Shown here in pieces: positions 1 to 64,000 of a stretch of DNA of 64,000 bases. Origin of the DNA: Asanoa ferruginea. GTDB taxonomy: Bacteria; Actinomycetota; Actinomycetes; Mycobacteriales; Micromonosporaceae. Below the pieces are notes generated by a model, which was given only the letters and a program-made list of their open reading frames with translations, was not told the origin of the DNA and ran no database searches. Location of the stretch: assembly GCF_003387075.1 (NCBI RefSeq), contig NZ_QUMQ01000001.1, forward strand, positions 2,914,001 through 2,978,000. The letters run 5' to 3'. Positions within the stretch are counted from its first letter, which is position 1; each line of letters opens with the position of its first letter. The position numbers and the translations under genes are program-made.

Positions 1-1
1 G

Positions 2-1276
2 ACCACGCCGGTCGCCGTGCTGGAGCGGCTCGTGATTCCGGCGGCAGACCTCACCCGCACACTCGAGCAGCTTCTGGCGCAGCCCTACGTCCGCGAGGCC
101 GTGGTCCTGTCCACCTGCAACCGGGTCGAGATCTACGCCGCGGTCAGCGGTTTCCACGGCGGCCTGGGCGACATCTGCACCGTGCTCGGCGAACGCGCCG
201 GCTCCGCGCCGGCCGAGCTCGCCACCCACCTCTACGTGCACCACGACGCCGCCGCGGTCGAGCACACCTTCCGGGTCGCCACCGGGCTCGACTCGATGGT
301 GATCGGCGAGGCGCAGATCCTCGGCCAGCTCCGTGACGCCTACCACGTCGCCACCGAGGCCGACAGCGCCGGCCGCACGCTCCACGAGCTGATGCAGCAG
401 GCGCTGCGGGTCGGCAAGCGGGCACACGCCGAGACCGGCATCGACAAGGCCGGCCAGAGCGTGGTGACCGCGGCCCTCGACCTCGCCGCTTCGCACTTCC
501 CCGGCGGCCTCGCCGACCGCCCCGCGCTGGTCGTCGGCGCCGGCGCGATGGGCGCCCTGTCGGTCGCCACGCTGTCCCGGATCGGCGTCGGCCCGGTCTC
601 GGTGACCAACCGCGGCGCCGACCGCGCGGTCCGGCTGGCCGCGGCCTACGGCGCCTCCGCCGTTCCGATCGCCGAGCTCGCCAGCAAGCTGGCCGAGGTC
701 GACCTGGTCGTCGCCGCCACCACGTCCACCGAGCCGGTGCTGACCCGCGAGACGGTCGCGGCAGCCCTGCCCGGCCGCACCGGTCCGCTGGTCCTGCTCG
801 ACCTCGCGGTGCCGCGCGATGTCGCACCCGATGTCGCCGGCCTGCCCGGTGTCGTCGTGATCGACATCGACACCCTGGCCGCCGAGCTGCGCGCCGGCCA
901 CCACGCCGCCGACGAGGTCGCGGTCGAGGGCATCGTCGAGGCCGAGGTCGAGTCGTTCGTGGGCTGGCTGCGCGGCGCCGAGATCGCGCCGACCGTGGCC
1001 GCCCTGCGCACCCAGGCCGACGAGGTCGTCGCCGCCGAGCTGGCCCGCTTGCGGCAACGCCGACCCGACCTGAGCGAGGAGCAGCGGTCCGAGGTGGCGC
1101 ACACCGTCCACCGGGTGGTCCGCCGGCTGCTGCACACGCCGACCGTCAAGGTCCGGCAGCTCGCCGCCGCCCCCGGCGGCGACCAATACGCCACGCTGCT
1201 CCGGCAGCTCTTCGACCTCGAGGTCCCACAGACCGCGCTGGTCGACGACGTCCCACCGTTGGGAGACCCCACATGA
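2..1276 (+). CDS. hemA: Glutamyl-tRNA reductase, 5' end outside window
   Basis: This enzyme reduces glutamyl-tRNA(Glu) to glutamate-1-semialdehyde, the first committed step of C5-pathway haem synthesis, in the cytosol. The catalytic cysteine of the STCNR motif is encoded at 116-118. Later come the GEAQILGQ stretch, a Rossmann segment (VVGAGAMG) and the C-terminal dimerisation helices. The frame is open from base 2 and reads TTPVAVLERL, which is internal to the family, so the first residues lie outside the window. The stop overlaps the hemC start (ATGA), which indicates translational coupling in a hem operon. Confidence 0.95.
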   Translation, partial: TTPVAVLERLVIPAADLTRTLEQLLAQPYVREAVVLSTCNRVEIYAAVSGFHGGLGDICTVLGERAGSAPAELATHLYVHHDAAAVEHTFRVATGLDSMVIGEAQILGQLRDAYHVATEADSAGRTLHELMQQALRVGKRAHAETGIDKAGQSVVTAALDLAASHFPGGLADRPALVVGAGAMGALSVATLSRIGVGPVSVTNRGADRAVRLAAAYGASAVPIAELASKLAEVDLVVAATTSTEPVLTRETVAAALPGRTGPLVLLDLAVPRDVAPDVAGLPGVVVIDIDTLAAELRAGHHAADEVAVEGIVEAEVESFVGWLRGAEIAPTVAALRTQADEVVAAELARLRQRRPDLSEEQRSEVAHTVHRVVRRLLHTPTVKVRQLAAAPGGDQYATLLRQLFDLEVPQTALVDDVPPLGDPT

Positions 1277-2199
1277 CCCCGCTGCGCCTCGGCACCCGGG
1301 GCAGCAAGCTGGCGCTGGCCCAGTCCGGCCTCGTCGCGGCCGCGTTCACGGCGGCCACCGGCCGGCCCGTCGAGCTGGTGGAGATCACCACCGCCGGCGA
1401 CCGGTCGACCGCGCCGGTCGCCCAGCTCGGCGTCGGAGTGTTCGTCTCCGCACTGCGCGACGCGCTGGTGGAGCGCCGGATCGACGTCGCCGTGCACTCC
1501 TACAAAGACCTGCCGACCGCCGTGCCTGCGGCGCTGCACATCGCCGCCATCCCGCTGCGCGAAGACCCGCGCGACGCACTGGTGGCGCGCGACGGCCGCA
1601 CGCTCACCGACCTGCCCGACGGCGCGCTCGTCGGCACCGGCGCGGTGCGGCGGATCGCCCAGCTCAACGCTTTGCGGCTGCCCCTGCGGGTGACGCCGAT
1701 CCGGGGCAACGTCGACACCCGGATCCGGCGCGTCCTCGGCCCGGAAGCCGACCTTGACGCCGTCGTCCTCGCCCGGGCCGGGATCGCCCGCCTCGGGCGT
1801 GCCGACGAGATCACCGAAACGCTCGACCCGATGCTGATGCTGCCCGCGCCAGCACAGGGTGCGCTGGCGGTTGAGTGCCGCCACGACGACCATGACCTGG
1901 TCGAAGAGCTCGGCGCGCTCGACGACGGACCGACCCGGGCCGCGGTCACCGCGGAACGGGCCTTGCTGGCCACGCTGGAGGCCGGCTGCAGTGCGCCGGT
2001 CGCCGCCTACGCGGAGCTCGCGGAAGGCGACGACGGTGACGAGATCTACCTGCGCGGTGCGGTGATCAGCCCGGATGGCGAGCGAGCCATCCGGCTGTCG
2101 CGCACCGGGACGCCCGCCGCCGCCGCGGAGATCGGCAAGGCCCTGGCCGCCGAACTCCTCGACCGTGGCGCCGATACCTTGTTTGGGAGCAAAGAATGA
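1273..2199 (+). CDS. hemC: Porphobilinogen deaminase (hydroxymethylbilane synthase)
   Basis: This enzyme polymerises four porphobilinogens into hydroxymethylbilane. At 308 aa it has the normal family length. It opens with LRLGTRGSKLALAQSG, the substrate-binding N-terminus. Cys239 in EAGCSAP is the residue that should carry the dipyrromethane cofactor, and the LPDGALVGTGAVRR stretch is present. It overlaps hemA by ATGA and its stop overlaps the next start by 4 nt, so hemA-C-D-B are probably one transcript. Confidence 0.96.
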   Translation: MTPLRLGTRGSKLALAQSGLVAAAFTAATGRPVELVEITTAGDRSTAPVAQLGVGVFVSALRDALVERRIDVAVHSYKDLPTAVPAALHIAAIPLREDPRDALVARDGRTLTDLPDGALVGTGAVRRIAQLNALRLPLRVTPIRGNVDTRIRRVLGPEADLDAVVLARAGIARLGRADEITETLDPMLMLPAPAQGALAVECRHDDHDLVEELGALDDGPTRAAVTAERALLATLEAGCSAPVAAYAELAEGDDGDEIYLRGAVISPDGERAIRLSRTGTPAAAAEIGKALAAELLDRGADTLFGSKE

Positions 2200-3776
2200 C
2201 CCGCACCCGTAAGCCCGCCGGCCACATCGCGTTCGTCGGGGCGGGGCCCGGCGACCCGGGCCTGCTGACCCGCCGGGCACACGACGCGCTGGTCGAGGCC
2301 GACCAGGTGATCTACGACCGCGGCGTGCCGGAGTCGTTGCTCGCGACGATCCGGGCCGAGGCCAAGGAAGACGCCCAGTTCACGCCCGCCGAGGGCGCCT
2401 CCGGCGACGTGGCCAAGGTGCTCATCTCCGCCGCGCGCTCCGGGCTCTCCGCCGTGCACCTCGTCGCCGGCGACCCGTTCGGGCACGACTCGGTGGTCAA
2501 GGAGGTGCAGGCCGTCGCCCGCACCGCCGTCCACTTCGAGGTCGTCCCGGGCGTCGGCCAGGCCGAGGGGGTGGCCACCTACGCGGGTGTGCCGCTGCCG
2601 GGCCTGCGCACCGCCGCCGACGTCGACGACGTCTCGACCCTCGACTTCGAGGCGCTGGCCACGGCCGTGGCGCGCGACTCGCTGGCACTCGCGGTCGACG
2701 CGGGCGACCTGGCGACTCTCCGCGACGGCCTGCTGGCCGCCGGCCTCGACGGCACCACCCCGGTCGGGGTGACCGGCGACGGCACCGGCGAGACGCAGTT
2801 CACCACGACCTCGACGGTCGACAGCTTCGTCGCCGCCGCGCTCGGCTTCACCGGCCGGGTGGTGCTCACCCTCGGCGCCGGCGTCGCACACCGCGACAAG
2901 CTGAGCTGGTGGGAAAACCGGCCGCTCTACGGCTGGAAGGTGCTCGTGCCGCGCACCAAGGAGCAGGCCGGTGCGATGAGCGCCCGGCTGCGCGCCTACG
3001 GCGCGATCCCGTGCGAGGTGCCGACCATCGCCGTCGAGCCGCCGCGCACCCCGGCGCAGATGGAGCGCGCGGTCAAGGGCCTGGTCGACGGCCGCTACGC
3101 GTGGGTGCTCTTCACCTCCGTCAACGCGGTCCGCGCGGTCTGGGAGAAGTTCGGCGAGCACGGCCTCGACGCCCGCCACTTCGGCGGCGTGAAGATCGCC
3201 TGCATCGGCGAGGCAACCGCCGACGCGGTCCGCGCCTTCGGCATCCAGCCCGAGCTGGTCCCGGCCGGCGAGCAGTCGTCCGAGGGCCTGCTGGCCGAGT
3301 TCTCACCGCATGACGAGGTGCTCGACCCGGTGGGCCGGGTGCTGCTCCCGCGCGCTGACATAGCGACCGAGACCTTGGCCGCCGGCCTGACCGAGCTGGG
3401 CTGGGAGGTCGACGACGTGACGGCCTACCGCACGGTCCGGGCAGCCCCGCCGCCGGCCGAGATCCGCGACGCCATCAAGTCGGGCGGCTTCGACGCGGTG
3501 CTCTTCACCTCGTCGTCCACGGTCCGCAACCTGGTCGGCATCGCGGGCAAGCCGCACACCCGCACGGTGGTCGCGGTGATCGGCCCGAAAACCGCCGAGA
3601 CGGCGACGGAGTTCGGCCTGCGTGTCGACGTCCAGCCGGCCCACGCGTCGGTCCCGGACCTGGTCGAGGCCCTGGCGTCGTACGCCGTCGAATTGCGCGA
3701 AAAGCTGGCCGCGATGCCGGCGAAGCAGCGCCGCGGCTCGAAGGTGCAGGGCCCAACCGCGTTGAGGTTCCGCTGA
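2196..3776 (+). CDS. hemD: Fused uroporphyrinogen-III methyltransferase / uroporphyrinogen-III synthase
   Basis: This 526-aa protein has two domains. Residues about 8-235 form a SUMT/CobA-like tetrapyrrole methylase ([17 protein letters not shown], then a second glycine-rich region). Residues about 248-505 form the HemD domain ([16 protein letters not shown]...). The HemD part closes hydroxymethylbilane to uroporphyrinogen III. The methylase part would start the sirohaem/B12 branch, so the fusion sits at the branch point. This fusion is common in actinobacteria. The methylase half is poorer in canonical motifs than a stand-alone CobA, and whether it is active cannot be judged here. It is coupled to hemC upstream and hemB downstream by short overlaps. 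Confidence 0.92.
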
Positions 3777-4759
3777 TGGCCTTCCCTTCAGTGCGCCCAA
3801 GGCGACTGCGGGTCAACCCGGCGGTGCGCCGCATGGTCGAGGAGACCAAGCTCGCACCGTCGGAGCTGATCCTCCCGATGTTCGTCAAGGAGGGCCTGAC
3901 CGAGCCCCGCCCGATCACCACGATGCCCGGCGTCGTGCAGCACTCCCGCGAGTCGCTGCGCAAGGCCGCGGCCGAGGCGGTCCGGGCCGGGGTCGGCGGC
4001 ATCATGCTGTTCGGCGTCCCGGTCAACAAAGACCCGCAAGGTTCCGGCGGCCTGGACCCGGACGGCATCCTCAACGTGGCGATCCGCGACGTGATCTCCG
4101 AAGTAGGCGACGCCACAGTGGTGATGGGCGACGTCTGCCTGGACGAGTTCACCTCACACGGCCACTGCGGAGTTCTCACCGAAGACGGCCGGGTAGACAA
4201 CGACGCGACCCTGGAGTCCTACGCGACGATGGCGGTAGCCCAGGCGTCGGCTGGCGCCCACATGGTCGGCCCGTCCGGCATGATGGACGGCCAGGTGGGA
4301 GTGATCCGCCAGGCCCTCGACGCCGCCGACTACCAGGACGTAGGCATCCTGGCGTATGCGGTGAAGTACGCGTCGGCCTTCTACGGCCCCTTCCGCGAGG
4401 CAGTGGAGTCCTCGCTGGAGGGCGACCGCCGCACCTACCAGGAAGACCCGGCCAACGCCCGGGAGGCCCTACGCGAGGTAGCGCTCGACGTAGAAGAGGG
4501 CGCCGACATCGTGATGGTCAAGCCCGCGCTGACCAACCTCGACGTGATCGCGGCAGTCCGCGCGGCTGTGGATATCCCAGTGGCGGCCTACCAAATCTCA
4601 GGCGAGTTCGCGATGGTCGAGGCCGCTGCCGCGAACGGCTGGGTCGACCGCGAGCGAGCCATGCTCGAAACCCTGACGTCGATCCGCCGGGCCGGCGCCC
4701 AAATCATTTTGACCTACTGGGCCGTCGAGGCCGCCGGCCTGCTCCGCTCCCGCTACTAG
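3776..4759 (+). CDS. hemB: Delta-aminolevulinic acid dehydratase (porphobilinogen synthase)
   Basis: This enzyme condenses two 5-aminolevulinates to porphobilinogen. At 327 aa it has the normal length. The two Schiff-base lysines expected for the family are visible: Lys197 in [14 protein letters not shown] and Lys249 in MVKPAL. The [16 protein letters not shown] region is the zinc/metal-binding stretch; it has fewer cysteines than the animal zinc enzymes, so a magnesium-type enzyme is likely. Its ATG overlaps the hemD stop. It is the last gene of the operon and is followed by a long palindrome. Confidence 0.96.
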
Positions 4760-4801
4760 CGGCCGCTCAGTCGATCTCTTTCGGCCCGTCCAGGGCCGAC
4801 C

Positions 4802-4893
4802 CCTGTTTTCAGGCTTTGCTCTGCACCCCTGTAGGAAGCACCTTCGCGTCGGGGTGCTTCCTACAAGGGTGCAGAGCAAAGCCTGAAAACAGG
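4802..4893. repeat. Palindromic element 1, 41-bp arms, downstream of hemB
   Basis: The arms are 4802-4842 and 4853-4893, with a 10-nt loop and a single mismatch. The outer part of each arm contains GGCTTTGCTCTGC and its complement. The element can act as a transcription terminator for the hem operon, but the stem is much longer than that needs. Its outer sequence recurs in the second palindrome at 46884-46949, so it is probably one copy of a dispersed palindromic family. Confidence 0.85.
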
Positions 4894-4910
4894 TAGGGCG
4901 GGGTGGGCGG

Positions 4911-4938
4911 TTGTCCACAGGTTCGACCGTTGTCCACA
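4911..4938 (+). promoter_or_regulatory. Two DnaA-box-like sites in direct orientation
   Basis: TTGTCCACA occurs twice, at 4911-4919 and 4930-4938, inside a 16-bp direct repeat (GTTGTCCACAGGTTCG). TTGTCCACA is the DnaA-box form preferred in high-GC actinobacteria. The pair lies 52-79 bp upstream of the XRE regulator start. The match is read directly from the sequence; binding by DnaA is inference. Confidence 0.55.
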
Positions 4939-4989
4939 GGTTCGGCCGCGGTGCTGCCGGGTGACCGGCGCGGGGTACATGCTGCCGTG

Positions 4990-5472
4990 ATGAGCAGGCA
5001 GGACCTTTCCGTCGCCCTTCCGGTTTCCGGGCTCGTGCGGGCCGCGCGGCTGCGGGCCGATCTCAGCCAGCGTCAGCTGGCGGCCAAGAGCGCTATCAGC
5101 CGTGGCACGGTCTCCAAGGTCGAGACGGGTGAGTCGATGCCCAGCTTGGCGATGATGGAGCGGTTGCTCGGGGCCTGTGGGTTTCGGCTTGTGGTTGTTG
5201 ATCAGCATAATCGGCGGTTGCGGCCGATGGTGGACAGTGACAACACGCTTGATCTTGCCGATCGGCGGTTTCCGGCGCACCTTGATGTGATTCTCGATCC
5301 GGAACCCGGCGAGTGGTGGGCCGATATTTACGGGCTGGCGCGGCCGCCGGAGACGTTTTATCGCAATCGGCGGGTGCGGGATCAGCAGCGGCGGCGGAGC
5401 CAGTGGGAAGTGCGGGTCAAGCAATTCCGCAACGCTCCGCCGCCACCATGGCGGCCGGAGTTTTACGTCTAG
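4990..5472 (+). CDS. XRE-type helix-turn-helix protein
   Basis: This is a probable DNA-binding regulator of 160 aa. Residues about 12-65 form an XRE helix-turn-helix: LRADLSQRQLAAKSAISR supplies the first helices and GTVSKVETGESMPS the recognition helix. The rest (LDLADRRFPAHLDVILDP... to the C-terminus) matches no domain I recognise and is rich in Trp, Arg and Pro. I chose the ATG at 4990 because it starts just before the HTH; the open frame extends upstream to 4903 but would run through the DnaA-like boxes. The gene stands alone, so its targets are unknown. Confidence 0.75.
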   Translation: MSRQDLSVALPVSGLVRAARLRADLSQRQLAAKSAISRGTVSKVETGESMPSLAMMERLLGACGFRLVVVDQHNRRLRPMVDSDNTLDLADRRFPAHLDVILDPEPGEWWADIYGLARPPETFYRNRRVRDQQRRRSQWEVRVKQFRNAPPPPWRPEFYV

Positions 5473-5480
5473 ACGCGAAA

Positions 5481-5504
5481 CGGCCCGGCCGAAGGGCCGG
5501 GCCG
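5481..5504. terminator. Bidirectional hairpin between convergent genes
   Basis: CGGCCCGGCC (5481-5490), a GAAG loop and GGCCGGGCCG (5495-5504) form a perfect 10-bp stem. It lies 8 nt after the XRE gene and 20 nt before the end of the opposite nuclease gene. There is no U-tract, as is usual in high-GC actinobacteria. Confidence 0.75.
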
Positions 5505-5523
5505 CTCGCTGAGCGAGGTGCGG

Positions 5524-8500
5524 TTAGTCGTCGTTGCGGATGGTGCCTACGCCGATCGGGTCGGTCAGGACCAGGCCGGGGATGCCGGCGACGATCAGGG
5601 TGAGGGTTTCGTTGGGCTCGCGCTGGCGGTCGCCCTTCACCGTTACGTCGACCGTTGTTGACGTGGCGCCGGCTGGCAGGGTGCGGCAGCCGATTACCGG
5701 GTCGTAGTCAGAGCCTGCCCGAGCCGTCAGGCCCAGCGTGGTGCCGCACAGCAGGACCGGCTCGGACAACGGGCGGGAGACCGACACCGTGAAGCTGAGC
5801 TTTGTCGTGCCGGAGTTGCCCTCCGTCACCGCGGCGTCGGAGACCTTCAGCTCGGCCCTTGAGGAGAAGCGGGCCACCTGTGGGTCGTGGTCGCTCGAAC
5901 CGCGTGAGCCGTCGCCGTCGTAGTTTGCTGACCAGTCGGCGTTGATGTGTGCCGCCCGCATCTGCACCAGGTCGCCGTAGAGCGGGGCGTTGACGAACAG
6001 GTGGTCCAGGGTCTGGGCCTGGCCTTCGAAGGAGTACGAATATGCGCTGGCCGGCACGTCGCGCACCAGGTCTTCCCACAGGTTGTGCAGGCCGGCGTTG
6101 TAGAGCGGGGCGAGTTGGTCGCCCGGGTTGGACTGCACCGGGTCGTCGGGGCGCGGGAAGACGTTGAGGTCTCCGCCGTAGACCACGCGGGCGTTGGGGT
6201 CTGCCGCCTCGATCGCCTTGACGATTTCGGCGCCGTAGCCGGCCTGCTCGCGGCGTTGGCCGATGCGGCCGTCGGGGCCCGACGAGTAGTGGTTGCTGAT
6301 TGCCCACACGACCTGGCGCTCGCTGCTGCCGGGGGTTGCCGACACCAGGAACTTGGCCACCTGGGGTGCGCGGGTGAAGACGTCGGAACCGTCCACCCCG
6401 GTCGACGTGTCTACGTCGGCGGGCAGGTCGGCGTTGAGCGACTTCGGGTTCTGCACGTCGGTGTTGTAGGGGAGCGGGGCACCTCGGTAGGAGACGCCCG
6501 AGTTGGTGCCCAGCACCGCGTCGGCCGGCGTCACGGGGGCCAGGGAGACCCGGTCGGTGCGGTAGAGGAACGCCGCGGTGATGCCGCGGTCGTCGGCGCC
6601 GTCACGGTCGAAGGCGGCGGCGTACGCCGGACCGCCCTTGGCCTTGATGGTCAGCGCCAGTTCCTGGATCGTGTCGGGCGCGCCGTCGGCGTTGTCGGTG
6701 GTGCCGCAGACCAGTGCGCCGCCCGAGACGGAACAGATGTCCTGGTCTTCGGCTTCCTGCACGAGGATCAGGTCGGGGCCGTGCAGGTCGTTGGTGATCT
6801 GGTCGGCGAGCGACGCGAGTTGGGCGTCGTATTCGGCCTGGGTGAGCGGGACGTAGTCGAACGGCGGGGAGACGCCGGGGCAACCGGTGTTGCCCAGGAA
6901 GTCGCAGCCGTCGAAGGGGTCGTCGCGGAAATCGTACAAATTCTCGACGTTGTACGTGGCTACCGCGTACTCCGTGTTGCGGTTAGCGGCTTTTGGTGGG
7001 TTGTTCTTCGACGGGTCGGTGCCGCCCGCGAAGGTGACCTGCTCGGGCTGGATGCCGAACTTGTCGAACGAGAAGTAGAGGCCGCCGACCGCGTCGCTGG
7101 TGAGCTTGTCGAAGGTGTGCACCGGCGGGAGGAGCGTGGTGCTGTCGCCGGAGCGGTCCTTGACGCCCATCGTGCCGAAGAGGATCCGGTTGCCGTTCTC
7201 GTCGTCGAACTTGGCCGGGTTGTTGTCGAGCGGGTGCGAGTCGCGGAAGACCCTTTGGGCGTACGGGTCGGTGCGGGCCAGCAGCGGGTCGTTCTTGTCG
7301 ATCACCCACACCTCGGAGTCGGCGGTGCTGGCGAACACGTCGCGGCCGCTGACCGCCTGTGCGCCGGCCCGGACCCGCATCCGCATGCCCTCGTGCCGCT
7401 CCCAGAACCGGTCGGCGGTGGCGAGGTCGACCGGGGGCACCGCGTCGGTGACCGCTACGTCGGTGTCGACGTTGAGGCCGCTGGCCAGCTTGGACACCAG
7501 CGAGGCGCTGGCGATCTCGGTCAGGTTGAAGTATTCGGTGACCCGGCCGCGGAGCACGATCTCGTCGCCGACCACCGGCTGGTAGCCGCCGATCAGCGTG
7601 GGGAACGTGCTGGTGTAGACGAACACGCCGTCAGAGGTGAGCGGGTCGCCGTCGTCGGCGCCGGCCCGGCTCTGGAAGAAGAAGCCGTATTGCAGCGCGC
7701 CGGCCGCGGTGCGGGAGAGCGCCCGCTGGGTGACCACGCCGCGGATGTCGTAGAGCTGGGCGCTGTTGCCGCTGGCCGGAGCGAGCGGCGAACGGTCGAG
7801 CTTGCCCTGCTCGGCGTCGGTGGTCTGGCCCTGCACCTCGCCGACCGTCAGCACGTGGTTGACCTGGACGGTCAGCGTGCAGGACGCGGTCGTGCCGCCC
7901 TCGTCGCGCGAGGTCACGACGACGGCGTAGCTGCCACCCGGCAGGTCGGCGCTGGCGGTGATCGTGGCGGTGGCGGTGGCGCCCGGGCCGCTGGCGGCTG
8001 TGAACGCGGTGCGGCTGATGCTGCCGGCGGTCGGCGCCGGGGTCACCGAGGTGATGTCGAGGTCAGCGATCGTGTCGTCGGGGTCTGCCGCCGTGACGTC
8101 GCGGGTCGCCGCCGTGCCGGCCGCGGTGACCAGCGCGCTGCCGCAGGTGACGACCGCGGGCGCGTCGACGGGGCCGCCGCCGGTCGAGTGGCTGCCGAGG
8201 CCGCCGAAGGTGTCGACGGCGAAGCCGTCCCATTCGGTCGCCGGGTCGAACGCGTCGGTCGGGTCGAGGTCGCCGGCCGTCACGGTCGCCTTGCGGCGCA
8301 GCGTGTTGTCGGCCGTGCTGGTCAGCCCGGTGCCCCACTCGGTGCCGGGGTCGACGCCCACCTGGCCGAGCGAGTCGACCACCGCGCCGCTCTTGCGCAG
8401 CACGATCGCGTCGTCGCCGTTCCAGAGGCCGGATCCGGTGGTGGCGTCGGCCTGGGCCAGGATCTCGGCGCCCGACGCGGAGTGGGCGAAGACGAACACG

Positions 8501-8772
8501 TCGCCGTCGGCGACCGTGCCAGTGAGCGAAGCGGTGAAGCTCGCGGTGGTCGCGCCGTTGAAATAGACCTGGAGCTGGTAGGCGGAAAGGTCGACGGGCG
8601 CGCCGGTGCCGTTGTAGAGCTCGACGGCCTTGTTGTTGGACGAGCCCTCGACGTATTCGGAGATGAGCAGGTCGGTCGGCGCGGCGAACGCGCTGGTCGA
8701 GACGCCGACCAGGGCGGTGGTCGCGGTCAGGGTCGCGGCCGCGAGTATCGCGGGCGCGCGGAATGAGCGCAC
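5524..8772 (-). CDS. Secreted ExeM/NucH-family extracellular endonuclease
   Basis: This is a 1082-aa exported nuclease, presumably degrading extracellular DNA. An N-terminal signal peptide ends near STSAFA. It is followed by a lamin-tail domain (LLISEYVEGSSNNKAVELYN), a middle OB/NucH region, and an endonuclease/exonuclease/phosphatase domain with ATYNVENLYD (about residue 605), LVQEAED (about 669), NHYSSG (about 827), GDLNVF (about 869) and SSDHDP (about 960). A C-terminal Calx-beta domain follows. I place the start at the GTG at 8772, because GGAGG (complement of 8778-8782) lies 5 nt upstream; the open frame continues to 8799 without a better site. It is a single gene facing the XRE gene tail to tail. 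Confidence 0.9.
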   Translation of the reverse strand: MRSFRAPAILAAATLTATTALVGVSTSAFAAPTDLLISEYVEGSSNNKAVELYNGTGAPVDLSAYQLQVYFNGATTASFTASLTGTVADGDVFVFAHSASGAEILAQADATTGSGLWNGDDAIVLRKSGAVVDSLGQVGVDPGTEWGTGLTSTADNTLRRKATVTAGDLDPTDAFDPATEWDGFAVDTFGGLGSHSTGGGPVDAPAVVTCGSALVTAAGTAATRDVTAADPDDTIADLDITSVTPAPTAGSISRTAFTAASGPGATATATITASADLPGGSYAVVVTSRDEGGTTASCTLTVQVNHVLTVGEVQGQTTDAEQGKLDRSPLAPASGNSAQLYDIRGVVTQRALSRTAAGALQYGFFFQSRAGADDGDPLTSDGVFVYTSTFPTLIGGYQPVVGDEIVLRGRVTEYFNLTEIASASLVSKLASGLNVDTDVAVTDAVPPVDLATADRFWERHEGMRMRVRAGAQAVSGRDVFASTADSEVWVIDKNDPLLARTDPYAQRVFRDSHPLDNNPAKFDDENGNRILFGTMGVKDRSGDSTTLLPPVHTFDKLTSDAVGGLYFSFDKFGIQPEQVTFAGGTDPSKNNPPKAANRNTEYAVATYNVENLYDFRDDPFDGCDFLGNTGCPGVSPPFDYVPLTQAEYDAQLASLADQITNDLHGPDLILVQEAEDQDICSVSGGALVCGTTDNADGAPDTIQELALTIKAKGGPAYAAAFDRDGADDRGITAAFLYRTDRVSLAPVTPADAVLGTNSGVSYRGAPLPYNTDVQNPKSLNADLPADVDTSTGVDGSDVFTRAPQVAKFLVSATPGSSERQVVWAISNHYSSGPDGRIGQRREQAGYGAEIVKAIEAADPNARVVYGGDLNVFPRPDDPVQSNPGDQLAPLYNAGLHNLWEDLVRDVPASAYSYSFEGQAQTLDHLFVNAPLYGDLVQMRAAHINADWSANYDGDGSRGSSDHDPQVARFSSRAELKVSDAAVTEGNSGTTKLSFTVSVSRPLSEPVLLCGTTLGLTARAGSDYDPVIGCRTLPAGATSTTVDVTVKGDRQREPNETLTLIVAGIPGLVLTDPIGVGTIRNDD

Positions 8773-8877
8773 AGAAGCCTCCAGGGGTGGTGGGGGCACA
8801 AGGGGTGGGTCAATCCTGAATGGAACAGCAATCCAGGGCTGTCTAACAGCCCTGGATGGCGATCACGTGTCGAGCCG

Positions 8878-9897
8878 CTAAACGCCGTGCTCGAGGCGGC
8901 GCAGGATGTCGGCCAGGTCGGCGCCGTATTCGTACCACTCGCGGTCGGGTTGGAAGCCCAGCTCGGCGTTGACCTTGAGCATCGACTCGTTGGCCTGTGC
9001 GTTCCAGGTCTGCACCTCGGCGAGCTTGGGCTCGGCCGAGCGCAGCTCGAACAGCATCCGCGCCTTGATGGCCCGGTCGATGCCGTAGCCGCGGTGGTCC
9101 TGGACGACGATCGTGTCGTATTGGTCGGCGCGGGTGGGGTGTTGGGCCGGGACGACGACCTCGGTCAGCCCCGCCACGTCGCCGGTCTTCTCGTGGATGG
9201 CGAGCACGATGTAGGGCTTCATGCCCCGGCGGTGCAGGCAGTCGAGGCTCGCGCGTAGTCGTTGCGGGTCGTAGGAGCTCGGTCGTAGGTCGAGGTCGCC
9301 GTCGTCGACCTCACGCAGCTCGGCCTTGGCCTTGGCGTAGGCGTCGAGCAGGTCGTCGGGCGGGCCACCCGGGCAGAACTCGAGGTGGTAGCCGGCCCCG
9401 ATGCCGCGGGCCATCTCGCCGAGCGAGAGCCAATCGACCGAGTTGAGCCGGAGCACACTGCGGGTCTCGGTGTATTCGCGGACGAAACCCACTGATTCGA
9501 AGAACGTGACAGCCGGGGTGCCGCCGACAACCTCGGCGCCGATAACGGAAAAGCCTTCGTGATAGGTCTTCCGGGCCGCCTGGGCGAGCATTTCCCGGGC
9601 CAGCCCGGCGCGCCGGGCCTTGGGGTGGATCAGCAGCTCGACCACGCCGATGTCGCCCAGGAGCAGCACGTTGGCGTGCCCGACCACCCGAGGTGGCCCG
9701 CCGTTGCCGCTGGGTTCCTCGGCCAGCCAGGAAATGCGTCGCTCACCCGGCATCGTCTCCGCGAGGTATTCACGAAGATAACTCTCTTGCCACAGTGGGT
9801 CATCCGGCAGGTCCGCCATGAGCACCGCATTCAGGCTGTCCAACATCGACCTGAGCTCATCGGCGGAGGCGGTTTTGGGATCCCACTCGCGCACCAT
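8878..9897 (-). CDS. Tandem-domain GNAT acetyltransferase
   Basis: This cytosolic protein of about 339 aa has two GNAT folds. The N-terminal one (residues about 40-150) carries the acetyl-CoA loop region VELLIHPKARRAGLAREML. The C-terminal one (about 190-335) carries VVQDHRGYGIDRAIKARML. Such two-domain GNATs are common in actinomycetes, and the substrate is unknown. The start is uncertain among GTG 9900, ATG 9897 and GTG 9894. It is weakly similar in architecture to the GNAT at 45914-46843. No operon partner is evident. Confidence 0.8.
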   Translation of the reverse strand: MVREWDPKTASADELRSMLDSLNAVLMADLPDDPLWQESYLREYLAETMPGERRISWLAEEPSGNGGPPRVVGHANVLLLGDIGVVELLIHPKARRAGLAREMLAQAARKTYHEGFSVIGAEVVGGTPAVTFFESVGFVREYTETRSVLRLNSVDWLSLGEMARGIGAGYHLEFCPGGPPDDLLDAYAKAKAELREVDDGDLDLRPSSYDPQRLRASLDCLHRRGMKPYIVLAIHEKTGDVAGLTEVVVPAQHPTRADQYDTIVVQDHRGYGIDRAIKARMLFELRSAEPKLAEVQTWNAQANESMLKVNAELGFQPDREWYEYGADLADILRRLEHGV

Positions 9898-9969
9898 CAC
9901 CTGTCTAGCTTGCCGCTAACGGGTCCGAGGCGAAAGGCCTTAGTTCTCCAAAGTGCCGAAGCCATTACG

Positions 9970-11115
9970 CTACGTGCGACTCTTGGTGCCGTAGTCGTTG
10001 GCTGCGTTGAACACGTCTTGGGCGTATCGCTGCACGTCGTTGTAGCTGAGGATGGCGCCCCACCAGTCTTGGGCCTTGCTGAGGTCTCGCCCGTTTCCGC
10101 ACAGATAGTTAGCTGCTGCGAGGGCTGCGTCGTCGATGTCGTGGGGATCCTTGATGCCGTCGTTGTCCGCATCCGCACCGGAAGTGGCCCAGGTGCTGGG
10201 GATGAACTGCATCGGGCCGACGGCTCGGTCGTAGGTCGGGTCACCGTCGAGTTGGCCGTCGTCGGTGTCGGTGATCCGCTGGCGGTTGCCCTGACCGTCG
10301 AGCGGGAGGCCGATGATGTGCGGGAAGGTCTGGCCGTCGGAGGCCAGCGTCGCGCCGTTGGCGGTGCCGTGTGCTGACTCGACCTTGCCGATCGCGGCGA
10401 GCGTGGTCCAGGAGATGTGGCAGGTCGGCTTGTTCTGGCCGGCGACGAGTTCGGCGTAGCCGTAGGCGCGGACCGCGGTGACGCTGATGCCGGTCTTGGT
10501 GGCGACCTGCTGGGCCCAGGTGGTGAGCACGTCGGCCGGCTGGCCGCCGCCGCCCTGCACGGGCGGGTTGGCCGGGTTGGTCGTCGCGGTCGCCGTCGGG
10601 AACCCCGGGTTGACCGGATCGGTCGGCGCGAACCCGGTCGGCAGGCCGGCACCGGGAGTGGCGCCGGCGGACGGGTCGCCGGCGGGGCTGCCCGCCGGGC
10701 TCGGGTGTGCCGCGGGTGGCGCGTTGGCCGGCAGCACCACAGCGCCGGCCACGGCGGTCACGCCGATCAGCGCGAACAGCAGCGCGCCCGGGAGGACCAG
10801 CCGCCCGCTCGGGGAGCGGGACCACCGGCCGAGCGCCGCGGAGCGGGCCTTGAGCGCGGCCCCGGCGGCGACGCCCCGGTCGGCGGGGCGCTCGATTCCG
10901 GGCGGCGGGCGCCGCGCGGGATCCCACTCGGAGCCGAGGTCAATGTCGACCTTGACGGCTGTCGATTTCGCCGCTTCAGACTTTTCGGGCTCGACTTTGA
11001 CGGGTTCTGGCTCAACAGGCGCTGGCATCGCCTTCTTGTCGCCCGGCGCGCGCTGGTCGGGCACGGACGCCCGAAGCTTCGCGGCAGCCGTCGGCGACTC
11101 CTCCCCGGCACCCAC
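9970..11115 (-). CDS. Membrane-anchored lytic transglycosylase
   Basis: This 381-aa protein has a charged cytosolic N-terminus of about 105 residues, one membrane helix (VLPGALLFALIGVTAVAGAV, about 107-130), a Pro/Ala/Gly-rich linker and an extracytoplasmic SLT/MltB-like domain. The catalytic glutamate is the one in AIGKVESAHG. YDRAVGPMQFIPSTW and the asparagine-rich end (AANYLCGNG, ILSYN) are further family marks. It should cleave peptidoglycan glycan strands to 1,6-anhydromuropeptides. The GTG start at 11115 is supported only by the open frame. It is divergent from the fmdB-like gene. Confidence 0.85.
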   Translation of the reverse strand: MGAGEESPTAAAKLRASVPDQRAPGDKKAMPAPVEPEPVKVEPEKSEAAKSTAVKVDIDLGSEWDPARRPPPGIERPADRGVAAGAALKARSAALGRWSRSPSGRLVLPGALLFALIGVTAVAGAVVLPANAPPAAHPSPAGSPAGDPSAGATPGAGLPTGFAPTDPVNPGFPTATATTNPANPPVQGGGGQPADVLTTWAQQVATKTGISVTAVRAYGYAELVAGQNKPTCHISWTTLAAIGKVESAHGTANGATLASDGQTFPHIIGLPLDGQGNRQRITDTDDGQLDGDPTYDRAVGPMQFIPSTWATSGADADNDGIKDPHDIDDAALAAANYLCGNGRDLSKAQDWWGAILSYNDVQRYAQDVFNAANDYGTKSRT

Positions 11116-11177
11116 GTGAAAGAGCCTACCGATCCAGGTGCCCGATGCGGCAAGGCGGAGGCCGTACCCTGTCTGGC

Positions 11178-11393
11178 ATGCCCCGTTATGAGTTCCGTTG
11201 CCGCGCCTGCGGCAGCACCTTTGAAGTAAACCGCCCGATGGCCGAGGCGAGCGCGCCCGCGCAATGCCCCGACGGCCACGCCGACACCGTCAAGCTGCTC
11301 TCCGCGGTCTCCGTCGGCGGCCTCGGTGGCTCCGCGCCCGCGCCGGCCGCGGGTGGCGGCGGCGGTTGCTGCGGCGGTGCCTGCGGCTGCTGA
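11178..11393 (+). CDS. FmdB-family zinc-ribbon protein
   Basis: This 71-aa protein begins MPRYEFRCRACGSTFEV. Two cysteine pairs (CRAC near residue 8 and the single Cys of QCPDGH) make a small zinc ribbon of the FmdB/CxxC regulatory family. The tail is Gly-rich and ends in a cluster of four cysteines, which goes beyond the basic ribbon. Its function is unknown, though the family is often called a regulatory protein. The ATG at 11178 aligns with the family N-terminus; the open frame extends to 11145. A hairpin follows the stop. Confidence 0.8.
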   Translation: MPRYEFRCRACGSTFEVNRPMAEASAPAQCPDGHADTVKLLSAVSVGGLGGSAPAPAAGGGGGCCGGACGC

Positions 11394-11421
11394 TCCCGGT
11401 CGGTCACCGCCTGTCGATCAT

Positions 11422-11450
11422 CCGTTGGTCCTGTTAGGACTGACCAACGG
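11422..11450 (+). terminator. Hairpin after the FmdB-like gene
   Basis: CCGTTGGTC (11422-11430) pairs with GACCAACGG (11442-11450) around an 11-nt loop that contains its own CCT/AGG pairing. It starts 29 nt after the stop, so it is a plausible terminator. The remaining bases up to the next start at 11657 show no gene and should hold that gene's promoter. Confidence 0.6.
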
Positions 11451-11656
11451 TGCCGCAACTACCCACCAGACACCTCGTTACTCAGCCGTACAACCGCGGC
11501 CGGACACCCGCGGTTAACCCCGGCGTAGCACATTGCCCCTGGTGGGGGCGGGTTTTCGACCTTGAGCCGCGCTGGGCCACCCGAACCTACGATGCGCCGG
11601 CTGACCGGAGTGCGGCAGCATGGACCCCGACTTCCAGGGGGGCGGAGGTTTCACGC

Positions 11657-14600
11657 GTGCCGGGACGAGTTCACCTTCCCAGTGGTTTGGTGACTTTCTT
11701 GTTCACCGACATCGAGGGCTCGACCCGTCTTGCCCAGATGCTCGGTGCGGGTTACCGGCCGGTGCTCACCGAGCACCGGCGACTGCTGCGTGCCACGCTC
11801 GCGTCCAGCCACGGCATCGAACTGTTCACTGAGGGCGATTCCTTCTTCGTCGCGTTCGACGACGCCGGCGCCGCGCTCGAAGCCTGCGTCACCGCGCAGC
11901 GCGCCCTGGCCAACCACGACTGGCCGACGCCCGAGGCCACGCCAAGGGTCCGGATGGGCCTGCACACCGGGCAGGCGGTGCCGCTCGCCGGCGAATACGC
12001 GAGTCCGGAGGTGCACCGGGCGGCCCGGATCGCCGCCGCCGCGCACGGCGGCCAGGTGCTGCTCTCCGCCGCGACCGTGCACCACGCCGCTCCGCTGCCC
12101 GCCGACGCGTCCCTGATCGACCTGGGGCTGCACCGGCTGCGCGGCTTCGACGACCGGGAACGCCTCTTCCAACTCGTCGCGCCGGGCCTGGCCCGCGACT
12201 TCCCGCGGCCCCGCACGGTCGACGAGGCGGCGCACAACCTCCCCACCCAGGTGACCTCGTTCATCGGCCGGCAGTCCGAGCGGGCCGAGCTTTCCGCCCT
12301 GCTGCGCGACAACCGGTTGGTCACCGTCGTCGGCGCGGGCGGTGGCGGCAAGACCCGGATCGCCGTCGAGGTGGCCGGCAAGCTGGTCGACTCCTATCCC
12401 GACGGTGTCTGGTTCGTCGACATCGCCACGGTGACCGATCCGGGCCTGGTCGCGTTCGCCGTCGCCGCGGTCTTCGGCCTGCGTCCCGAGCCCGGCCGCC
12501 CGATGATCGACACCCTGGTCGACTACGCGGCGAGCAAGCGGATGCTGCTCATGCTCGACACCTGCGACGCCCAGCCCGGCGCCTCCGCCGAGGCGATCTC
12601 CCGGTTGCTCACCGGCGGCAGCGCGCTGCGGGTGCTGGCCACCAGCCGGGAACCGTTCGGCCTGCCCGGCGAGGTGGTGTGGCGGATCCCGCCGCTGTCG
12701 ACCGAGCCGGCACCCGGCGGCGGGCCCAGCGACGCGATGGCGCTGCTGCTCGACCGCACGGCCGCCGCCCGTGGTGGGCGCCGGGGCGGGTTGACCGAGT
12801 CGTCGGAGCTGCAACGGGTGGTGTCCCGGCTCGACGGCCTGCCGCTGGCGATCGAGCTGGCCGCCGCGCGGCTGCGGGTGCTCTCCGCGAGCCAGCTGGC
12901 CGAGCGCCTCGATGACGTGCTCGGCACCCTCGACGCCGGCCGCGACGACGCCTTCGAGTCCACACCGATGGGTGGCACCGCCGGCAACCAGGAAGACACC
13001 GTCGACCTCAACGCGGCGGCGCTCGGCGAGGCGCGCAGCGCGCAGACCCGGGCCGCGCTCCGCTCGGCGACGCAACGGCACGCCACCATGCAGGCGACCG
13101 TCACCTGGTCCTACCGCACCCTTGGCCCACGTGCCGCCCGGCTGCTGCGCTGGCTCTCCGTCTTCGCCGGCCCGGTCGACCTGGCCACCGTCGAGTGGCT
13201 GCTCAACGACGACCCGCTCGACCCGCTGGCCGTCCTGGTCGACAAGTCGATGATCCAAGTGGAGCCGCACGGCGCGGCGAGCAGTTACCGGATCCTCGAC
13301 CCCATCCGCGCGTACGCGGCCCGCCGCCTGGTCGACGCCGGCGAGGAGCGGGGCGCCCGCGACCGGCACGTCGCCTGGTGCGGCCACGCGCTACAGCGGG
13401 TGTTCCACGGCGCCGACGGCCGCCCGGTGACGCTGTCGCTGGCCGCCCTCGACCCGCTGGCCGACGAGGTGCGCGCCGCGTTGCGCTGGACCGCGACCGG
13501 CGGCAGTGCCCGGCTGGGCCTGCGGCTGGCCAGCGGCCTCGACCAGTGGTGGCGGGAGCGCGGGCTGGCCCGGGAGGGCCGGCTCTGGTTGTTCCGCCTC
13601 TACGGCCGGATCGCCGAGACCGGTGAGCCGATTCCCGACGCCGAGCTGGCGGCGGCCTACCACATGCACTCGCAGCACGCCGCCGCCGACGGCGAGTTCG
13701 CCGAGGAGCTGCGGTTCGCGCAGCGGGCCGAGGTGGCCGCGCAGCAGGCGGGCGACGCGGGGCTGCTGGCCCGGGTGATCGCCGGCCGCGCCGGCCCGCT
13801 GATCGACATGGGCCGGCTGACCGAGGCCGAGCGGGCCAGCCGCGACGTGATGGATTGGGCCAACGGCAACGGCGTCGGCAGCGAAGCGCTGGTCGCCGTG
13901 CTGAGCCTGGCCGAGCTGCTGTGGCAGCGTGGCGCCCTCGACGAGGCGGCCGAGTTGCTCGGTGCCGCCCGCCCGATGGAAGCGGCCCGCCCGGCCGAGC
14001 GGGGCCGGCGCACCGTCGACATGCTGCTCGGGATGGTCGCGCTGGCCCGCGGCGACCTGGTCGCGGCACACGACCACCTGGTGGTCGCGCTGCGCTCCCG
14101 GATGGCCTACGGATTCCGGGGCAGGGCCTGCGACAGCCTCAACGCGATGGCGGTCCGCTGCGCGCACGGCGGCGATCCGAAGACCGCGGCCAAGCTGTTC
14201 GGTGCCGCCCAGGCGACCCGCACCACGCAGCGCGGCGCGGGCGGGCTGTTCGCCGCCTACTGGTCGCGGGAGCAGGCGGCCACCCGCGCGGTGCTCGGCG
14301 ACCCGGGTTTCGACACGGCATACGCGTCCGGCGCCGAGCTGACGCTCGAGCAGGCGGCCGCGATGGCGCTGGCCGTCGAGCATCCCGACCTGGCCGCGGG
14401 TTCCAGCCGGTTCGCCGCCGAACTGCCGACCGACCCCGACGTGGGCGAGCCGGCCACCGTCCTCTTCGTGGAGCCGCTCCGGCGCGCCGACATCCTGTTC
14501 GTCGACCCACCCGCACCGGCCGATCGCCACTCGACCGACCCCCGGACCGCCGAGGCCCGCCGGCCGGCGGACGCGCGGCCCGCTGACGCTCGCCGCGCGG

Positions 14601-14866
14601 CGGACGCCGACCGCGTTTCGGAGCCGGGTCGCCCGGCCGACCCGCAGCGGGCGGCCGAGCCGCGGCACCGCAACGACCAGCGGCACGCGGCCGATCCCAA
14701 GCGCGACGGTGAGGTCGACACCACGGTGGTGATCCGCGAGTCGCGCGCCGGTCGCTCCCGCGAGGCCGGCACCGACCCGCAGCCGCCACATCCGCGCCGG
14801 TCCCGCACCTACCGCGGTGCGCTGATCGGCGACGCCGACACCGCCGACCGCGGCCGCGAAGGCTAG
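11657..14866 (+). CDS. Class III cyclase-like domain fused to NB-ARC-type ATPase and TPR-like region
   Basis: This is a large 1069-aa STAND-type regulator. Residues 8-175 form a nucleotidyl cyclase fold with both metal aspartates (Asp18 in FTDIEGST, Asp61 in EGDSF) and the transition-state arginine (Arg124), but His120 replaces the usual asparagine. GAGGGGKT (226-233) is a P-loop, LLMLDTCD is Walker B, and LATSREP is a sensor-like motif. A winged-helix/TPR-like region and a low-complexity tail rich in A, D, R and P follow. Such proteins couple nucleotide sensing to protein-protein signalling. The GTG at 11657 is chosen because GGAGG (11644-11648) precedes it by 8 nt. Cyclase activity is doubtful. 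Confidence 0.85.
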   Translation: MPGRVHLPSGLVTFLFTDIEGSTRLAQMLGAGYRPVLTEHRRLLRATLASSHGIELFTEGDSFFVAFDDAGAALEACVTAQRALANHDWPTPEATPRVRMGLHTGQAVPLAGEYASPEVHRAARIAAAAHGGQVLLSAATVHHAAPLPADASLIDLGLHRLRGFDDRERLFQLVAPGLARDFPRPRTVDEAAHNLPTQVTSFIGRQSERAELSALLRDNRLVTVVGAGGGGKTRIAVEVAGKLVDSYPDGVWFVDIATVTDPGLVAFAVAAVFGLRPEPGRPMIDTLVDYAASKRMLLMLDTCDAQPGASAEAISRLLTGGSALRVLATSREPFGLPGEVVWRIPPLSTEPAPGGGPSDAMALLLDRTAAARGGRRGGLTESSELQRVVSRLDGLPLAIELAAARLRVLSASQLAERLDDVLGTLDAGRDDAFESTPMGGTAGNQEDTVDLNAAALGEARSAQTRAALRSATQRHATMQATVTWSYRTLGPRAARLLRWLSVFAGPVDLATVEWLLNDDPLDPLAVLVDKSMIQVEPHGAASSYRILDPIRAYAARRLVDAGEERGARDRHVAWCGHALQRVFHGADGRPVTLSLAALDPLADEVRAALRWTATGGSARLGLRLASGLDQWWRERGLAREGRLWLFRLYGRIAETGEPIPDAELAAAYHMHSQHAAADGEFAEELRFAQRAEVAAQQAGDAGLLARVIAGRAGPLIDMGRLTEAERASRDVMDWANGNGVGSEALVAVLSLAELLWQRGALDEAAELLGAARPMEAARPAERGRRTVDMLLGMVALARGDLVAAHDHLVVALRSRMAYGFRGRACDSLNAMAVRCAHGGDPKTAAKLFGAAQATRTTQRGAGGLFAAYWSREQAATRAVLGDPGFDTAYASGAELTLEQAAAMALAVEHPDLAAGSSRFAAELPTDPDVGEPATVLFVEPLRRADILFVDPPAPADRHSTDPRTAEARRPADARPADARRAADADRVSEPGRPADPQRAAEPRHRNDQRHAADPKRDGEVDTTVVIRESRAGRSREAGTDPQPPHPRRSRTYRGALIGDADTADRGREG

Positions 14867-14966
14867 CTGCCAGCGCCGTCACCGTGCGCGCTGATGCGCG
14901 TACCCCTGCTTCCCGGCCACACGCACGTGAATGGCTTGGCTATGGTGTGGGCGTGCGGGAGACGGC

Positions 14967-15977
14967 GTGATCCATTTTCCCCGGGTGCGCCAGAGTCCTC
15001 TGCGTGCGCTCGGCATCCGGCTGTTCGCGGCCATCGGTCTGGTCCTGCTCATCGTCCTGGTCGTGTTCATCGACCGGCGCGGCTACCGCGACATCACCGA
15101 CACGCCCCTGTCGCTGCTCGACTGCGCCTATTACGCCGTGGTGACGCTCTCGACCACCGGCTACGGCGACATCACGCCGATCAGCCAGTCGGCCCGGCTG
15201 GTCAACGTTCTCGTGATCACCCCGGCCCGCGTGCTGTTCCTGATCATCCTGGTCGGCACGACGCTCGAGGTGCTGACCGAGCAATACCGCACCAACCTGC
15301 GACTGACACGGTGGAGGAAGACAGTGAAAGACCACGTGATCGTCTGCGGGTACGGGACGAAGGGGCGCAGCGCGGTCAACGTCCTCCTGGAGAACGGGAT
15401 GGACAAGCGCAAGATCGTGGTCGTCGAGAACAGCCCGGCCGCGCTCCGGTCGGCGATCGCCAACGGTCTGGTCGGCGTGGAGGGCTCCGCGACCCGCTCG
15501 GCGGTCCTGCTGGAGGCACACGTCAAAGACGCCAAGTCGGTCATCATCGCCACCCACAGCGACGACGCGGCCGTGCTGGTGACGCTGACCGTGCGGCAGT
15601 TGACGGCCGGCAAGGTGCGGATCATCGCCGCCGCCCGGGAGGCCGAGAACGCGCCGCTGCTCAAGCAGAGCGGCGCACATCACGTGATCGTGTCGGCGTC
15701 GACCGCCGGCCGGCTGCTCGGCCTGTCGACCTCGGCGCCGCCGCTGATCGACGTGGTCGAAGACCTGTTGACCCCGGGCCAGGGCATGGCGCTGGCGATG
15801 CGGTCGGCCGAACGCCAGGAGGTCGGCCAGGCGCCGCGCGACCTCGACCCGCTGGTGATCGCGCTCGTGCGGCGCGGCAAGGTGGTGTCGCTGGCCGAGC
15901 CGGCCGGCCTCACCGTCGAGACCGGCGACATGCTGGTCTACGTGCGTGACGACCGGTCGGCGTCGCTCAGCCAGTAA
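14967..15977 (+). CDS. Potassium channel protein with TrkA-N (RCK) domain
   Basis: This 336-aa ion channel has two membrane helices flanking a pore loop with the K+ selectivity filter (STTGYGD). A cytosolic RCK domain follows, with the Rossmann start VIVCGYGTKGRSAV and a TrkA-C-like end. It should conduct K+ under control of NAD(H)/nucleotide or Ca2+ binding to the RCK ring. The GTG at 14967 is preferred because GGGAGA (14957-14962) lies 4 nt upstream. It ends directly against the opposite korB stop (TAA/TTA, no spacer). Confidence 0.9.
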   Translation: MIHFPRVRQSPLRALGIRLFAAIGLVLLIVLVVFIDRRGYRDITDTPLSLLDCAYYAVVTLSTTGYGDITPISQSARLVNVLVITPARVLFLIILVGTTLEVLTEQYRTNLRLTRWRKTVKDHVIVCGYGTKGRSAVNVLLENGMDKRKIVVVENSPAALRSAIANGLVGVEGSATRSAVLLEAHVKDAKSVIIATHSDDAAVLVTLTVRQLTAGKVRIIAAAREAENAPLLKQSGAHHVIVSASTAGRLLGLSTSAPPLIDVVEDLLTPGQGMALAMRSAERQEVGQAPRDLDPLVIALVRRGKVVSLAEPAGLTVETGDMLVYVRDDRSASLSQ

Positions 15978-17012
15978 TTACAGGATGGTCCAGGTGTCGC
16001 CGCTGGTCAGCAGCCCGGCGAGTTGCTCCTCGGGCGTGCCGGTCGCCTTCGCCACCGCGGTCTCGGTCTGCGTGCGGACCCGCTGGTCGTAGGACGGCCG
16101 CTCGACCTTGCGGAGCACACCCATCGGCGTGTTGCGCAGGTCGAGACCGGGCAGCCGGGACAGCGCGAACGCGTAGGCCGGCTCGGCGACCGTGGCGTCG
16201 TGCACCACGATGTCGGCCGGGTCGACCGTCGCGGTCTCGCGCACCTCGAGGCCGAACCCGCCCGGCGGGTGCACCACGCAGCGCTGGCCTTCGGCGCCGA
16301 AGGTGATCGGCTGGCCGTGCTCGAGCCGGATCAGGTATTCGTCGCGGGTGGACGGATCCTTGAGCGTCTCGAACGCGCCGTCGTTGAAGATGTTGCAGTT
16401 CTGGTAGATCTCGACGAACGCGGAGCCCTCGTGCTCGGCCGCCGCGCGCAGCACCGACTGGAGGTGCTTGCGGTCGGAGTCGATGGTGCGGGCCACGAAC
16501 GTCGCCTCGGCGCCGAGGGCCAGCGAGAGCGGGTTGAACGGCGAGTCGGCCGAGCCGACCGGCGTCGACTTGGTGACCTTGCCGAGCTCGGAGGTCGGCG
16601 AGTATTGACCCTTGGTCAGGCCGTAGATCCGGTTGTTGAACAGCAGGATCTTCAGGTTGACGTTGCGGCGCAGCGCGTGGATCAGGTGGTTGCCGCCGAT
16701 CGAGAGCGCGTCGCCGTCACCGGTGACCACCCAGACCGACAGGTCGGGGCGGCTCACCGACAGGCCGGTCGCGATCGCCGGCGCCCGGCCGTGGATCGAG
16801 TGCATCCCGTAGGTGTTCATGTAATAGGGGAAGCGCGACGAGCAGCCGATGCCGGAGACGAACACGGTGCGCTCGCGCGGGATCTGGAGCTCGGGCATGA
16901 AGGACTGCACGGCGGCCAGGATCGCGTAGTCACCGCACCCGGGACACCAGCGGACCTCCTGGTCAGACTTGAAGTCCTTCTGGGTGAGCTTCACTGCGAC
17001 GGGATTAGCCAT
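15978..17012 (-). CDS. korB: 2-oxoacid:ferredoxin oxidoreductase, beta subunit
   Basis: This 344-aa protein is the thiamine-diphosphate subunit of the KorAB type, which oxidises 2-oxoglutarate or a related 2-oxoacid to the acyl-CoA while reducing ferredoxin. CPGCGDY (Cys23, Cys26), GIGCSSRF and a later CNIF cysteine are the expected 4Fe-4S ligands. VTGDGDALSIGGNH with FNNRIYGLTKGQYSPTS is the ThDP/Mg site. The start overlaps the korA stop by 8 nt, so both are co-translated. In mycobacteria KorAB supports a CoA-dependent TCA route. Confidence 0.93.
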   Translation of the reverse strand: MANPVAVKLTQKDFKSDQEVRWCPGCGDYAILAAVQSFMPELQIPRERTVFVSGIGCSSRFPYYMNTYGMHSIHGRAPAIATGLSVSRPDLSVWVVTGDGDALSIGGNHLIHALRRNVNLKILLFNNRIYGLTKGQYSPTSELGKVTKSTPVGSADSPFNPLSLALGAEATFVARTIDSDRKHLQSVLRAAAEHEGSAFVEIYQNCNIFNDGAFETLKDPSTRDEYLIRLEHGQPITFGAEGQRCVVHPPGGFGLEVRETATVDPADIVVHDATVAEPAYAFALSRLPGLDLRNTPMGVLRKVERPSYDQRVRTQTETAVAKATGTPEEQLAGLLTSGDTWTIL

Positions 17013-18852
17013 TTTTGACGACTTCCTCGAGCATTGACTCCAGCTTCGCGGCCGTGAACGGCAGGCCGCTGACCTGGTTGTAGGGGATCGCGTCGATCAG
17101 GAAGCGCGACCGGATCACGTGGGCGAGCTGGCCCAGGTTCATCTCCGGAATGACCACCCGGTCGTAGCCGCGGAGCACCTCGCCGAGGTTGGCGGGCATC
17201 GGCGAGAGGTGCCGCAGGTGTGCCTGGGCGATCGGCAGGCCGCGGTGGCGCAGGGCCCGGCAGGCGGCGCCGATCGGGCCGTAGGTCGAGCCCCAGCCCA
17301 GCACCAGCGTGCGCGCGTCGCCATCGGGGTCTTCCACCTCGATGTCGGGCACCGGGATCGCCTCGATCCGGGCGGCCCGGGTGCGCACCATGAAGTCGTG
17401 GTTGGCCGGGTCGTAGGAGATGTCGCCGGTCTTGTCGGCCTTCTCCAGGCCGCCGATCCGGTGCTCGAGCCCCGGCGTGCCCGGGATCGCCCACGGCCGG
17501 GCCATGGTGACCGGGTCGCGCAGGTAGGGCAGGAAGCTCTTGCCGTCTTCGCTGTTGGGCTCCGTCGCGAATTCGACCCGCAGGTCGGGCAGCGTGTCGA
17601 CGTCGGGCAGCAGCCACGGCTCGGACCCGTTGGCGACGTAGTTGTCGGACAGCAGGATCACCGGCGTGCGGTAGGTGAGGGCGATCCGGGCCGCCTCGAT
17701 CGCGGCGAAGAAGCAGTCGGACGGCGACCGCGGCGCGACGACGGCGACCGGCGCCTCGCCGTGCCGGCCGAACAGGGCCATGTTGAGGTCGGCCTGCTCG
17801 GTCTTGGTCGGCATGCCGGTCGACGGGCCGGCCCGCTGCACGTCGATGATCAGCAGCGGCAGCTCCAGTGCCACGGCCAGCGAGATCGTCTCGCCCTTGA
17901 GCGCGACGCCGGGGCCGGACGTGGTGGTGATGCCCAGGCTGCCGCCGTAGGAGGCACCGAGCGCGGCACCGATCGCGGCGATCTCGTCTTCGGCCTGCAT
18001 GGTGGTGATGCCGAAGCGCTTGTGCTTGCTCAGCTCGTGCAGGATGTCGGACGCCGGGGTGATCGGGTAGGCGCCGAGGAACACCGGCAGGCCCGACCGC
18101 ACACCGGCGGCGACGAGGCCGAGCGACAGCGCCTGGTTGCCGGTGATGTTGCGGTAGGTGCCGGGGCTCATCTTGGCCGGCTTGACCTCGTAACGTACGC
18201 CGAAGTCTTCGGTCGTCTCGCCGAAGTTCCAACCGGCCTTGAACGCCGCGATGTTGGCCGCGACGAGCTCGGGACGGGCGGCGAACTTGCGCTCCAGGAA
18301 GCGGATCGTCGACTCGTAGGGTCGCGAGTACATCCAGGAGAGCAGGCCGAGGGCGAACATGTTCTTCGCGCGCTCGGCGTCTTTCTTCGAGACGGCGTGC
18401 TCGGCGAGGGCGCCGATCGTCATCGAGGTCAGCGCGACCGGGTGCAGCGCGTAGCCGTCGAGCGAGCCGTCTTCGAGCGGGTTCTCCGCGTAACCGACCT
18501 TGGTCAGGTTGCGCTTGGTGAACTCGTCGGTGTTGACGATGATGTCGGCCCCACGCGGCAGGTCGCCGACGTTGGCTTTGAGTGCGGCCGGGTTCATCGC
18601 CACCAGCACGTTGGGCGAGTCACCCGGCGTGAGGATGTCGTAGTCGGCGAAGTGCACCTGGAAGCTCGAGACACCGGGGAGGGTGCCGGCTGGAGCGCGG
18701 ATCTCGGCGGGGAAGTTGGGCAGCGTCGAGATGTCATTTCCGAGCTGAGCGGTCTCCGAAGTGAACCGGTCGCCGGTGAGCTGCATGCCGTCGCCGGAGT
18801 CGCCAGCGAAGCGGATGACCACGCGATCCAGTTGACGGACCTGTTTGGCCAC
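17005..18852 (-). CDS. korA: 2-oxoacid:ferredoxin oxidoreductase, fused gamma-alpha subunit
   Basis: This 615-aa protein begins with the gamma domain (VIRFAGDSGDGMQLTGDRF), followed by the pyrimidine-binding alpha domain (GNQALSLGLVAAGVRSGLPV, AYPITPASDILHEL) and a C-terminal transketolase-like domain. It forms the heterodimer or tetramer with KorB. I start it at the GTG at 18852 because AAGGAGG (complement of 18863-18869) stands 10 nt upstream; the open frame continues to 18918. A candidate iron box lies at 19000-19018, which would fit an iron-sulfur enzyme. Confidence 0.92.
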   Translation of the reverse strand: MAKQVRQLDRVVIRFAGDSGDGMQLTGDRFTSETAQLGNDISTLPNFPAEIRAPAGTLPGVSSFQVHFADYDILTPGDSPNVLVAMNPAALKANVGDLPRGADIIVNTDEFTKRNLTKVGYAENPLEDGSLDGYALHPVALTSMTIGALAEHAVSKKDAERAKNMFALGLLSWMYSRPYESTIRFLERKFAARPELVAANIAAFKAGWNFGETTEDFGVRYEVKPAKMSPGTYRNITGNQALSLGLVAAGVRSGLPVFLGAYPITPASDILHELSKHKRFGITTMQAEDEIAAIGAALGASYGGSLGITTTSGPGVALKGETISLAVALELPLLIIDVQRAGPSTGMPTKTEQADLNMALFGRHGEAPVAVVAPRSPSDCFFAAIEAARIALTYRTPVILLSDNYVANGSEPWLLPDVDTLPDLRVEFATEPNSEDGKSFLPYLRDPVTMARPWAIPGTPGLEHRIGGLEKADKTGDISYDPANHDFMVRTRAARIEAIPVPDIEVEDPDGDARTLVLGWGSTYGPIGAACRALRHRGLPIAQAHLRHLSPMPANLGEVLRGYDRVVIPEMNLGQLAHVIRSRFLIDAIPYNQVSGLPFTAAKLESMLEEVVKNG

Positions 18853-18999
18853 GAGTAGCTGACCTCCTTGCCGGACGGCGGCGGCGGGGTCGCTCGTCGT
18901 TGGGCCGTCCCGCTCCATGTTGTGTCTTGGAAAAGCGTACGTCCCGGGAACAGCCTTTCCACGTACCGGGTCCCGCCCGGTGAGACGACCTTCTCACTT

Positions 19000-19018
19000 A
19001 GGGGTCAGGCTTACCTTA
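19000..19018 (-). promoter_or_regulatory. Candidate iron box (IdeR/DmdR type) upstream of korAB
   Basis: AGGGGTCAGGCTTACCTTA matches the actinobacterial iron-box consensus (TTAGGTTAGGCTAACCTAA) at 13 of 19 positions, and best in its core. It lies about 150 bp upstream of the korA start, in the only intergenic space of the operon. The match is visible; regulation by an IdeR/DmdR repressor is inferred and moderate at best. Confidence 0.4.
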
Positions 19019-19046
19019 CTTGTGAGCGAAAGCACTGCTCGGCGGC

Positions 19047-20480
19047 CTAATCAACCGCCGGCACGTCGAGTTGCGTCGTGCTGTCGTCTTCTATACGGCG
19101 GCGTAGCGAGGTGGTCGCCAGCGTTATCGCCAGGACCACCAGCAGGACCGAGACGACCACCAGGGCCAGCGCGGTCTTCTGCACCCCGCTCAGCCCGTCG
19201 CGGTTGTCGGCCACCTTGGCGAACCCGCCGATGGTGCCCTGCGAGGCGGTCGGGCCGACCGCGCCCACCGGGGTCGGCGACGGCGTGGCGGTGGCCTCCG
19301 TGGCGGTGATCCGGAAGCTCATCTGCACCTGTTTGGTGCCGTTGCCCGAGGTCAGCGTGCCGAACACGGCTCCGGACAGCGGCGCGAGGCGCTGCGCGTC
19401 GAGGGTCGCGACCAGCGGCAGCGTGGTGGTGACGGTCTGGCCACCGCCCAGCCGGCCGAGGTCGCAATGGGTGCGCTCACCGGCGGCCGCGCAACCGTTC
19501 GGCTGGGCGGCGACGGTCACTCCGGCGGGGAGCAGCACCTCGACCGCGCCGGCCGACGAGCCGTCGCCGGTGTTGCTGAGCTTGACCTCGAGGTTGGCCG
19601 GCTGGTTGGGCGAGCCGAAGGCGACCTCGGAGGCGGCCAGGCTGATCCCGGCCACCGGCGGACCGGGTGGGAACAGCACGGCGAAGCCCTGGTTGTCGCT
19701 GACCGTGCCGAGGTCGGGCCGGCCCAGCGCGCTGGCCGTGACGTCGATCGAGCCGCCCAGTGGCATCTTCCGCCAGGCGTCGCCGGCCACCCGCACCCGG
19801 ACCGAGGTGGAGAAGCGCAGACCCGGACCGACGATCCAGGAGCCGCAGACGTAGGTGCGACCGGCGGCGGGCGCACACCCCGGCGTGCCGGCGTCGGTCA
19901 CGCCAACCGGCAGCGTGTAGCGCATCGCGACCTTTTCGACGATCGAGCCGGTGTTGGCCACCATCACCCGCAGGTCGGCGCGGGTGTTGGAGTGCGACCA
20001 GTAGGACCGGCCGAGGGTGATGTCGTTGGTCCAGACCAGGGCGCCCAGCTTCGGCTTCTGCCCGGGCAGCACGGGGCCGGGCTGGCCCGGCGGCTGGATG
20101 GTCGGGCCCGGGCCGCTGGTTGGCGGGTCGGGCGGCGCCGTCGTCGGCTCCGGGTCGGCGGTCGCCTCGCCGGTCGGCTGCTCGGTCTCCGGATCGGTGG
20201 GCGGCGGCTCGGTCGTCGGCTCCTGCGTCGGCTCGACGGTCGGTTCGGCGACCGTCGGCGGCGCGTCGGGCTCGGTCGTGCCCGGGTCCGGGTCGGTGCC
20301 GGTGTCACCCGGGTCGCCACCCGGGTCGCCACCTGGGTCATATGCGACGACCACACCGGTCGGGCCGTTGGCGCCCGCTCCCATCGACGGGACCATCACA
20401 ACGAGCGCCATCACCCCGGCCGCGATCAGGCCGGCAGCGATCGCGCGCAGGAGTGCGAACGCGCGCCGTCTGCTCGACAT
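19047..20480 (-). CDS. Surface-exposed Pro/Thr-rich protein with two membrane helices
   Basis: I do not recognise a specific function for this 477-aa protein. It has an N-terminal helix (LLRAIAAGLIAAGVMALVV) that could be a signal anchor, then a long D/P/T/E-rich stretch (about residues 45-140). Two or three beta-rich repeats follow that resemble DUF11/CARDB-type domains (NTGSIVEKVAMRYTLPVGV; NTGDGSSAGAVEVLLPAGV). A C-terminal membrane helix (TALALVVVSVLLVVLAITLA) with a short charged tail ends it. There is no LPXTG motif. GGAGG (complement of 20485-20489) precedes the ATG. It is probably a cell-envelope protein. Confidence 0.75.
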   Translation of the reverse strand: MSSRRRAFALLRAIAAGLIAAGVMALVVMVPSMGAGANGPTGVVVAYDPGGDPGGDPGDTGTDPDPGTTEPDAPPTVAEPTVEPTQEPTTEPPPTDPETEQPTGEATADPEPTTAPPDPPTSGPGPTIQPPGQPGPVLPGQKPKLGALVWTNDITLGRSYWSHSNTRADLRVMVANTGSIVEKVAMRYTLPVGVTDAGTPGCAPAAGRTYVCGSWIVGPGLRFSTSVRVRVAGDAWRKMPLGGSIDVTASALGRPDLGTVSDNQGFAVLFPPGPPVAGISLAASEVAFGSPNQPANLEVKLSNTGDGSSAGAVEVLLPAGVTVAAQPNGCAAAGERTHCDLGRLGGGQTVTTTLPLVATLDAQRLAPLSGAVFGTLTSGNGTKQVQMSFRITATEATATPSPTPVGAVGPTASQGTIGGFAKVADNRDGLSGVQKTALALVVVSVLLVVLAITLATTSLRRRIEDDSTTQLDVPAVD

Positions 20481-20638
20481 GGCACCTCCGGCCTTCGTTG
20501 GGGTGCTTCATTATTCGGCGATAGTTGCTTCCTGACACCAGTTGGGTCGGAAACAAAACCGTAACTACCGCCGCTCCGCTGACCAGCGCAGACTTATCGG
20601 TCGGGACGAATAACCCGAACGGCGGTAGAGTCCCGGCC

Positions 20639-21016
20639 ATGACGGGTTACCTCGGGTCCTACGTGACGCTGGGGCTCCTGCTGGTGGCCAGCGTCTTGAT
20701 CTTCGTCGGCGCGTTCACCGCCAATCGGCTGCTCAGCCCGGCCGACCCGGCCGAGCCGGCGGGCAAGCGCCAGACCTACGAGAGCGGCGTCGACCCGGTC
20801 GGCGGCGACTGGGCCCAGGTGCAGATCCGGTATTACGTCTACGCATATCTTTATGTGCTTTTCGCGGTTGAGGCCGTTTTTCTCTTTCCGTGGGCAGTCG
20901 TGTTCGACCGGCCCGGCTTCGGCGCGACCACCGTGGTGGAAATGGCCATTTTCGTGGCGGTCCTGGCGCTCGGCATCCTCTACGCCTGGCGCAAGAAGAT
21001 CCTCAACTGGACCTAG
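20639..21016 (+). CDS. nuoA: Orphan NADH-quinone oxidoreductase subunit A
   Basis: This is a 125-aa membrane subunit of complex I with three helices (YVTLGLLLVASVLIFVGAF, YAYLYVLFAVEAVFLFPWAV, VVEMAIFVAVLALGILYAW). The conserved loop YESGVDPVGGDWAQVQIRYY is intact. No nuoB or other nuo gene follows; the next gene is folP-like on the other strand. I chose the ATG at 20639, which aligns with the family N-terminus, because the frame upstream to 20525 shows no membrane character. It shares a CTAG with the convergent folP-like gene. Confidence 0.9.
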   Translation: MTGYLGSYVTLGLLLVASVLIFVGAFTANRLLSPADPAEPAGKRQTYESGVDPVGGDWAQVQIRYYVYAYLYVLFAVEAVFLFPWAVVFDRPGFGATTVVEMAIFVAVLALGILYAWRKKILNWT

Positions 21017-21882
21017 GCGAGTCCGCGGCGGGAGACCGCCGGCGGGCGGTCGCCGCGGATCGACGACACGGTGTCGAGCACCCGGCGGGTCTCCCGCACC
21101 TGGTGCGCCCGGAACAGCCGGGCGCCGAGCCAGGCCGAGACCGCGGTCGCGGCGAGGGTGCCCTCCAGCCGCTGGTCCACCGGCAGGTCGAGGGTCTCCC
21201 CGATGAAATCCTTGTTGGACAGTGCCACCAGCACCGGCCAGCCGGTCGCCACCAGGTCGCCGAGCCGGCGGGTGAGCTCCAGCGAGTGCCGGGTGTTCTT
21301 GCCGAAGTCGTGCGCGGGGTCGACGACGATGCCGTCGCGGCGTACCCCCAGATCGGCTGCCCTCCGCGCGAGTGCGGTGATCGTCGCGACCACGTCGGCG
21401 ACCACGTCGTCGAACGCCGCCCGATGCGGGCGCGTGCGTGGCCGCAGGCCGCCCGCGTGGGTGCAGACCAGCCCGGCACCGGTCGCGGCGGCGACCTCGG
21501 CGAGGTGAGGGTCGGCGCCGGCCCAGGTGTCGTTGATCAGGTCCGCGCCGGCCGCGACCGCCTCGGTGGCGACCTCGGCCCGCCAGGTGTCGATCGAGAT
21601 CACCGTGTCGGGAAAGGCGGCGCGCACCGCGGCCACCGTCGCGACCGTGCGGGTGATCTCCTCGACCGGATCGACGTGGTCACCCGGGCCGGCCTTGACC
21701 CCGCCGATGTCGATGATGTCGGCGCCGTCCCGGACCGCGGCCTCGACCGCGCGGAGGGCGGCGTCCGCGGCATATGTGGCGCCGCGGTCGAAGAACGAGT
21801 CGGGTGTCCGGTTGACGATCGCCATCACCACGAGGTCGGTCGGGCCGAAGGTCCGCGGTCCCAGCCGCAACTCGCCCGACAT
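21013..21882 (-). CDS. Dihydropteroate synthase-like protein (FolP2 type)
   Basis: This is a 289-aa TIM-barrel protein of the DHPS family, which in FolP1 joins p-aminobenzoate to dihydropterin pyrophosphate. It has MAIVNRTPDSFFDRG where FolP1 enzymes have a GILNVTPDSF-type motif, and DIGGVKAGPG where they have an IGGESTRPG-type motif. These are traits of the actinobacterial FolP2 group, reported for mycobacteria to lack DHPS activity. The ATG at 21882 is chosen for the GAGGAGAG (complement of 21886-21893) just upstream. It lies next to the DivIVA/tag genes, as Rv1207 does in mycobacteria. Confidence 0.85.
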   Translation of the reverse strand: MSGELRLGPRTFGPTDLVVMAIVNRTPDSFFDRGATYAADAALRAVEAAVRDGADIIDIGGVKAGPGDHVDPVEEITRTVATVAAVRAAFPDTVISIDTWRAEVATEAVAAGADLINDTWAGADPHLAEVAAATGAGLVCTHAGGLRPRTRPHRAAFDDVVADVVATITALARRAADLGVRRDGIVVDPAHDFGKNTRHSLELTRRLGDLVATGWPVLVALSNKDFIGETLDLPVDQRLEGTLAATAVSAWLGARLFRAHQVRETRRVLDTVSSIRGDRPPAVSRRGLA

Positions 21883-22009
21883 GCGCTCTCCTCGTGTCGC
21901 CATGGGTCCTCCGGCCGCCGTAGGACGTCCGGCTTGATCCTTGCCCGCGAAGGTGGACGACGGGGTGGCGGGGTCGACCCTCCCGGCCCGACATGCCACG
22001 ATCGGGCGT

Positions 22010-23203
22010 ATGGGTCAGCTACTCCTTATTGTGGTCGTGGCGGTCACCGTCGCGGCGGTCGTGTTCGGCGTGACCGTGTTGGTCAGCGGGCGCGACGCCG
22101 GGCTGCAGCCCGCCGAGCCCGACGGGCGGGCGTTGCCGCTGCCTACGACCCGGCCACTGCAGGAGACCGACCTCGGCGAGGTGCGCTTCGACCTGGCCAC
22201 CCGCGGTTACCGGATGGCACAGGTCGACCAGGCGATGCGCCGAGCCGCCTACGACATCGGTTACAAGGACGAGCTGATCGGGGTGCTCGAGGCCGAGGTC
22301 AACGCGTTGCGCGAGGGCCGGGTGCTCGATGCCGACGCGCTGCGCCGGGCCCGCGAGGCGGCACAGGCCCCCGCCACGCCGCCGGCGGTGGCGACCGAGC
22401 CGGCCAAGCGAGGGTGGACCGAGTTCACCCGCCCGGCTGAAGATGACGAAATCGCGACCGAGCCGGAGGCGGCCGAAGCGGCCCCGACCAGCACCGGCGA
22501 GCCCGCTGCCGACCCTGCCGCCGAGCCCGTGACCGCGCCGGCCGCCGACGTGGATTCGTCGGTCGAGAGCGCGGCCGCGCCGGTCGAGGCGGAGCCCTTG
22601 GAGCCGGCCGCCGACGACCGCGCCCCCGAGACCGCGGGCGCGGACAAGGCTGCTCAGCGGGCCGCTGCCGACCGGTCCGACGCGGACCAGCCGACCGCGG
22701 ACCCGCAGCTCGGTGACCGTGCCTCTGCCGACTCGCAGCTCGGTGATCGCGGCTCTGCCGACGCGCAGCTCGGTGACCGTGCCTCTGCCGACTCGCAGCT
22801 CGGTGACCGCGGCTCTGCCGACCCGCAGTTCGGTGATCGCGGCTCTGCTGACCAGCCGCTCGGTGACCGCGGCTCTGCCGACCAGCCGCTCGGCCACCAG
22901 GCGCCCGCCGGCCAAGCGGCCGCTGGTCAGCCGGCCACCGAGGGCGCAGGCAGCGCGGATCCGGCCAGCGCCGAGGCCCTCCAGCCGGCGGAGGAGGCGG
23001 TCGCGCCGGTCAAGGCGCGCACGCCCGCGCGGCGCACCGCAACCCGGACATCTCGCCCGACCAAGCGCGCCACGGCGGCGGCCGACCAGGGCGATGTGGG
23101 TGCTTCCGCAGAAGACGCTGATTCCGCCAAACAGCTCGACGAGGCCGAAACCTCCGCGGTCGTCGCGACGCCGACGGAAGACGCGGGGTCGGCGCGCCGA
23201 TGA
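22010..23203 (+). CDS. DivIVA-domain membrane protein with 10-aa tandem repeats
   Basis: This 397-aa protein has an N-terminal membrane helix (LLLIVVVAVTVAAVVFGVTVLV), then a short DivIVA-like segment (VRFDLATRGYRMAQVDQAMRRAAYDI with a following coiled coil, about residues 58-115), and a long acidic Ala/Glu/Pro-rich tail. The tail contains seven tandem copies of a D-x-Q-L-G-D-R-x-S-A unit (about 231-300). It is the counterpart of Rv1209. It is probably a division or polar-growth related membrane adaptor. The ATG at 22010 is the first start before the helix. It overlaps the next gene by ATGA. Confidence 0.8.
   Translation: MGQLLLIVVVAVTVAAVVFGVTVLVSGRDAGLQPAEPDGRALPLPTTRPLQETDLGEVRFDLATRGYRMAQVDQAMRRAAYDIGYKDELIGVLEAEVNALREGRVLDADALRRAREAAQAPATPPAVATEPAKRGWTEFTRPAEDDEIATEPEAAEAAPTSTGEPAADPAAEPVTAPAADVDSSVESAAAPVEAEPLEPAADDRAPETAGADKAAQRAAADRSDADQPTADPQLGDRASADSQLGDRGSADAQLGDRASADSQLGDRGSADPQFGDRGSADQPLGDRGSADQPLGHQAPAGQAAAGQPATEGAGSADPASAEALQPAEEAVAPVKARTPARRTATRTSRPTKRATAAADQGDVGASAEDADSAKQLDEAETSAVVATPTEDAGSARR
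22700..22909 (+). repeat. 30-bp tandem repeat, 7 units, inside the DivIVA-domain gene
   Basis: The unit is GAC-xCx-CAG-CTC-GGT-GAC-CGT/CGC-GCC/GGC-TCT-GCC, coding for ten residues, and it is repeated seven times in frame; the last copy is degenerate. Third-base variants alternate (GACCGTGCC versus GATCGCGGC), which suggests duplication of a two-unit block. The array should be prone to length change between strains. Confidence 0.92.
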
Positions 23204-23685
23204 GCGAGGAAGACCTGCGCGAGGCCGCCCAGCCCGGCGCCGGAGAGGTCACCGCGACGGTCATCATCAAGGCACCCGCCAAGCAGGTGTACGAGGCCTT
23301 CACCGCCTGGCGCCGGCAGGGCGAGTGGATCCCGTTCACCACGGTCCGGGTGGTCTCCGGCGACGGCGGCGAGGGCACCGTGATCGAGGCGGTCACCGCG
23401 CTCGGCCCGGCCGTCCTCCGCGACGAGTTCCGGGTGGCCCGGCTCGACCCGCCCTACGAGGTGCGGGTCATCCACCAGGGCAAGCTGCTGCGCGGCCCGG
23501 GCGTGCTGCGCTGCACCCCGATGGGCACCGACCGCACGCAGGTGGTCTGGCACGAGTGGTTCCACCTGCCCGGTGGCGCCGCCGGCCGGGTCGCCTGGCC
23601 GCTGCTCTGGCCGGGTTCGAAGCTGAGCCTGACCCAGGCCCTGAAGCGCTTCGCCCGGCTGGTCGAGGCGGGCCGGCTGCCCTGA
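23200..23685 (+). CDS. SRPBCC (START/polyketide cyclase-like) protein
   Basis: This 161-aa cytosolic protein has the helix-grip fold of the SRPBCC superfamily. It begins with a strand typical of the family (VTATVIIKAPAKQVYEAFTAW) and ends in a long C-terminal helix (TQALKRFARLVEAG). The fold binds hydrophobic ligands; the ligand here is unknown. It starts within the stop of the DivIVA-domain gene (ATGA) and precedes tag by 34 nt, so the three genes are likely co-transcribed. Confidence 0.8.
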   Translation: MSEEDLREAAQPGAGEVTATVIIKAPAKQVYEAFTAWRRQGEWIPFTTVRVVSGDGGEGTVIEAVTALGPAVLRDEFRVARLDPPYEVRVIHQGKLLRGPGVLRCTPMGTDRTQVVWHEWFHLPGGAAGRVAWPLLWPGSKLSLTQALKRFARLVEAGRLP

Positions 23686-23719
23686 GATTTCGTCGTACCC
23701 CACTCATAGGGTTTCGCTC

Positions 23720-24289
23720 GTGACAGACCTCGTGATCGGCGCCGACGGCAAGGCGCGCTGCCCGTGGGGCAGCAGTCCCGACTACCTCGACTACCACGAC
23801 GCCGAGTGGGGCCAGCCGCTGCGCGGCGACGATCACCTCTACGAGCGGATGACGCTGGAGGCGTTCCAGTCGGGCCTGTCCTGGCTGACCATCCTGCGCA
23901 AACGGGAAAACTTCCGGAAGGCGTTCGGGCGGTTCAAGATCAAAACCATCGCGGCCTACGACGACAGCGACGTCGCCCGCCTGATGGCCGACACCGGCAT
24001 CGTCCGCAACCGGCAGAAGGTCGACGCGGCGATCAGCAACGCCCGCGCCGCGCTCTCGGTCGAGGGCGGGCTGAGCAAGCTGCTGTGGTCCTACGCGCCG
24101 CCGCCGCGGCCACACCGACCGCGCTCGGGCGCCGAGGTCCCGGCCACCACGCCCGAGTCCACGGCCATGGCCAAAGACCTCAAGAAACGCGGCTTCCGCT
24201 TCGTCGGCCCGACGACGGCCTACGCGCTGATGCAGGCCACCGGCATGGTCGACGACCACTTGGAGGGCTGCCACGTGCCGCCGCACTGA
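23720..24289 (+). CDS. tag: 3-methyladenine DNA glycosylase I
   Basis: This 189-aa base-excision repair enzyme removes 3-methyladenine from alkylated DNA. Family features are all visible: CPWG with YHDAEWG near the N-terminus, LEAFQSGLSWLTILRKRENFR, and the C-terminal zinc site (DDHLEGCHVPPH) that works with the N-terminal cysteine. It uses a GTG start at 23720. The position after DivIVA and SRPBCC genes parallels Rv1210 in mycobacteria. Confidence 0.93.
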   Translation: MTDLVIGADGKARCPWGSSPDYLDYHDAEWGQPLRGDDHLYERMTLEAFQSGLSWLTILRKRENFRKAFGRFKIKTIAAYDDSDVARLMADTGIVRNRQKVDAAISNARAALSVEGGLSKLLWSYAPPPRPHRPRSGAEVPATTPESTAMAKDLKKRGFRFVGPTTAYALMQATGMVDDHLEGCHVPPH

Positions 24290-24311
24290 CCAGCCGACCC
24301 GCTGTGATGGG

Positions 24312-24893
24312 ATGGTTCGCATGGCACAGTGGGCGGTCGTCATCCCCGAGGCTCGGCTGGCGGCCGAGCGGCTCTTCCACCACGAAACGCTGGAACTCAC
24401 CGACGTGGGCGACGCCCCTCGCCCACTCGCGGGCGACGAGGTTCTGGTCATCGCGGAGGCGCAACCGCCGCAGATCGTCGCGCTGGGCCGGGTCGCCTCG
24501 GCCGCCGGCCGCGCCGACGACGACCCCGACAACGCCGACGTGGCAACGCCCGGCCCGGTCGTGGTCACCTACACGCGGCGATTCTTCGACGACCCCGCCG
24601 CGGCCGCCGAGCTGACCCCGGCGGGCCCGGTCACACCGCTCGACAGCAACACCTTCGCGACCCTGACCGCCCGCGTAGCCCCCGCCGTCGACAACCGCAC
24701 CTGGCTGGTCAGCCTCGACCTGCCGATCGAAGCCCCCAACCCGGCCGAGGCGGTCCGCCTCTTCTGGTCCTACGTGATGGACCTTGGCCCGCGCGAGCTG
24801 CCCACCTATGTCTCACCGTCTGACGACGAGCTGGCGATGCAGGCCTTCGTCCTCGGCGAGGAAGCCAACCAGGACCCGGAAGAAGAGGACTAG
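24312..24893 (+). CDS. Conserved protein of unknown function, PUA/EVE-like N-terminus
   Basis: This is a soluble, acidic protein of 193 aa (190 if it starts at the second ATG, 24321). The N-terminal half (MAQWAVVIPE, then GDEVLVIAEAQPPQIVALGRV) resembles a PUA/EVE/ASCH-type beta barrel in layout, which would suggest RNA or modified-base binding, but this is only a pattern impression. The C-terminal half has FWSYVMDLGPRELPTYV. It follows tag by 22 nt and may belong to the same transcript. Confidence 0.6.
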   Translation: MVRMAQWAVVIPEARLAAERLFHHETLELTDVGDAPRPLAGDEVLVIAEAQPPQIVALGRVASAAGRADDDPDNADVATPGPVVVTYTRRFFDDPAAAAELTPAGPVTPLDSNTFATLTARVAPAVDNRTWLVSLDLPIEAPNPAEAVRLFWSYVMDLGPRELPTYVSPSDDELAMQAFVLGEEANQDPEEED

Positions 24894-24917
24894 GGCGCGT
24901 CCCGGATCAATGATTCG

Positions 24918-24953
24918 AGCACCTGTCGGTGCTACCCGCGAACCCTAGGTTCG
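24918..24953 (+). terminator. Two adjacent hairpins after the 24312-24893 gene
   Basis: AGCACC-TGTC-GGTGCT (24918-24933) is followed at once by CGAACC-CTA-GGTTCG (24939-24953). Together they lie 24 nt after the stop and form a likely end of the DivIVA-SRPBCC-tag transcript. Confidence 0.5.
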
Positions 24954-25287
24954 GCGGTTCCGTGGCCTATGAGCAGGCTGACGGCTACGGGCTGGCGACC
25001 GCCCACGTGGCTGGTCGGCACGTCCATGGGCGCCGCATGGTCACCGGCGGGCAGCCCGCGCCGCCGCAGACGCGGCCCAGCGGCGGCAGTGCCCGGGCCC
25101 GTCTGATAACCGGCCGCGTGCGGACGGCGGCCGGGTCGCGTCACTGTCAAACGCCCGCACCGCGTGCTGGTCGACAAGGCCTACTCATCCCTGACGATCG
25201 TTTCGACAAGGTCCGCGCCATTTAGATTGCATAATCGAAGGCACTTGCGGGGCAGATTTCCCGCTGTGGATCGGGGATAATTGATGC
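24954..25287 (+). other. Gene-poor stretch with possible IS5-type transposase remnant and a promoter
   Basis: No intact gene is seen here. In the frame through 25131-25190 the translation reads PGRVTVKRPHRVLVDKAYSS, which resembles the DKAYSS segment of IS5-family transposases, and RFDK occurs shortly afterwards in another frame (about 25199-25210). There are no terminal inverted repeats or target duplication that I can find. GATAAT (25276-25281) precedes the next start by 6 nt. Base composition drops relative to the neighbours. Confidence 0.35.
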
Positions 25288-26259
25288 ATGCGGCAGCTCC
25301 AGTTCTTCACTACGAAAGAGCTAGCTGCCATGCGCGATCGCACTGCGGCGCGCAATTATTCGGCTGCGGGTGAAGAGTTTCGTCGAGAGCATCAGCGCCA
25401 TCGCGCCTGGGGGTTGACCCGACGGCACGCCGAGCGTCTGCGCCGTGCCGCTGACCGCGACTCCCGCCCTCCGGCTGCCGGCGGAAACTCTCCAGAGGCT
25501 GGCTACCCGGCAGCTAACCGCGCGGTGCGACCGACCACGGGCCCAGACGTAACGGCAGGTCAGCACCACTCGGGCGGTGCGGCGCCGGCGAACGCATCGT
25601 CGAAGCTTGCCGCGGAGGCGTCGACCGGGCCCGCCGGAGTTGCGCAGTCGCGGCCAGCGGGATATGCGCCGACGTCCCTGGCCGAGGCCACCGCGGGGCA
25701 GCCGGCGGCAGAGGCGTCGACCGGGCCCGGGGGAGTTGCGCTTCCGCATCCACCAAAGAGCAAAACTAAGCTGGCAAGGGATTATCGCAATTGGCCGCGA
25801 TGGCGTCGATCAACCGACCAAAGACGCCTTCTCGCGCGCGGCGAGAAATGTGCCGTCGAGGCCCAGCAAAAGAGGTTCCGGCGTTCTCAACAAGATATCT
25901 ACTATCGCGCCCGACCGGGAGCGCACCTTCGCGGCCCACCGGATGAGGACGGTCAAGGCCGGCCCTGCTACGACCGACCGCATCGCCGGCAGGCGCCGGT
26001 CCGGGGCGACACCTCGGGCACTCCAAGCCCGCCCCGGGCGCGTGATCCTTGTTGGCCACCCGACGAAAGGTCGCGGCTCGACCATCCGGCGCAGAGCGAC
26101 GGACCTAGCGGCCTTCGAAGGTTGGCTTGCGCTTTTCGACGAAGGCGACCGTGGCGTTGCGGTGGTCGGCGGTGGCGCCCGCGATGGTCTGGGCCTGGGC
26201 CTCCGCGGCCAGCGCGTCGTTCAGCGTGCCCGCGTCGCCGACTGAGAGTTCGCGCTTGA
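25288..26259 (+). CDS. Hypothetical protein, lower-GC, 3' end doubtful
   Basis: I recognise no domain. The first 60 residues look like a folded basic segment (MRQLQFFTTKELAAMRDRTA, then HRAWGLTRRHAERLRR). The rest is low-complexity and contains two copies of AEASTGPxGVA. After about 25770 the frame becomes basic and irregular, and its last 155 bases run antisense into the enoyl-CoA hydratase gene, so the real product may end earlier or be frameshifted. Codons are less GC-biased than those of its neighbours. GATAAT six bases upstream suggests a leaderless mRNA. The gene probably belongs to an inserted segment. Confidence 0.45.
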   Translation: MRQLQFFTTKELAAMRDRTAARNYSAAGEEFRREHQRHRAWGLTRRHAERLRRAADRDSRPPAAGGNSPEAGYPAANRAVRPTTGPDVTAGQHHSGGAAPANASSKLAAEASTGPAGVAQSRPAGYAPTSLAEATAGQPAAEASTGPGGVALPHPPKSKTKLARDYRNWPRWRRSTDQRRLLARGEKCAVEAQQKRFRRSQQDIYYRARPGAHLRGPPDEDGQGRPCYDRPHRRQAPVRGDTSGTPSPPRARDPCWPPDERSRLDHPAQSDGPSGLRRLACAFRRRRPWRCGGRRWRPRWSGPGPPRPARRSACPRRRLRVRA

Positions 26260-26896
26260 TCGCGCCGTAGGCCACCGTCGGGCCTGCCGCCAGTCGGGCC
26301 GCCAGGGCCTGTGCGGCCGGCAGCACGTCGGCGTCGGCCTCGACTACCCGGGTCAGGAGGCCCAGCCGCTCGGCCGCCTCGGCCTTGACCGGCTCGGCCA
26401 GCATCAGCAGCTCGATCGCCTTCGCGTGGCCGACCAGGCGGGGCAGCGACCAGGACAGGCCGGTGTCAGCCGCCAGGCCTACGTTGGCGAACGCCATCAG
26501 GAACGAGGTGCTCGGGCCGCCGATCCGGAAGTCGGCCAGCAGCGCCAGGCCGGCGCCGGCGCCGGCGGCCATTCCGCCGACCGCGGCGATCACCGGCTTG
26601 GGCATGCTGCCCAGCTTGGAGGCGATCGGGTTGTAGTGGCGGCGGACCGTGTCTAGCGAGTCTGACGTGCCGGACTCGAGGACGGTGACGTGCTCGCGCA
26701 GGTCTTGCCCGGCGCAGAATGCCCGGCCCGCGCCGGCCAGCACGACCGCGCGGCAGGAGCGGTCGGTCTCCAGCGCTGCCAGGGCGTCGCGGAGCGCCTC
26801 CTTCAGCGGCACGTCGAGCGCGTTCATCGCCTCGGGCCGGTTGAGCGTCAGCGTCACCACGGCGTCGGTGCGGTCGACCAGCAGCACGTCACTCAC
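26105..26896 (-). CDS. Enoyl-CoA hydratase/isomerase family protein
   Basis: This 263-aa crotonase-fold enzyme has oxyanion-hole segments FCAGQDLREH and VGGMAAGAGAGLALLADFRI. One catalytic glutamate position is replaced around FANVGLAADTGLSW, where Asp occurs. This resembles PaaG-type 1,2-epoxyphenylacetyl-CoA isomerases, which use Asp. Linkage to a PaaX regulator supports a phenylacetate-like or aromatic acyl-CoA role, but no other paa gene is present. It starts 4 nt after the paaX-like gene and is in the same operon. Confidence 0.85.
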   Translation of the reverse strand: MSDVLLVDRTDAVVTLTLNRPEAMNALDVPLKEALRDALAALETDRSCRAVVLAGAGRAFCAGQDLREHVTVLESGTSDSLDTVRRHYNPIASKLGSMPKPVIAAVGGMAAGAGAGLALLADFRIGGPSTSFLMAFANVGLAADTGLSWSLPRLVGHAKAIELLMLAEPVKAEAAERLGLLTRVVEADADVLPAAQALAARLAAGPTVAYGAIKRELSVGDAGTLNDALAAEAQAQTIAGATADHRNATVAFVEKRKPTFEGR

Positions 26897-26900
26897 GTCT

Positions 26901-27719
26901 TCAGGAACCTTTCGATCGGGCGGCCCGCAGGCCCGCGTCGAGACAGCTTTCCACGTAGCGGTCGGCGGCCGGGCGCAGCCGCGTCGCGTGCCGGTCGAAG
27001 AAAGCGGCCGCGTTGCTGCCGGCCCAGCGCTCGGGCAGCAGGGCCGGCGGGAGCTGGGGATCGCGGAACAGGAAAGTGCGCCAGGCGTGCACGAGCCGGA
27101 ACCGGGCCGCGTAGGCGAGTTCGTCGTCGCTGCGCGGGGTGACCTGGGACAACAGGGGGCGCTGCTCGGCCACGAACGTCTCGTAGGCGTTGCCGATCTC
27201 CTCCAGGTCCCAGGCCCGGCGGACGACGGCCATCGCGCCGGAGGTGCCGGCGGCGTGGGTCGCGGTGAAGCGTTCGTAGCCGACCCCGGTCTCGACCAGC
27301 AGGGCGTCGACGTCGGCGCCGGGGCGGGTGGCGACCCAGGTGCGCTCGTCGAGCATGCCGTAGCCGAGATAGGTCAGGTTGGCACCGAGGCGCTGGCGTT
27401 CCCGGCGGGCCGTGGGCGCCTCCAGGACGATCAGGTCGAACCGCCCGTCCCAGCCGGCGCGGTTGGTGCGGTAGATGCGGGCGGCGGCCTCGTCGAGTCG
27501 CCTCGCGGCCTTCGACGTGATCAGATAGCCCGGCCCGGAGGTCAGCCGCAGCGGGTGTAGCCAGCCTTGTCGCACCATGCGGGACACGGCAGTCCGCACT
27601 GCGGGCGGTGCGATGCCGAGGGGAGCGAGCAGACGCACCAGGGCGGCAACGGGGGCCCTGCCGCCACGCGGGCGCAGGTAGTCACCGTAGAGGTCGAAGA
27701 GTGCCGACCGTGCCTGCAT
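26901..27719 (-). CDS. PaaX-family transcriptional regulator
   Basis: This 272-aa repressor opens with the PaaX N-terminal winged helix (LFDLYGDYLRPRGGRAPVAALVRLLAPLGI, then VRTAVSRMVRQGWL, about residues 7-58) and has the PaaX central and C-terminal domains. In E. coli PaaX binds phenylacetyl-CoA and represses the paa genes. Here it heads an operon with a PaaG-like hydratase. A 9-bp inverted repeat 11 bp upstream of the start is a likely autoregulatory operator. Confidence 0.88.
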   Translation of the reverse strand: MQARSALFDLYGDYLRPRGGRAPVAALVRLLAPLGIAPPAVRTAVSRMVRQGWLHPLRLTSGPGYLITSKAARRLDEAAARIYRTNRAGWDGRFDLIVLEAPTARRERQRLGANLTYLGYGMLDERTWVATRPGADVDALLVETGVGYERFTATHAAGTSGAMAVVRRAWDLEEIGNAYETFVAEQRPLLSQVTPRSDDELAYAARFRLVHAWRTFLFRDPQLPPALLPERWAGSNAAAFFDRHATRLRPAADRYVESCLDAGLRAARSKGS

Positions 27720-27729
27720 GACCGCACAT

Positions 27730-27768
27730 TGTGACAGCCACTTTCAAGATAAGCTAGATGCTGTCACA
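27730..27768. promoter_or_regulatory. Putative PaaX operator
   Basis: TGTGACAGC (27730-27738) and GCTGTCACA (27760-27768) are perfect inverted repeats with centres about three helical turns apart (30 bp). They enclose the probable promoter of the paaX-like gene. The symmetry and position suggest binding of the dimeric regulator to both arms. Confidence 0.65.
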
Positions 27769-27937
27769 TCAATACCGCCTCGGTTTGGGTCCAGCGGTGG
27801 TTATCAGGGAAAATCATTGGTCGGCGCCCTGCGAGGCGCCCTCGGGTAATACGGTGCCACGGGCCGTAGCGTGGTGCCGCTGTAACGAAGTGGCTGTGGG
27901 ATAACCCACCACCCTGGCGAGTCTGAGGGGAGACAAC

Positions 27938-28105
27938 ATGGCGGCGATGAAGCCGCGGACGGGCGATGGTCCGCTGGAGGTCACCAAGGAGGGCCGGGGC
28001 ATCGTGATGCGGGTTCCGCTGGAAGGCGGAGGGCGGCTCGTCGTTGAGATGACCCCTGACGAGGCCAACGCGCTCGGTGACGCACTGAAGACCGCCGCCG
28101 GCTGA
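27938..28105 (+). CDS. DUF3117 protein (Rv1211-like)
   Basis: This 55-aa protein starts MAAMKPRTGDGPLEVTKEG and continues with RIVMRVP-like strands (GIVMRVPLEGGGRLVVEMTP) and a short helix. It belongs to a very strongly conserved actinobacterial family of unknown function; my recollection of mycobacterial Rv1211 is nearly identical. The ATG at 27938 is preceded by GAGGGGAGA. It is followed by a strong terminator. In mycobacteria it sits directly after tagA; here about 3.6 kb separates the two genes. Confidence 0.92.
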   Translation: MAAMKPRTGDGPLEVTKEGRGIVMRVPLEGGGRLVVEMTPDEANALGDALKTAAG

Positions 28106-28116
28106 CGTCCGACTGC

Positions 28117-28152
28117 GCCCGCCGGCACGCCCGCACTGGGCTGCCGGCGGGC
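28117..28152 (+). terminator. Terminator after DUF3117 gene
   Basis: GCCCGCCGGCA (28117-28127) pairs perfectly with TGCCGGCGGGC (28142-28152) around a 14-nt loop, 11 nt after the stop. A pyrimidine-rich run (CTCCTTGTTCTC) follows. Confidence 0.8.
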
Positions 28153-28209
28153 CTCCTTGTTCTCCGAAGCGAGACAGCACAGCAACAGCACAGAGCCCGG
28201 GAGGCCGGC

Positions 28210-29625
28210 GTGCCCACAATCAGATTCATCGACACCGCAGACGCCGACGCTGACACGATCGTCGTGCCCATCCGGGCCGGCGCGCCGCTCGCCGAGGGCC
28301 TGCCCGACGACGTGGTCGCGATGGCCGCGACACACAGCGGCAAGCCGGGCGCCGTGGAGGTGCTGCCCCGCCCGACCCAGCGGCCGTCGAAGGTCCTGCT
28401 GGTCGGCGTGGGTGAGGGCGCGAGCGGCTGGCGGGCCGCCGGCGCCGGCCTGGCCCGCTCGACCGCCCGCACCGCGTCGGTCACCGTCGCCCTGCCGACC
28501 GCCGAAGACCCCGACATCCGCGCGTTCGCCGAGGGCGTTCTGCTCGGCTCCTACAAGTTCCGGCTCGCCGCACCGCGCGCCGACGGCCCGCCCGAGCTCG
28601 CCGAGGTGCTGCTGGCCGGCACGCCCGACGAAGCCGCGCTCGCCGCCGCCCGGGCCACCGCGGCCGCCACCACGCTGGCCCGCGACCTGACCAACATGCC
28701 GTCCGACGTGAAGACGCCGCAGTGGTTCGCCGAGCGGGTCACCGAGGCCGCGGCGGCGTACCCCGGCTTGACCGTCTCGGTTCGTGAGCCCGCGCAACTC
28801 GAGGCCGAGGGCTTCGGCGGCATCCTGGCCGTCGGTGGCGGCTCGTCGCGCGGTCCCCGCCTCGTGGAGATGTCCTGGGCACCGGAAGGCGCCACCCAGC
28901 ACATCGTGCTGGTCGGCAAGGGCATCACGTTCGACACCGGTGGCATCTCGATCAAGCCGCGCGACTCGATGAAGCTCATGCGCAAAGACATGGGCGGCGC
29001 GGCGGCCATCATCGCCGCGACGATCGGCGCCGCCGCGCTCGACCTGCCGGTGCGGGTCACCGCGCTCGCCCCGCTCGCCGAGAACATGGTCAGCGGCTCG
29101 GCCTACCGGCCCGGCGACGTGATCCGGCACTACGGCGGGCGCACCAGCGAGAGCAACAACAGCGACGCCGAGGGTCGGCTGGTGCTGGCCGACGCGCTCG
29201 CCTACGCGGTCGCCCGGCTCGAGCCCGACCTGATCGTCGACCTCGCGACGCTGACCGGGGCCAACTCGGTCGCGCTGGGCAAGCGCACCGGCGCGCTCTA
29301 CAGCGACAACGACGCGCTGGCCAAGGCGCTCGCCGACGCCGCGACCGACGCCGGTGAGCAGGTCTGGCGGATGCCGCTGCCGCCCGACTACCGCGACTTC
29401 CTCAGCAGCGACGTGGCCGACCTGAGCAGCATCGCCTCCGAGGGCGGCGCGGGTGGCGTGATGGCCGCGCTCTACCTGGCCGAGTTCACCGGGCCGCTGC
29501 GTGACCGCTGGGCGCACATCGACATGTCGGCGCCGTCGTGGGCCGATTCAGACAGCTCCGAGCTGACCAAGGGCGCCACCGGCTGGGGCGTACGCACGCT
29601 GCTGCGCTGGCTGGCCAGCTTCTAG
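28210..29625 (+). CDS. pepA: Leucyl aminopeptidase (M17 family)
   Basis: This 471-aa cytosolic metallo-aminopeptidase removes N-terminal residues from peptides. The two-zinc site and catalytic residues lie in VGKGITFDTGGISIKP (metal ligands plus Lys), MRKDMGG, and the family signature, seen here as NSDAEGRLVLADAL (Ser replaces the usual Thr). It uses a GTG start at 28210 behind GGGAGG. It shares the CTAG stop with the convergent O-methyltransferase gene. Confidence 0.95.
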   Translation: MPTIRFIDTADADADTIVVPIRAGAPLAEGLPDDVVAMAATHSGKPGAVEVLPRPTQRPSKVLLVGVGEGASGWRAAGAGLARSTARTASVTVALPTAEDPDIRAFAEGVLLGSYKFRLAAPRADGPPELAEVLLAGTPDEAALAAARATAAATTLARDLTNMPSDVKTPQWFAERVTEAAAAYPGLTVSVREPAQLEAEGFGGILAVGGGSSRGPRLVEMSWAPEGATQHIVLVGKGITFDTGGISIKPRDSMKLMRKDMGGAAAIIAATIGAAALDLPVRVTALAPLAENMVSGSAYRPGDVIRHYGGRTSESNNSDAEGRLVLADALAYAVARLEPDLIVDLATLTGANSVALGKRTGALYSDNDALAKALADAATDAGEQVWRMPLPPDYRDFLSSDVADLSSIASEGGAGGVMAALYLAEFTGPLRDRWAHIDMSAPSWADSDSSELTKGATGWGVRTLLRWLASF

Positions 29626-30263
29626 CGGCGGACGGCGGTGAGCAGGCCGGCGCCGGTGGGCAGCAGGGCGGGCACCCAGTCGTCGGCGTCGCGCAGGTCG
29701 CGGACCACCTCGCGGATCAACACGGTCTCGGGGTCGCGGGCGGCCGGGTCACCGATCCGGCCGCCGGCCAGCGCGTTGTTGACGGCCAGCACGCCGCCGG
29801 GCCGCAGCAGCCGGCCGGCCGCGGCGACGCAGGCCGCGTATTCGGTCGGGTCGGCGTCGACGAACACCAGGTCGTATCCGCGGTCGGTGAGCCGGGGCAA
29901 CACGTCGAGCGCACGGCCGGTGATGATCCGGGTGCGCGACGGCGCGAAGCCGGCCTCCTGGAAGATCCGCCGGGCCACCCGCTGGTGTTCGTTTTCCACG
30001 TCGATCGTGGTCAGCACCCCGTCGGGGCGCATGCCGCGGAGCAGCCAGACCCCGCTCACTCCGGTGCCCGTGCCGATCTCCACCAGGGACCGGGCGTTGC
30101 CGGCGGCAGCGAGCAGCCGCAGCGCCGCGCCCGAGCCGGGCGACACGCAGGGCAGCCCCACCTCCTCGGCGAGCCGGCGCGCGGTCTGTAGGACCAGGTC
30201 CTCCGGCGGGTACGCGTCGGCGAACTGCAGCGCTTGCGCTGTGGCCGGGCCGGCGGTGCCCAT
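29622..30263 (-). CDS. O-methyltransferase (SAM-dependent, Rv1220c-like)
   Basis: This 213-aa protein has the class I methyltransferase fold of the catechol-OMT-like family. The SAM site is SLVEIGTGTGVSGVWLL, the acidic strand end is TTIDVENEHQ, and DLVFVDADPTEY marks the metal/substrate region. The ATG at 30263 has GGAGG (complement of 30271-30275) 7 nt upstream; the open frame continues to 30674 but overlaps the divergent protease gene. Mycobacteria have the same gene before sigE-rseA-htrA. The substrate is unknown. Confidence 0.88.
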   Translation of the reverse strand: MGTAGPATAQALQFADAYPPEDLVLQTARRLAEEVGLPCVSPGSGAALRLLAAAGNARSLVEIGTGTGVSGVWLLRGMRPDGVLTTIDVENEHQRVARRIFQEAGFAPSRTRIITGRALDVLPRLTDRGYDLVFVDADPTEYAACVAAAGRLLRPGGVLAVNNALAGGRIGDPAARDPETVLIREVVRDLRDADDWVPALLPTGAGLLTAVRR

Positions 30264-30430
30264 GGGTGAACCTCCGTGCGGGGGGAGCGGGGGGACCGGG
30301 TATGAGCGTAGAACCCACCGTCGGTGTTGGATGGACGGGCGGGTGGTGAGGCGTTCGGCAACTTCTGAATGCTCTTCAGCTATCCATGCAATCCTTGAGT
30401 CGGGGTAATGGGCGGCGATCGGGAGGCGAT

Positions 30431-31825
30431 GTGACCGACGGCTGGAATTGGCAGCAGCCCGACGGCGGCCGGCCCTCGGGCCAGCCCGGCCCTCGGCCCA
30501 TGCCGCCCAGCTCCGGGGTCCCGACCAGCCCGATGCCCTACAACCCCGGCCCCGCGCCGTTCGGCCCGGCGCCGTCCGGTCCCGCGCCGTTCGGCTCGCC
30601 GCCGTCCGGTCCTGCGCCGGCCAGCCCGTGGTGGTCCGACGCGCTCGGTGACCCGTGGCGCGACCCGCACGCACCGGCCGCTGTCGTACTGCAACCCACC
30701 GTGACCGGCGCCGCCGAGCCCGAAGCAGTCGTCGACCCCGACGCGCCGAAGCCGCCCGGCAACCGCTCGGTGCTGCTCGTCGCCGTGGTCTCCGCGCTGC
30801 TCGCAGGCCTGCTCGGCGGCTCGCTCGGCTATGCGTTCGCGGCCCGCAACGGGATCGGTGGCGGCCGCACCGCGCTCGGCGGCAACGGCGCCTCGCCGCC
30901 GGCCGCGGCCAACCGCCCGCCCGACTCGCTCGCCGGCGTCGCCGCGCGGCTGCTGCCCAGCGTGGTCACCGTGCGGGTGGCGTCGAGCAGCGGTTCCGCG
31001 CTCGGCTCCGGCTTCGTGGTCTCGGCCGACGGTTATGTGATCACCAACGACCACGTGGTCGAGGGCGGCGGCACGCAGACCTTCACGGCCGTGTTCAGCG
31101 ACGGCAACACCGTGTCGGCCAAGCTCGTCGGGCAAGACCCGGAATCCGACATCGCGGTGATCAAGCTGGCCAAAGACGGCCTGACGCCGGTCCAGTTCGG
31201 CGACTCCGACGCGATCGCGGTCGGTGACCCGGTGCTCGCGATCGGTTCGCCGCTGGCGCTGGCCAACACGGTCACCTCCGGCATCGTCAGCGCCGTCGAC
31301 CGCACCATCCAGGCCGGCGACCCGGGCGGTCCGGTCCGCTACTACGCGGCGATCCAGACCGACGCGGCGGTCAACCAGGGCAACTCGGGCGGTCCGCTGG
31401 TCGACGCCGGCGGCCGGGTGATCGGCGTCAACGCGGTGATCAAGTCGCTGGCCGCCGACGAGCAGAGCGCCGGCAACATCGGCCTGGCCTTCGCCATCCC
31501 GATCAACCAGGCGAAGCGGGTGGCGCAGGACATCATCGACACCGGCAAGGCCCGCCGCACGGTGATCGGCGCCAAGGTGACCAGCGGTCGCACCACCGGC
31601 ACCGGGGTGCGGCTCGACTCGGTCGAGCCGGGCGGCCCGGCGGAGTCCGCCGGCCTGCGGGCCGGCGACGTGGTGACCCGGATCGACAAGCACCCGCTGG
31701 AAGAGGCCATCGACCTGATCGCCCTCGTCCGCAAATACGCGCCGGGCGCTGTCGTCACGGTCGAGTTCCGGCGGGGCTCGGAGACCCAGACCGCCTCAGT
31801 GACCTTGGCCGCAGACGCTCAGTAG
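30431..31825 (+). CDS. HtrA/DegP-like membrane serine protease with PDZ domain
   Basis: This 464-aa envelope quality-control protease has a Pro/Gly-rich cytosolic N-terminus (about 105 residues) and one membrane helix (LLVAVVSALLAGLLGGSLGYAFA). The trypsin-like domain has triad His208 (NDHVVEG), Asp240 (ESDIAVIK) and Ser319 (GNSGGPL), and a C-terminal PDZ domain follows (VRLDSVEPGGPAESAGLRAGD). It lies outside the cell membrane. The GTG at 30431 is chosen for GGGAGG 4 nt upstream. It is followed by tatB, as in mycobacteria. Confidence 0.93.
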   Translation: MTDGWNWQQPDGGRPSGQPGPRPMPPSSGVPTSPMPYNPGPAPFGPAPSGPAPFGSPPSGPAPASPWWSDALGDPWRDPHAPAAVVLQPTVTGAAEPEAVVDPDAPKPPGNRSVLLVAVVSALLAGLLGGSLGYAFAARNGIGGGRTALGGNGASPPAAANRPPDSLAGVAARLLPSVVTVRVASSSGSALGSGFVVSADGYVITNDHVVEGGGTQTFTAVFSDGNTVSAKLVGQDPESDIAVIKLAKDGLTPVQFGDSDAIAVGDPVLAIGSPLALANTVTSGIVSAVDRTIQAGDPGGPVRYYAAIQTDAAVNQGNSGGPLVDAGGRVIGVNAVIKSLAADEQSAGNIGLAFAIPINQAKRVAQDIIDTGKARRTVIGAKVTSGRTTGTGVRLDSVEPGGPAESAGLRAGDVVTRIDKHPLEEAIDLIALVRKYAPGAVVTVEFRRGSETQTASVTLAADAQ

Positions 31826-31901
31826 CCGCCCTTCCGGGCCGTTCCCTTCCGGCGCGCGCCGCGCGTATGGTTGCGCCGGGGATTGCAAGAGGGAGGCCCG
31901 G

Positions 31902-32324
31902 GTGTTCGAAAACCTCAACTGGTGGGAGATCGGTCTCCTGGTCCTGGTGGCCCTGTTGATCTTCGGTGACAAGCTGCCCAACGTGATCAGCGACGGCCTC
32001 AAGATGGTCCGCAACCTGCGCCGGATGGCCAGCAACGCGACCGGTGACCTGAGCCGTGAGCTCGGCACCGACATCCAGCTCGAAGACCTGCACCCGAAGG
32101 CGTTCATCCGCAAGCACCTGATGAGCGAGGAAGAGCAGGAGTCGCTGCGCAAGCCGCTCCAGAAGATGTTCGAAGACGCCAAGTCTGACCTCAGCGGCGT
32201 GCACCAGGACCTCAAAGACGTGGCACAGGCCGCCGACCTCAAGTCGGCGACCCGCAAGCCGGTCACCGACACGCCGGCGGCAAGCGCCCCGCCGCCGCGC
32301 CGGTCGTTCGACGACTACACGTAA
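31902..32324 (+). CDS. tatB: Sec-independent protein translocase subunit TatB
   Basis: This 140-aa protein has the short membrane helix WWEIGLLVLVALLIFGDKLP, followed by a long amphipathic helix with charged residues to about residue 110 and a Pro-rich tail. That layout and the Glu in the membrane helix are typical of TatB, the receptor partner of TatC for folded, twin-arginine substrates. It uses a GTG start at 31902 with GGGAGG upstream. It is in the htrA-tatB-mrp neighbourhood. Confidence 0.92.
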   Translation: MFENLNWWEIGLLVLVALLIFGDKLPNVISDGLKMVRNLRRMASNATGDLSRELGTDIQLEDLHPKAFIRKHLMSEEEQESLRKPLQKMFEDAKSDLSGVHQDLKDVAQAADLKSATRKPVTDTPAASAPPPRRSFDDYT

Positions 32325-32328
32325 GGGT

Positions 32329-33474
32329 TCAGCGCCCCGCGGGGCGCAACCCGAGCGACTTGCCGATCAGTGAGTCGCGGCGCACCGCGAGCCGGTCGGC
32401 GATCGCCGAGATGGCCTGTGCGGCCGGCGCGGTGGGCTCTGACAGCACGATCGGCAGCCCGGCGTCGCCAGCCTCGCGGACCCGGGTGTCGAGCGGGATC
32501 TGACCCAGCAGCGGCACCTCCGCGCCGAGCGTGCGGGTCAGCTTCTCCGCGACGACCGCGCCGCCGCCCGAGCCGAAGATCTCCATCCGCTCGCCGGTGG
32601 GCAGCTCCAGCCACGACATGTTCTCCACGACGCCGATCAGGCGCTGGTGTGTCTGCAGCGAGATCGCGCCGGCCCGCTCGGCGACCTCGGCCGCGGCGAG
32701 CTGCGGCGTGGTGACCACCAGGATCTCCGCGTTGGGCAGGAGCTGGGCCAGCGAGATCGCCACGTCGCCGGTGCCCGGCGGCAGGTCGAGCAGCAGCACG
32801 TCGAGGTCGCCCCAGTAGACGTCGGCCAGGAACTGTTGCAGCGCCCGGTGCAGCATCGGGCCGCGCCAGACCACCGCGGCGTTCTGCGCGGTGAACATGC
32901 CGATCGAGATCACCTTCACGCCGTGCGCTTCCGGCGGCATGATCATGTCTTCCACCCGGGTGGGCTTGCCGGCCGCGCCCAGCATCCGGGGCACCGAGTG
33001 GCCGTAGATGTCGGCGTCGACCACGCCCACCGAGAGGCCGCGGGCGGCCAGCGCGGCGGCCAGGTTGACGGTGACGCTGGACTTGCCGACGCCGCCCTTG
33101 CCGCTCGCGATCGCGTAGACCCGGGTGCGGGAACCCGGCTGGGCGAAGGGGATCACCGGCTCGGCGCCGCCGCCGCCGCGCAGCCGGGTCTGGAGGTCCT
33201 GGCGCTGCTCGGGGCTCATCACCCCGAAGTCGATCTCCACGCCGCGCACCCCGGGGACCGCGGTGACCGCATTGGTGATGTCGGTGCGCAGCTTGTCACG
33301 CAAGGGGCAGCCGGCGACGGTGAGCAACAGCTCGACCAGGACCAGCCCGTCTTCGTCGATGTTGAAGGATTTGACCATGCCCAGGTCGGTGATCGGGCGG
33401 TGGATCTCCGGGTCTTCGACGGTGGCGAGGGCTGCCTGAATGGCTTCCTCACGAGACGTGGCAGGCGCAGACAT
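32329..33474 (-). CDS. mrp: Mrp/ApbC-type iron-sulfur carrier ATPase
   Basis: This 381-aa protein has an N-terminal MIP18/DUF59 domain (EDPEIHRPITDLGMVKSF with the conserved AGCPLRDK cysteine). It is followed by a deviant P-loop ATPase (IASGKGGVGKSSV, VDADIYGHSVPRML, DLPPGTGD). ApbC proteins bind and deliver 4Fe-4S clusters. The usual CxxC pair near the C-terminus is not evident, as in several actinobacterial Mrp proteins. It converges with tatB with only 4 nt between the stops. Confidence 0.9.
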   Translation of the reverse strand: MSAPATSREEAIQAALATVEDPEIHRPITDLGMVKSFNIDEDGLVLVELLLTVAGCPLRDKLRTDITNAVTAVPGVRGVEIDFGVMSPEQRQDLQTRLRGGGGAEPVIPFAQPGSRTRVYAIASGKGGVGKSSVTVNLAAALAARGLSVGVVDADIYGHSVPRMLGAAGKPTRVEDMIMPPEAHGVKVISIGMFTAQNAAVVWRGPMLHRALQQFLADVYWGDLDVLLLDLPPGTGDVAISLAQLLPNAEILVVTTPQLAAAEVAERAGAISLQTHQRLIGVVENMSWLELPTGERMEIFGSGGGAVVAEKLTRTLGAEVPLLGQIPLDTRVREAGDAGLPIVLSEPTAPAAQAISAIADRLAVRRDSLIGKSLGLRPAGR

Positions 33475-33495
33475 GGTGCAACTCTATGTCGCTGG

Positions 33496-34038
33496 TCAGG
33501 CGTCGGTATCCGCGTGGTCGTCCGGCTCGGCGACGGCCTGCTTGCGCCGCTTCTTCCCCCGCTGCCGGTCGTCGAGATCCTCGGTGAGCCGCCCGAGTTC
33601 GGAGCGCAGGAAGTCGCGGGTCGCGAGCTCGCCGATCGCCACCCGCAACGACGCGATCTCCCTGGTCAGATATTCGGTGTCGGCTTTCTGCGCCGCCGCC
33701 CGCCGCCGGTCTTCCTCGAGCGAGATCCGGTCGCGGTCGGCCTGGCGATTCTGCGCGAGCAGAATCAGCGGCGCCGCGTAGGAAGCCTGCAGCGACAAAA
33801 TCAAGGTCAGGAACGTGAAGGTGTAGGGGTCGAAGCGCCAACTCGACGGCGTCAGTGTGTTCCAGCCCACCCACAGCAGGATGAACACGCTCATGTAGAC
33901 GAGGAACTTGGCTGTGCCCAGCGCCCGGGCGATGGTCTCCGACCAGCGACCGAACGACTCGGGGTCGAACCTGGGCAGCTTCAGCCGGCGTGGCTCCCGC
34001 GGCTGGTCGAGCCGGGCCGCGGGGCGCGGTTCAGCCAT
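33496..34038 (-). CDS. DUF1003 membrane protein
   Basis: This 180-aa protein has two membrane helices (FLVYMSVFILLWVGWNTLTP; FTFLTLILSLQASYAAPLIL) in the pattern of DUF1003. They are followed by the NRQADRD motif and a cytosolic coiled-coil tail. The function is unknown. The ATG at 34038 overlaps the stop of the upstream MgtE_N/CBS gene by 8 nt, so the two are translated together and may act together. Confidence 0.85.
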   Translation of the reverse strand: MAEPRPAARLDQPREPRRLKLPRFDPESFGRWSETIARALGTAKFLVYMSVFILLWVGWNTLTPSSWRFDPYTFTFLTLILSLQASYAAPLILLAQNRQADRDRISLEEDRRRAAAQKADTEYLTREIASLRVAIGELATRDFLRSELGRLTEDLDDRQRGKKRRKQAVAEPDDHADTDA

Positions 34039-35338
34039 CGTTGCGACCGGTCGCCGGTGCGGGCGGCGGCGGAACGGCCACGGGCGAGCCGGGCGCCTCA
34101 TCGGTCACGTCGCGGTCGCGCCAATCTGGCGGGAGCGTGTGGTCGAGCACGTCGTCGACCGTGACCGCGCCGACCAACCGGTTGTTGGCGTCGACCACCG
34201 GCATGGCGACCAGGTCATACATCGCCATCCGGCGGGTGATCTCGATCAGCGGCGTCTCCGGGCGCAGCGGGTTGATCCCGCTGTCGACCACGCCGCCGAT
34301 GATGGCCGAGGGCGGCTCCCGGAGCAGCCGCTGGAAGTGCACCATGCCCAGGTATTTGCCGGTCGGCGTGGCCATCGGCGCCCGCGCGACGAAGACCTGC
34401 GCCGCCACCGCCGGCGGGAGCTGCGGCTCGCGGATCCGGGCCAGCGCGTCGGCGACCGTGGCGTCGGGAGTGAGGATCACCGGCTCGGAGGTCATCACGC
34501 TGCCGGCCGTGCCGGCCGCGTATTTGAGCAACTGCCGGACCGGCTCGGCCTCGTCGGGCTCCATCAGGTCGAGCAGCCGCTGCCGCTCCGTGACGGACAG
34601 CTCGCCGAGGAGGTCGGCCGCGTCGTCGGCGTCCATCTCCTCCAGCACGTCGGCGGCCCGCTCCTGGTCGAGCGCCGCGAGGATCTCCACCTGGTCGTGC
34701 TCGGGCAGCTCGCCCAGCACGTCGGCGAGGCGCTCGTCGTCGAGCGCCGCGGCGACCTCGTTGCGGCGGGTGTCGGACATCTCCTGTAGCGCGTTGGCCA
34801 GGTCGGCCGGGCGCATCTGCTCGAGCACGGTGAGCAGGCCGGCGGTGCCCTGGGTGTCGGTGAGCCCGATCAGCCCGTGGACCCGATCCCATTCGAGCTC
34901 GACCAGCTGACCCCGCCGGGTGAGCCGCCGGCTCGGCTGGCGGACCGCGACCCGGCCCAGCGACCACTCACCGGTGCGGTTGGTGTCCATCGCCAGGTCG
35001 ACCACGGTGCCCGGGGTCTCGTCGGGCAGGATCGTCACCCGGCGGTCGAGCAGGTCTTCGAGGACCAGCAGCTCGTTGGGACGCTTCTCGAACCGGCGCA
35101 GGTTGAGCATGCCGGTGTTGAGCACGACCGCGTCGGGGTCGATCGAGGTGAACCGACCCATCGGCAGGAAGATCCGGCGCCGGGCGGTCATCTCGGCCAC
35201 CAGGCCGACGACCTGGGGCGGACGGTTGGTGGTGCGCAGCCGGGCGACGGCGTCACGGATCCGGCCGACCTGGTCGCCGTTGGGGTCGTAGACCGGGAGG
35301 CCGGCGAGTCTCGCGATGTAGACCCGCGCCGTCGTCAC
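34031..35338 (-). CDS. MgtE N-terminal/CBS protein without membrane domain
   Basis: This 435-aa cytosolic protein has a PRC-barrel-like N-terminus (VYIARLAGLPVYDPNGDQVGRI). A helical MgtE_N superhelix follows (ALDDERLADVLGELP, ADDAADLLGELS, about residues 150-270), then two CBS motifs (GSVMTSEPVILTPDATVADAL; YDLVAMPVVDANNRLVGAV). True MgtE Mg2+ transporters add a transmembrane domain, which is absent here, so a regulatory role is more likely. The GTG start has little room for a ribosome site. It is coupled to the DUF1003 gene. Confidence 0.85.
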   Translation of the reverse strand: MTTARVYIARLAGLPVYDPNGDQVGRIRDAVARLRTTNRPPQVVGLVAEMTARRRIFLPMGRFTSIDPDAVVLNTGMLNLRRFEKRPNELLVLEDLLDRRVTILPDETPGTVVDLAMDTNRTGEWSLGRVAVRQPSRRLTRRGQLVELEWDRVHGLIGLTDTQGTAGLLTVLEQMRPADLANALQEMSDTRRNEVAAALDDERLADVLGELPEHDQVEILAALDQERAADVLEEMDADDAADLLGELSVTERQRLLDLMEPDEAEPVRQLLKYAAGTAGSVMTSEPVILTPDATVADALARIREPQLPPAVAAQVFVARAPMATPTGKYLGMVHFQRLLREPPSAIIGGVVDSGINPLRPETPLIEITRRMAMYDLVAMPVVDANNRLVGAVTVDDVLDHTLPPDWRDRDVTDEAPGSPVAVPPPPAPATGRNDG

Positions 35339-35369
35339 CTCGTAAGCCTAATTCCCTACGCTTACCAGC

Positions 35370-36230
35370 ATGACGAGCGTGGCGTACGAGATCGTCGACG
35401 TCTTCACCGACCGGCCGTTCACCGGCAACCCGCTGGCGGTGGTGTTCGGCGGCGAGGAACTGGCGAGTTCCCAGATGCAGGCCCTGGCCCGCGAGTTCAA
35501 CCTGTCCGAGACGGTGTTCGTGCTGCCACCGTCGCCCGGTGCGGAGGCGACCTACCGGGCGCGGATCTTCACGCCCAACAGCGAGTTGCCGTTCGCCGGG
35601 CACCCGAGCGTCGGCGCCGCCGTCACCGCCAGCGCGCGCGGGCTGTTCGCCGCCGGGTCGGTCGTGCAGGAGTGCGGCGCGGGTCTGCTTCCGGTCGTGG
35701 TGTCCGGATCCACCGCGACGCTGACCGGTGGCCGCGCCACGGTCGGCGAGCCGCTCGAGCCCGGCCCGCTGCTCGCGGCGGTGGGGCTGACCGCCACCGA
35801 CCTCGACGGGGCCGGGCCGCCGCGGGTCGCCGGCTGCGGTCTCGAGTTCCCCTACCTGCCGGTCCGCCCCGACGCGGTGGCCCGGGCCCGGCTCGACCGC
35901 GCCATCTCCACCGACGTCGACGTTTTCGCCTGGGACCCGCAGACGCGCACCGCGCACGCCCGGGTCTTCGTCCCTGGCCTCGCCGTCCCCGAAGACCCGG
36001 CCACCGGCTCGGCCGCGCTGGGGCTCGGGGTCTGGCTGGTGACCAACGGCCTGCTGCCGGCCGACGGCGAGTCGAGCTACGTGGTGCACCAGGGCGTCGA
36101 GCTGCATCGCCCGTCGGTGCTGGAGTGCTCGGTCACGGCGGTCGGTGGCGTGGTGACCAACGCCCGGGTGACCGGCAACGTGGTGCCGATCGCCCGCGGC
36201 GAGATGGCCGTGCCGCCGTTCATCGGATAA
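35370..36230 (+). CDS. PhzF-family isomerase
   Basis: This 286-aa protein has the diaminopimelate-epimerase-like twin fold. VDVFTDRPFTGNPLAVV and EFNLSETVFV (with the catalytic Glu of PhzF) lie in the first half, FTPNSELPFAGHPSVG follows, and PATGSAALGLGVWL marks the second half. Family members isomerise or epimerise small acids, and only one is known to act in phenazine synthesis. No phenazine genes are near, so the substrate is unknown. Confidence 0.88.
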   Translation: MTSVAYEIVDVFTDRPFTGNPLAVVFGGEELASSQMQALAREFNLSETVFVLPPSPGAEATYRARIFTPNSELPFAGHPSVGAAVTASARGLFAAGSVVQECGAGLLPVVVSGSTATLTGGRATVGEPLEPGPLLAAVGLTATDLDGAGPPRVAGCGLEFPYLPVRPDAVARARLDRAISTDVDVFAWDPQTRTAHARVFVPGLAVPEDPATGSAALGLGVWLVTNGLLPADGESSYVVHQGVELHRPSVLECSVTAVGGVVTNARVTGNVVPIARGEMAVPPFIG

Positions 36231-36240
36231 GCCGACTAGC

Positions 36241-36261
36241 GGTATATACCGATGGTCGGTA
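36241..36261. promoter_or_regulatory. Putative PadR operator and promoter
   Basis: GGTATATACC (36241-36250) is a perfect 10-bp palindrome. It overlaps a second one, TACCGA-TGG-TCGGTA (36247-36261). Both lie 11-31 bp before the padR-like start and probably cover its promoter, fitting autorepression. Confidence 0.6.
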
Positions 36262-36271
36262 GCATTGGCGA

Positions 36272-36610
36272 ATGGCTATGCAGGAGCCGACCTTCTTCAT
36301 CCTGACCGCGCTCGCCGAGCAGCCGTTGCACGGCTACGGCGTGATCCGGGCCGTCGCCGACCTGTCGGGCGGCCGGATCACGCTGCGCGCGGGCACCCTC
36401 TACGCCGCCCTCGACCGGTTGACCGAGGAGGGGCTGCTCGTCCTCGACCGCGAGGAGGCCGTCGACGGGCGGCTGCGCCGCTACTACCGGCTGACCGACG
36501 ACGGTGGCGCCGCGCTGTCCGCCGAGATCGACCGGATGCGCGCCAACGCGACGATGGCCGCCGCCCGGCTGCGCCGCACGACCCGGCTCGCGTTCGGCCC
36601 CGCGTCGTGA
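36272..36610 (+). CDS. PadR-family transcriptional regulator
   Basis: This 112-aa winged-helix repressor has the PadR layout: FFILTALAEQPLHGYGVIRAV, the recognition region RITLRAGTLYAALDRLTEEGL, and the wing (RRYYRLTDDG). The C-terminal dimerisation helix is short. It is translationally coupled to the membrane protein that follows (GTGA), so it probably controls that gene in response to an unknown signal. Confidence 0.9.
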   Translation: MAMQEPTFFILTALAEQPLHGYGVIRAVADLSGGRITLRAGTLYAALDRLTEEGLLVLDREEAVDGRLRRYYRLTDDGGAALSAEIDRMRANATMAAARLRRTTRLAFGPAS

Positions 36611-37902
36611 GCCCGCTCGAACGCCGCTACCGCCGCCTGCTGCTGGCCTTCCCGCGCGCCTACCGCCGCGAGCGGGGCGAGGAGATGCTGACCACCCTGC
36701 TCGACGGCGCCCCGACCGACCGGGCTCGCCCGCCGGCGGCCGAGGCCTGGGAACTGCTCCGCGTCGGCCTGCGCATGCGCTTCGGACCGCCGCGCGGCCG
36801 GGTCTATGGCGCGGTGGCCATCGTCGCGGCGATCACTATCGGATACGCCGGCCTCAGCGCGGTCGCCCGGCAGACGGCCGACTCCGGCCGGGACACGATG
36901 TCGGCGGCCCTGTCGCTGCTGCCCGACTCGATGGTCATGGGTCGTGCCGACCGGATGCTCACCACGTTCGGCGGCCCGACCGAGGTCGAAGCCACCTACC
37001 CGGCGAGGGCCGAAGCGCTCGACAGCGTGGCGACCGGCCTGCGCGAGCGCGCGGTGGCCGACGGATGGGAGGCCGGCCCGATCCTTCCCGGCCACCGCTT
37101 CACCCTGGACCGGGCCGGCGAGCGCCTGGTCGTCTCCGTCGTGGCCGGCGATCCCGGTCCCGGGGTCGGCGCCGCTTTCCAGGTGCGCTACCCGTGGCCG
37201 GCGCAGGCCCTGCCGGTCGGTGTCGCGGTGCTCCTGCTCGGCGGGCTGACCGGTTGGCTGGTCGCGGCGTGGGTGCTGCGCCGCTTCCGGTCCCGCCCGC
37301 CCGTGGCCCAACTCGGGTTGGCGTTGATCGGCCTGCCGAGCCTGTTGTTCGTCATCGCGGGCGGCGTGGCCACCGCGGCGGCCGTTCGGTCGCAGGCCGT
37401 CCAGGTGGGCTTCGCCGGGCCGCTGACCGAACGACTCGGACTTCTCGGCCTGGCGGCGACGCTGGTCCTGGCTCTGGCCCTGCCGGCCGAGCGCGCCGCG
37501 GCCACGCCGTCGCCGCGGACCGACCCGGTGCGACTGGGTGCCCGGCTGGTGATGGCGGCGCATCTCGCGTTCGGCCTGGCGATCGCCACCGTGCTGGTCA
37601 CTTTCACGGGCCGGATGCTGACCACCGGCGCCGACCGGGCCACGATGCTGAGCGGCGCACAGGACCCCAAGGAACTGCTGCCGCTGCCGGTGTTCGTCCC
37701 GGTCGCGCTGCTCTACTACACCGGCGTGATCCTGTCGCCGCTGCTGCTGACCGTCTCGGTCCCGCTGCTCGTGACCGGCCGCCGGCGGGTCGGCCCGCTG
37801 GCCTGGCACGTGCTGCTGGTCGCGGCCGTCTCGGCCGTCGCACTGCCGGCCCTGCTGCTCACTCCCTACGGCGGCGACGCCGCCCGCTGGTGGCTCGACT
37901 AG
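36607..37902 (+). CDS. Multi-pass membrane protein paired with PadR
   Basis: This 431-aa protein has a cytosolic N-terminus (SPLERRYRRLLLAFPRAYRRERGEEML), similar to the prefix seen on several actinobacterial permease-like proteins coded after PadR regulators. It is followed by about six membrane helices (around residues 68-88, 200-222, 245-270, 280-300, 318-340 and 362-415). I cannot assign a substrate. The GTG at 36607 overlaps the padR stop. It shares a CTAG stop with the convergent gene. Confidence 0.75.
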   Translation: MSPLERRYRRLLLAFPRAYRRERGEEMLTTLLDGAPTDRARPPAAEAWELLRVGLRMRFGPPRGRVYGAVAIVAAITIGYAGLSAVARQTADSGRDTMSAALSLLPDSMVMGRADRMLTTFGGPTEVEATYPARAEALDSVATGLRERAVADGWEAGPILPGHRFTLDRAGERLVVSVVAGDPGPGVGAAFQVRYPWPAQALPVGVAVLLLGGLTGWLVAAWVLRRFRSRPPVAQLGLALIGLPSLLFVIAGGVATAAAVRSQAVQVGFAGPLTERLGLLGLAATLVLALALPAERAAATPSPRTDPVRLGARLVMAAHLAFGLAIATVLVTFTGRMLTTGADRATMLSGAQDPKELLPLPVFVPVALLYYTGVILSPLLLTVSVPLLVTGRRRVGPLAWHVLLVAAVSAVALPALLLTPYGGDAARWWLD

Positions 37903-38399
37903 CGGCGCTTGCCGAGCACCTTGTGCAGGCGGAACGGCTTGCGGACGGGAGTGGTCGCCGCGGTATCCCGGGGCGGCTCGGCGAGGCTGCCGTCGGGCAG
38001 GTCGGGCCGGGTGACGGCCGGTGTGTCCTGCGCCTGGGTCAGGCAGCTCAGCGTGCAGTCCATCGCCCAGCGTTCGAGCAGCTTCTCGGTCGGGCCCGAC
38101 GCGTTGAGCCGCTTGCCGCCGACCTGGGGCGCCACCGTGTTCCACTCGTCGTCGCCCGGCTGCACCCGGCGCACGTCGGCGGTGAAGGTGACGATCCGGC
38201 CGCCGTGGTCGCCGCGCAGCGTCACCTCGGCCGTTGCGGCCCGGGCCAGCCCGGGTGCCTGCTGCTCACCCATGCCGCTGACCAGGTAAAGCGCGCCGTC
38301 GACCGGCACGCACCAGAGCCCACGGGGTGCCGCGCCGTCGACGGACACCCAGGCCACGGCCGCCTTCTTGATCGCCTCTTCCACCACCGGGTCGGTCAC
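37899..38399 (-). CDS. Pyridoxamine-phosphate-oxidase-like (FMN split-barrel) protein
   Basis: This 166-aa protein looks like a small split-barrel protein: VAWVSVDGAAPRGLWCVPVDGALYLVSG and GGRIVTFTADVRRV form the alternating strands. It may bind FMN or F420, but no decisive residues are visible. The C-terminal 35 residues are basic and low in structure. The GTG at 38399 overlaps the HAD gene stop (GTGA), so they form one operon. Confidence 0.65.
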   Translation of the reverse strand: MTDPVVEEAIKKAAVAWVSVDGAAPRGLWCVPVDGALYLVSGMGEQQAPGLARAATAEVTLRGDHGGRIVTFTADVRRVQPGDDEWNTVAPQVGGKRLNASGPTEKLLERWAMDCTLSCLTQAQDTPAVTRPDLPDGSLAEPPRDTAATTPVRKPFRLHKVLGKRR

Positions 38400-39118
38400 C
38401 CCCTCATCCTGCCCGGCGCCGTGGCCCGCTGGCCATGGTCGACCTCGTCGAGCACCCCGACGAGCCGGGCCACCGCGCGGCCGGGCCAGTCGACGTCGGC
38501 GCCGAAGACCAGGTGGTCGACCAGGTCGGGCGCGGCCAGCCGGACGGCGGTCATGCCGATCTCGGCCGCGCCGGTCAGCTCGTGGCTGCCGCCGTCGCCG
38601 ACGTAGAGGCACTCGGCCGGCGCGACGCCGAGCCGCTGGCACGCGGCCAGGTAGATGCTCGGGTCGGGCTTGCAGACGCCCTCCTCGACGGAGAAGACGG
38701 CGGTGTCGAGCAGTGGGGCGACCGGCAGGCTGGGCAGCAACACCGGCAACTCGTGGGTGCAGTCGCTGACCAGGGCCGTGCGCAGCCCGCGCAGCCGCAG
38801 CGCCCACAGCACCGGCACGGCCTCGTCGCGCAACTCCGTGTCGTGCCGGACGGCGCGCAGCCGGCAGGCCACCGCCGCCTGGACCATCTCGTCGGACGGG
38901 TCGGCCCCGGCGCGAACGGCGATCCAGCGGAGGTTGTCGGCCGCGGAGCCGAGATCTCCGCTGGCCCGGCGGTAGTAGGACGCGTCCAGGAGGGCCGTCA
39001 TCAGGGTCGGATCACATCCCAGGATGCGGGCGGTCTCGAGGTGGTCGGGGCCGCGGCGGACCGGCCGGGTGAGAGTGCCGAAGAAGTCGAACACGACCGC
39101 GCGTAATGCGGGCAACAT
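38396..39118 (-). CDS. HAD-superfamily hydrolase
   Basis: This 240-aa phosphatase-like protein has HAD motif I as VVFDFFGTLTRP, where the second Asp is replaced by Phe-Gly; the nucleophile DF remains. Motif II is ALVSDCTHE, motif III is CKPDPSIY, and motif IV is YVGDGGSHEL. The missing general acid Asp in motif I means phosphatase activity may be low or altered. The ATG at 39118 follows GGAGG (complement of 39122-39126). It is first in a two-gene operon. Confidence 0.8.
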   Translation of the reverse strand: MLPALRAVVFDFFGTLTRPVRRGPDHLETARILGCDPTLMTALLDASYYRRASGDLGSAADNLRWIAVRAGADPSDEMVQAAVACRLRAVRHDTELRDEAVPVLWALRLRGLRTALVSDCTHELPVLLPSLPVAPLLDTAVFSVEEGVCKPDPSIYLAACQRLGVAPAECLYVGDGGSHELTGAAEIGMTAVRLAAPDLVDHLVFGADVDWPGRAVARLVGVLDEVDHGQRATAPGRMRG

Positions 39119-39256
39119 CAGCCTCCATGGCAGGACCTGGGGGCAGTAGCTGGCAAGACCGGGGAAGCCTATCGACGGCGACGTGTGCGCCCTATCGGCC
39201 GATCGACCGAGAGTAGTCGGATAGCCGCAGTATGTGATTTGTGAGGATGGTTCACT

Positions 39257-40189
39257 GTGCACCGCCCCGCGCTCGACCCCGCCGCCACTCTCGCGCTCGT
39301 CGTCGCCGTCCTCGCCGTCTCGACCTCGGGCCCGCTGATCGCGTTCGCCGCCGCCGCACCGGCCCTGGCCATCGCGTTCTACCGCAACGCCCTCGCCGTC
39401 GGCGTGCTCGGCCCGATCTCGCTGATCAGAAACCGCCACGAGTACGCCAACCTGGGCCGCCGCGAGGCCGTGTTCTGCGTGCTGGCCGGCGTGGCGCTCG
39501 CCGCGCATTTCGCCGCCTGGATGCCGAGCATCCGGTTCACCACGGTCGCGGCGTCGACGGCGCTCGTCGCCACCCAGCCGGTCTGGCAGGGGCTGATCTC
39601 GGTCGCCCAGGGCCGCAAGCTGCGCACGGTGACCTGGGCCGGCATCGGCGTCGCGGTGCTCGGTGCGGCGCTGGCCACCGGCGCCGACTTCGGCGTCTCG
39701 TCCCGCGCGGTGCTCGGCGACCTGCTCGCGCTGGTCGGCGCCGTGATGGCGGCGGCATACACCGCGCTCGGGGAGCGGGCCCGGGTGACGCTCAGCACGA
39801 CGACGTACACCACCATCTGTTATGGGGTTTGTGCGGTGCTTCTGCTGATCATCTGCCTGGCGTCGGGCCAGCGGCTGGGCGGCTACCCGGGTTCGAGTTG
39901 GCTGGCGATCCTCGGCCTGGTGGCCGGCGCCCAACTGCTCGGGCACACGATGTTCAACTACGCGCTGCGCCGGGTCTCGGCGACCACGATCAGCGTGCTG
40001 ATCCTGCTCGAGGTGCCTGGCGCGGCGACCATCGCCTGGCTCTGGCTGGGCCAGGTGCCGCCGGTCGAGTCGCTGCCCGGCCTGGCCCTGCTGGTGGTCG
40101 GCGTCGCGATCGTGGTGCTCGGCGGCGCCCAGGCCGGCCGCCGCGAGCGGGCCCGGGCCCGCGACCTGGAAACGGCCGCCCTGCCCTAG
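39257..40189 (+). CDS. EamA/DMT-family transporter
   Basis: This 310-aa inner-membrane exporter has ten predicted helices arranged as two EamA repeats. AAPALAIAFYRNALAV begins the first repeat. The second carries the late helices (VSATTISVLILLEVPGAATIAWLWLGQVP) with the conserved end-of-repeat glutamate and proline. Substrates of this family are metabolites or amino acids and cannot be predicted. It uses a GTG start and shares a CTAG stop with the convergent SDR gene. Confidence 0.87.
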   Translation: MHRPALDPAATLALVVAVLAVSTSGPLIAFAAAAPALAIAFYRNALAVGVLGPISLIRNRHEYANLGRREAVFCVLAGVALAAHFAAWMPSIRFTTVAASTALVATQPVWQGLISVAQGRKLRTVTWAGIGVAVLGAALATGADFGVSSRAVLGDLLALVGAVMAAAYTALGERARVTLSTTTYTTICYGVCAVLLLIICLASGQRLGGYPGSSWLAILGLVAGAQLLGHTMFNYALRRVSATTISVLILLEVPGAATIAWLWLGQVPPVESLPGLALLVVGVAIVVLGGAQAGRRERARARDLETAALP

Positions 40190-41001
40190 CCGACGGCCTG
40201 CTCGCTGGCCTTCCACAGTGCGGCGGCCAGGGCCTGGTCAGTGGCCTTGGGGGACACCCGGCGGGGCTTCTTGTCGTAGTAGAAGCCGCCGTTGACCAGC
40301 CGCGCCGGGTCGGCGGTGGCGAGCCAGACCAGCGTCTCGGCACCCTTGTCGGGGCCGCGCAGGAACGGCCCGTGCTTCATGCCCCAGGCGATCAGCCGGT
40401 TGTCGTTGTAGAACCGGGTGCGCACCGCGCCGGGGTGGAACGAGAACGAGAGCATTCCCGGCCACTGCCGGGCGGCCTCGCCCGCGAACAGGATGTTGGC
40501 CTGCTTGCTCGTGCCGTAGGCGAGGAACGGGACGTAGCGCTCCAACTGGCGGTTGAGGTCGCGCGGGTCGAGGTTGCCCCAGCGGTAGGCGCCGGACGCG
40601 GTCACCACCGTGCGCCCGATCCGGTCGTGCAGCAGCGTGGTCAGCAGGAAGCTGGCCAGGTGGTTGGCCTGGATGGTCAGCTCATAACCGTCCACGGTGG
40701 TGGCCGGGTGCAGCACGATCGCGCCGGCGTTGTTGGCGAGCACGTCGATCCGGTCGTACGCCGTGCGCAGGTGCGCCGCCAGCGTGCGCACGTCGTCGAG
40801 CGTGGAGAAGTCGGCGCGGTAGGAGGCCGGCAGCGTGCCGGTCGCGTCGCGTACTTCGGATGCGGCCGCGGCCAGCCTCGCCGGGTCGCGACCGACCAGG
40901 ACGACCTGGTCACCGCGGCGGGCCAGGGCGACGGCGGCGGATAGACCGATCCCGGAACTGGCGCCGGTGATCACTACGACTCGCCCGGTGACTTCTTCCA
41001 C
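40186..41001 (-). CDS. Short-chain dehydrogenase/reductase
   Basis: This 271-aa NAD(P)-dependent oxidoreductase has TGASSGIG for the nucleotide loop, NNAGAI, the catalytic Ser in VVTASGAY and the YGTSK pair. It resembles the retinol-dehydrogenase/WW-domain-oxidoreductase-like group. The substrate is unknown. The GTG start has GAGGAG upstream. It is divergent from the CitE-like gene; GTTAC (41031-41035) and GTAAC (41049-41053) in the gap form a short inverted repeat. Confidence 0.87.
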   Translation of the reverse strand: MEEVTGRVVVITGASSGIGLSAAVALARRGDQVVLVGRDPARLAAAASEVRDATGTLPASYRADFSTLDDVRTLAAHLRTAYDRIDVLANNAGAIVLHPATTVDGYELTIQANHLASFLLTTLLHDRIGRTVVTASGAYRWGNLDPRDLNRQLERYVPFLAYGTSKQANILFAGEAARQWPGMLSFSFHPGAVRTRFYNDNRLIAWGMKHGPFLRGPDKGAETLVWLATADPARLVNGGFYYDKKPRRVSPKATDQALAAALWKASEQAVG

Positions 41002-41071
41002 TGCTTGGTTCTCCTCGGTCTTCGCGCGAGGTTACCGTTTGGCTAACTGTAACGATCGTGAGGAGCTGTCG

Positions 41072-42028
41072 ATGGTCGCAGCCGGCCGCCCGCGCCGTTC
41101 CTGTCTCGCGGTACCCGGTTCGAGCCTGAAGATGCTCGACAAGGCCCGCGGACTCCCGGCCGATCAGGTCTTTCTCGACCTGGAGGACGCGGTCGCGCCG
41201 CTGGCCAAGCCGGAGGCCCGCAAGAACGTGGTCGCGGCGCTCAACGAGGGCGACTGGGGCGACAAGACCAGGGTGGTGCGGGTCAACGACCTGACAACGG
41301 AGTGGACCTACCGCGACGTGGTCGAGGTGGTCGAGGGCGCCGGGGCCAACCTCGACTGCGTGATGCTGCCCAAGGTGCAGTCGGCGGCGCACATCGAGTG
41401 GCTCGACCTCACGCTCACCCAGATCGAGAAGACGATCGGCCTGCCGGTGGGCGGGATCGGCATCGAGGCGCAGATCGAGAACGCGGCCGGGCTGGTCAAC
41501 GTGGACGCGATCGCGGCCGCCTCGCCTCGCGTCGAGACGATCATCTTCGGCCCGGCCGACTTCATGGCGTCGATCAACATGCGGTCGATGGTGGTCGGTG
41601 GGCTGATCCCGGACTATCCCGGCGATCCCTACCACTACATCCTCATGCGACTGTTGATGGCCGCCCGGATGCACGACAAGCAGGCCATCGACGGCCCGTT
41701 CCTACAGATCCGCGACGTCGACGCGTTCCGCGCGGTCGCGAAGCGCTCGGCCGCCCTCGGCTTCGACGGCAAGTGGGTGCTGCACCCGGGCCAGATCGAC
41801 GCGGCCAACGAGATCTACGCGCCGGCGCAGGACGACTACGACCGGGCCGAGCTCATCCTCGACGCCTACGAGCACGCCACCTCGGAAGCGGGCGGCAAGC
41901 TCGGCGCGGTGATGCTCGGCGACGAGATGATCGATGAGGCGTCGCGCAAGATGGCCCTCGTGATCGCGGCCAAGGGCCGGGCCGCCGGGCTGGCCCGCAC
42001 CAGCCGGTTCACCCCACCGGAGGGCTGA
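41072..42028 (+). CDS. CitE-like HpcH/HpaI aldolase family lyase
   Basis: This 318-aa TIM-barrel lyase is related to citrate lyase beta, malyl-CoA and citramalyl-CoA lyases. [16 protein letters not shown] binds the CoA ester. LDLEDAVAP supplies the metal-ligating acids, CVMLPKVQ follows, and [15 protein letters not shown] carries the second metal Glu. [12 protein letters not shown] is the C-terminal signature. Nearby SDR and acyl-CoA dehydrogenase genes suggest acyl-CoA breakdown. The ATG at 41072 has GAGGAG 6 nt upstream. Confidence 0.88.
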
Positions 42029-42104
42029 GCGGGGGAGTGTCCGGGGATACCCCGCACAGGGGGCGTCGTTGCCGGGCTTGACCCGACCGGGCAGGATCTC
42101 ACGC

Positions 42105-42899
42105 ATGGGAATCGACACTCAGGCCGACGACGGGTTGACCAGCGTTCGCCTCGACGGCCGGGTCGCCCTGGTCACCGGCGCGGGCAGCCCCGACGGCATC
42201 GGCTACGCGACCGCGCGCCGGCTGCGCCAGCTCGGCGCCAAGGTGGCCATCGTGTCGACCACCCGCCGCATCCACGACCGGGCCACCGAGCTCGGCGCCA
42301 TCGGGTTCGTCGCCGACCTGACCGACGAGGCCGAGGTCGGCGCGCTCGCCGACGCGATCTCCGAGCTGCTCGGCGACGTCGAGGTGTTGGTCAACAACGC
42401 CGGCCTGGCGAGCCGGGCGAGCCCCGAGGTGCTCCGCCCGGTCAACCAGCTCACCTTCGACGAGTGGCGCTCCGAGATCGACCGCAACCTCAGCACGGCG
42501 TTCCTGTGCAGCCGGGCGTTCATCGGCGGCATGTCCGAGCGCGGCTGGGGCCGCATCGTCAACCTCTCGGCCACCGCCGGCCCCGTCAACGCCCTGCCGA
42601 CCGAGGCCGCCTACGCCGCGGCCAAGGCCGGTGTGGTCGGCCTGACCCGGGCGCTGGCGATGGAGATGGTCGCCGACGGGGTGACCGTGAACGCGGTCGC
42701 GCCCGGCACGATCTACACGGCCGCGTCCACGGTCACCGAGCTCAAGCAGGGTCTCGGCACGCCGATCGGGCGGCCGGGCACCCCTGACGAGGTGGCCGCC
42801 GCGATCGCGTTCCTCTGCTCGCCGGCCGCTTCCTACATCACCGGCCAGATGCTGGTGGTCGACGGCGGCAACAGCGTGCGCGAGGCGCAGTTCCGTTAA
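42105..42899 (+). CDS. FabG-like short-chain dehydrogenase
   Basis: This 264-aa oxidoreductase has [17 protein letters not shown] (an SDR loop with the atypical SPDG insertion), NNAG, Ser in VNLSATAG, and YAAAKAG. It has the FabG-like C-terminus [24 protein letters not shown] with VDGG. It likely reduces a 3-oxoacyl-type or hydroxy compound. The ATG at 42105 aligns with the family; the frame extends to 42069. It follows the CitE-like gene by 76 nt. Confidence 0.9.
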
Positions 42900-42930
42900 A
42901 CAGCAGAGCCGTTAAACAGCAGAGCCGTTA
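42895..42930. repeat. Two copies of a 16-bp direct repeat at a gene end
   Basis: GTTAAACAGCAGAGCC occurs at 42895-42910 and 42911-42926 and is followed by GTTA. The first copy covers the stop codon of the FabG-like gene, so the duplication copied the stop region. The array ends at the stop of the convergent DUF4190-type gene. Confidence 0.85.
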
Positions 42931-43473
42931 GTAGCCGTTGTTCAGCGTGTCGCCGGTCGACGCGCTGAACCAGCCGAGCCCGATGATGCCGCAGCAGAAC
43001 AGCACCGCCAGGCCGGTGAATACGTAGCTCAGCACCAGGCCGGCGGTGGCCAGGCCGCCGCCCTCTTCGCCGGACGTGCGCAACTGCTTCTTCGCCAGGT
43101 GGCCGAGCACGATGCCGGCGGGCGCGAAGACGAACGCGAACACCAGCGACAGGATCGCCAGGATGTTGGTGCCGCGGGCCTGCGGGTAGCCGTAGGCCGG
43201 CTGCTGCTGCCCGTAGCCGGGGTAGGCCTGCGCGTAGGGGTCGGGCTGCCCATAGGGGTTCGGCTGGGCGTAGGGGTCCGGCGGCTGCCCATAAGGGTTG
43301 CTCTGCCCATAGGGCTCGGGCTGACCCGACGTGGGCTGGCCCGGGATGGGCTGGCCGGGGGCGGGCTGGCCGGAGACCGGCGGCCCGTAGGACGGCGGGC
43401 CGGACTGCTGCGGGTCATAGGGCTGCCCAGGCTGATAGGGGTCGGGCTGGCTGCCGGGCGGTGGGTAGCTCAT
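42928..43473 (-). CDS. DUF4190 membrane protein with Pro/Gln/Gly/Tyr-rich tail
   Basis: This 181-aa protein has about 100 N-terminal residues of low-complexity P/Q/G/Y sequence (repeats of NPYGQPDPYAQ type). They are followed by two membrane helices (ILAILSLVFAFVFAPAGIVLGHLA; GLVLSYVFTGLAVLFCCGIIGLGWF) of the DUF4190 type. The function is unknown. I prefer the ATG at 43473 with AGGAG (complement of 43481-43485) 7 nt upstream over the GTG at 43479. Confidence 0.8.
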   Translation of the reverse strand: MSYPPPGSQPDPYQPGQPYDPQQSGPPSYGPPVSGQPAPGQPIPGQPTSGQPEPYGQSNPYGQPPDPYAQPNPYGQPDPYAQAYPGYGQQQPAYGYPQARGTNILAILSLVFAFVFAPAGIVLGHLAKKQLRTSGEEGGGLATAGLVLSYVFTGLAVLFCCGIIGLGWFSASTGDTLNNGY

Positions 43474-43555
43474 CGTCACACTCCTGAGTCGTCCCCGGCA
43501 CGCTACTAAACCCTAGGTAGCGATTCGCATCCCGAGTCGGTCCTGAGGAGGGAAG

Positions 43556-44761
43556 ATGTGGGTCATGGCGCGCCTTGCCCAGACTCCCGGCCTCACCGAC
43601 GTGCAGACGTCGATCCTGGAAACGGTCCGCGAGTTCGTCGATAAAGAGATCGTTCCGCACGCGCAGCGGCTCGAGCACGCCGACGAATATCCGGCCGACA
43701 TCGTCGCCGGCATGCGTGAGATGGGTCTTTTCGGACTCACGATCGACGAGGAGCACGGTGGCCTCGGTGAGTCGCTGCTCACCTACGCCCTCGTCGTCGA
43801 GGAGTTGTCGCGCGGCTGGATGTCGGTCTCCGGGATCGTCAACACCCACTTCATCGTCGCCTACCTGGTCGCGCAGCACGGCTCGGCGGAGCAGCGGGCG
43901 GCCCTGCTGCCGCGGATGGCGACCGGCGAGGTGCGCGGCGCGTTCTCGATGTCGGAGCCGGGCTGCGGTTCAGACGTGGCGGCGATCCGGTCGACGGCGC
44001 GCCGCGACGGCGACACCTACGTGCTCGACGGCCAGAAGATGTGGCTGACCAACGGCGCCCAGTCGGGCGTGGTGGCCACGCTGGTCAAGACCGACCCCGC
44101 CGCCCAGCCGGTCTACCAGGGGATGACCTGCTTCCTGCTGGAGAAGGAGCCCGGGTTCGGCGAGACGGCGCCGGGGCTGACCATCCCCGGCAAGATCTCC
44201 AAGATGGGCTACAAGGGCGTCGAGACCACCGAGATGATCCTCGACGGTGTCGCGGTGCCCGACTCGGCCATGCTCGGCGGCCCCGACCAGGTCGGCCAGG
44301 GCTTCTACCAGATGATGGACGGCATCGAGGTGGGCCGGGTCAACGTCGCCGCGCGCGCCTGTGGCATCTCGATCAGAGCATTCGAACTAGCCATCGCGTA
44401 CGCGCAGCAGCGGCACACGTTCGGCGAGCCGCTGGCCGGCCACCAGGCGATCGCGTTCAAGCTCGCCGAGATGGCCACGAAGATCGAGGCCGCACACCAG
44501 ATGATGGTCAACGCGGCTCGCCTGAAAGACGCCGGCGCACGCAACGACGTCGAAGCCGGCATGGCCAAGCTGCTCGCGTCCGAATACTGCGCCGAGGTCG
44601 TGCAGGAGTCGTTCCGCATCCACGGCGGCTACGGCTACTCCACCGAATACGAGATCGAGCGGCTGATGCGCGAGGCGCCGTTCCTGCTGATCGGCGAGGG
44701 CACCTCGGAGATCCAAAAAACGATCATCTCGCGGGGTCTACTGAAGGAATACCGCCTCTAA
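43556..44761 (+). CDS. Acyl-CoA dehydrogenase
   Basis: This 401-aa FAD flavoprotein oxidises acyl-CoA esters at the alpha-beta bond. FSMSEPGCGSDVAAI and MWLTNGAQS are the FAD/substrate signatures, RAFELAIAYAQQRHTFGEPLA is the second signature, and GEGTSEIQ holds the probable catalytic Glu. The specificity is not clear. ATG 43556, GTG 43559 or ATG 43565 could be the start behind AGGAGG at 43546. It is followed 9 nt later by an MFS gene. Confidence 0.92.
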   Translation: MWVMARLAQTPGLTDVQTSILETVREFVDKEIVPHAQRLEHADEYPADIVAGMREMGLFGLTIDEEHGGLGESLLTYALVVEELSRGWMSVSGIVNTHFIVAYLVAQHGSAEQRAALLPRMATGEVRGAFSMSEPGCGSDVAAIRSTARRDGDTYVLDGQKMWLTNGAQSGVVATLVKTDPAAQPVYQGMTCFLLEKEPGFGETAPGLTIPGKISKMGYKGVETTEMILDGVAVPDSAMLGGPDQVGQGFYQMMDGIEVGRVNVAARACGISIRAFELAIAYAQQRHTFGEPLAGHQAIAFKLAEMATKIEAAHQMMVNAARLKDAGARNDVEAGMAKLLASEYCAEVVQESFRIHGGYGYSTEYEIERLMREAPFLLIGEGTSEIQKTIISRGLLKEYRL

Positions 44762-44770
44762 TGTGAGGGC

Positions 44771-45997
44771 GTGCCGTCACCGCCGCTCCGTCGAGATCGC
44801 AACTTCGTTCTCTTCTGGATCCTGCAGGCGGTGTCGGTCGCCGGTGACTCGCTGACCACCCTGGCCGTCCCCGTGCTGGTCCTGGTGCTCACCGACTCGG
44901 TCTTCCAGATGGGCCTGGTCACCGCCGCGATCGGCGCCGCCTGGCTGGTCTCCGGCGTGCTGGCCGGCACGATCGTCGACCGCTTCGACCGGCGCACCGT
45001 GATGATCGCCTGCGACGTCGCCCGGGCCGCGCTCTACGCCCTGGTGCCGCTGGTCTGGTTGGTCGAGCCGCACCTGTGGGTGCTCTACGTGGCGATGCCG
45101 CTCGGTGCCGCGGCCGGCATGCTCTACCAGGTCGCCTACATCACCGCGGTGCCGGCGCTGGTCGGCAAGGACCGGATCACCGAGGCCAACGGGCTGCTCT
45201 CGGCCACGTTCGCGGTCGCCGGCATCACCGGCCCGGCCATCGCGGGCGCGCTCTTCGCGGTGCTCGACCCGGCCTGGGTGATCGGCATCGACGCGATCAC
45301 CTTCGGGCTGTCGGCGGTCGCGATGTCGTTCGTCCGGATCAGGGCGCGAGAGACCGTGCCGGAGCGGGAGTCGCCGATCCGCGGCTTCCTGACCGGGGCC
45401 AGGTTCCTCTGGCAGAACCCGGTGCTGCGTACGGTCACGCTGCTGCTCTGTGGGGTCCTCTTTCTCACGTACGCGATGGATGATCTGCTGATTTATCGCC
45501 TGAAGAATGACCTGCACCAGGGCGGCGGCGCCATCGGCGTGGTGTTCGCGATCGGGGCCGCGGGCGCTGTGGTGGCCGGCCTGGTGGTCCCGGCGCTGCG
45601 CCGCAGGCTGGGCTTCGGGGCATGTTGGATCGGCGCCTACGCGTTGAGCGGGTTGGCGTTGGCCCTCGCCGGCAGTGCCACGGTGGTGCCGTTGGTCGCC
45701 GGCCTGCTCGCGGTGATCCTGTTCTGTCAGGGCGTGGCCGGCACCTGCTCGATGTCGCTGCGCCAGGAGATCACCCCTGACCACCTGCTCGGCCGGGTCA
45801 CCTCGGCGTTCTGGACGATCCACTATCTGCCCGGCCCGATCGGCGCGCCGCTGGTCACGTTCGCCGCCGCGCGCGCAGGAGTGCCAACGGTGCTGCTCGT
45901 GCTGGGCCTCGGGCTAGGCGCGATCGCCCTGGTCGCCGCTTTCTCCCCGTTGCGGGCCCGCGGTCTCGATCGCCCGGCGCATGGTGAAGCTCTGTAG
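44771..45997 (+). CDS. MFS transporter
   Basis: This 408-aa protein has twelve predicted helices. The loop motif IVDRFDRRTVMIACDVARA is the MFS loop 2-3 signature of the enterobactin-exporter-like (MFS_3) group. It is likely an efflux pump of unknown substrate. It uses a GTG start 9 nt after the acyl-CoA dehydrogenase. Its last 84 nt overlap the end of the convergent GNAT gene. Confidence 0.9.
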   Translation: MPSPPLRRDRNFVLFWILQAVSVAGDSLTTLAVPVLVLVLTDSVFQMGLVTAAIGAAWLVSGVLAGTIVDRFDRRTVMIACDVARAALYALVPLVWLVEPHLWVLYVAMPLGAAAGMLYQVAYITAVPALVGKDRITEANGLLSATFAVAGITGPAIAGALFAVLDPAWVIGIDAITFGLSAVAMSFVRIRARETVPERESPIRGFLTGARFLWQNPVLRTVTLLLCGVLFLTYAMDDLLIYRLKNDLHQGGGAIGVVFAIGAAGAVVAGLVVPALRRRLGFGACWIGAYALSGLALALAGSATVVPLVAGLLAVILFCQGVAGTCSMSLRQEITPDHLLGRVTSAFWTIHYLPGPIGAPLVTFAAARAGVPTVLLVLGLGLGAIALVAAFSPLRARGLDRPAHGEAL

Positions 45998-46843
45998 CCG
46001 GGTCGTGTAGCCCAGGTGCTCGTTGAGCCGCCGCATGTCGGCGTTGCCCTTCTGGGTCCAGGTGTAGACCTCGGTGATGCCGACCTTGGCGGCGTAGGCC
46101 AGCGAGAGCCGCTTGAGGTGGGCGGCCACGCCCCGGCCGCGCCAGTCGCGGTCGACCACGGTCAGCGCGTTTTCCGCGCGGTGCGGGTTGTCGTCGTCGC
46201 CGATCAGCCCGGCCAGCCCGACCGGCGCGTCACCGGCGACGGCGACGAACATGGCGGCCGGGTCACCGATCCAGCTCACCCGCCACTCGTCGATCGGCGC
46301 GTGCATCGGCGCGATCAACGCCATGTCCTGGAACGCCTGGAGGGCCAGCCGTTCGTAGACGACGTCCCAGATCTCCGGCCGCTCGGCGACGGTGACCACC
46401 TCGAGGTCGCCGCGCGGTGGGGGGACCGGCTCGACGCCGATCTCGCGCACCTGCTCGACCTGCCGGTCGACCTCGGTGAACCCGTGCCGCTCGGCGAACG
46501 CTTTCGACCCCTCGTCGTCGGCGTGCCCGAGCACCTGGTCGACACCGAGCGAGGCAGCGTGGGCGAGCAGGTGTGGCATGAGCCGGCTGCCGATCCCTTG
46601 GCGCCGGAACGCGGGCAGCACCCTGGGCGTGACCGTGGCGGCGCCGCGGATGCTGGACCGGTCGGCGACGGCGCTGCCGATCACTTCGCCGTTTTGCTCG
46701 ATGAGCAGCACGAGGCTGTCGCGGGTCAACCCGGCCCGCATCTCGGCAACCGACGGCGCCCGCTCATAGGGCACGACGATCATCCGCACCTGCCGGACCG
46801 CCGCGAAGTCGTCATCGCCGGCCGCCCGCCGCACCGTCAACAT
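45914..46843 (-). CDS. Tandem-domain GNAT acetyltransferase
   Basis: This 309-aa protein has two GNAT folds. The first (about 5-130) contains PAFRRQGIGSRLMPHLL and the second (about 145-300) contains TVVDRDWRGRGVAAHLKRLSL. It is similar in layout to the protein at 8878-9897, including the GNADMRRLNEHLGY-type end. The substrate is unknown. The C-terminal 28 residues overlap the MFS gene; the conserved GNAT core ends before the overlap, so a shorter original form is possible. Confidence 0.83.
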   Translation of the reverse strand: MLTVRRAAGDDDFAAVRQVRMIVVPYERAPSVAEMRAGLTRDSLVLLIEQNGEVIGSAVADRSSIRGAATVTPRVLPAFRRQGIGSRLMPHLLAHAASLGVDQVLGHADDEGSKAFAERHGFTEVDRQVEQVREIGVEPVPPPRGDLEVVTVAERPEIWDVVYERLALQAFQDMALIAPMHAPIDEWRVSWIGDPAAMFVAVAGDAPVGLAGLIGDDDNPHRAENALTVVDRDWRGRGVAAHLKRLSLAYAAKVGITEVYTWTQKGNADMRRLNEHLGYTTRLQSFTMRRAIETAGPQRGESGDQGDRA

Positions 46844-46883
46844 CCCCGGACGCTAGCTCGCCGGGCGGGTGCTCGCGAGCGCA

Positions 46884-46949
46884 TTTGCTCTGCTGCCACA
46901 TACGCCCCGCACGCCGCCGGGGGTGGGGCGTATGCGGCAGCAGAGCAAA
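46884..46949. repeat. Palindromic element 2, 25-bp arms
   Basis: The arms are 46884-46908 and 46925-46949, with one mismatch and a 16-nt loop. The outer ten bases TTTGCTCTGC and their complement are identical to those of element 1 near 4.8 kb, while the inner sequence differs. It lies between two minus-strand genes and may terminate the CoA-binding protein transcript. Confidence 0.85.
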
Positions 46950-46954
46950 GGGGC

Positions 46955-47359
46955 CTAAAGCAGGCTCAGGTTGGCGACCGCGCGCTCGACCGCGATGCAG
47001 CGGTTCTCGACATAGTCGAGGCCGGCCTCGGTCGCCAGCTTGCGGGCCTCGGCCGAGACGATGTCGAGCTGGAGCCAGACGGCCGGTGCGCCGGCCGCGA
47101 TCGCGTCGCGGACCACGGCGGGGGTGTCGCGGGCCGGCCGGAACACGTTGACCAGGTCGACCGGGAACGGGATCTCGGCCACCGTGCGGTAGACCCGCTC
47201 GCCGAACAGCTCGTCGGCATAGGGGTTGACCGGGATGATCCGCCAGCCGTGGCGCTGCATCTGGCGGGGAACCGAATGCGCCGACTTCTGCGGGTCGCGC
47301 GACGCGCCCACGACCGCGATCACTTTGGCGTCGGCGAGGAGTTGCTGAGCATCACGCAC
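46955..47359 (-). CDS. CoA-binding-domain protein
   Basis: This 134-aa Rossmann protein of the YccU/CoA_binding family has VIAVVGASRDPQKSAHSVP, then WRIIPVNPYADELFGERVY and APAVWLQLDIVSAEARKLA. It resembles the nucleotide-binding domain of succinyl-CoA synthetases and is thought to bind CoA. Its role is unknown. It uses a GTG start at 47359. It follows the PH-like membrane protein gene by 10 nt. Confidence 0.87.
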   Translation of the reverse strand: MRDAQQLLADAKVIAVVGASRDPQKSAHSVPRQMQRHGWRIIPVNPYADELFGERVYRTVAEIPFPVDLVNVFRPARDTPAVVRDAIAAGAPAVWLQLDIVSAEARKLATEAGLDYVENRCIAVERAVANLSLL

Positions 47360-47369
47360 GCGATCGACT

Positions 47370-48200
47370 CTAGCTCCGGTGGTTGGCCGTCGACTCGTCG
47401 CTCTGGGGCGCTGTCGCCTGCCGCACGATCGTCGGGGTGCGGCCGGCCGGTAGCGCCGCCGGGGTGCGGCCCGCGGGCAGGGCCGGCGGTGCGCCGCCGT
47501 CGCGCAGCCGGCGGGATAGCCGCTCCAGCTCAGCCGGGCGGCCGATCGAGGCGCGGTGCTCGGGGTGCGCGACGTAGTAGCGGATCGCGTCGGCCAGGAA
47601 CCACGGGTGGATGTCGAGCACGTCGATCGGCACGTCGAGGCGCGGCCGGCGCTCGGCCGGCGGCCGCACCAGGTAGCCGGTCGCGATCAACACTTCAAGC
47701 TTCTGGGTACGCAGCCGCGGCGCCCACGGCGTTCCCGGGCGGATCGCCTCCCACGGGACGTCGACGCGGTGCAGCCGGCCGGGGATCCGCAGCCCCTCGG
47801 GCCGCAGCTCGACCGTCGTCGGGATCAGCAGCGAGTGCAGCAACAGCGCGGCGGCGAGCAGGGCCGGCAGCACGGCCAGCAGGATGTCGAAGAACCCGCC
47901 ATCGGCCGCGACCCAGTCGATCCCCAGCGCGGTCGCGGAGATCAAAACCACGAGCAGCGCGGCCACCTCGATCGTGCGACGCCGGTTGGTCGGTGCCACG
48001 AACGTGTCGCCCTCGATCTGGAAGGTGGCCGGCCCGGCCGGGCGCCAGCCGATCAGCGTGACCATCGCCGCCACACCGGCCAGCAGCGGGCCGAGATGCA
48101 GCAGGAAGTCGAGAATCCAGATGGAGCTGTCGAACGCGATCGTCGCCGCGCCCCAGACCACCCCCACGGTCACGGCGCCGAGCAGCCATCGCTGGTGCAT
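47370..48200 (-). CDS. Membrane protein with PH-like region
   Basis: This 276-aa protein has four predicted helices in two pairs (residues about 5-25 and 30-50; 78-98 and 105-128). They are followed by a PH/YcxB-like beta region (TTVELRPEGLRIPGRLHRVDVPWEAI). The C-terminal tail has a short repeat (LPAGRTPAA / LPAGRTPTI). The function is not known. Its ATG lies 29 nt after the divergently regulated secreted-protein gene, so co-transcription is possible. Confidence 0.7.
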   Translation of the reverse strand: MHQRWLLGAVTVGVVWGAATIAFDSSIWILDFLLHLGPLLAGVAAMVTLIGWRPAGPATFQIEGDTFVAPTNRRRTIEVAALLVVLISATALGIDWVAADGGFFDILLAVLPALLAAALLLHSLLIPTTVELRPEGLRIPGRLHRVDVPWEAIRPGTPWAPRLRTQKLEVLIATGYLVRPPAERRPRLDVPIDVLDIHPWFLADAIRYYVAHPEHRASIGRPAELERLSRRLRDGGAPPALPAGRTPAALPAGRTPTIVRQATAPQSDESTANHRS

Positions 48201-48229
48201 CTGCGGAGCCTACCGGGGATAGGCGAACG

Positions 48230-48685
48230 TCAGTCGTCGTGCCCCATCCGAACGGGTAGGTCGCCGTCACACCGAAGTTTGATTTCCGACCGGCCGGCCG
48301 GGCCCCGGAACTTCACCTCGGCCTCCTTGTCGGGCCCCCTGTCCTGGTCGTCTACCGCGTAGCCCTGCGCTGGCGAGATATAGACGATCCGCACCAGCCC
48401 GTCTTCGCAGGTGGCGGTGACGGTGCCCCCGGGGGATCCGAACGGCTTGCGCTTGGCGTCCGGGGTCGCCGGGGGCGGGGTCGGGCTGGCTGCTGTGGCG
48501 GTTGGCGGCACCGGCCGTTCCTTCGCCGCCGCGAGATCGCGGGCCACGTCGGTCTGGCTGCGCACCCCGCCGGGAGTGCTGGCGAGGCTGTCGCCGACCA
48601 GCCGGAGCGCGCCGACGCCGGCCAGCGTCGCCACGATCACGACGGCGAGCCATCCGAGGACGGCGAGGCTCCGGCGGGGCATCAC
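48230..48685 (-). CDS. Small exported protein, likely target of the adjacent two-component system
   Basis: This 151-aa protein has an N-terminal membrane helix or signal (LAVLGWLAVVIVATLAGVGAL) and a Pro/Thr/Ala linker. A C-terminal domain of about 65 residues has TATCEDGLVRIVYISPAQGYAVDD and a single later Cys, so one disulfide is possible. I do not recognise the family. It is divergent from the response regulator; a box at 48728-48747, oriented toward this gene, recurs at the PepSY gene. Confidence 0.7.
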   Translation of the reverse strand: MMPRRSLAVLGWLAVVIVATLAGVGALRLVGDSLASTPGGVRSQTDVARDLAAAKERPVPPTATAASPTPPPATPDAKRKPFGSPGGTVTATCEDGLVRIVYISPAQGYAVDDQDRGPDKEAEVKFRGPAGRSEIKLRCDGDLPVRMGHDD

Positions 48686-48727
48686 CCGACTATGCCCTGC
48701 CGATCGCTAAAAGCAGCACCGGCCGAC

Positions 48728-48747
48728 GCTAAGAGCGGGTTAAGGGC
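48728..48747 (-). promoter_or_regulatory. Response-regulator box, copy 1
   Basis: GCTAAGAGCGGGTTAAGGGC is a direct-repeat type site. Read on the minus strand it is CTTAAC-n5-CTTAGC pointing to the 48230-48685 gene. It matches copy 2 (50730-50749) at 17 of 20 positions. A further half-like TTAGCGATCG (complement of 48701-48710) is also shared with copy 2. Confidence 0.65.
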
Positions 48748-48776
48748 AGCGCCGGGCCGGGCTGGCGGGGGATACG

Positions 48777-49478
48777 GTGCGAGCTGTGCCGCGCCTGCTG
48801 CTCATCGAAGACGACCCCGCGATCCGCACGCCGCTGCTGCGGGCGTTGCGCGACCGCGGGCACGCCGTCGCGGCCGCGAGCACCGCGATGGAAGGGCTGC
48901 GGGCCGCCCTCGACGACAAGCCCGACCTGGTCGTGCTCGACCTCGGCCTGCCCGACGTCGACGGCGCCGAACTGCTGCGGATGCTGCGCGCGGTCAGCCG
49001 GGTGCCGGTGATCGTCGCCACCGCCCGCGACGCCGAGGCGGAGATCGTCCGGGTGCTCGACGCGGGTGCCGACGACTATGTGGTCAAGCCGTTCACCGCC
49101 GCACAGCTCGACGCTCGGGTCCGGGCGGTGCTGCGCCGCGGTGCGTCGCCCGCCGCGCCCGACGAGACCATCGTCGTGGGCGGCCTGGAGATCCAACCAA
49201 GGTCACGCGGGGTACGCCTGGACGGCGCGCAACTCGACCTGACACCGCGCGAGTTCGACCTGCTGCACCACCTCGCGACCCGGCGGGACGAGGTCGTCAC
49301 CAAGCGGGAGTTGCTGACCGAGGTGTGGCAGATCCCCTACGGCGGCGCCGACAAGACCGTCGACGTGCACCTGTCCTGGTTGCGCCGCAAGCTCGGGGAG
49401 ACCGCCGCCGCGCCGCGCTATCTGCACACCGTCCGCGGCGTCGGGGTCCGCCTGTCCGCACCGGACGGCGCCCCGTGA
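48777..49478 (+). CDS. OmpR/PhoB-family response regulator
   Basis: This 233-aa regulator has a receiver domain with the acidic pair EDD (11-13), phospho-acceptor Asp55 (VVLDLGLPD) and KPF. A winged helix follows (LDLTPREFDLLHHLATRRDEVVTKRELL, KTVDVHLSWLRRKLGE, TVRGVGVRL). It is coupled to the histidine kinase by GTGA. I keep the GTG at 48777 behind GGGGGA; GTG 48786 is possible. The CTTAAG-like boxes flanking the operon are its probable targets. Confidence 0.93.
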   Translation: MRAVPRLLLIEDDPAIRTPLLRALRDRGHAVAAASTAMEGLRAALDDKPDLVVLDLGLPDVDGAELLRMLRAVSRVPVIVATARDAEAEIVRVLDAGADDYVVKPFTAAQLDARVRAVLRRGASPAAPDETIVVGGLEIQPRSRGVRLDGAQLDLTPREFDLLHHLATRRDEVVTKRELLTEVWQIPYGGADKTVDVHLSWLRRKLGETAAAPRYLHTVRGVGVRLSAPDGAP

Positions 49479-50737
49479 GGCGCCGGCTGACCCTGCTGGT
49501 GGCCGCGACCACCACGCTGACCCTGATCGCCTTCCTGGTGCCGCTGGCCCTGCTCCTCCGCGACGTCGCCGAGGATCGGGCGACCGGCCGGGCCACCGCC
49601 GACATCCAGGGCATCGTGCCGGTGGTCGGCACCGGCGACCGTCCCACCATCGAGCTCGTCGTCGACCAGTTGGTCGCCATGTCCGGACGGACGGTCACGG
49701 TCTACCTGCCCGACGGCGGCGCCCCGGTCGGCACGCCGGAGCCCCGCACGGCGGCGGTGGACCTGGCGGCGACCGGGACGAGCCTGACCGCCGACCTCGA
49801 CGGCGGCCGCGAGATCGTGATCGGGGTCGGCCGCGCGGATGGCACGGCGGTGATCCGGACCGTCGTACCCCCGGCTGATCTGACCGTCGGGGTGACCCGG
49901 GCCTGGCTGGTGCTCGCGGGCCTGGGCCTGCTCCTGATCGTGCTCGGCCTGCTGGTTGCCGACCGGTTGGCGCGCAGCCTGGTGCGGCCGATCGACGAGC
50001 TGTCGGCGGTGTCCTACCGGCTGGCGCGGGCCGAACTCGGTGCCCGGGCCAGGATGCCGGCCGGGCCGCCGGAGTTGCGCCAGGTGGCCGGGGCCCTCAA
50101 CCACCTGGCCGAGCGGATCCAGGTGCTGTTGCGCGAGGAGCGCGAGCAGGTGGCCGACCTGTCGCACCGGTTGCGTACCCCGTTGACCGCGTTGCGGCTC
50201 GAAGCCGAGTCGGTAGGCGATCCCGATGACCGGGCCCGGGTGACCGCGGGCGTCGACTCGCTGGAGCGGGCGGTGACCGGGCTGATCCGGCAGGCGCGAT
50301 GGCGCAGCGCCGAGTCGACCGACGCGTTCTGCGACGCGGTCGCGGTGGTGCGGGACCGGGTCGAGTTCTGGTCGGTGCTGGCCGAGGACACCGGCCGGGC
50401 GATGCGGCTGTCGCTGGTCGACGGCCCGGTGCTGGTCGGTGTCGCCGCCGACGAGCTGGCCGCGGCCGTCGACGCCCTGCTCGGCAACGTGTTCGCGCAC
50501 ACGCCCGACGGGACGCCGTTCGCGGTGTCGCTGTCGGCCGACCGGGTGCTGGTGGTGTCGGACGCGGGCCCGGGGCTGGCCGGTGCGGCGGTGTCGCGGG
50601 GCGTGTCGCAGGGCGGCGGCACCGGCCTCGGTCTCGACATCGCCCGGCAGGCGGCCGGCGGTGCGCTAGATATTTCGAACAATCCGGGTGGTGGCGCGGT
50701 GGTCGTGCTGCGGCTCGGCCCACCGCCGCGCTCTTAA
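49475..50737 (+). CDS. Sensor histidine kinase
   Basis: This 420-aa membrane kinase has two helices (LTLLVAATTTLTLIAFLVPLALLL; WLVLAGLGLLLIVLGLLVAD) bounding an extracytoplasmic sensor of about 125 residues. They are followed by HAMP, the dimerisation helix with His231 in LSHRLRTPLTAL, and an ATPase domain with GNVFAHTPDG (N box), VSDAGPGL (G1) and GGGTGLGLDIA (G2). The N box lacks the second canonical Asn (NxxxH). It is coupled to the regulator gene and followed by the PepSY gene. Confidence 0.92.
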   Translation: MRRRLTLLVAATTTLTLIAFLVPLALLLRDVAEDRATGRATADIQGIVPVVGTGDRPTIELVVDQLVAMSGRTVTVYLPDGGAPVGTPEPRTAAVDLAATGTSLTADLDGGREIVIGVGRADGTAVIRTVVPPADLTVGVTRAWLVLAGLGLLLIVLGLLVADRLARSLVRPIDELSAVSYRLARAELGARARMPAGPPELRQVAGALNHLAERIQVLLREEREQVADLSHRLRTPLTALRLEAESVGDPDDRARVTAGVDSLERAVTGLIRQARWRSAESTDAFCDAVAVVRDRVEFWSVLAEDTGRAMRLSLVDGPVLVGVAADELAAAVDALLGNVFAHTPDGTPFAVSLSADRVLVVSDAGPGLAGAAVSRGVSQGGGTGLGLDIARQAAGGALDISNNPGGGAVVVLRLGPPPRS

Positions 50738-50749
50738 CCCGTCCTTAGC
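50730..50749 (+). promoter_or_regulatory. Response-regulator box, copy 2
   Basis: GCTCTTAACCCGTCCTTAGC overlaps the kinase stop and reads toward the PepSY gene. It is followed by a possible -10 (TATCCG, 50768-50773) at a spacing fitting activation from the -35 region. Copy 1 is at 48728-48747. Confidence 0.65.
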
Positions 50750-50820
50750 GATCGCACAGCGCGCTGCTATCCGCCTCCGGACGAACCTCTTGGGTATCCC
50801 CGAGTACGGAGGTCACAACA

Positions 50821-51459
50821 ATGAAGCGCACACCGGTGATCGTCACGCTGGCCGGCATGGCGGCTCTCGCCGTCACGGGCACGGCGCTGGCCGCGACCAG
50901 CGACGACGGGCCTACGCCGTCAAGCAGTTCGGTCACCACCGACGACCCCACGCCGACGTTCGACGACAACCCCGGTCCGGACGACACGCCGAGCCCCGTT
51001 GACTCGCCCAGCCCCGCTGACTCGCCCAGTCCCGATGACTCGCCCAGCCCGGACGACTCGGCGACCAGCACGCAGCCGCCGCTGGCCGGCAACATCAGCG
51101 CCGCCGAGGCGCGGCGGATCGCGGTCGGCCGGGTCGGCGGCGGGACCGTGACCAAGACCGAGGCCGAGTTCGAGCACGGCTTCTCGACCTGGAAGGTGGA
51201 GGTCGTGCGGTCCGGCGTGGAGCACGACATCTACGTCGACCGGGCCACCGGCCAGGTCATCAAGGCCGACAGCAAGGCGACCGACGACCGGGTTGGCGGC
51301 GACGACAGCCCGACGCACGATGCCAACGACGACAAGGGCGGCGACCGCGTCGGCAGCGACGACGGCGCGAACCACGACGCCAACGACGACCGGGGCGGCG
51401 ACCGCGGCGGGCACGGCTCCGACGATCGCGGCGGCGACGATCACGGTGGCCGGCGCTGA
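50821..51459 (+). CDS. Secreted PepSY-domain protein
   Basis: This 212-aa protein has a signal peptide (VIVTLAGMAALAVTGTALAA), a Ser/Pro/Asp-rich linker with repeated DSPSPxD units, and one PepSY domain (residues about 91-150: ISAAEARRIAVGRVGGGTVT... DIYVDRATGQVIKAD). A very acidic D/G/H-rich tail ends it. PepSY domains inhibit peptidases or sense surface proteins; the tail may bind divalent metal. The ATG has GGAGG upstream, and it is probably activated by the adjacent two-component system. Confidence 0.85.
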   Translation: MKRTPVIVTLAGMAALAVTGTALAATSDDGPTPSSSSVTTDDPTPTFDDNPGPDDTPSPVDSPSPADSPSPDDSPSPDDSATSTQPPLAGNISAAEARRIAVGRVGGGTVTKTEAEFEHGFSTWKVEVVRSGVEHDIYVDRATGQVIKADSKATDDRVGGDDSPTHDANDDKGGDRVGSDDGANHDANDDRGGDRGGHGSDDRGGDDHGGRR

Positions 51460-51471
51460 CGCTCTTCCTTG

Positions 51472-51509
51472 GCCACCCTCGCCCTGACGGGCGGGGGTGG
51501 CTTTCGTTT
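51472..51509 (+). terminator. Strong terminator after the PepSY gene
   Basis: GCCACCC...GCCC pairs with GGGC...GGGTGGC (51472-51501) around a TGAC loop and is followed by TTTCGTTT. It lies 12 nt after the stop and is the most canonical intrinsic terminator of the window. Confidence 0.88.
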
Positions 51510-51525
51510 GATCCAGACTGGCCGC

Positions 51526-52446
51526 ATGACGTTGATCCTTGGCCGGCGGGAGATCGGCGCGGCCGTCGACCTCGACGCGGTGCTGGACCTGCTGGCTGCG
51601 GGCTACCGGGCCGACGCGGCGGGTCCGGCACCGCTGCGGATCCGCACCGACCTGCCCGGCCCGGGCACGGCGACCTGCCTGATGCCGGGTTGGTTGACGG
51701 ACGTGCCGGCGTACACCGTGAAGGTCAATGCGAAGTTCCCCGCCGCGACACCCGCGCTGCGCGGCGTGGTCTGCCTGCACGCCCTTGCCGACGGTGAGCT
51801 GCTCGCGCTGCTCGACTCGGCCAGCGTGACCGCGTGGCGCACCGGGCTGGCGGCGGCGCTGGCCACGCACACGCTGGCGCCCCCGCGGGCCGCGACGCTC
51901 GGCTTCGTCGGTGCCGGCGCGCAGGCCGCGACGACGCTGGCCGGCCTGCGCCACCTGCGACCGTGGTCGCGGATCGTGGCGACCGACCTGGACCCCGCCC
52001 GCGCCGCGGCTCTGCCCGCTGAGGTCTCGCCGTCGGCGATCGAGGTTGCCGCGACGGCCGATGTGGTCGTGCTGGCGACCTGGTCCCGGACGCCGCTGCT
52101 GCGGCTCGCCGACGTCCGGCCGGGCCAGCACCTGACCTCGCTGGGTGCCGACGAGCCGGGGAAGCAGGAGTTGGCCGCCGACCTGCTGGCGGCCAGCCGC
52201 TTGATCGTCGACGACGTCGACCTCGCGCTGACCGGCGGCGCGCTGGGCAGCGCGGGCCTCGACGCGACCGCCTGTGCCGGCACGCTCGGCGAGATCCTGC
52301 GCGGCTCGCTGCCGGCGGCCGCACCGCCGTCGCGGCCGAGCGTCTACAGCCCGGTGGGCCTACCGTGGCAGGACCTCGCCCTGTCCTGGGCGGTCTACCA
52401 ACACGCCCTTCGCGCGGGCGCCGGCACCCGCGTCGACCTGCTCTAG
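51526..52446 (+). CDS. Ornithine cyclodeaminase/mu-crystallin family protein
   Basis: This 306-aa NAD(P)-dependent protein has family features RIRTDLPGPGTATCLMPG, the lysine in AYTVKVNAKFP, LLDSASVTAWRTGLAAALA and the dinucleotide loop LGFVGAGAQAATTLAGL. Members include cyclodeaminases, ketimine reductases and alanine or lysine-derived dehydrogenases. The specific substrate is unknown. It is followed by a coupled TetR gene whose ribosome site overlaps this stop. Confidence 0.88.
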   Translation: MTLILGRREIGAAVDLDAVLDLLAAGYRADAAGPAPLRIRTDLPGPGTATCLMPGWLTDVPAYTVKVNAKFPAATPALRGVVCLHALADGELLALLDSASVTAWRTGLAAALATHTLAPPRAATLGFVGAGAQAATTLAGLRHLRPWSRIVATDLDPARAAALPAEVSPSAIEVAATADVVVLATWSRTPLLRLADVRPGQHLTSLGADEPGKQELAADLLAASRLIVDDVDLALTGGALGSAGLDATACAGTLGEILRGSLPAAAPPSRPSVYSPVGLPWQDLALSWAVYQHALRAGAGTRVDLL

Positions 52447-52459
52447 GAGACTCGAAGTC

Positions 52460-53044
52460 ATGACCTATCGGCGTTCGGCCGGGTCGCCGCGGGGTGAGGC
52501 GCGGCGGCGGGAGCTGCTCGACCTCGTGACCGAGGACCTGGCCGTCAACGGGCTGGTCGACTTCTCGCTGCGCCGGGCGGCGCGGGCGGCCGGCACGACC
52601 CACAAGGTGCTGCTCTACCACTTCGACAGCGCCGAGGATCTGCTGGAACGGGCGGTGGCCCAGCTCCGCGAGCTGCGGATCTCGCGCAGCCTCGGCGCCG
52701 CCGCCGACGAGCCCACGCTGGCCGGCCGGGTCCGCGCGCTCTGGCCGGTGTTGACCAGCGGCGAGTCGTGGGTGCTCGACCAGGCGATCGGGCTGGCGAT
52801 CTACGACGCCGACCGGCACGGCGGGCTGGCCCGGGGCGGTACGCAGCAGTATCTCCCGGCACTCGTGTCACTCTGCCCGCCCGGATGGGAACAGGAACGC
52901 AAGGCCGACGTGGCCGCGATGATCCTGGCGACGCTGCGCGGTTTCCTGATCGACCTGCGCACCAGCGGCGGCGACCCGGTCGGGGTCGAGGCCGGTTTCG
53001 TCGCGCTGGGCCGGGCCCTCGACCGCGAGGAGGCGGCGGGGTAG
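52460..53044 (+). CDS. TetR-family regulator
   Basis: This 194-aa protein has an N-terminal TetR helix-turn-helix (RRRELLDLVTEDLAVNGLVD, then SLRRAARAAGTTHKVLLYHF). A helical ligand domain follows. The recognition helix is unusual in having THKVLLYHF rather than the common xxxLYYHF, which resembles a subgroup found in actinomycetes. It probably controls the cyclodeaminase-like gene with which it is co-transcribed, or the hydrolase that follows. Confidence 0.88.
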   Translation: MTYRRSAGSPRGEARRRELLDLVTEDLAVNGLVDFSLRRAARAAGTTHKVLLYHFDSAEDLLERAVAQLRELRISRSLGAAADEPTLAGRVRALWPVLTSGESWVLDQAIGLAIYDADRHGGLARGGTQQYLPALVSLCPPGWEQERKADVAAMILATLRGFLIDLRTSGGDPVGVEAGFVALGRALDREEAAG

Positions 53045-53103
53045 ACGCTTTGCGAACCGCGTGGTTCACTTCGAGGTAGACGACCTGGAAGGGGGACCCC
53101 GAC

Positions 53104-53958
53104 ATGGAAACCATCCAGACCTCGGCGGGCCCGATCTCCTACACCGACACCGGCGGCAGCGGACCGACCATCGTGTTCCTGCACGGGATGCTGATGGACG
53201 GCTCGCTCTGGGACGACACGGTCAGCGCCCTCGCCGCCGACCACCGCTGCGTCGTGCCGACCCTGCCGATGGGCGCACACCAGGTGCCCGCCCACCCCGA
53301 CGCCGACCTTTCGCTGCCCGGCCTGGCCCGGCTGGTGGCCGACCTGCTGGCCGCGCTCGACCTGCACGACGTCACCCTGGTCGGCAACGACACGGGCGGC
53401 GCGCTGGCCCAACTCGTCGTGGCCGACGGCGCCGCGCGGGTGTCCCGCCTGGTGCTCGCCTCCTGCGAGGCGTTCGACAACGTGCCACCGGGCCTGACCG
53501 GCCGCACCCTGGTGCTGACCGGCCTGCTCCCGCCACGCCTGTTCGGCCTGTTCATGACGCAGATGCGGATCCGCGCGCTGCGCCGCCTCCCGGTCGCGTT
53601 CGGCTGGTTGACCAAGCGCGGCGACGCGCACACCGCCCGCTGGGTCCGTCCGGTGCTGCGCGATCCGGCGATCCGCCGCGACGCCACCCGGATGCTCCGG
53701 GCGATCCGCGCCGACCGCGACGTGCTCAACCGGCTGGCCGTCCCGCGACTGTCCGCTTTCGACGGCCCGGCTCTGGTGCTCTGGGCCCGCGGCGACCGGG
53801 TCATGCCGCCGCCGCACGGCCGTCGCCTTGCCGAGCTGCTCCCGAACGCCCGCCTGGTCGAGGTCGACGACACCGCCACGCTGATCCCGCTCGACCAGCC
53901 CCGCGTCTTCGCGTCGGCCGTCGCCGACTTCGTCCGCACCGACGAACTCATTGGCTGA
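53104..53958 (+). CDS. Alpha/beta hydrolase with Asp at the nucleophile position
   Basis: This 284-aa alpha/beta-hydrolase fold protein has an oxyanion/HG motif at VFLHGMLMDGSLW. The nucleophile elbow reads VGNDTGGALAQ, with Asp96 in place of Ser, as in haloalkane and fluoroacetate dehalogenases and epoxide hydrolases. Asp231 (WARGDRVMPP) is the probable acid. At the expected histidine position the sequence is DDTATLIPLDQP, with no His. Substrate and activity are therefore uncertain. GGGGGA precedes the ATG. Confidence 0.82.
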   Translation: METIQTSAGPISYTDTGGSGPTIVFLHGMLMDGSLWDDTVSALAADHRCVVPTLPMGAHQVPAHPDADLSLPGLARLVADLLAALDLHDVTLVGNDTGGALAQLVVADGAARVSRLVLASCEAFDNVPPGLTGRTLVLTGLLPPRLFGLFMTQMRIRALRRLPVAFGWLTKRGDAHTARWVRPVLRDPAIRRDATRMLRAIRADRDVLNRLAVPRLSAFDGPALVLWARGDRVMPPPHGRRLAELLPNARLVEVDDTATLIPLDQPRVFASAVADFVRTDELIG

Positions 53959-54511
53959 GCTCGCCGCGCTCGTGGCGGCCTGTCCCTGGCTGTGGGACGC
54001 GCTCACGGCGGTGCGTCGCTCCGGCCTGCCGGACGCGTGGATCGGCGCGGGCGTGCTGCGCGACCTGGTGTGGGACGAACGCTTCGGGCCCGGCTTCGAC
54101 GCATCCCGGGTCAAGGACGTCGACGTGGCCTTCTTCGACCCGACCGACCTGCACCGCGACCGGGCCGCGACCGAGCTGCTGGCGACCCTGCTGCCGGCGG
54201 TGCCGTGGGAGGCGACGAACCAGGCGGCCGTACACACCTGGTTCCCGGCGCATTTCGGCGGCGCGCCCGTGCCGCCGCTGCTCAGCATCGCCGACGCGGT
54301 CGCGACCTGGCCGGAGACGGCAACGTCCGTCGCGGTCCGGCTCGACGCTGCCGGCGAGCTGGAAATGTGTGCCCCCTACGGCCTGACCGACCTGCTCGGC
54401 GGCATCTGGCGACACAACCCACGACGGACCACGATGGAGCAGTCCCGCCAGCGCCTGGCCCGGCAACGCCCGGCCGAGCGCTGGCCGGGCGTCCAGGTCG
54501 TTACGGAGTGA
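53951..54511 (+). CDS. Nucleotidyltransferase-family protein
   Basis: This 186-aa protein belongs to the DUF925/PF06042-type nucleotidyltransferase fold. IGAGVLRDLVWDERFG is the family opening, and KDVDVAFFDPTDL contains the Asp pair expected to bind metal. The nucleotide and acceptor are unknown. It uses a TTG start overlapping the hydrolase stop by 8 nt (TTGGCTGA), implying coupling. Its end overlaps the convergent questin-oxidase-like gene by 11 nt. Confidence 0.85.
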   Translation: MAELAALVAACPWLWDALTAVRRSGLPDAWIGAGVLRDLVWDERFGPGFDASRVKDVDVAFFDPTDLHRDRAATELLATLLPAVPWEATNQAAVHTWFPAHFGGAPVPPLLSIADAVATWPETATSVAVRLDAAGELEMCAPYGLTDLLGGIWRHNPRRTTMEQSRQRLARQRPAERWPGVQVVTE

Positions 54512-55550
54512 TCAGGGCGGCGCTGCGGCTGGCCGCGGCCAGGGCGTCGAGGTGGCCGGTCCGGCAGTAGACCTCGACCGCCGTGTCGGTGAACTTGATG
54601 ACGTGTTCGTCGCCGTGCGCGATGGCCTGGTCGACCGCCTCGGCCACCGCGTCGGGGCCGCCCGGTGGCGTCGGCAGGATCGCGCGCGGTGCGGCGTCGG
54701 CCGGTGCCCAGCCGGCATGGATGGCCGCGCTCGCCGCCCACACCGCCGCCGCGCTCGGTGCCCACAGCTCCCGGGGCAGCGCGGGCAGCGTGTGCAGCAC
54801 CGCGTTGGGTGCGGTGGCGGTGTGCACCAGCAGGACCGGGCTGGCGTGCCCGTGCCGCAGATAGCTCAGCGTCGCCGCCGTGACCAGGTCGGTGAGCGCC
54901 CGCTCCGGGTCGGTGGTGGCATCCAGCGTCGCGACCGCACGCGGCCAGCCGTCCATCCGGGACAGTTGGCCGAACCGGTCGGCGACCCGGCCACGCTGGT
55001 GTGGGATGCGGGGGAGGGCGTCGAACGCGGCGCCGGCGGACGCCGCGGGTGGCCCGGTCACGGCCGGATCAGCACCGGGTACGGGCTGGTAGCGGGTCGC
55101 CCAGAAAGCCAGCCCGTGTGCCAGCTCGGCCAGCGACTGCTCGTTTTCCGCACCGGCGAGCAGGGCCCGGACCACATGGCCGACCCGGATGACGCCGTGC
55201 GTGGTGCCGGCCGCGATGCCGGGCAGCAGCCGCGGCCACCAGCGGGCGAGCACGTCGCGCCAGGGCTCCTCGGCGACCCGGTCGGTGAAATAGGCGGTCC
55301 AGTCGCCGAGTCGCCGCCCCGCGCCGAGCGCCTCGGCCCAGGTGTCGTCGGTGATCCGGTCGCTGGGCGGGGGCAACGGGTCCAGCCGCCGCGTGTAGCG
55401 GTCGACCCAGCCGTCGACCTGATCGGCGTACCCCCGCCTGATCATCACCTCGACCGCCATCGGGCCGTGGTTGGTCAACTGGTCCTCGCCCCACTCGGGC
55501 CCCGTCCGGTGGAACCGCTGGTATGCCTCGTTGAGCACGCCGCCAGTCAT
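54501..55550 (-). CDS. Questin-oxidase-like protein
   Basis: This 349-aa protein is related to the fungal questin oxidase family (PF14027 type), which performs Baeyer-Villiger-like ring opening in anthraquinone-derived pathways. The recognisable start is LTNHGPMAVEVMIRRGYADQVDGWV. The helical body has GVIRVGHVVRALL and HGHASPVLLVHTATAPNAVLHTL, with several conserved histidines. ATG 55550 has AAGGAGA nearby. A 37-codon open frame lies 52 nt upstream on the same strand. Substrate unknown. Confidence 0.8.
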   Translation of the reverse strand: MTGGVLNEAYQRFHRTGPEWGEDQLTNHGPMAVEVMIRRGYADQVDGWVDRYTRRLDPLPPPSDRITDDTWAEALGAGRRLGDWTAYFTDRVAEEPWRDVLARWWPRLLPGIAAGTTHGVIRVGHVVRALLAGAENEQSLAELAHGLAFWATRYQPVPGADPAVTGPPAASAGAAFDALPRIPHQRGRVADRFGQLSRMDGWPRAVATLDATTDPERALTDLVTAATLSYLRHGHASPVLLVHTATAPNAVLHTLPALPRELWAPSAAAVWAASAAIHAGWAPADAAPRAILPTPPGGPDAVAEAVDQAIAHGDEHVIKFTDTAVEVYCRTGHLDALAAASRSAALITP

Positions 55551-55602
55551 GCCGTCTCCTTCGTCGTGGGTGCTACCAGCGTGCCGCGCGGAGGTGGCGG
55601 GG

Positions 55603-55716
55603 TCATCCGTAGTGACCACCCATCCACCACCTATCGGTCGCGATCTCGGTCGGGTTGGTGACATCGGCGACGGAAAGGAAATCGTCGTTGGAGAAGCTGT
55701 TTTCGGCGAAGGCCAT
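55603..55716 (-). CDS. Candidate 37-aa peptide gene upstream of the questin-oxidase-like gene
   Basis: A short open frame starts MAFAENSF, has an acidic middle (SNDDFLSVADV...), and ends in DRWWMGGHYG. About three quarters of its codons end in G or C, as in neighbouring genes. No strong ribosome site is seen (GGCAAG only). Size, leader-like acidic part, aromatic/Gly end and position before an oxidase resemble a RiPP precursor, but I know no family for it. It may be spurious. Confidence 0.4.
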   Translation of the reverse strand: MAFAENSFSNDDFLSVADVTNPTEIATDRWWMGGHYG

Positions 55717-55791
55717 CTTGCCGGAAACAGCGGTTGGCGATCGTCGGGATGGGGCAGGATCGCAGTGCGGGAAACAACCAGGAGGCCGCCG

Positions 55792-57138
55792 GTGAGCGAC
55801 GAGAAGCGGTTGTCCCGGGCCGGGTTGGCCGACCTTTTCGCGGTCGGTCCGTGCCCGGTCGAGCTGGTCGGTGTCGAGGTCGAGCACGGTCTGGTCGACC
55901 CGGCCACCGGTCTGTGCGTTCCTTATCCGGCGGCCCGCCGACTGCTGAAAGCGTTTGTCGACGAGTTCGACGGCGCGCATTTCTTCGACGGCGAATTCCC
56001 GGTCGGAGTTGACCTACCCGATGGTGCGAGCTTCAGCCTGGAGACCGGTGGCGCACTCGAATACGCTTCGGCGCCACACGCCACCCTTTCGGCCACTGTG
56101 GAACAGACTCGCAGCGACCTCCAACGGGCCGCTCGGGTGGCGGCCGGGCACGGCGTCGCGCTGCTGTCGGGCGGCAACATTCCGTTCGCCACCCGCGCCG
56201 ACATCCCGTGGATCCCGAAGCCCCGGGTCGACATCATGCGGCGTTACTTCCGCAGTCTCGGCGCCGACGGGGCGTACGCCGATGAGGTCATGGGTCTGAC
56301 CCTGTCGACGCAGACCTCACTCGACTTTGTCTCCGAGGCCGACCTGCTGGAAAAGGTCCGGCTACACGTCCTGGCGGCGCCGGCGGTCAGCGCGCTGTTC
56401 GTCAACTCACCGATCGCCGAGGGCGTCGAGACGGGCGCGTTGTCCCGCCGGATGCAGTATTGGCGCCGGTTCGAGCCGGCTAGGTGCGGCGTGGTCGCGG
56501 CCGGGTCGCGCGCCACCTGCACGGTGTCTGACCTGGTCGACTGGGCGGTCCGGCTACCGATGATCTACCGGTCGGCCGGCGGCACCCATGTGCCCGCACC
56601 GGCGGTCCCGTTCGCGACCGTGCTCGACCAGGGCTTCGGCGACGGCACCTGGCCCACCCTCGACGACTGGGCGCTGCACCTGTCACAGACCTGGCCACAC
56701 GTGCGGGTCCGGCGCACGATCGAGGCCCGGGCGTGCGACGGCCTGCCCTGGCCGTTCTTCGCGGCGGCGCCGGCCATGTGGGTCGGCCTGACCTATGACG
56801 CACCGGCCCGCCGCGCCGCCATCGCCCTGCTCGAAAGCCTGACCGTGGACCAACTCGAACGCGCGACCGACGAGGTGGCGGCGAAGGGCCTGGCCGCGGC
56901 GATCGGGCCGTTCAGCGCCTGCGACCTGACCCGCGAGTTGCTCCGACTGGCCCGCGGCGGCCTGGCGGCCCGGGTGGCGGCCGGCATCGAACCACCCGAG
57001 GTGCTGTCCTACCTCGACCCGCTGGAGCGCATCTGCGACACCTTCCAGACGACGGCGGAGCAGACGCTGTCACGCTGGCACGGCGGCCTGGGCGGATCGC
57101 CGCAGGCGTATGTCGCGGAGTTCCGCATCCCGGCTTGA
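55792..57138 (+). CDS. Glutamate-cysteine ligase family 2 (GCS2/EgtA-like) protein
   Basis: This 448-aa ATP-dependent ligase is of the PF04107 type, which joins glutamate or another acid to cysteine or other amines. GVEVEHGLVDPATG is the opening, LETGGALEYASAPHATLS the ATP/metal region, LSTQTSLDFVSEADLL the substrate segment, and VRRTIEARACDGLPW the C-terminal signature. EgtA (ergothioneine) and GshA belong here, but no egtBCD genes follow, so the substrate is open. The GTG at 55792 follows GGAGG (55781-55785) by 6 nt. Confidence 0.83.
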   Translation: MSDEKRLSRAGLADLFAVGPCPVELVGVEVEHGLVDPATGLCVPYPAARRLLKAFVDEFDGAHFFDGEFPVGVDLPDGASFSLETGGALEYASAPHATLSATVEQTRSDLQRAARVAAGHGVALLSGGNIPFATRADIPWIPKPRVDIMRRYFRSLGADGAYADEVMGLTLSTQTSLDFVSEADLLEKVRLHVLAAPAVSALFVNSPIAEGVETGALSRRMQYWRRFEPARCGVVAAGSRATCTVSDLVDWAVRLPMIYRSAGGTHVPAPAVPFATVLDQGFGDGTWPTLDDWALHLSQTWPHVRVRRTIEARACDGLPWPFFAAAPAMWVGLTYDAPARRAAIALLESLTVDQLERATDEVAAKGLAAAIGPFSACDLTRELLRLARGGLAARVAAGIEPPEVLSYLDPLERICDTFQTTAEQTLSRWHGGLGGSPQAYVAEFRIPA

Positions 57139-57224
57139 GCCGACCGGAAGTTGATCCGGAAGCAGGATCGGGGCGACGATCGCACCTGACCCTGGCGGCG
57201 GCGCCTCCTGCGGAACGGAGCCTG

Positions 57225-57842
57225 ATGGCGAGCGACGATGACTTCCTGGCCTGGCGCGGCTCGCTGCACCGGTTGACCGAGAGTCGGGAGGCCGCGCGTT
57301 CGTGGCGCCGGCGGCGCTACGCCTTCGCGCACCGGTTGGGCGAGGCCCTGGCCGGACCGACGCCGGACAGCGCCGCGATCGACGGGCCGGTGGTCTACGG
57401 CATCTGGCTCCGGATGGGGCTGCTCTACGTCGGCCAAACCACGGAAGCGCAGCGCCGCCTGCGGGACCTGCCCGTCGGCGAGAGCCACCACCTGGCCAAC
57501 ACCTTTCCGCCCGAGATCTGGCACAAGGTGCTGGTCGTCGCGTGGCCCCGGCTGCCCGAGGCGGCGCCGCTGACGGACGCGCTCGGCGCGTCACTCGTCG
57601 GTCTGGCGCTCGAGCATCGGCTCCAGGAGCGGCTGCAGCCACTCGCCAACTCGGAGCGACGCACGTCAGACGGCGGGTGGCGGGCGGTGGCACGGGAAGC
57701 CAGCAGGTCGCGCGGCGCCCGCGCCGCCAAGCAGGTCGAGGTGTTGTCTCGCGCGGTCGAGCGCGTATGGGACCAGGCCGACGGCACCGGCCCGCTGTCG
57801 CCGGCCTGCCGGCTGGTCTTTCCGGAGCGCCTGGCGGTCTAG
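57225..57842 (+). CDS. GIY-YIG-like protein
   Basis: This 205-aa protein has a segment VVYGIWLRMGLLYVGQTTEA followed by RRLRDL, similar to the GIY...YIG core and the downstream Arg of GIY-YIG nucleases. SHHLANTFPPE could supply the Glu. The tail is Arg-rich (SRSRGARAAKQVEVL). It might be a nuclease or a degenerate relative. ATG 57225 (GGAG 4 nt upstream) is chosen; the frame extends to 57135. Its 3' end is the seed of the following tandem repeat. Confidence 0.55.
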   Translation: MASDDDFLAWRGSLHRLTESREAARSWRRRRYAFAHRLGEALAGPTPDSAAIDGPVVYGIWLRMGLLYVGQTTEAQRRLRDLPVGESHHLANTFPPEIWHKVLVVAWPRLPEAAPLTDALGASLVGLALEHRLQERLQPLANSERRTSDGGWRAVAREASRSRGARAAKQVEVLSRAVERVWDQADGTGPLSPACRLVFPERLAV

Positions 57843-58270
57843 CCAGGTCAAGGGCGAACCAGCGGCCCTTCCGGAGCGTGAGGCGGTGCAGGCCAGTCTA
57901 GGTCGGACCACCGGCCTTGCCGGAGGGTGTGGCGGTGTAGGCGGGTCAAGGTCGGACCACCGATCTTGCCGGAGGGTGTGGCGGTGTAGGCCGGTCAAGG
58001 CCGGACCACCGGGTGCGTCTGGTGGTCTAGCCGGTCAAGGCCGGACCACCGGGTGCGTGTGGCGGTCTAGCCGGTCAAGGCCGGACCACCGGGTGCGTCT
58101 GGTGGTCTAGCCGGTCAAGGCCGGACCACCGGGTGCGTCTGGTGGTCTAGCCGGTCAAGGCCGGACCACCGGGTGCGTCTGGTGGTCTAGCCGGTCAAGG
58201 CCGGACCACCGGGTGCGTCTGGCGGCCTAGCCGGTCAAGGCCGAACCACCGGGTGCGTCTGGCGGTCTAG
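57843..58270. repeat. Tandem array of 49-bp and 40-bp units filling a convergent gap
   Basis: Three 49-bp units (57843-57891, 57892-57940, 57941-57989), one of 41 bp (57990-58030) and six of 40 bp (to 58270) lie head to tail. The 40-bp unit runs CCGGTCAAGGCCGGACCACC, GGGTGCGTCTGGTGG, TCTAG. Most units end in (C/G)TAG. The array starts right after the GIY-YIG-like stop and its last CTAG contains the stop of the opposite RecB-like gene. Inner inverted repeats (GGTC/GACC, CCACC/GGTGG) can fold. No gene lies within it. Confidence 0.95.
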
Positions 58271-59151
58271 CCCGTCAAGGCCCGCTCGACCGCGGACCAC
58301 TGGTCTTTGACCGGGAGGTCGGCGCCGGCTGGGCAGGAGCGTTTGAAGTCGCACCAGCCGCACATCGGGCCCGGGGTCGTCGGGAAGGCGTCGTCAGGGT
58401 CGGCGCCGGCCGCGACCGACTTTTCCGCGTCGAGGATGTCGCGGGCCGTGTCTTCGGCTCGGGAGACCTGGCGGGCGATCGAGGCCTCGGTGTGGTCGTG
58501 TGCCGCGATCGTGCCGGTCGGGAGGTGGTGCAGCTCGACCCGGCGGCAGGGGCGGCGGAAGACCCGCTCGGCCGCGTAGGCGTAGAGCGCCAGCGCCTGG
58601 GAGCCGCGGGCGTCGTCGGTGTCGAGGCCTGTGCGGCCGGTCTTGTAGTCGACGATGGCCAGCTCGGCGCCGCGGGCGTCGATGCGGTCGGCCCGGCCGT
58701 TGAAGGCCAGCACCGACGTCTTGACCGCGACCACCCGCTCGACGCCCACCGGCTCGGCGTCGGGGTCGAGGCCGCCGACATAACCCTCGAGCCAGTCGAG
58801 GGCGCGCCGGTAGATCGCCCGCTCCTGCTCGTCGTCGCGGTAGCCCTCGCGGACCCAGGTGCCCTTGAGCAGGCCCGGCAGGGCCTCGCGGGTGCGGCGC
58901 TCAGGTGGCAGCGCGAACCAGCCGCGCAGCGCCGTGTGCACGCTCGCGCCCAGGGAGTTGTGTGCCCACGGCGGGCCCTTGGGCGGGGTCGGGCGGTCGA
59001 CGTAGGAATAGCGGTAGCGGCGGGGGCAGTCGGTGTAAGCGCCGAGCTTGCTCGGCGTGCACACGAAGAGCCGCTCGGGCATGCCGGCGAAACCGAGCTG
59101 CTCGGCCCGGGGCGCCGGAGCCCGGCCGGCTGGGGAGGTTGGCCTGCGCAC
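58267..59151 (-). CDS. RecB-family PD-(D/E)XK nuclease with Fe-S cluster
   Basis: This 294-aa protein has SKLGAYTDCPRRYRY as the first cysteine region, the nuclease motif GRADRIDARGAELAIVDYKTG (Asp, then D-x-K), QALALYAYA, and the C-terminal cysteines of CGWCDFKRSC. Together they form the 4Fe-4S-stabilised nuclease domain of RecB/AddB/Cas4-like exonucleases. It probably acts in DNA repair. There are no CRISPR arrays nearby. The GTG start has GGGAGG upstream. Its stop lies in the last unit of the tandem array. Confidence 0.88.
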   Translation of the reverse strand: MRRPTSPAGRAPAPRAEQLGFAGMPERLFVCTPSKLGAYTDCPRRYRYSYVDRPTPPKGPPWAHNSLGASVHTALRGWFALPPERRTREALPGLLKGTWVREGYRDDEQERAIYRRALDWLEGYVGGLDPDAEPVGVERVVAVKTSVLAFNGRADRIDARGAELAIVDYKTGRTGLDTDDARGSQALALYAYAAERVFRRPCRRVELHHLPTGTIAAHDHTEASIARQVSRAEDTARDILDAEKSVAAGADPDDAFPTTPGPMCGWCDFKRSCPAGADLPVKDQWSAVERALTG

Positions 59152-59190
59152 GGGAGAATCCTCCCATCCGGGTACGACAACCCCGGATGG

Positions 59191-59802
59191 TCACCCCGCC
59201 CGGTAGGTGTCGACGAACGCGAAGATGGCGTCCGCGATCAGCTGCACCGCGATCGCCGCCAGCAGGAGGCCGGCGATGCGGGTCAGCACCTCGATGCCGC
59301 CGGGGCGCAGGATCTTGACGACGACGCCGCAGTAGCGCAGCACCAGCCAGACCACGAGCATGGCGACGAGGATGCCGAAGCCGACCGCTACGTAGTCGCC
59401 GGCGCCGTCCGAACGTTGCACGAACAGCATGGTCGCGACGATCGCTCCGGGGCCGGCCAGCAACGGCGTGCCGAGCGGCACCAGCGCGATGTTGGACGTC
59501 GAGTGTGGCGACGGGTCGTCGGTCTTCCCGGTCAGCAGCTCCAGGGCGATCATGATCAGCAGCAGGCCGCCCGCGCCTTGCAGGGCCGGCAGCGAGACGT
59601 GCAGGTATTCGAGCAGGTTCTGGCCGGCCACCGCGAACAGCACGATGACGCCGAGCGCGAGACACACCGCCTGCCACGCGGCCTTGTGGCGGTCGCGCGC
59701 CGCCATGTTGCCGGTCATCGCGACGAAGATCGGCACCATGCCGGGAGGGTCCATGATCACCAGGAGAGTGACGATGACCTCGCCGAATACCTTCAAATCC
59801 AC
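59191..59802 (-). CDS. MarC-family membrane protein
   Basis: This 203-aa protein has six predicted helices of the UPF0056/MarC family: EVIVTLLVIMDPPGMVPIFVA at the N-terminus, PLGTPLLAGPGAIVATMLF in the middle and AGLLLAAIAVQLIADAIFAF at the end. The function is not established, despite the old antibiotic-resistance name. The GTG at 59802 is chosen by alignment with the family; no ribosome site is clear. It lies between the nuclease and PHP genes on the same strand. Confidence 0.88.
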   Translation of the reverse strand: MDLKVFGEVIVTLLVIMDPPGMVPIFVAMTGNMAARDRHKAAWQAVCLALGVIVLFAVAGQNLLEYLHVSLPALQGAGGLLLIMIALELLTGKTDDPSPHSTSNIALVPLGTPLLAGPGAIVATMLFVQRSDGAGDYVAVGFGILVAMLVVWLVLRYCGVVVKILRPGGIEVLTRIAGLLLAAIAVQLIADAIFAFVDTYRAG

Positions 59803-59831
59803 GCGATGACGGTACGTGACGATCTTTCGCG

Positions 59832-60686
59832 TCAGCGCAGCACGGGTGTGACCCCGGAGGAGGTGGCGACCAGGCGCTCGTACACGCCGGGTGTGGTGGT
59901 CTCGGCACCCAGCGTCACCGACTTGTGCGTGCCGTGGAAGTCGGACGATCCGGTGACCGCCAGCCCGAGGCCCTCGGCGAGCGCGCGGACGTGGGCTCGC
60001 TCCGCCGGCGTGTGGTCGGTGTGGTCGCCCTCCAAGCCGAAGAGGCCCTCGCGGGCGAGCGAGACGATCAGCTCGTCGGCGACGATCCGACCGCGCCGGG
60101 TGGCCCGAGGGTGTGCGAAGACCGCCACCCCGCCAGCGTCGCGCACCAGCCGCAGGGCGTCGAAGACGTCGAGTTCGGCCTTCGGCACGCGGTAGCGCCG
60201 GCCGAGCCACTCGGGCGCGAACGCGTCGCTGGTCGAGCCGACCAGGCCGGCCCGGATCAGCGCCTGCGCGATGTGCGGTCGGCCGACGGTGCCGCCGGCG
60301 GCGTATTCCAGGACCTCTTCCCAGGTCACATCGTGCCCGTCGGTCCGGAGCAGGCCGATGATCCGCTCGGCCCGCACCTCGCGCGCGGCGCGCACCCGGG
60401 CAAGTTCGGAGACCAGCGAGGGGTACGCCGGGTCGAAGAGGTAGGCCAGCAGGTGCAGCGAGATCGGCGGCTCCGCGCCGTGCCACCGGCAGGACAGCTC
60501 CGCACCGCGCACCAGCGCGAGGCCAGGCGGGCGGGCCCGCGCCGCCGCGGCCCACCCGGCGGTCGTGTCGTGGTCGGTGATCGCGACCACGTCGAGCCCG
60601 GCCGTGGCGGCCGCGGCCATCAGCTCGGCCGGGGTCAGCGTGCCGTCGCTGGCGGTCGAGTGGGCGTGCAGGTCGATGCGGATCAT
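59832..60686 (-). CDS. PHP-domain phosphoesterase (TrpH/RNase AM-like)
   Basis: This 284-aa metal-dependent phosphoesterase has the PHP motifs DLHAHSTASDGTLTP, AITDHDT, RGAELS, VFAHP and GSSDFHG, which supply the usual His/Asp/Glu ligands for a trinuclear metal site. Relatives hydrolyse 3',5'-nucleotide bisphosphates and 5'-phosphorylated RNA ends. The ATG at 60686 starts MIRIDLHAHS, the family N-terminus. It precedes the MarC gene by 29 nt. Confidence 0.9.
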   Translation of the reverse strand: MIRIDLHAHSTASDGTLTPAELMAAAATAGLDVVAITDHDTTAGWAAAARARPPGLALVRGAELSCRWHGAEPPISLHLLAYLFDPAYPSLVSELARVRAAREVRAERIIGLLRTDGHDVTWEEVLEYAAGGTVGRPHIAQALIRAGLVGSTSDAFAPEWLGRRYRVPKAELDVFDALRLVRDAGGVAVFAHPRATRRGRIVADELIVSLAREGLFGLEGDHTDHTPAERAHVRALAEGLGLAVTGSSDFHGTHKSVTLGAETTTPGVYERLVATSSGVTPVLR

Positions 60687-60706
60687 CGAGGCCGAGGCTA
60701 CCGGGC

Positions 60707-61879
60707 TCAGCCCTCGGTGGACCCCAGGCGGGGCACCAGATCCCAGGCGCTGCCGGCCGCCTTGGGCACCGAGAGGAGCTTGCGCACACCGTTGGTCTGG
60801 CAGCGGACGACGCCGCCGTCGTAGGCCGCGACAACGGTGGAGCTGTCGACCCAGATCGGCGAGCGTACGCCCGCCGCCGCGCACTTCTTGGCCGCGGTGT
60901 CACCGGCGGCCAGCGCGCTGTCGACGCTGAACAGCGACAGCTCGTCGCCGGCCGGCTCGGCCAGCCAACCGCCGTCGGGGGAGAGACTGTGTGCCAGGCC
61001 CTCGGCGGGCGAGGCGAGGCCGCAGACCTTGGTCGGCCTGATCGACATGGTCGGTCCGTCGGGGTGCAGCGCCGCCAGGCAGAGCTGCTCCTGGTTTTCG
61101 GTGCGGGCCAGCCCGACCGCGATGTCGCTGCGGATGCCGAAGACGCCGGAGACGGTCGGGTTCCACACCGGGCTCGCCACACCGGCGGTGTCGTTGACGG
61201 TGACGAACTCATAGCCGCGCGAACTGCCGGCGTTGCCGGCGACCAGCACCCGGGTGCCGAGCATCGCGGTCGGCGCGGCGTCGGCCGGCACGGTGGCGGT
61301 GCCGATCGGCTTGGCTCCCTCGCGGCTCAGGTCGGCCAACGACAGTTTGCCGCCGGTGACCAGGGCGATCCGCAGGCCGTCTTCGCTGACCGACCAGCGG
61401 CTGCCCTCGGGCGCGATCTGCACCGGCAGGCCGTCGACCGGTTGCAGGTAGACGCCGCCAGTGCTGCCGAACAGCCAGCCGGCCGGCACCCGGTAGGCGC
61501 GGTCGACGGCACCGAACCCGCCCAGGTCGAGGCGGCGGCCGTCGGTGGTCCACAGCAGATCGCCGATCCGCAGGTCGAGGCCGAGACCGGCGACCTCGTG
61601 CGCGTTGATCGACGCGCTCGTCGCGGGCTGCGGCAGCGCGGTCGGGTCGGCCGCGAAGACCGACGAGTCGTAGCCGGGGCGCGGCGAGCGCAGCAGTTGC
61701 CAGCCGGTGACGCCGCCGACCAGCAGCGCGAAGGCCAGCAGGGCGCCGAGCGTGGTGAAGCCCTTGCGCCACCGGCGGCTCCGGCGGTTGCGGTGGATGA
61801 TGTCTTCCGCGCGGTCGGTGCCGGCCGGGGTGAGTTCGACCCGGTCGTGGAACGCGCGGCGCAATGTCTCTTCGAGCAT
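60707..61879 (-). CDS. Membrane-anchored WD40/beta-propeller-like protein, putative anti-sigma partner
   Basis: This 390-aa protein starts MLEETLRRAFHDRVE, a cytosolic segment of the kind that follows SigE-family sigma genes in actinomycetes. One membrane helix (TTLGALLAFALLVGGVTGW) leads to an extracytoplasmic region of repeated beta strands, probably a propeller. Its ATG overlaps the sigma-factor stop (ATGA). The genetic coupling argues that it senses or restrains the sigma factor, but no anti-sigma domain is recognised. Confidence 0.75.
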   Translation of the reverse strand: MLEETLRRAFHDRVELTPAGTDRAEDIIHRNRRSRRWRKGFTTLGALLAFALLVGGVTGWQLLRSPRPGYDSSVFAADPTALPQPATSASINAHEVAGLGLDLRIGDLLWTTDGRRLDLGGFGAVDRAYRVPAGWLFGSTGGVYLQPVDGLPVQIAPEGSRWSVSEDGLRIALVTGGKLSLADLSREGAKPIGTATVPADAAPTAMLGTRVLVAGNAGSSRGYEFVTVNDTAGVASPVWNPTVSGVFGIRSDIAVGLARTENQEQLCLAALHPDGPTMSIRPTKVCGLASPAEGLAHSLSPDGGWLAEPAGDELSLFSVDSALAAGDTAAKKCAAAGVRSPIWVDSSTVVAAYDGGVVRCQTNGVRKLLSVPKAAGSAWDLVPRLGSTEG

Positions 61880-62517
61880 CAGCGCCCCTCCAGTCCTCCC
61901 GCCGGCGCGGGAATGCGGGGGGCAGGGGCGCGCACCGGGCGCACCGGCGGTGGTGCCTGGCGCGGGATCCGCGGCGGCTCGGCCTGTGCGGCCAACTCGT
62001 CGACGCGGGCCTGGTCGGCGGCTCGCTCGGCACCGAGCCGGCCGCGCAGCGTGCTGAGGGCGCGGGAGGTCTGGCTCTTCACGGTGCCGGTGGAGATGTC
62101 GAGGATCGCGGCGGTCTGTGCCTCGGAGAGGTCTTCGTAGAAGCGCAGCACCAGCACCGCACGCTGCCGGGCCGGCAGCGACTGCACGTGGCGCCAGAGG
62201 GCGTCGCGTTCGAGTTGCTCGTCGACCTTGTCGGCGACGGCCCGCTCGGGCAGCACCTCGGTCGGGCGCTCGCCGTGCCAACGTCGGCGCCACCAACTGA
62301 TCGAGGTGTTGACCAGCACCCGCCGGGCGTAGGGTTCGACCGCTTCGATCTCGCCGAGCCGCCGCCAGGCCAGGTAAATCTTGGTCAAAGCGGTCTGCAA
62401 CAGGTCTTCGGCGGTCGCCCAGTCGCCCGTCAGCAGATACGCGGTGCGCAGCAACGCGGGCGAACGGGCGGCGACGAACTCGCGAAAGTCGTCTTCGACC
62501 GAGTGCCTGTCCGTCAC
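61879..62517 (-). CDS. SigE-family ECF RNA polymerase sigma factor
   Basis: This 212-aa ECF sigma factor has region 2 at FVAARSPALLRTAYLLTGDW and AEDLLQTALTKIYLAW, the WWRRRWHGERP linker, and region 4 at LPARQRAVLVLRFYEDLSEA and ISTGTVKSQTSRALSTL. This is the SigE-like subgroup common in Streptomyces and Micromonospora, different from the mycobacterial SigE-RseA system. The C-terminal 45 residues are Pro/Arg-rich. It uses a GTG start at 62517 and is coupled to the membrane protein gene. Confidence 0.92.
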   Translation of the reverse strand: MTDRHSVEDDFREFVAARSPALLRTAYLLTGDWATAEDLLQTALTKIYLAWRRLGEIEAVEPYARRVLVNTSISWWRRRWHGERPTEVLPERAVADKVDEQLERDALWRHVQSLPARQRAVLVLRFYEDLSEAQTAAILDISTGTVKSQTSRALSTLRGRLGAERAADQARVDELAAQAEPPRIPRQAPPPVRPVRAPAPRIPAPAGGLEGR

Positions 62518-62620
62518 CGGACGCCCTCCCTGCGGTTGCGCGTGGGTGCAGACTTACACACCAGGGCGAACCGGTAAACGGGCGAACGGTTGTCGTTGCG
62601 GAATCGATCGGCGGGTGTCG

Positions 62621-63469
62621 CTATGCCCCGTCGTCGGCGCGGGCCTCGTCGGCGTCTTTGCCGAGCCGGGCCTCGACGGCCTGCGGCTCATACATTTCCT
62701 CGACAACGCGCAGGTAGAGCTCGTTGGGGTTGGGCAGGTGCTTGATCTCGCGCAGCGCCTGCTCCTGGCCCGCGGACTCGAGCACGAACGTGCCGTAGTT
62801 GAGCGCGCGACCGAGCGGCGACTGCTCGTATTTCATGTCGGTGACCCGCAGCAGGGGCATCATCGCGACCCGCCGGGTGATGATGCCGCTGACCACCATG
62901 ACCCGCTTGTTGGTCAGGATGAAGCGGTCGAAATACCAGTCGCCGACTTTCCAGGCGACCCACCCGAAAATGCCCACCCAGACCAGGATCGCGGCCGTGG
63001 TCAGGCCGGTCGCCTCCTGCCGGAACAGGAAGCCGGACAGGTAGCCCAGGATGAACGTGGCCAGGATGATCACGAGGAGCGGCGTGCTCAGGTGGATCCA
63101 GTGCCGCTTCCACTCGCCCCGGTAGCGCTCGGTCGGGAAGAGGTAGCGGGAGACCAGCGGGGTCGGCTCGTCTTCGAGGGGCAGCACCCGGCGGGGGCCC
63201 AGCGGGAGGCCGGACGCGTCGACCTGGAGACCGGCGAGGTCCTCTTCGGAGATGTCGGTCGCGGTGTAGCCACCACGGGGCCGAGCGGTCTCGCCGGTGG
63301 CGTAGTCGGCCGAGTCGCCGAAGCCGGCGCTCTCCGAATAACCCGCGCTGGGCGAGTAGGCCGGGCCGTCGCTGTAGCCGGGTCCGTCGTCGATGGGCGC
63401 GCCTTCGCGCGCCCAGCGGTCGCGATCGGACTCGTCAGGGTCTGGTGGCGGGGTGGACGGTCGGTCCAT
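62621..63469 (-). CDS. PH-domain (DUF304/YdbS-like) membrane protein
   Basis: This 282-aa protein has an acidic low-complexity N-terminus of about 75 residues with GYSxxx repeats. Two membrane helices follow (STPLLVIILATFILGYLSGFLF; TTAAILVWVGIFGWVAWKVG), then a bacterial PH domain (FILTNKRVMVVSGIITRRVAMMPLLRVTDMKYEQS). The function is unknown; relatives lie in envelope stress loci. It starts 15 nt after the small membrane protein gene and is likely in its transcript. Confidence 0.83.
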   Translation of the reverse strand: MDRPSTPPPDPDESDRDRWAREGAPIDDGPGYSDGPAYSPSAGYSESAGFGDSADYATGETARPRGGYTATDISEEDLAGLQVDASGLPLGPRRVLPLEDEPTPLVSRYLFPTERYRGEWKRHWIHLSTPLLVIILATFILGYLSGFLFRQEATGLTTAAILVWVGIFGWVAWKVGDWYFDRFILTNKRVMVVSGIITRRVAMMPLLRVTDMKYEQSPLGRALNYGTFVLESAGQEQALREIKHLPNPNELYLRVVEEMYEPQAVEARLGKDADEARADDGA

Positions 63470-63484
63470 AGGTGACGGAGGCGC

Positions 63485-63643
63485 CTAGGCGACGAGGCTC
63501 GTGAAGAAGTCGCCGAAGCCCTCGGCGACATCCATGATGCCGCCGCCGATGTTCTTGAACACATCGGCAGACTCGTTAGGGCGGAAGGCAATGAAGAATA
63601 TGAGGAACGCGATTCCGCCCCAAGTGAGGATCTTCTTGAGCAT
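63485..63643 (-). CDS. 52-aa single-helix membrane protein
   Basis: The translated frame starts MLKKILTWGGIAFLIFFIAF, one hydrophobic helix with a basic start. It continues NESADVFKNIGGGIMDVAEG and ends FGDFFTSLVA, an amphipathic second half. Codons end mostly in G or C, and GGGGGAT stands before the ATG. I recall very similar short proteins in related actinomycetes but no function. It lies 15 nt before the PH-domain gene, so the two are probably co-expressed. Confidence 0.8.
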   Translation of the reverse strand: MLKKILTWGGIAFLIFFIAFRPNESADVFKNIGGGIMDVAEGFGDFFTSLVA

Positions 63644-63707
63644 TGCGGCCCATCCCCCTCTGTCGCGGCGCCGGCAACTTGCCGCGGCAGGCTCAGAGTA
63701 TCAGTCG

Positions 63708-63737
63708 TTGTGCTCAGGTTGAATCAACTGAGCACAA
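63708..63737 (-). terminator. Terminator of the minus-strand DUF6758-like gene
   Basis: TTGTGCTCAG (63708-63717) pairs perfectly with CTGAGCACAA (63728-63737). The loop itself contains GTTG/CAAC. It begins 24 nt after the stop at 63762 on the minus strand and isolates the small membrane gene that follows. Confidence 0.7.
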
Positions 63738-63761
63738 TCCGCACAAGCGGGAACGGCCGCC

Positions 63762-64000
63762 TCAGGCAAGGCCATGCAGGTACGGAGAAGGAGCACCGTA
63801 CACGAGTTCCGGGGGGAGCCACTCGCAAAGATCGTGCAACACGACGTGCTCTGCGAGGACGTAGCCGGCGTGTGCCGGCCAAGCTATGGCATAAAGCCAC
63901 ATTCCACGCGCTTCCCCGACGTACGCGCTGCGGTCGTCAGCCGACGAGATGGACCACAGTGGAGTCGGGTGGCCGTCTACTTTGATCTTGGCGTGCGCGC
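63762..64000 (-). CDS. C-terminal part of a DUF6758-like protein (5' end outside window)
   Basis: The open frame on the minus strand reads through the window edge. The visible 78 residues include VDGHPTPLWSISS, DDRSAYVGEARGMWLYAIAW, PAHAGYVLAEHVVLHDL and the end ELVYGAPSPYLHGLA. This matches my recollection of the C-terminus of actinobacterial DUF6758 proteins, whose N-terminus has a zinc-binding CxxC region and whose function is unknown. No start is visible. Confidence 0.7.
   Translation of the reverse strand, partial: AHAKIKVDGHPTPLWSISSADDRSAYVGEARGMWLYAIAWPAHAGYVLAEHVVLHDLCEWLPPELVYGAPSPYLHGLA

Follow-up and report, generated by a model that had tools for sequence, protein, structure and literature searches.

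Minisatellite birth has been described in outline. In the model of Haber and Louis (1998), as cited in the review PMC6947457 on eukaryotic genomes, direct repeats of 5–10 bp that flank a single-copy motif act as the seed, and slippage or unequal crossing-over between them, followed by amplification, gives units that correspond to the segment between the repeats. Among actinobacteria, MIRUs are tandem units of 40–100 bp that form a scattered family, present at 41 places in the chromosome of M. tuberculosis H37Rv (PMC2734929). According to a survey of prokaryotic satellites (PMC6749651), the sequence is unique for 40.1% of bacterial satellites, and intergenic ones exist in some species; the word "convergent" is absent from its main text. 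Finally, convergent genes can overlap by the four bases CTAG, CTAA, TTAG, or TTAA (PMC2174442), and the passages on them in that paper concern the overlaps as such, not their amplification.

Here, we describe a tandem array in Asanoa that lies precisely between the stops of two convergent genes in a 64-kb window, i.e., the whole stretch of 64,000 nucleotides that was analyzed. The array is very probably a locally born minisatellite, in which the junction of the two genes was duplicated via the direct repeat CTGGTCTTT and then amplified. It resembles the Haber and Louis model in its seed, a 9-bp direct repeat, and in its mode of growth, and differs from it in that each of two convergent coding ends contains one seed and both stops are part of the unit. 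The presumed ancestor is a CTAG overlap of the type listed in PMC2174442. The mechanism of birth is known in outline; what is new is its location at the stop that convergent genes share, seen twice in one genome. Among the titles and abstract openings of the open-licence papers searched, none reported an array at convergent bacterial genes that derives from their junction.

The array and its genomic setting

The array (57843–58270) consists of three 49-bp units followed by seven 40-bp units, and ends in a CTAG that serves as the stop of the RecB-like gene. The features of the locus are as follows; identities refer to the predicted RecB-end plus GIY-end joint described in the next section.

53951–54511, NTP_transf_6 gene, named after its copy at locus L084
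54512–58266, no strand, lineage-specific insert between the convergent NTP_transf_6 and RecB-like genes (questin-oxidase-like, GCS2, and GIY-YIG-like genes, then the array)
57225–57842, + strand, GIY-YIG-like gene (gene call; TTG-started open reading frame from 57135; stop at 57840–57842), its 3′ end one probable parent of the unit
57813–57821, + strand, left copy of CTGGTCTTT, codons L-V-F, in the GIY-YIG-like gene
57839–57842, no strand, CTAG at the end of the GIY-YIG-like gene
57843–57891, + strand, unit 1, 49 bp, 37/47 aligned identities
57892–57940, + strand, unit 2, 49 bp, 38/48
57941–57989, + strand, unit 3, 49 bp, 38/48
57990–58269, + strand, seven 40-bp units, shortened further and nearly uniform; the two that were aligned give 34/39 and 35/40
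58267–58270, no strand, last CTAG, stop of the RecB-like gene
58267–59151, − strand, RecB-like gene (PF12705 PDDEXK_1, E 4.5e-33), its 3′ end the other probable parent of the unit
58300–58308, + strand, right copy of CTGGTCTTT, codons K-D-Q on the − strand, in the RecB-like gene

Tandem Repeats Finder reports a 49/98-bp array at 57818–58012 and a 40-bp array of 7.3 copies at 57990–58282 (96% matches, score 537). A sequence-only reading of this DNA had proposed that the array starts right after the CTAG at 57839–57842 and ends with the stop of the opposite gene, that one motif precedes both CTAGs, and that removal of 57843–58270 would leave the two genes on a single CTAG. The sequence bears this out: CTGGCGGTCTAG ends at 57842 and again at 58270, CTGGCGGT precedes both boundary CTAGs, and the joined flanks read ...CTGGCGGTCTAGCCCGTCAAGG..., with one CTAG common to both genes. 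The four other CTAG pairs that it had counted in the window were recovered by the gene caller at 21013, 29622, 37899, and 40186; in 864 kb of the same genome, a 4-nt overlap is present in 25 of 142 called convergent pairs and has the sequence CTAG in 15 of these. Its unit length of 40 bp applies to seven units and not to the first three, which measure 49 bp. Similarly, the deletion relative to the RecB-like gene end that is common to the 49-bp units measures 11 bp and not the proposed 9 bp; the 40-bp units lack a further ∼8–9 bp. Elsewhere in the window, a 30-bp array of 6.5 copies (22700–22893, 87% matches) lies inside a called + strand gene (22031–23203) and is probably coding.

Tandem repeats are prone to collapse and expansion, and the copy number given here comes from one assembly. 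Nevertheless, an assembly artefact of a low-complexity region is extremely improbable: the genome is one contig of 9.07 Mb, the 49-bp units are identical neither to one another nor to the 40-bp units, and both edges of the array coincide with gene stops.

The best named matches to the RecB-like protein are from four Asanoa species (87–91%). The GIY-YIG label rests on a by-eye reading of the motif GIWLRMGLLYVGQT. The window protein gave no Pfam match at E 0.001 and no NCBIfam match at E 1, and an ortholog from the congener G001 matched in Pfam at E 0.2, below the cut-off; three aligned orthologs are 57–66% identical.

In all five congeners, the NTP_transf_6 and RecB-like genes are convergent neighbors, ∼0.1 kb apart in two (L084 in G002, L205 in G004) and 0.5–0.7 kb apart, with other sequence between them, in three (L085, L086, and L087). 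In the window, the distance is ∼3.8 kb. The questin-oxidase-like gene of the insert (− strand) overlaps the conserved NTP_transf_6 gene by 11 nt (54501–54511), so that the insert is tail to tail with its neighbors on both sides. The GIY-like gene is present in two of six Asanoa genomes and, fragments counted, in 10 of 354 genomes of the family; in the other Asanoa species that has it, the RecB-like gene is on a different contig. Because this search of the six Asanoa and 354 family genomes found no relative in which the two genes are side by side, the exact ancestral junction is one that we infer.

Probable derivation of the unit from the two gene ends

Several observations point to the two gene ends as the source of the unit. 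First, once the array is removed, the two copies of CTGGTCTTT lie 59 bp apart, one in each gene end, thus matching the size and placement of the seeds in the Haber and Louis model. Within the 64 kb, CTGGTCTTT is found nowhere else, neither on the + strand beyond 57813 and 58300 nor on the − strand. By chance, 2.9% of random pairs of 45-nt gene ends have a word of at least 9 bp in common. Second, a tandem duplication from one of these copies to the other would give a joint in which the RecB end is followed by the GIY end. Units 1–3 agree with this joint at 37–38 of 47–48 aligned bases with one common 11-bp deletion, and the two 40-bp units that were aligned agree with it apart from their further deletion. 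When all breakpoints were scanned, the class that includes CTGGTCTTT scored 39.67 and the best 39.83. Third, none of 150 random pairs of gene ends, and none of 600 in a larger run, reached the observed score. The 40-bp units scored 38.0, with the null maximum at 20.8 (n = 150). With the real RecB end and a random partner, 0/600 reached the observed score; with the real GIY end, 1/600 did. Both halves therefore count, the RecB half being the weaker part of the proof. The claim that the first units carry both gene ends is thus supported, and the two ends are arranged and oriented as expected if a stop-to-stop junction had been duplicated. The further proposal of a junction duplicated and then amplified gains support from the same alignments, to which CTGGTCTTT adds a breakpoint, with the exact 4-nt overlap as the presumed ancestor.

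The codons that contain CTGGTCTTT bear on which came first, the gene ends or the array. The left copy encodes L-V-F of ...LVFPE, and VFPE or VFPG is found at four of seven ortholog loci, the other three of which gave no readable end. The right copy encodes KDQ of KDQW; K[D/E]QW is present in four of five congeners, and the fifth has KEPW. Moreover, the RecB-like gene of the congener G003 contains AAAGACCAGTGG unchanged, and [E/D]RxLT occurs in the RecB-like genes of three of the five congeners. Both 9-bp copies thus lie in codons largely kept in array-free relatives, which argues that the ends of the GIY-like and RecB-like genes probably predate the array. In the reverse order of events, the array would have come first, or arrived with the insert, and both genes would later have taken their 3′ ends and stops from it. 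The RecB-like stop does now lie within repeat sequence, and the RecB-like gene of G004 runs into a different small repeat at its own stop. However, the parts of both genes that resemble the unit are coding sequence that array-free relatives also keep; this order is largely refuted, and we consider it very unlikely.

We also considered that a mobile or dispersed repeat, such as a MIRU-like element, inserted at the junction. Like MIRUs, the array has tandem 40–100 bp units in an actinobacterium, and a second array in the same genome has the words GTCAAGGCCG and GTCTAGGCCG in common with it. While MIRUs are a scattered family with the same unit at many loci, the Asanoa unit was found at a single locus and is built from its own two flanking genes. 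The genome contains no second copy of the unit: a pattern search allowing up to two mismatches gave 13 matches outside the array against 16 for a reversed control. Part of the array matched one other place in the genome, weakly (67%), in a different 18-bp array, and a further match consists of 26 bp of the GIY-like coding part. In the five congeners, the best match has an E value of 0.0137. Judged from the genome itself and the five congeners, an insertion of this kind is highly unlikely. An Rfam match to MIR1846 (E 0.34, below the gathering score) is due to chance.

A second array and convergent junctions in Asanoa

In the sampled genome, 57 called convergent pairs have gaps of 20–2000 bp, and the contexts of the two stops were compared in each. 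Three pairs exceeded the null maximum of 20: the locus L171 (25/32), the window array (23/32), and L183 (21/32). The first two agree in the exact register of a 4-nt overlap. L183 is not counted as a case; it lies 8 bases out of register and amounts to a small duplication within a gap of 22 bp. Of the 155 convergent pairs from five other genomes, none exceeded its own null maximum. A further candidate for a stop-to-stop array, L187, was rejected, as no plausible left gene ends at its array.

The second case has the following layout.

L171 array, 60-bp unit, 5.6 copies, between a PDDEXK_1 gene and an M20 peptidase gene

This array is bounded by GACGGCCTAGCC at both stops, and the joint predicted from the two flanking gene ends is matched by the first subunit with a score of 26.5 and by the last with 33.0, against null maxima of 24.5 and 28.0, respectively (n = 150). 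In four of five congeners, the same gene pair overlaps by 27, 18, 57, and 36 nt, so that an array would not fit; in G004, the remaining congener, we did not find the left gene next to the peptidase gene. L171 shows what appears, from these comparisons, to be the birth of an array inside an array-free convergent overlap, though not an exact 4-nt overlap.

Strong intergenic arrays, defined by a Tandem Repeats Finder score of at least 150, are mostly at convergent junctions in the 864 kb sampled from this genome (10 of 13, with 2 at same-strand junctions and 1 at a divergent junction); these counts are approximate, as they rest on our own codon-based gene calls. Convergent gaps make up 26% of the intergenic bases, and the excess of arrays in them has p = 1.8e-4, or p = 6.8e-6 when counted by gene pairs. 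Pfam supports both neighbors at L167, L171, L179, L199, and L203. The contrast with five other genomes is weak: the proportion is 10 of 141 convergent pairs in this genome and 6 of 255 in the others (p = 0.031). The excess at convergent junctions was not significant in the other genomes sampled, among them the two larger congener samples (G004, p = 0.71; G001, p = 0.41). At the junction next to SelA, this genome has a 136-bp array of 2.9 copies and the congener G005 an independent 31-bp array of 2.8 copies; no array was found at the SelA stop of the other four congeners. Around the stop of the RecB-like gene, 8 of 28 loci, the window included, have an array (score at least 60) that starts at most 100 bp away, five of them scoring below 100; 2 of 30 loci were left out of this survey.

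Several other arrays were seen along the way. At the RecB-like stop of G004 (L008), there is a separate 36-bp repeat whose units, by eye, seem to carry the end of the convergent neighbor (TCAGGTCGGCTCG). Across the SelA junctions (L309–L314), five of six Asanoa genomes have either two different arrays or single GC-rich inverted repeats, and the sixth has almost no gap. A 39-bp repeat is present further on from SelA in all six genomes and may lie in the neighboring gene, whose FG-GAP matches are below the cut-off. L196 had been classed as convergent by the gene caller and was moved to the same-strand junctions because of a same-strand gene at L196:589–1251. Its array (L196:290–567; G000:C1:5700290) has, by eye, about six units of ∼47 bp, most with ATGACCGGGC, and resembles a start/stop overlap multiplied likewise. 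L002:1320–1770 (G000:C1:8684602 onward) has a different tandem array of the 18-bp GGCCGCCCACCCGGTCCA and variants with GTCTAGGCCG/GTCAAGGCCG, which is followed by a perfect 50-bp palindrome (L002:1890–1939); this gap is convergent if the called open reading frame over the array itself is spurious.

Hairpins, function, and the proposed history of the array

On both strands, the 40-bp unit is predicted to form a 30-nt hairpin with one arm from each gene end, for example:

58101–58130, no strand, predicted unit hairpin GGTGGTCT-a-GCC-ggtcaa-GGC-c-GGACCACC

As + strand RNA, 58101–58140 has a predicted folding energy of −21.7 kcal/mol (z −2.7). Single 40-bp units gave z scores of −2.7 and −1.2 on the + strand and −2.5 and −3.2 on the − strand, and the whole array compared with shuffles gave −6.6 (+) and −3.9 (−). 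Folds of the unit with DNA parameters are weak (z −0.7 and −0.2). We do not claim compensatory pairing between units 1–3, as three units in shifting registers are too few.

These hairpins raise the question of whether selection keeps the array as a serial two-way transcription terminator between the convergent genes. Against tandem-shuffled controls, the unit has z scores of −3.6/−2.3, the strongest among the 12 arrays that were initially put in the convergent class. Single GC-rich inverted repeats are present, by eye, at the SelA junction of three congeners, and one lies within the 31-bp array of G005; in Streptomyces, convergent transcripts are described as commonly overlapping (PMC3765725). 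However, most other convergent arrays have little excess folding, with a mean z of −0.6 over the 12 arrays compared to −0.07 for the 20 of 42 coding arrays that were folded, and this test gave no support to a general terminator role of convergent arrays. Moreover, a scan of 57000–59300 found no terminator site with a T-run (U-tract) within the array; the only such site (57800–57813) is outside it, at the end of the GIY-like gene, and shuffles give 0.5. Selection for termination is therefore rather unlikely. Hairpins flanked by direct repeats have been reported to promote polymerase slippage in vitro, as deletions (PMC4134008), and the hairpins may thus explain instability of the array without any function. 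In our view, the array is tolerated, with a minority chance of action as a serial terminator.

For the preferred reading of a locally born minisatellite, we suggest the following history. A lineage-specific insert would have brought the GIY-YIG-like gene into a tail-to-tail arrangement with the RecB-like gene, in which a single CTAG very probably served both. The 59-bp junction would then have been duplicated by slippage or by unequal exchange at the two copies of CTGGTCTTT, as the matching joint suggests. One copy of the junction may have lost 11 bp and been repeated as 49-bp units; loss of ∼9 bp more would have given the 40-bp units, which would have been amplified and made uniform on the RecB side. 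With all unit boundaries at the shared stop, gain or loss of copies would leave both proteins unchanged, and the array would for this reason be tolerated. The hairpin of the 40-bp unit would favor more slippage and, as a guess, could make the array a stack of two-way terminators.

It is seldom easy to trace how a tandem array arose. In this case, the sequence beside the array still shows the two parents of the unit, the seed repeats, and the intermediate unit lengths, and the second case in the same genome has array-free relatives. A tentative extension, which we consider possible while leaning somewhat against it, is that convergent junctions of the Asanoa lineage are general birthplaces of minisatellites, by micro-homology duplication and amplification that occurred independently at many loci and in different species. 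Colliding transcription or hairpins would perhaps drive slippage at these sites, where no promoter or ribosome site would be harmed. This raises the testable questions of whether new repeats arise preferentially at tail-to-tail junctions in GC-rich actinomycetes and whether arrays born at such junctions become terminators or typing markers.
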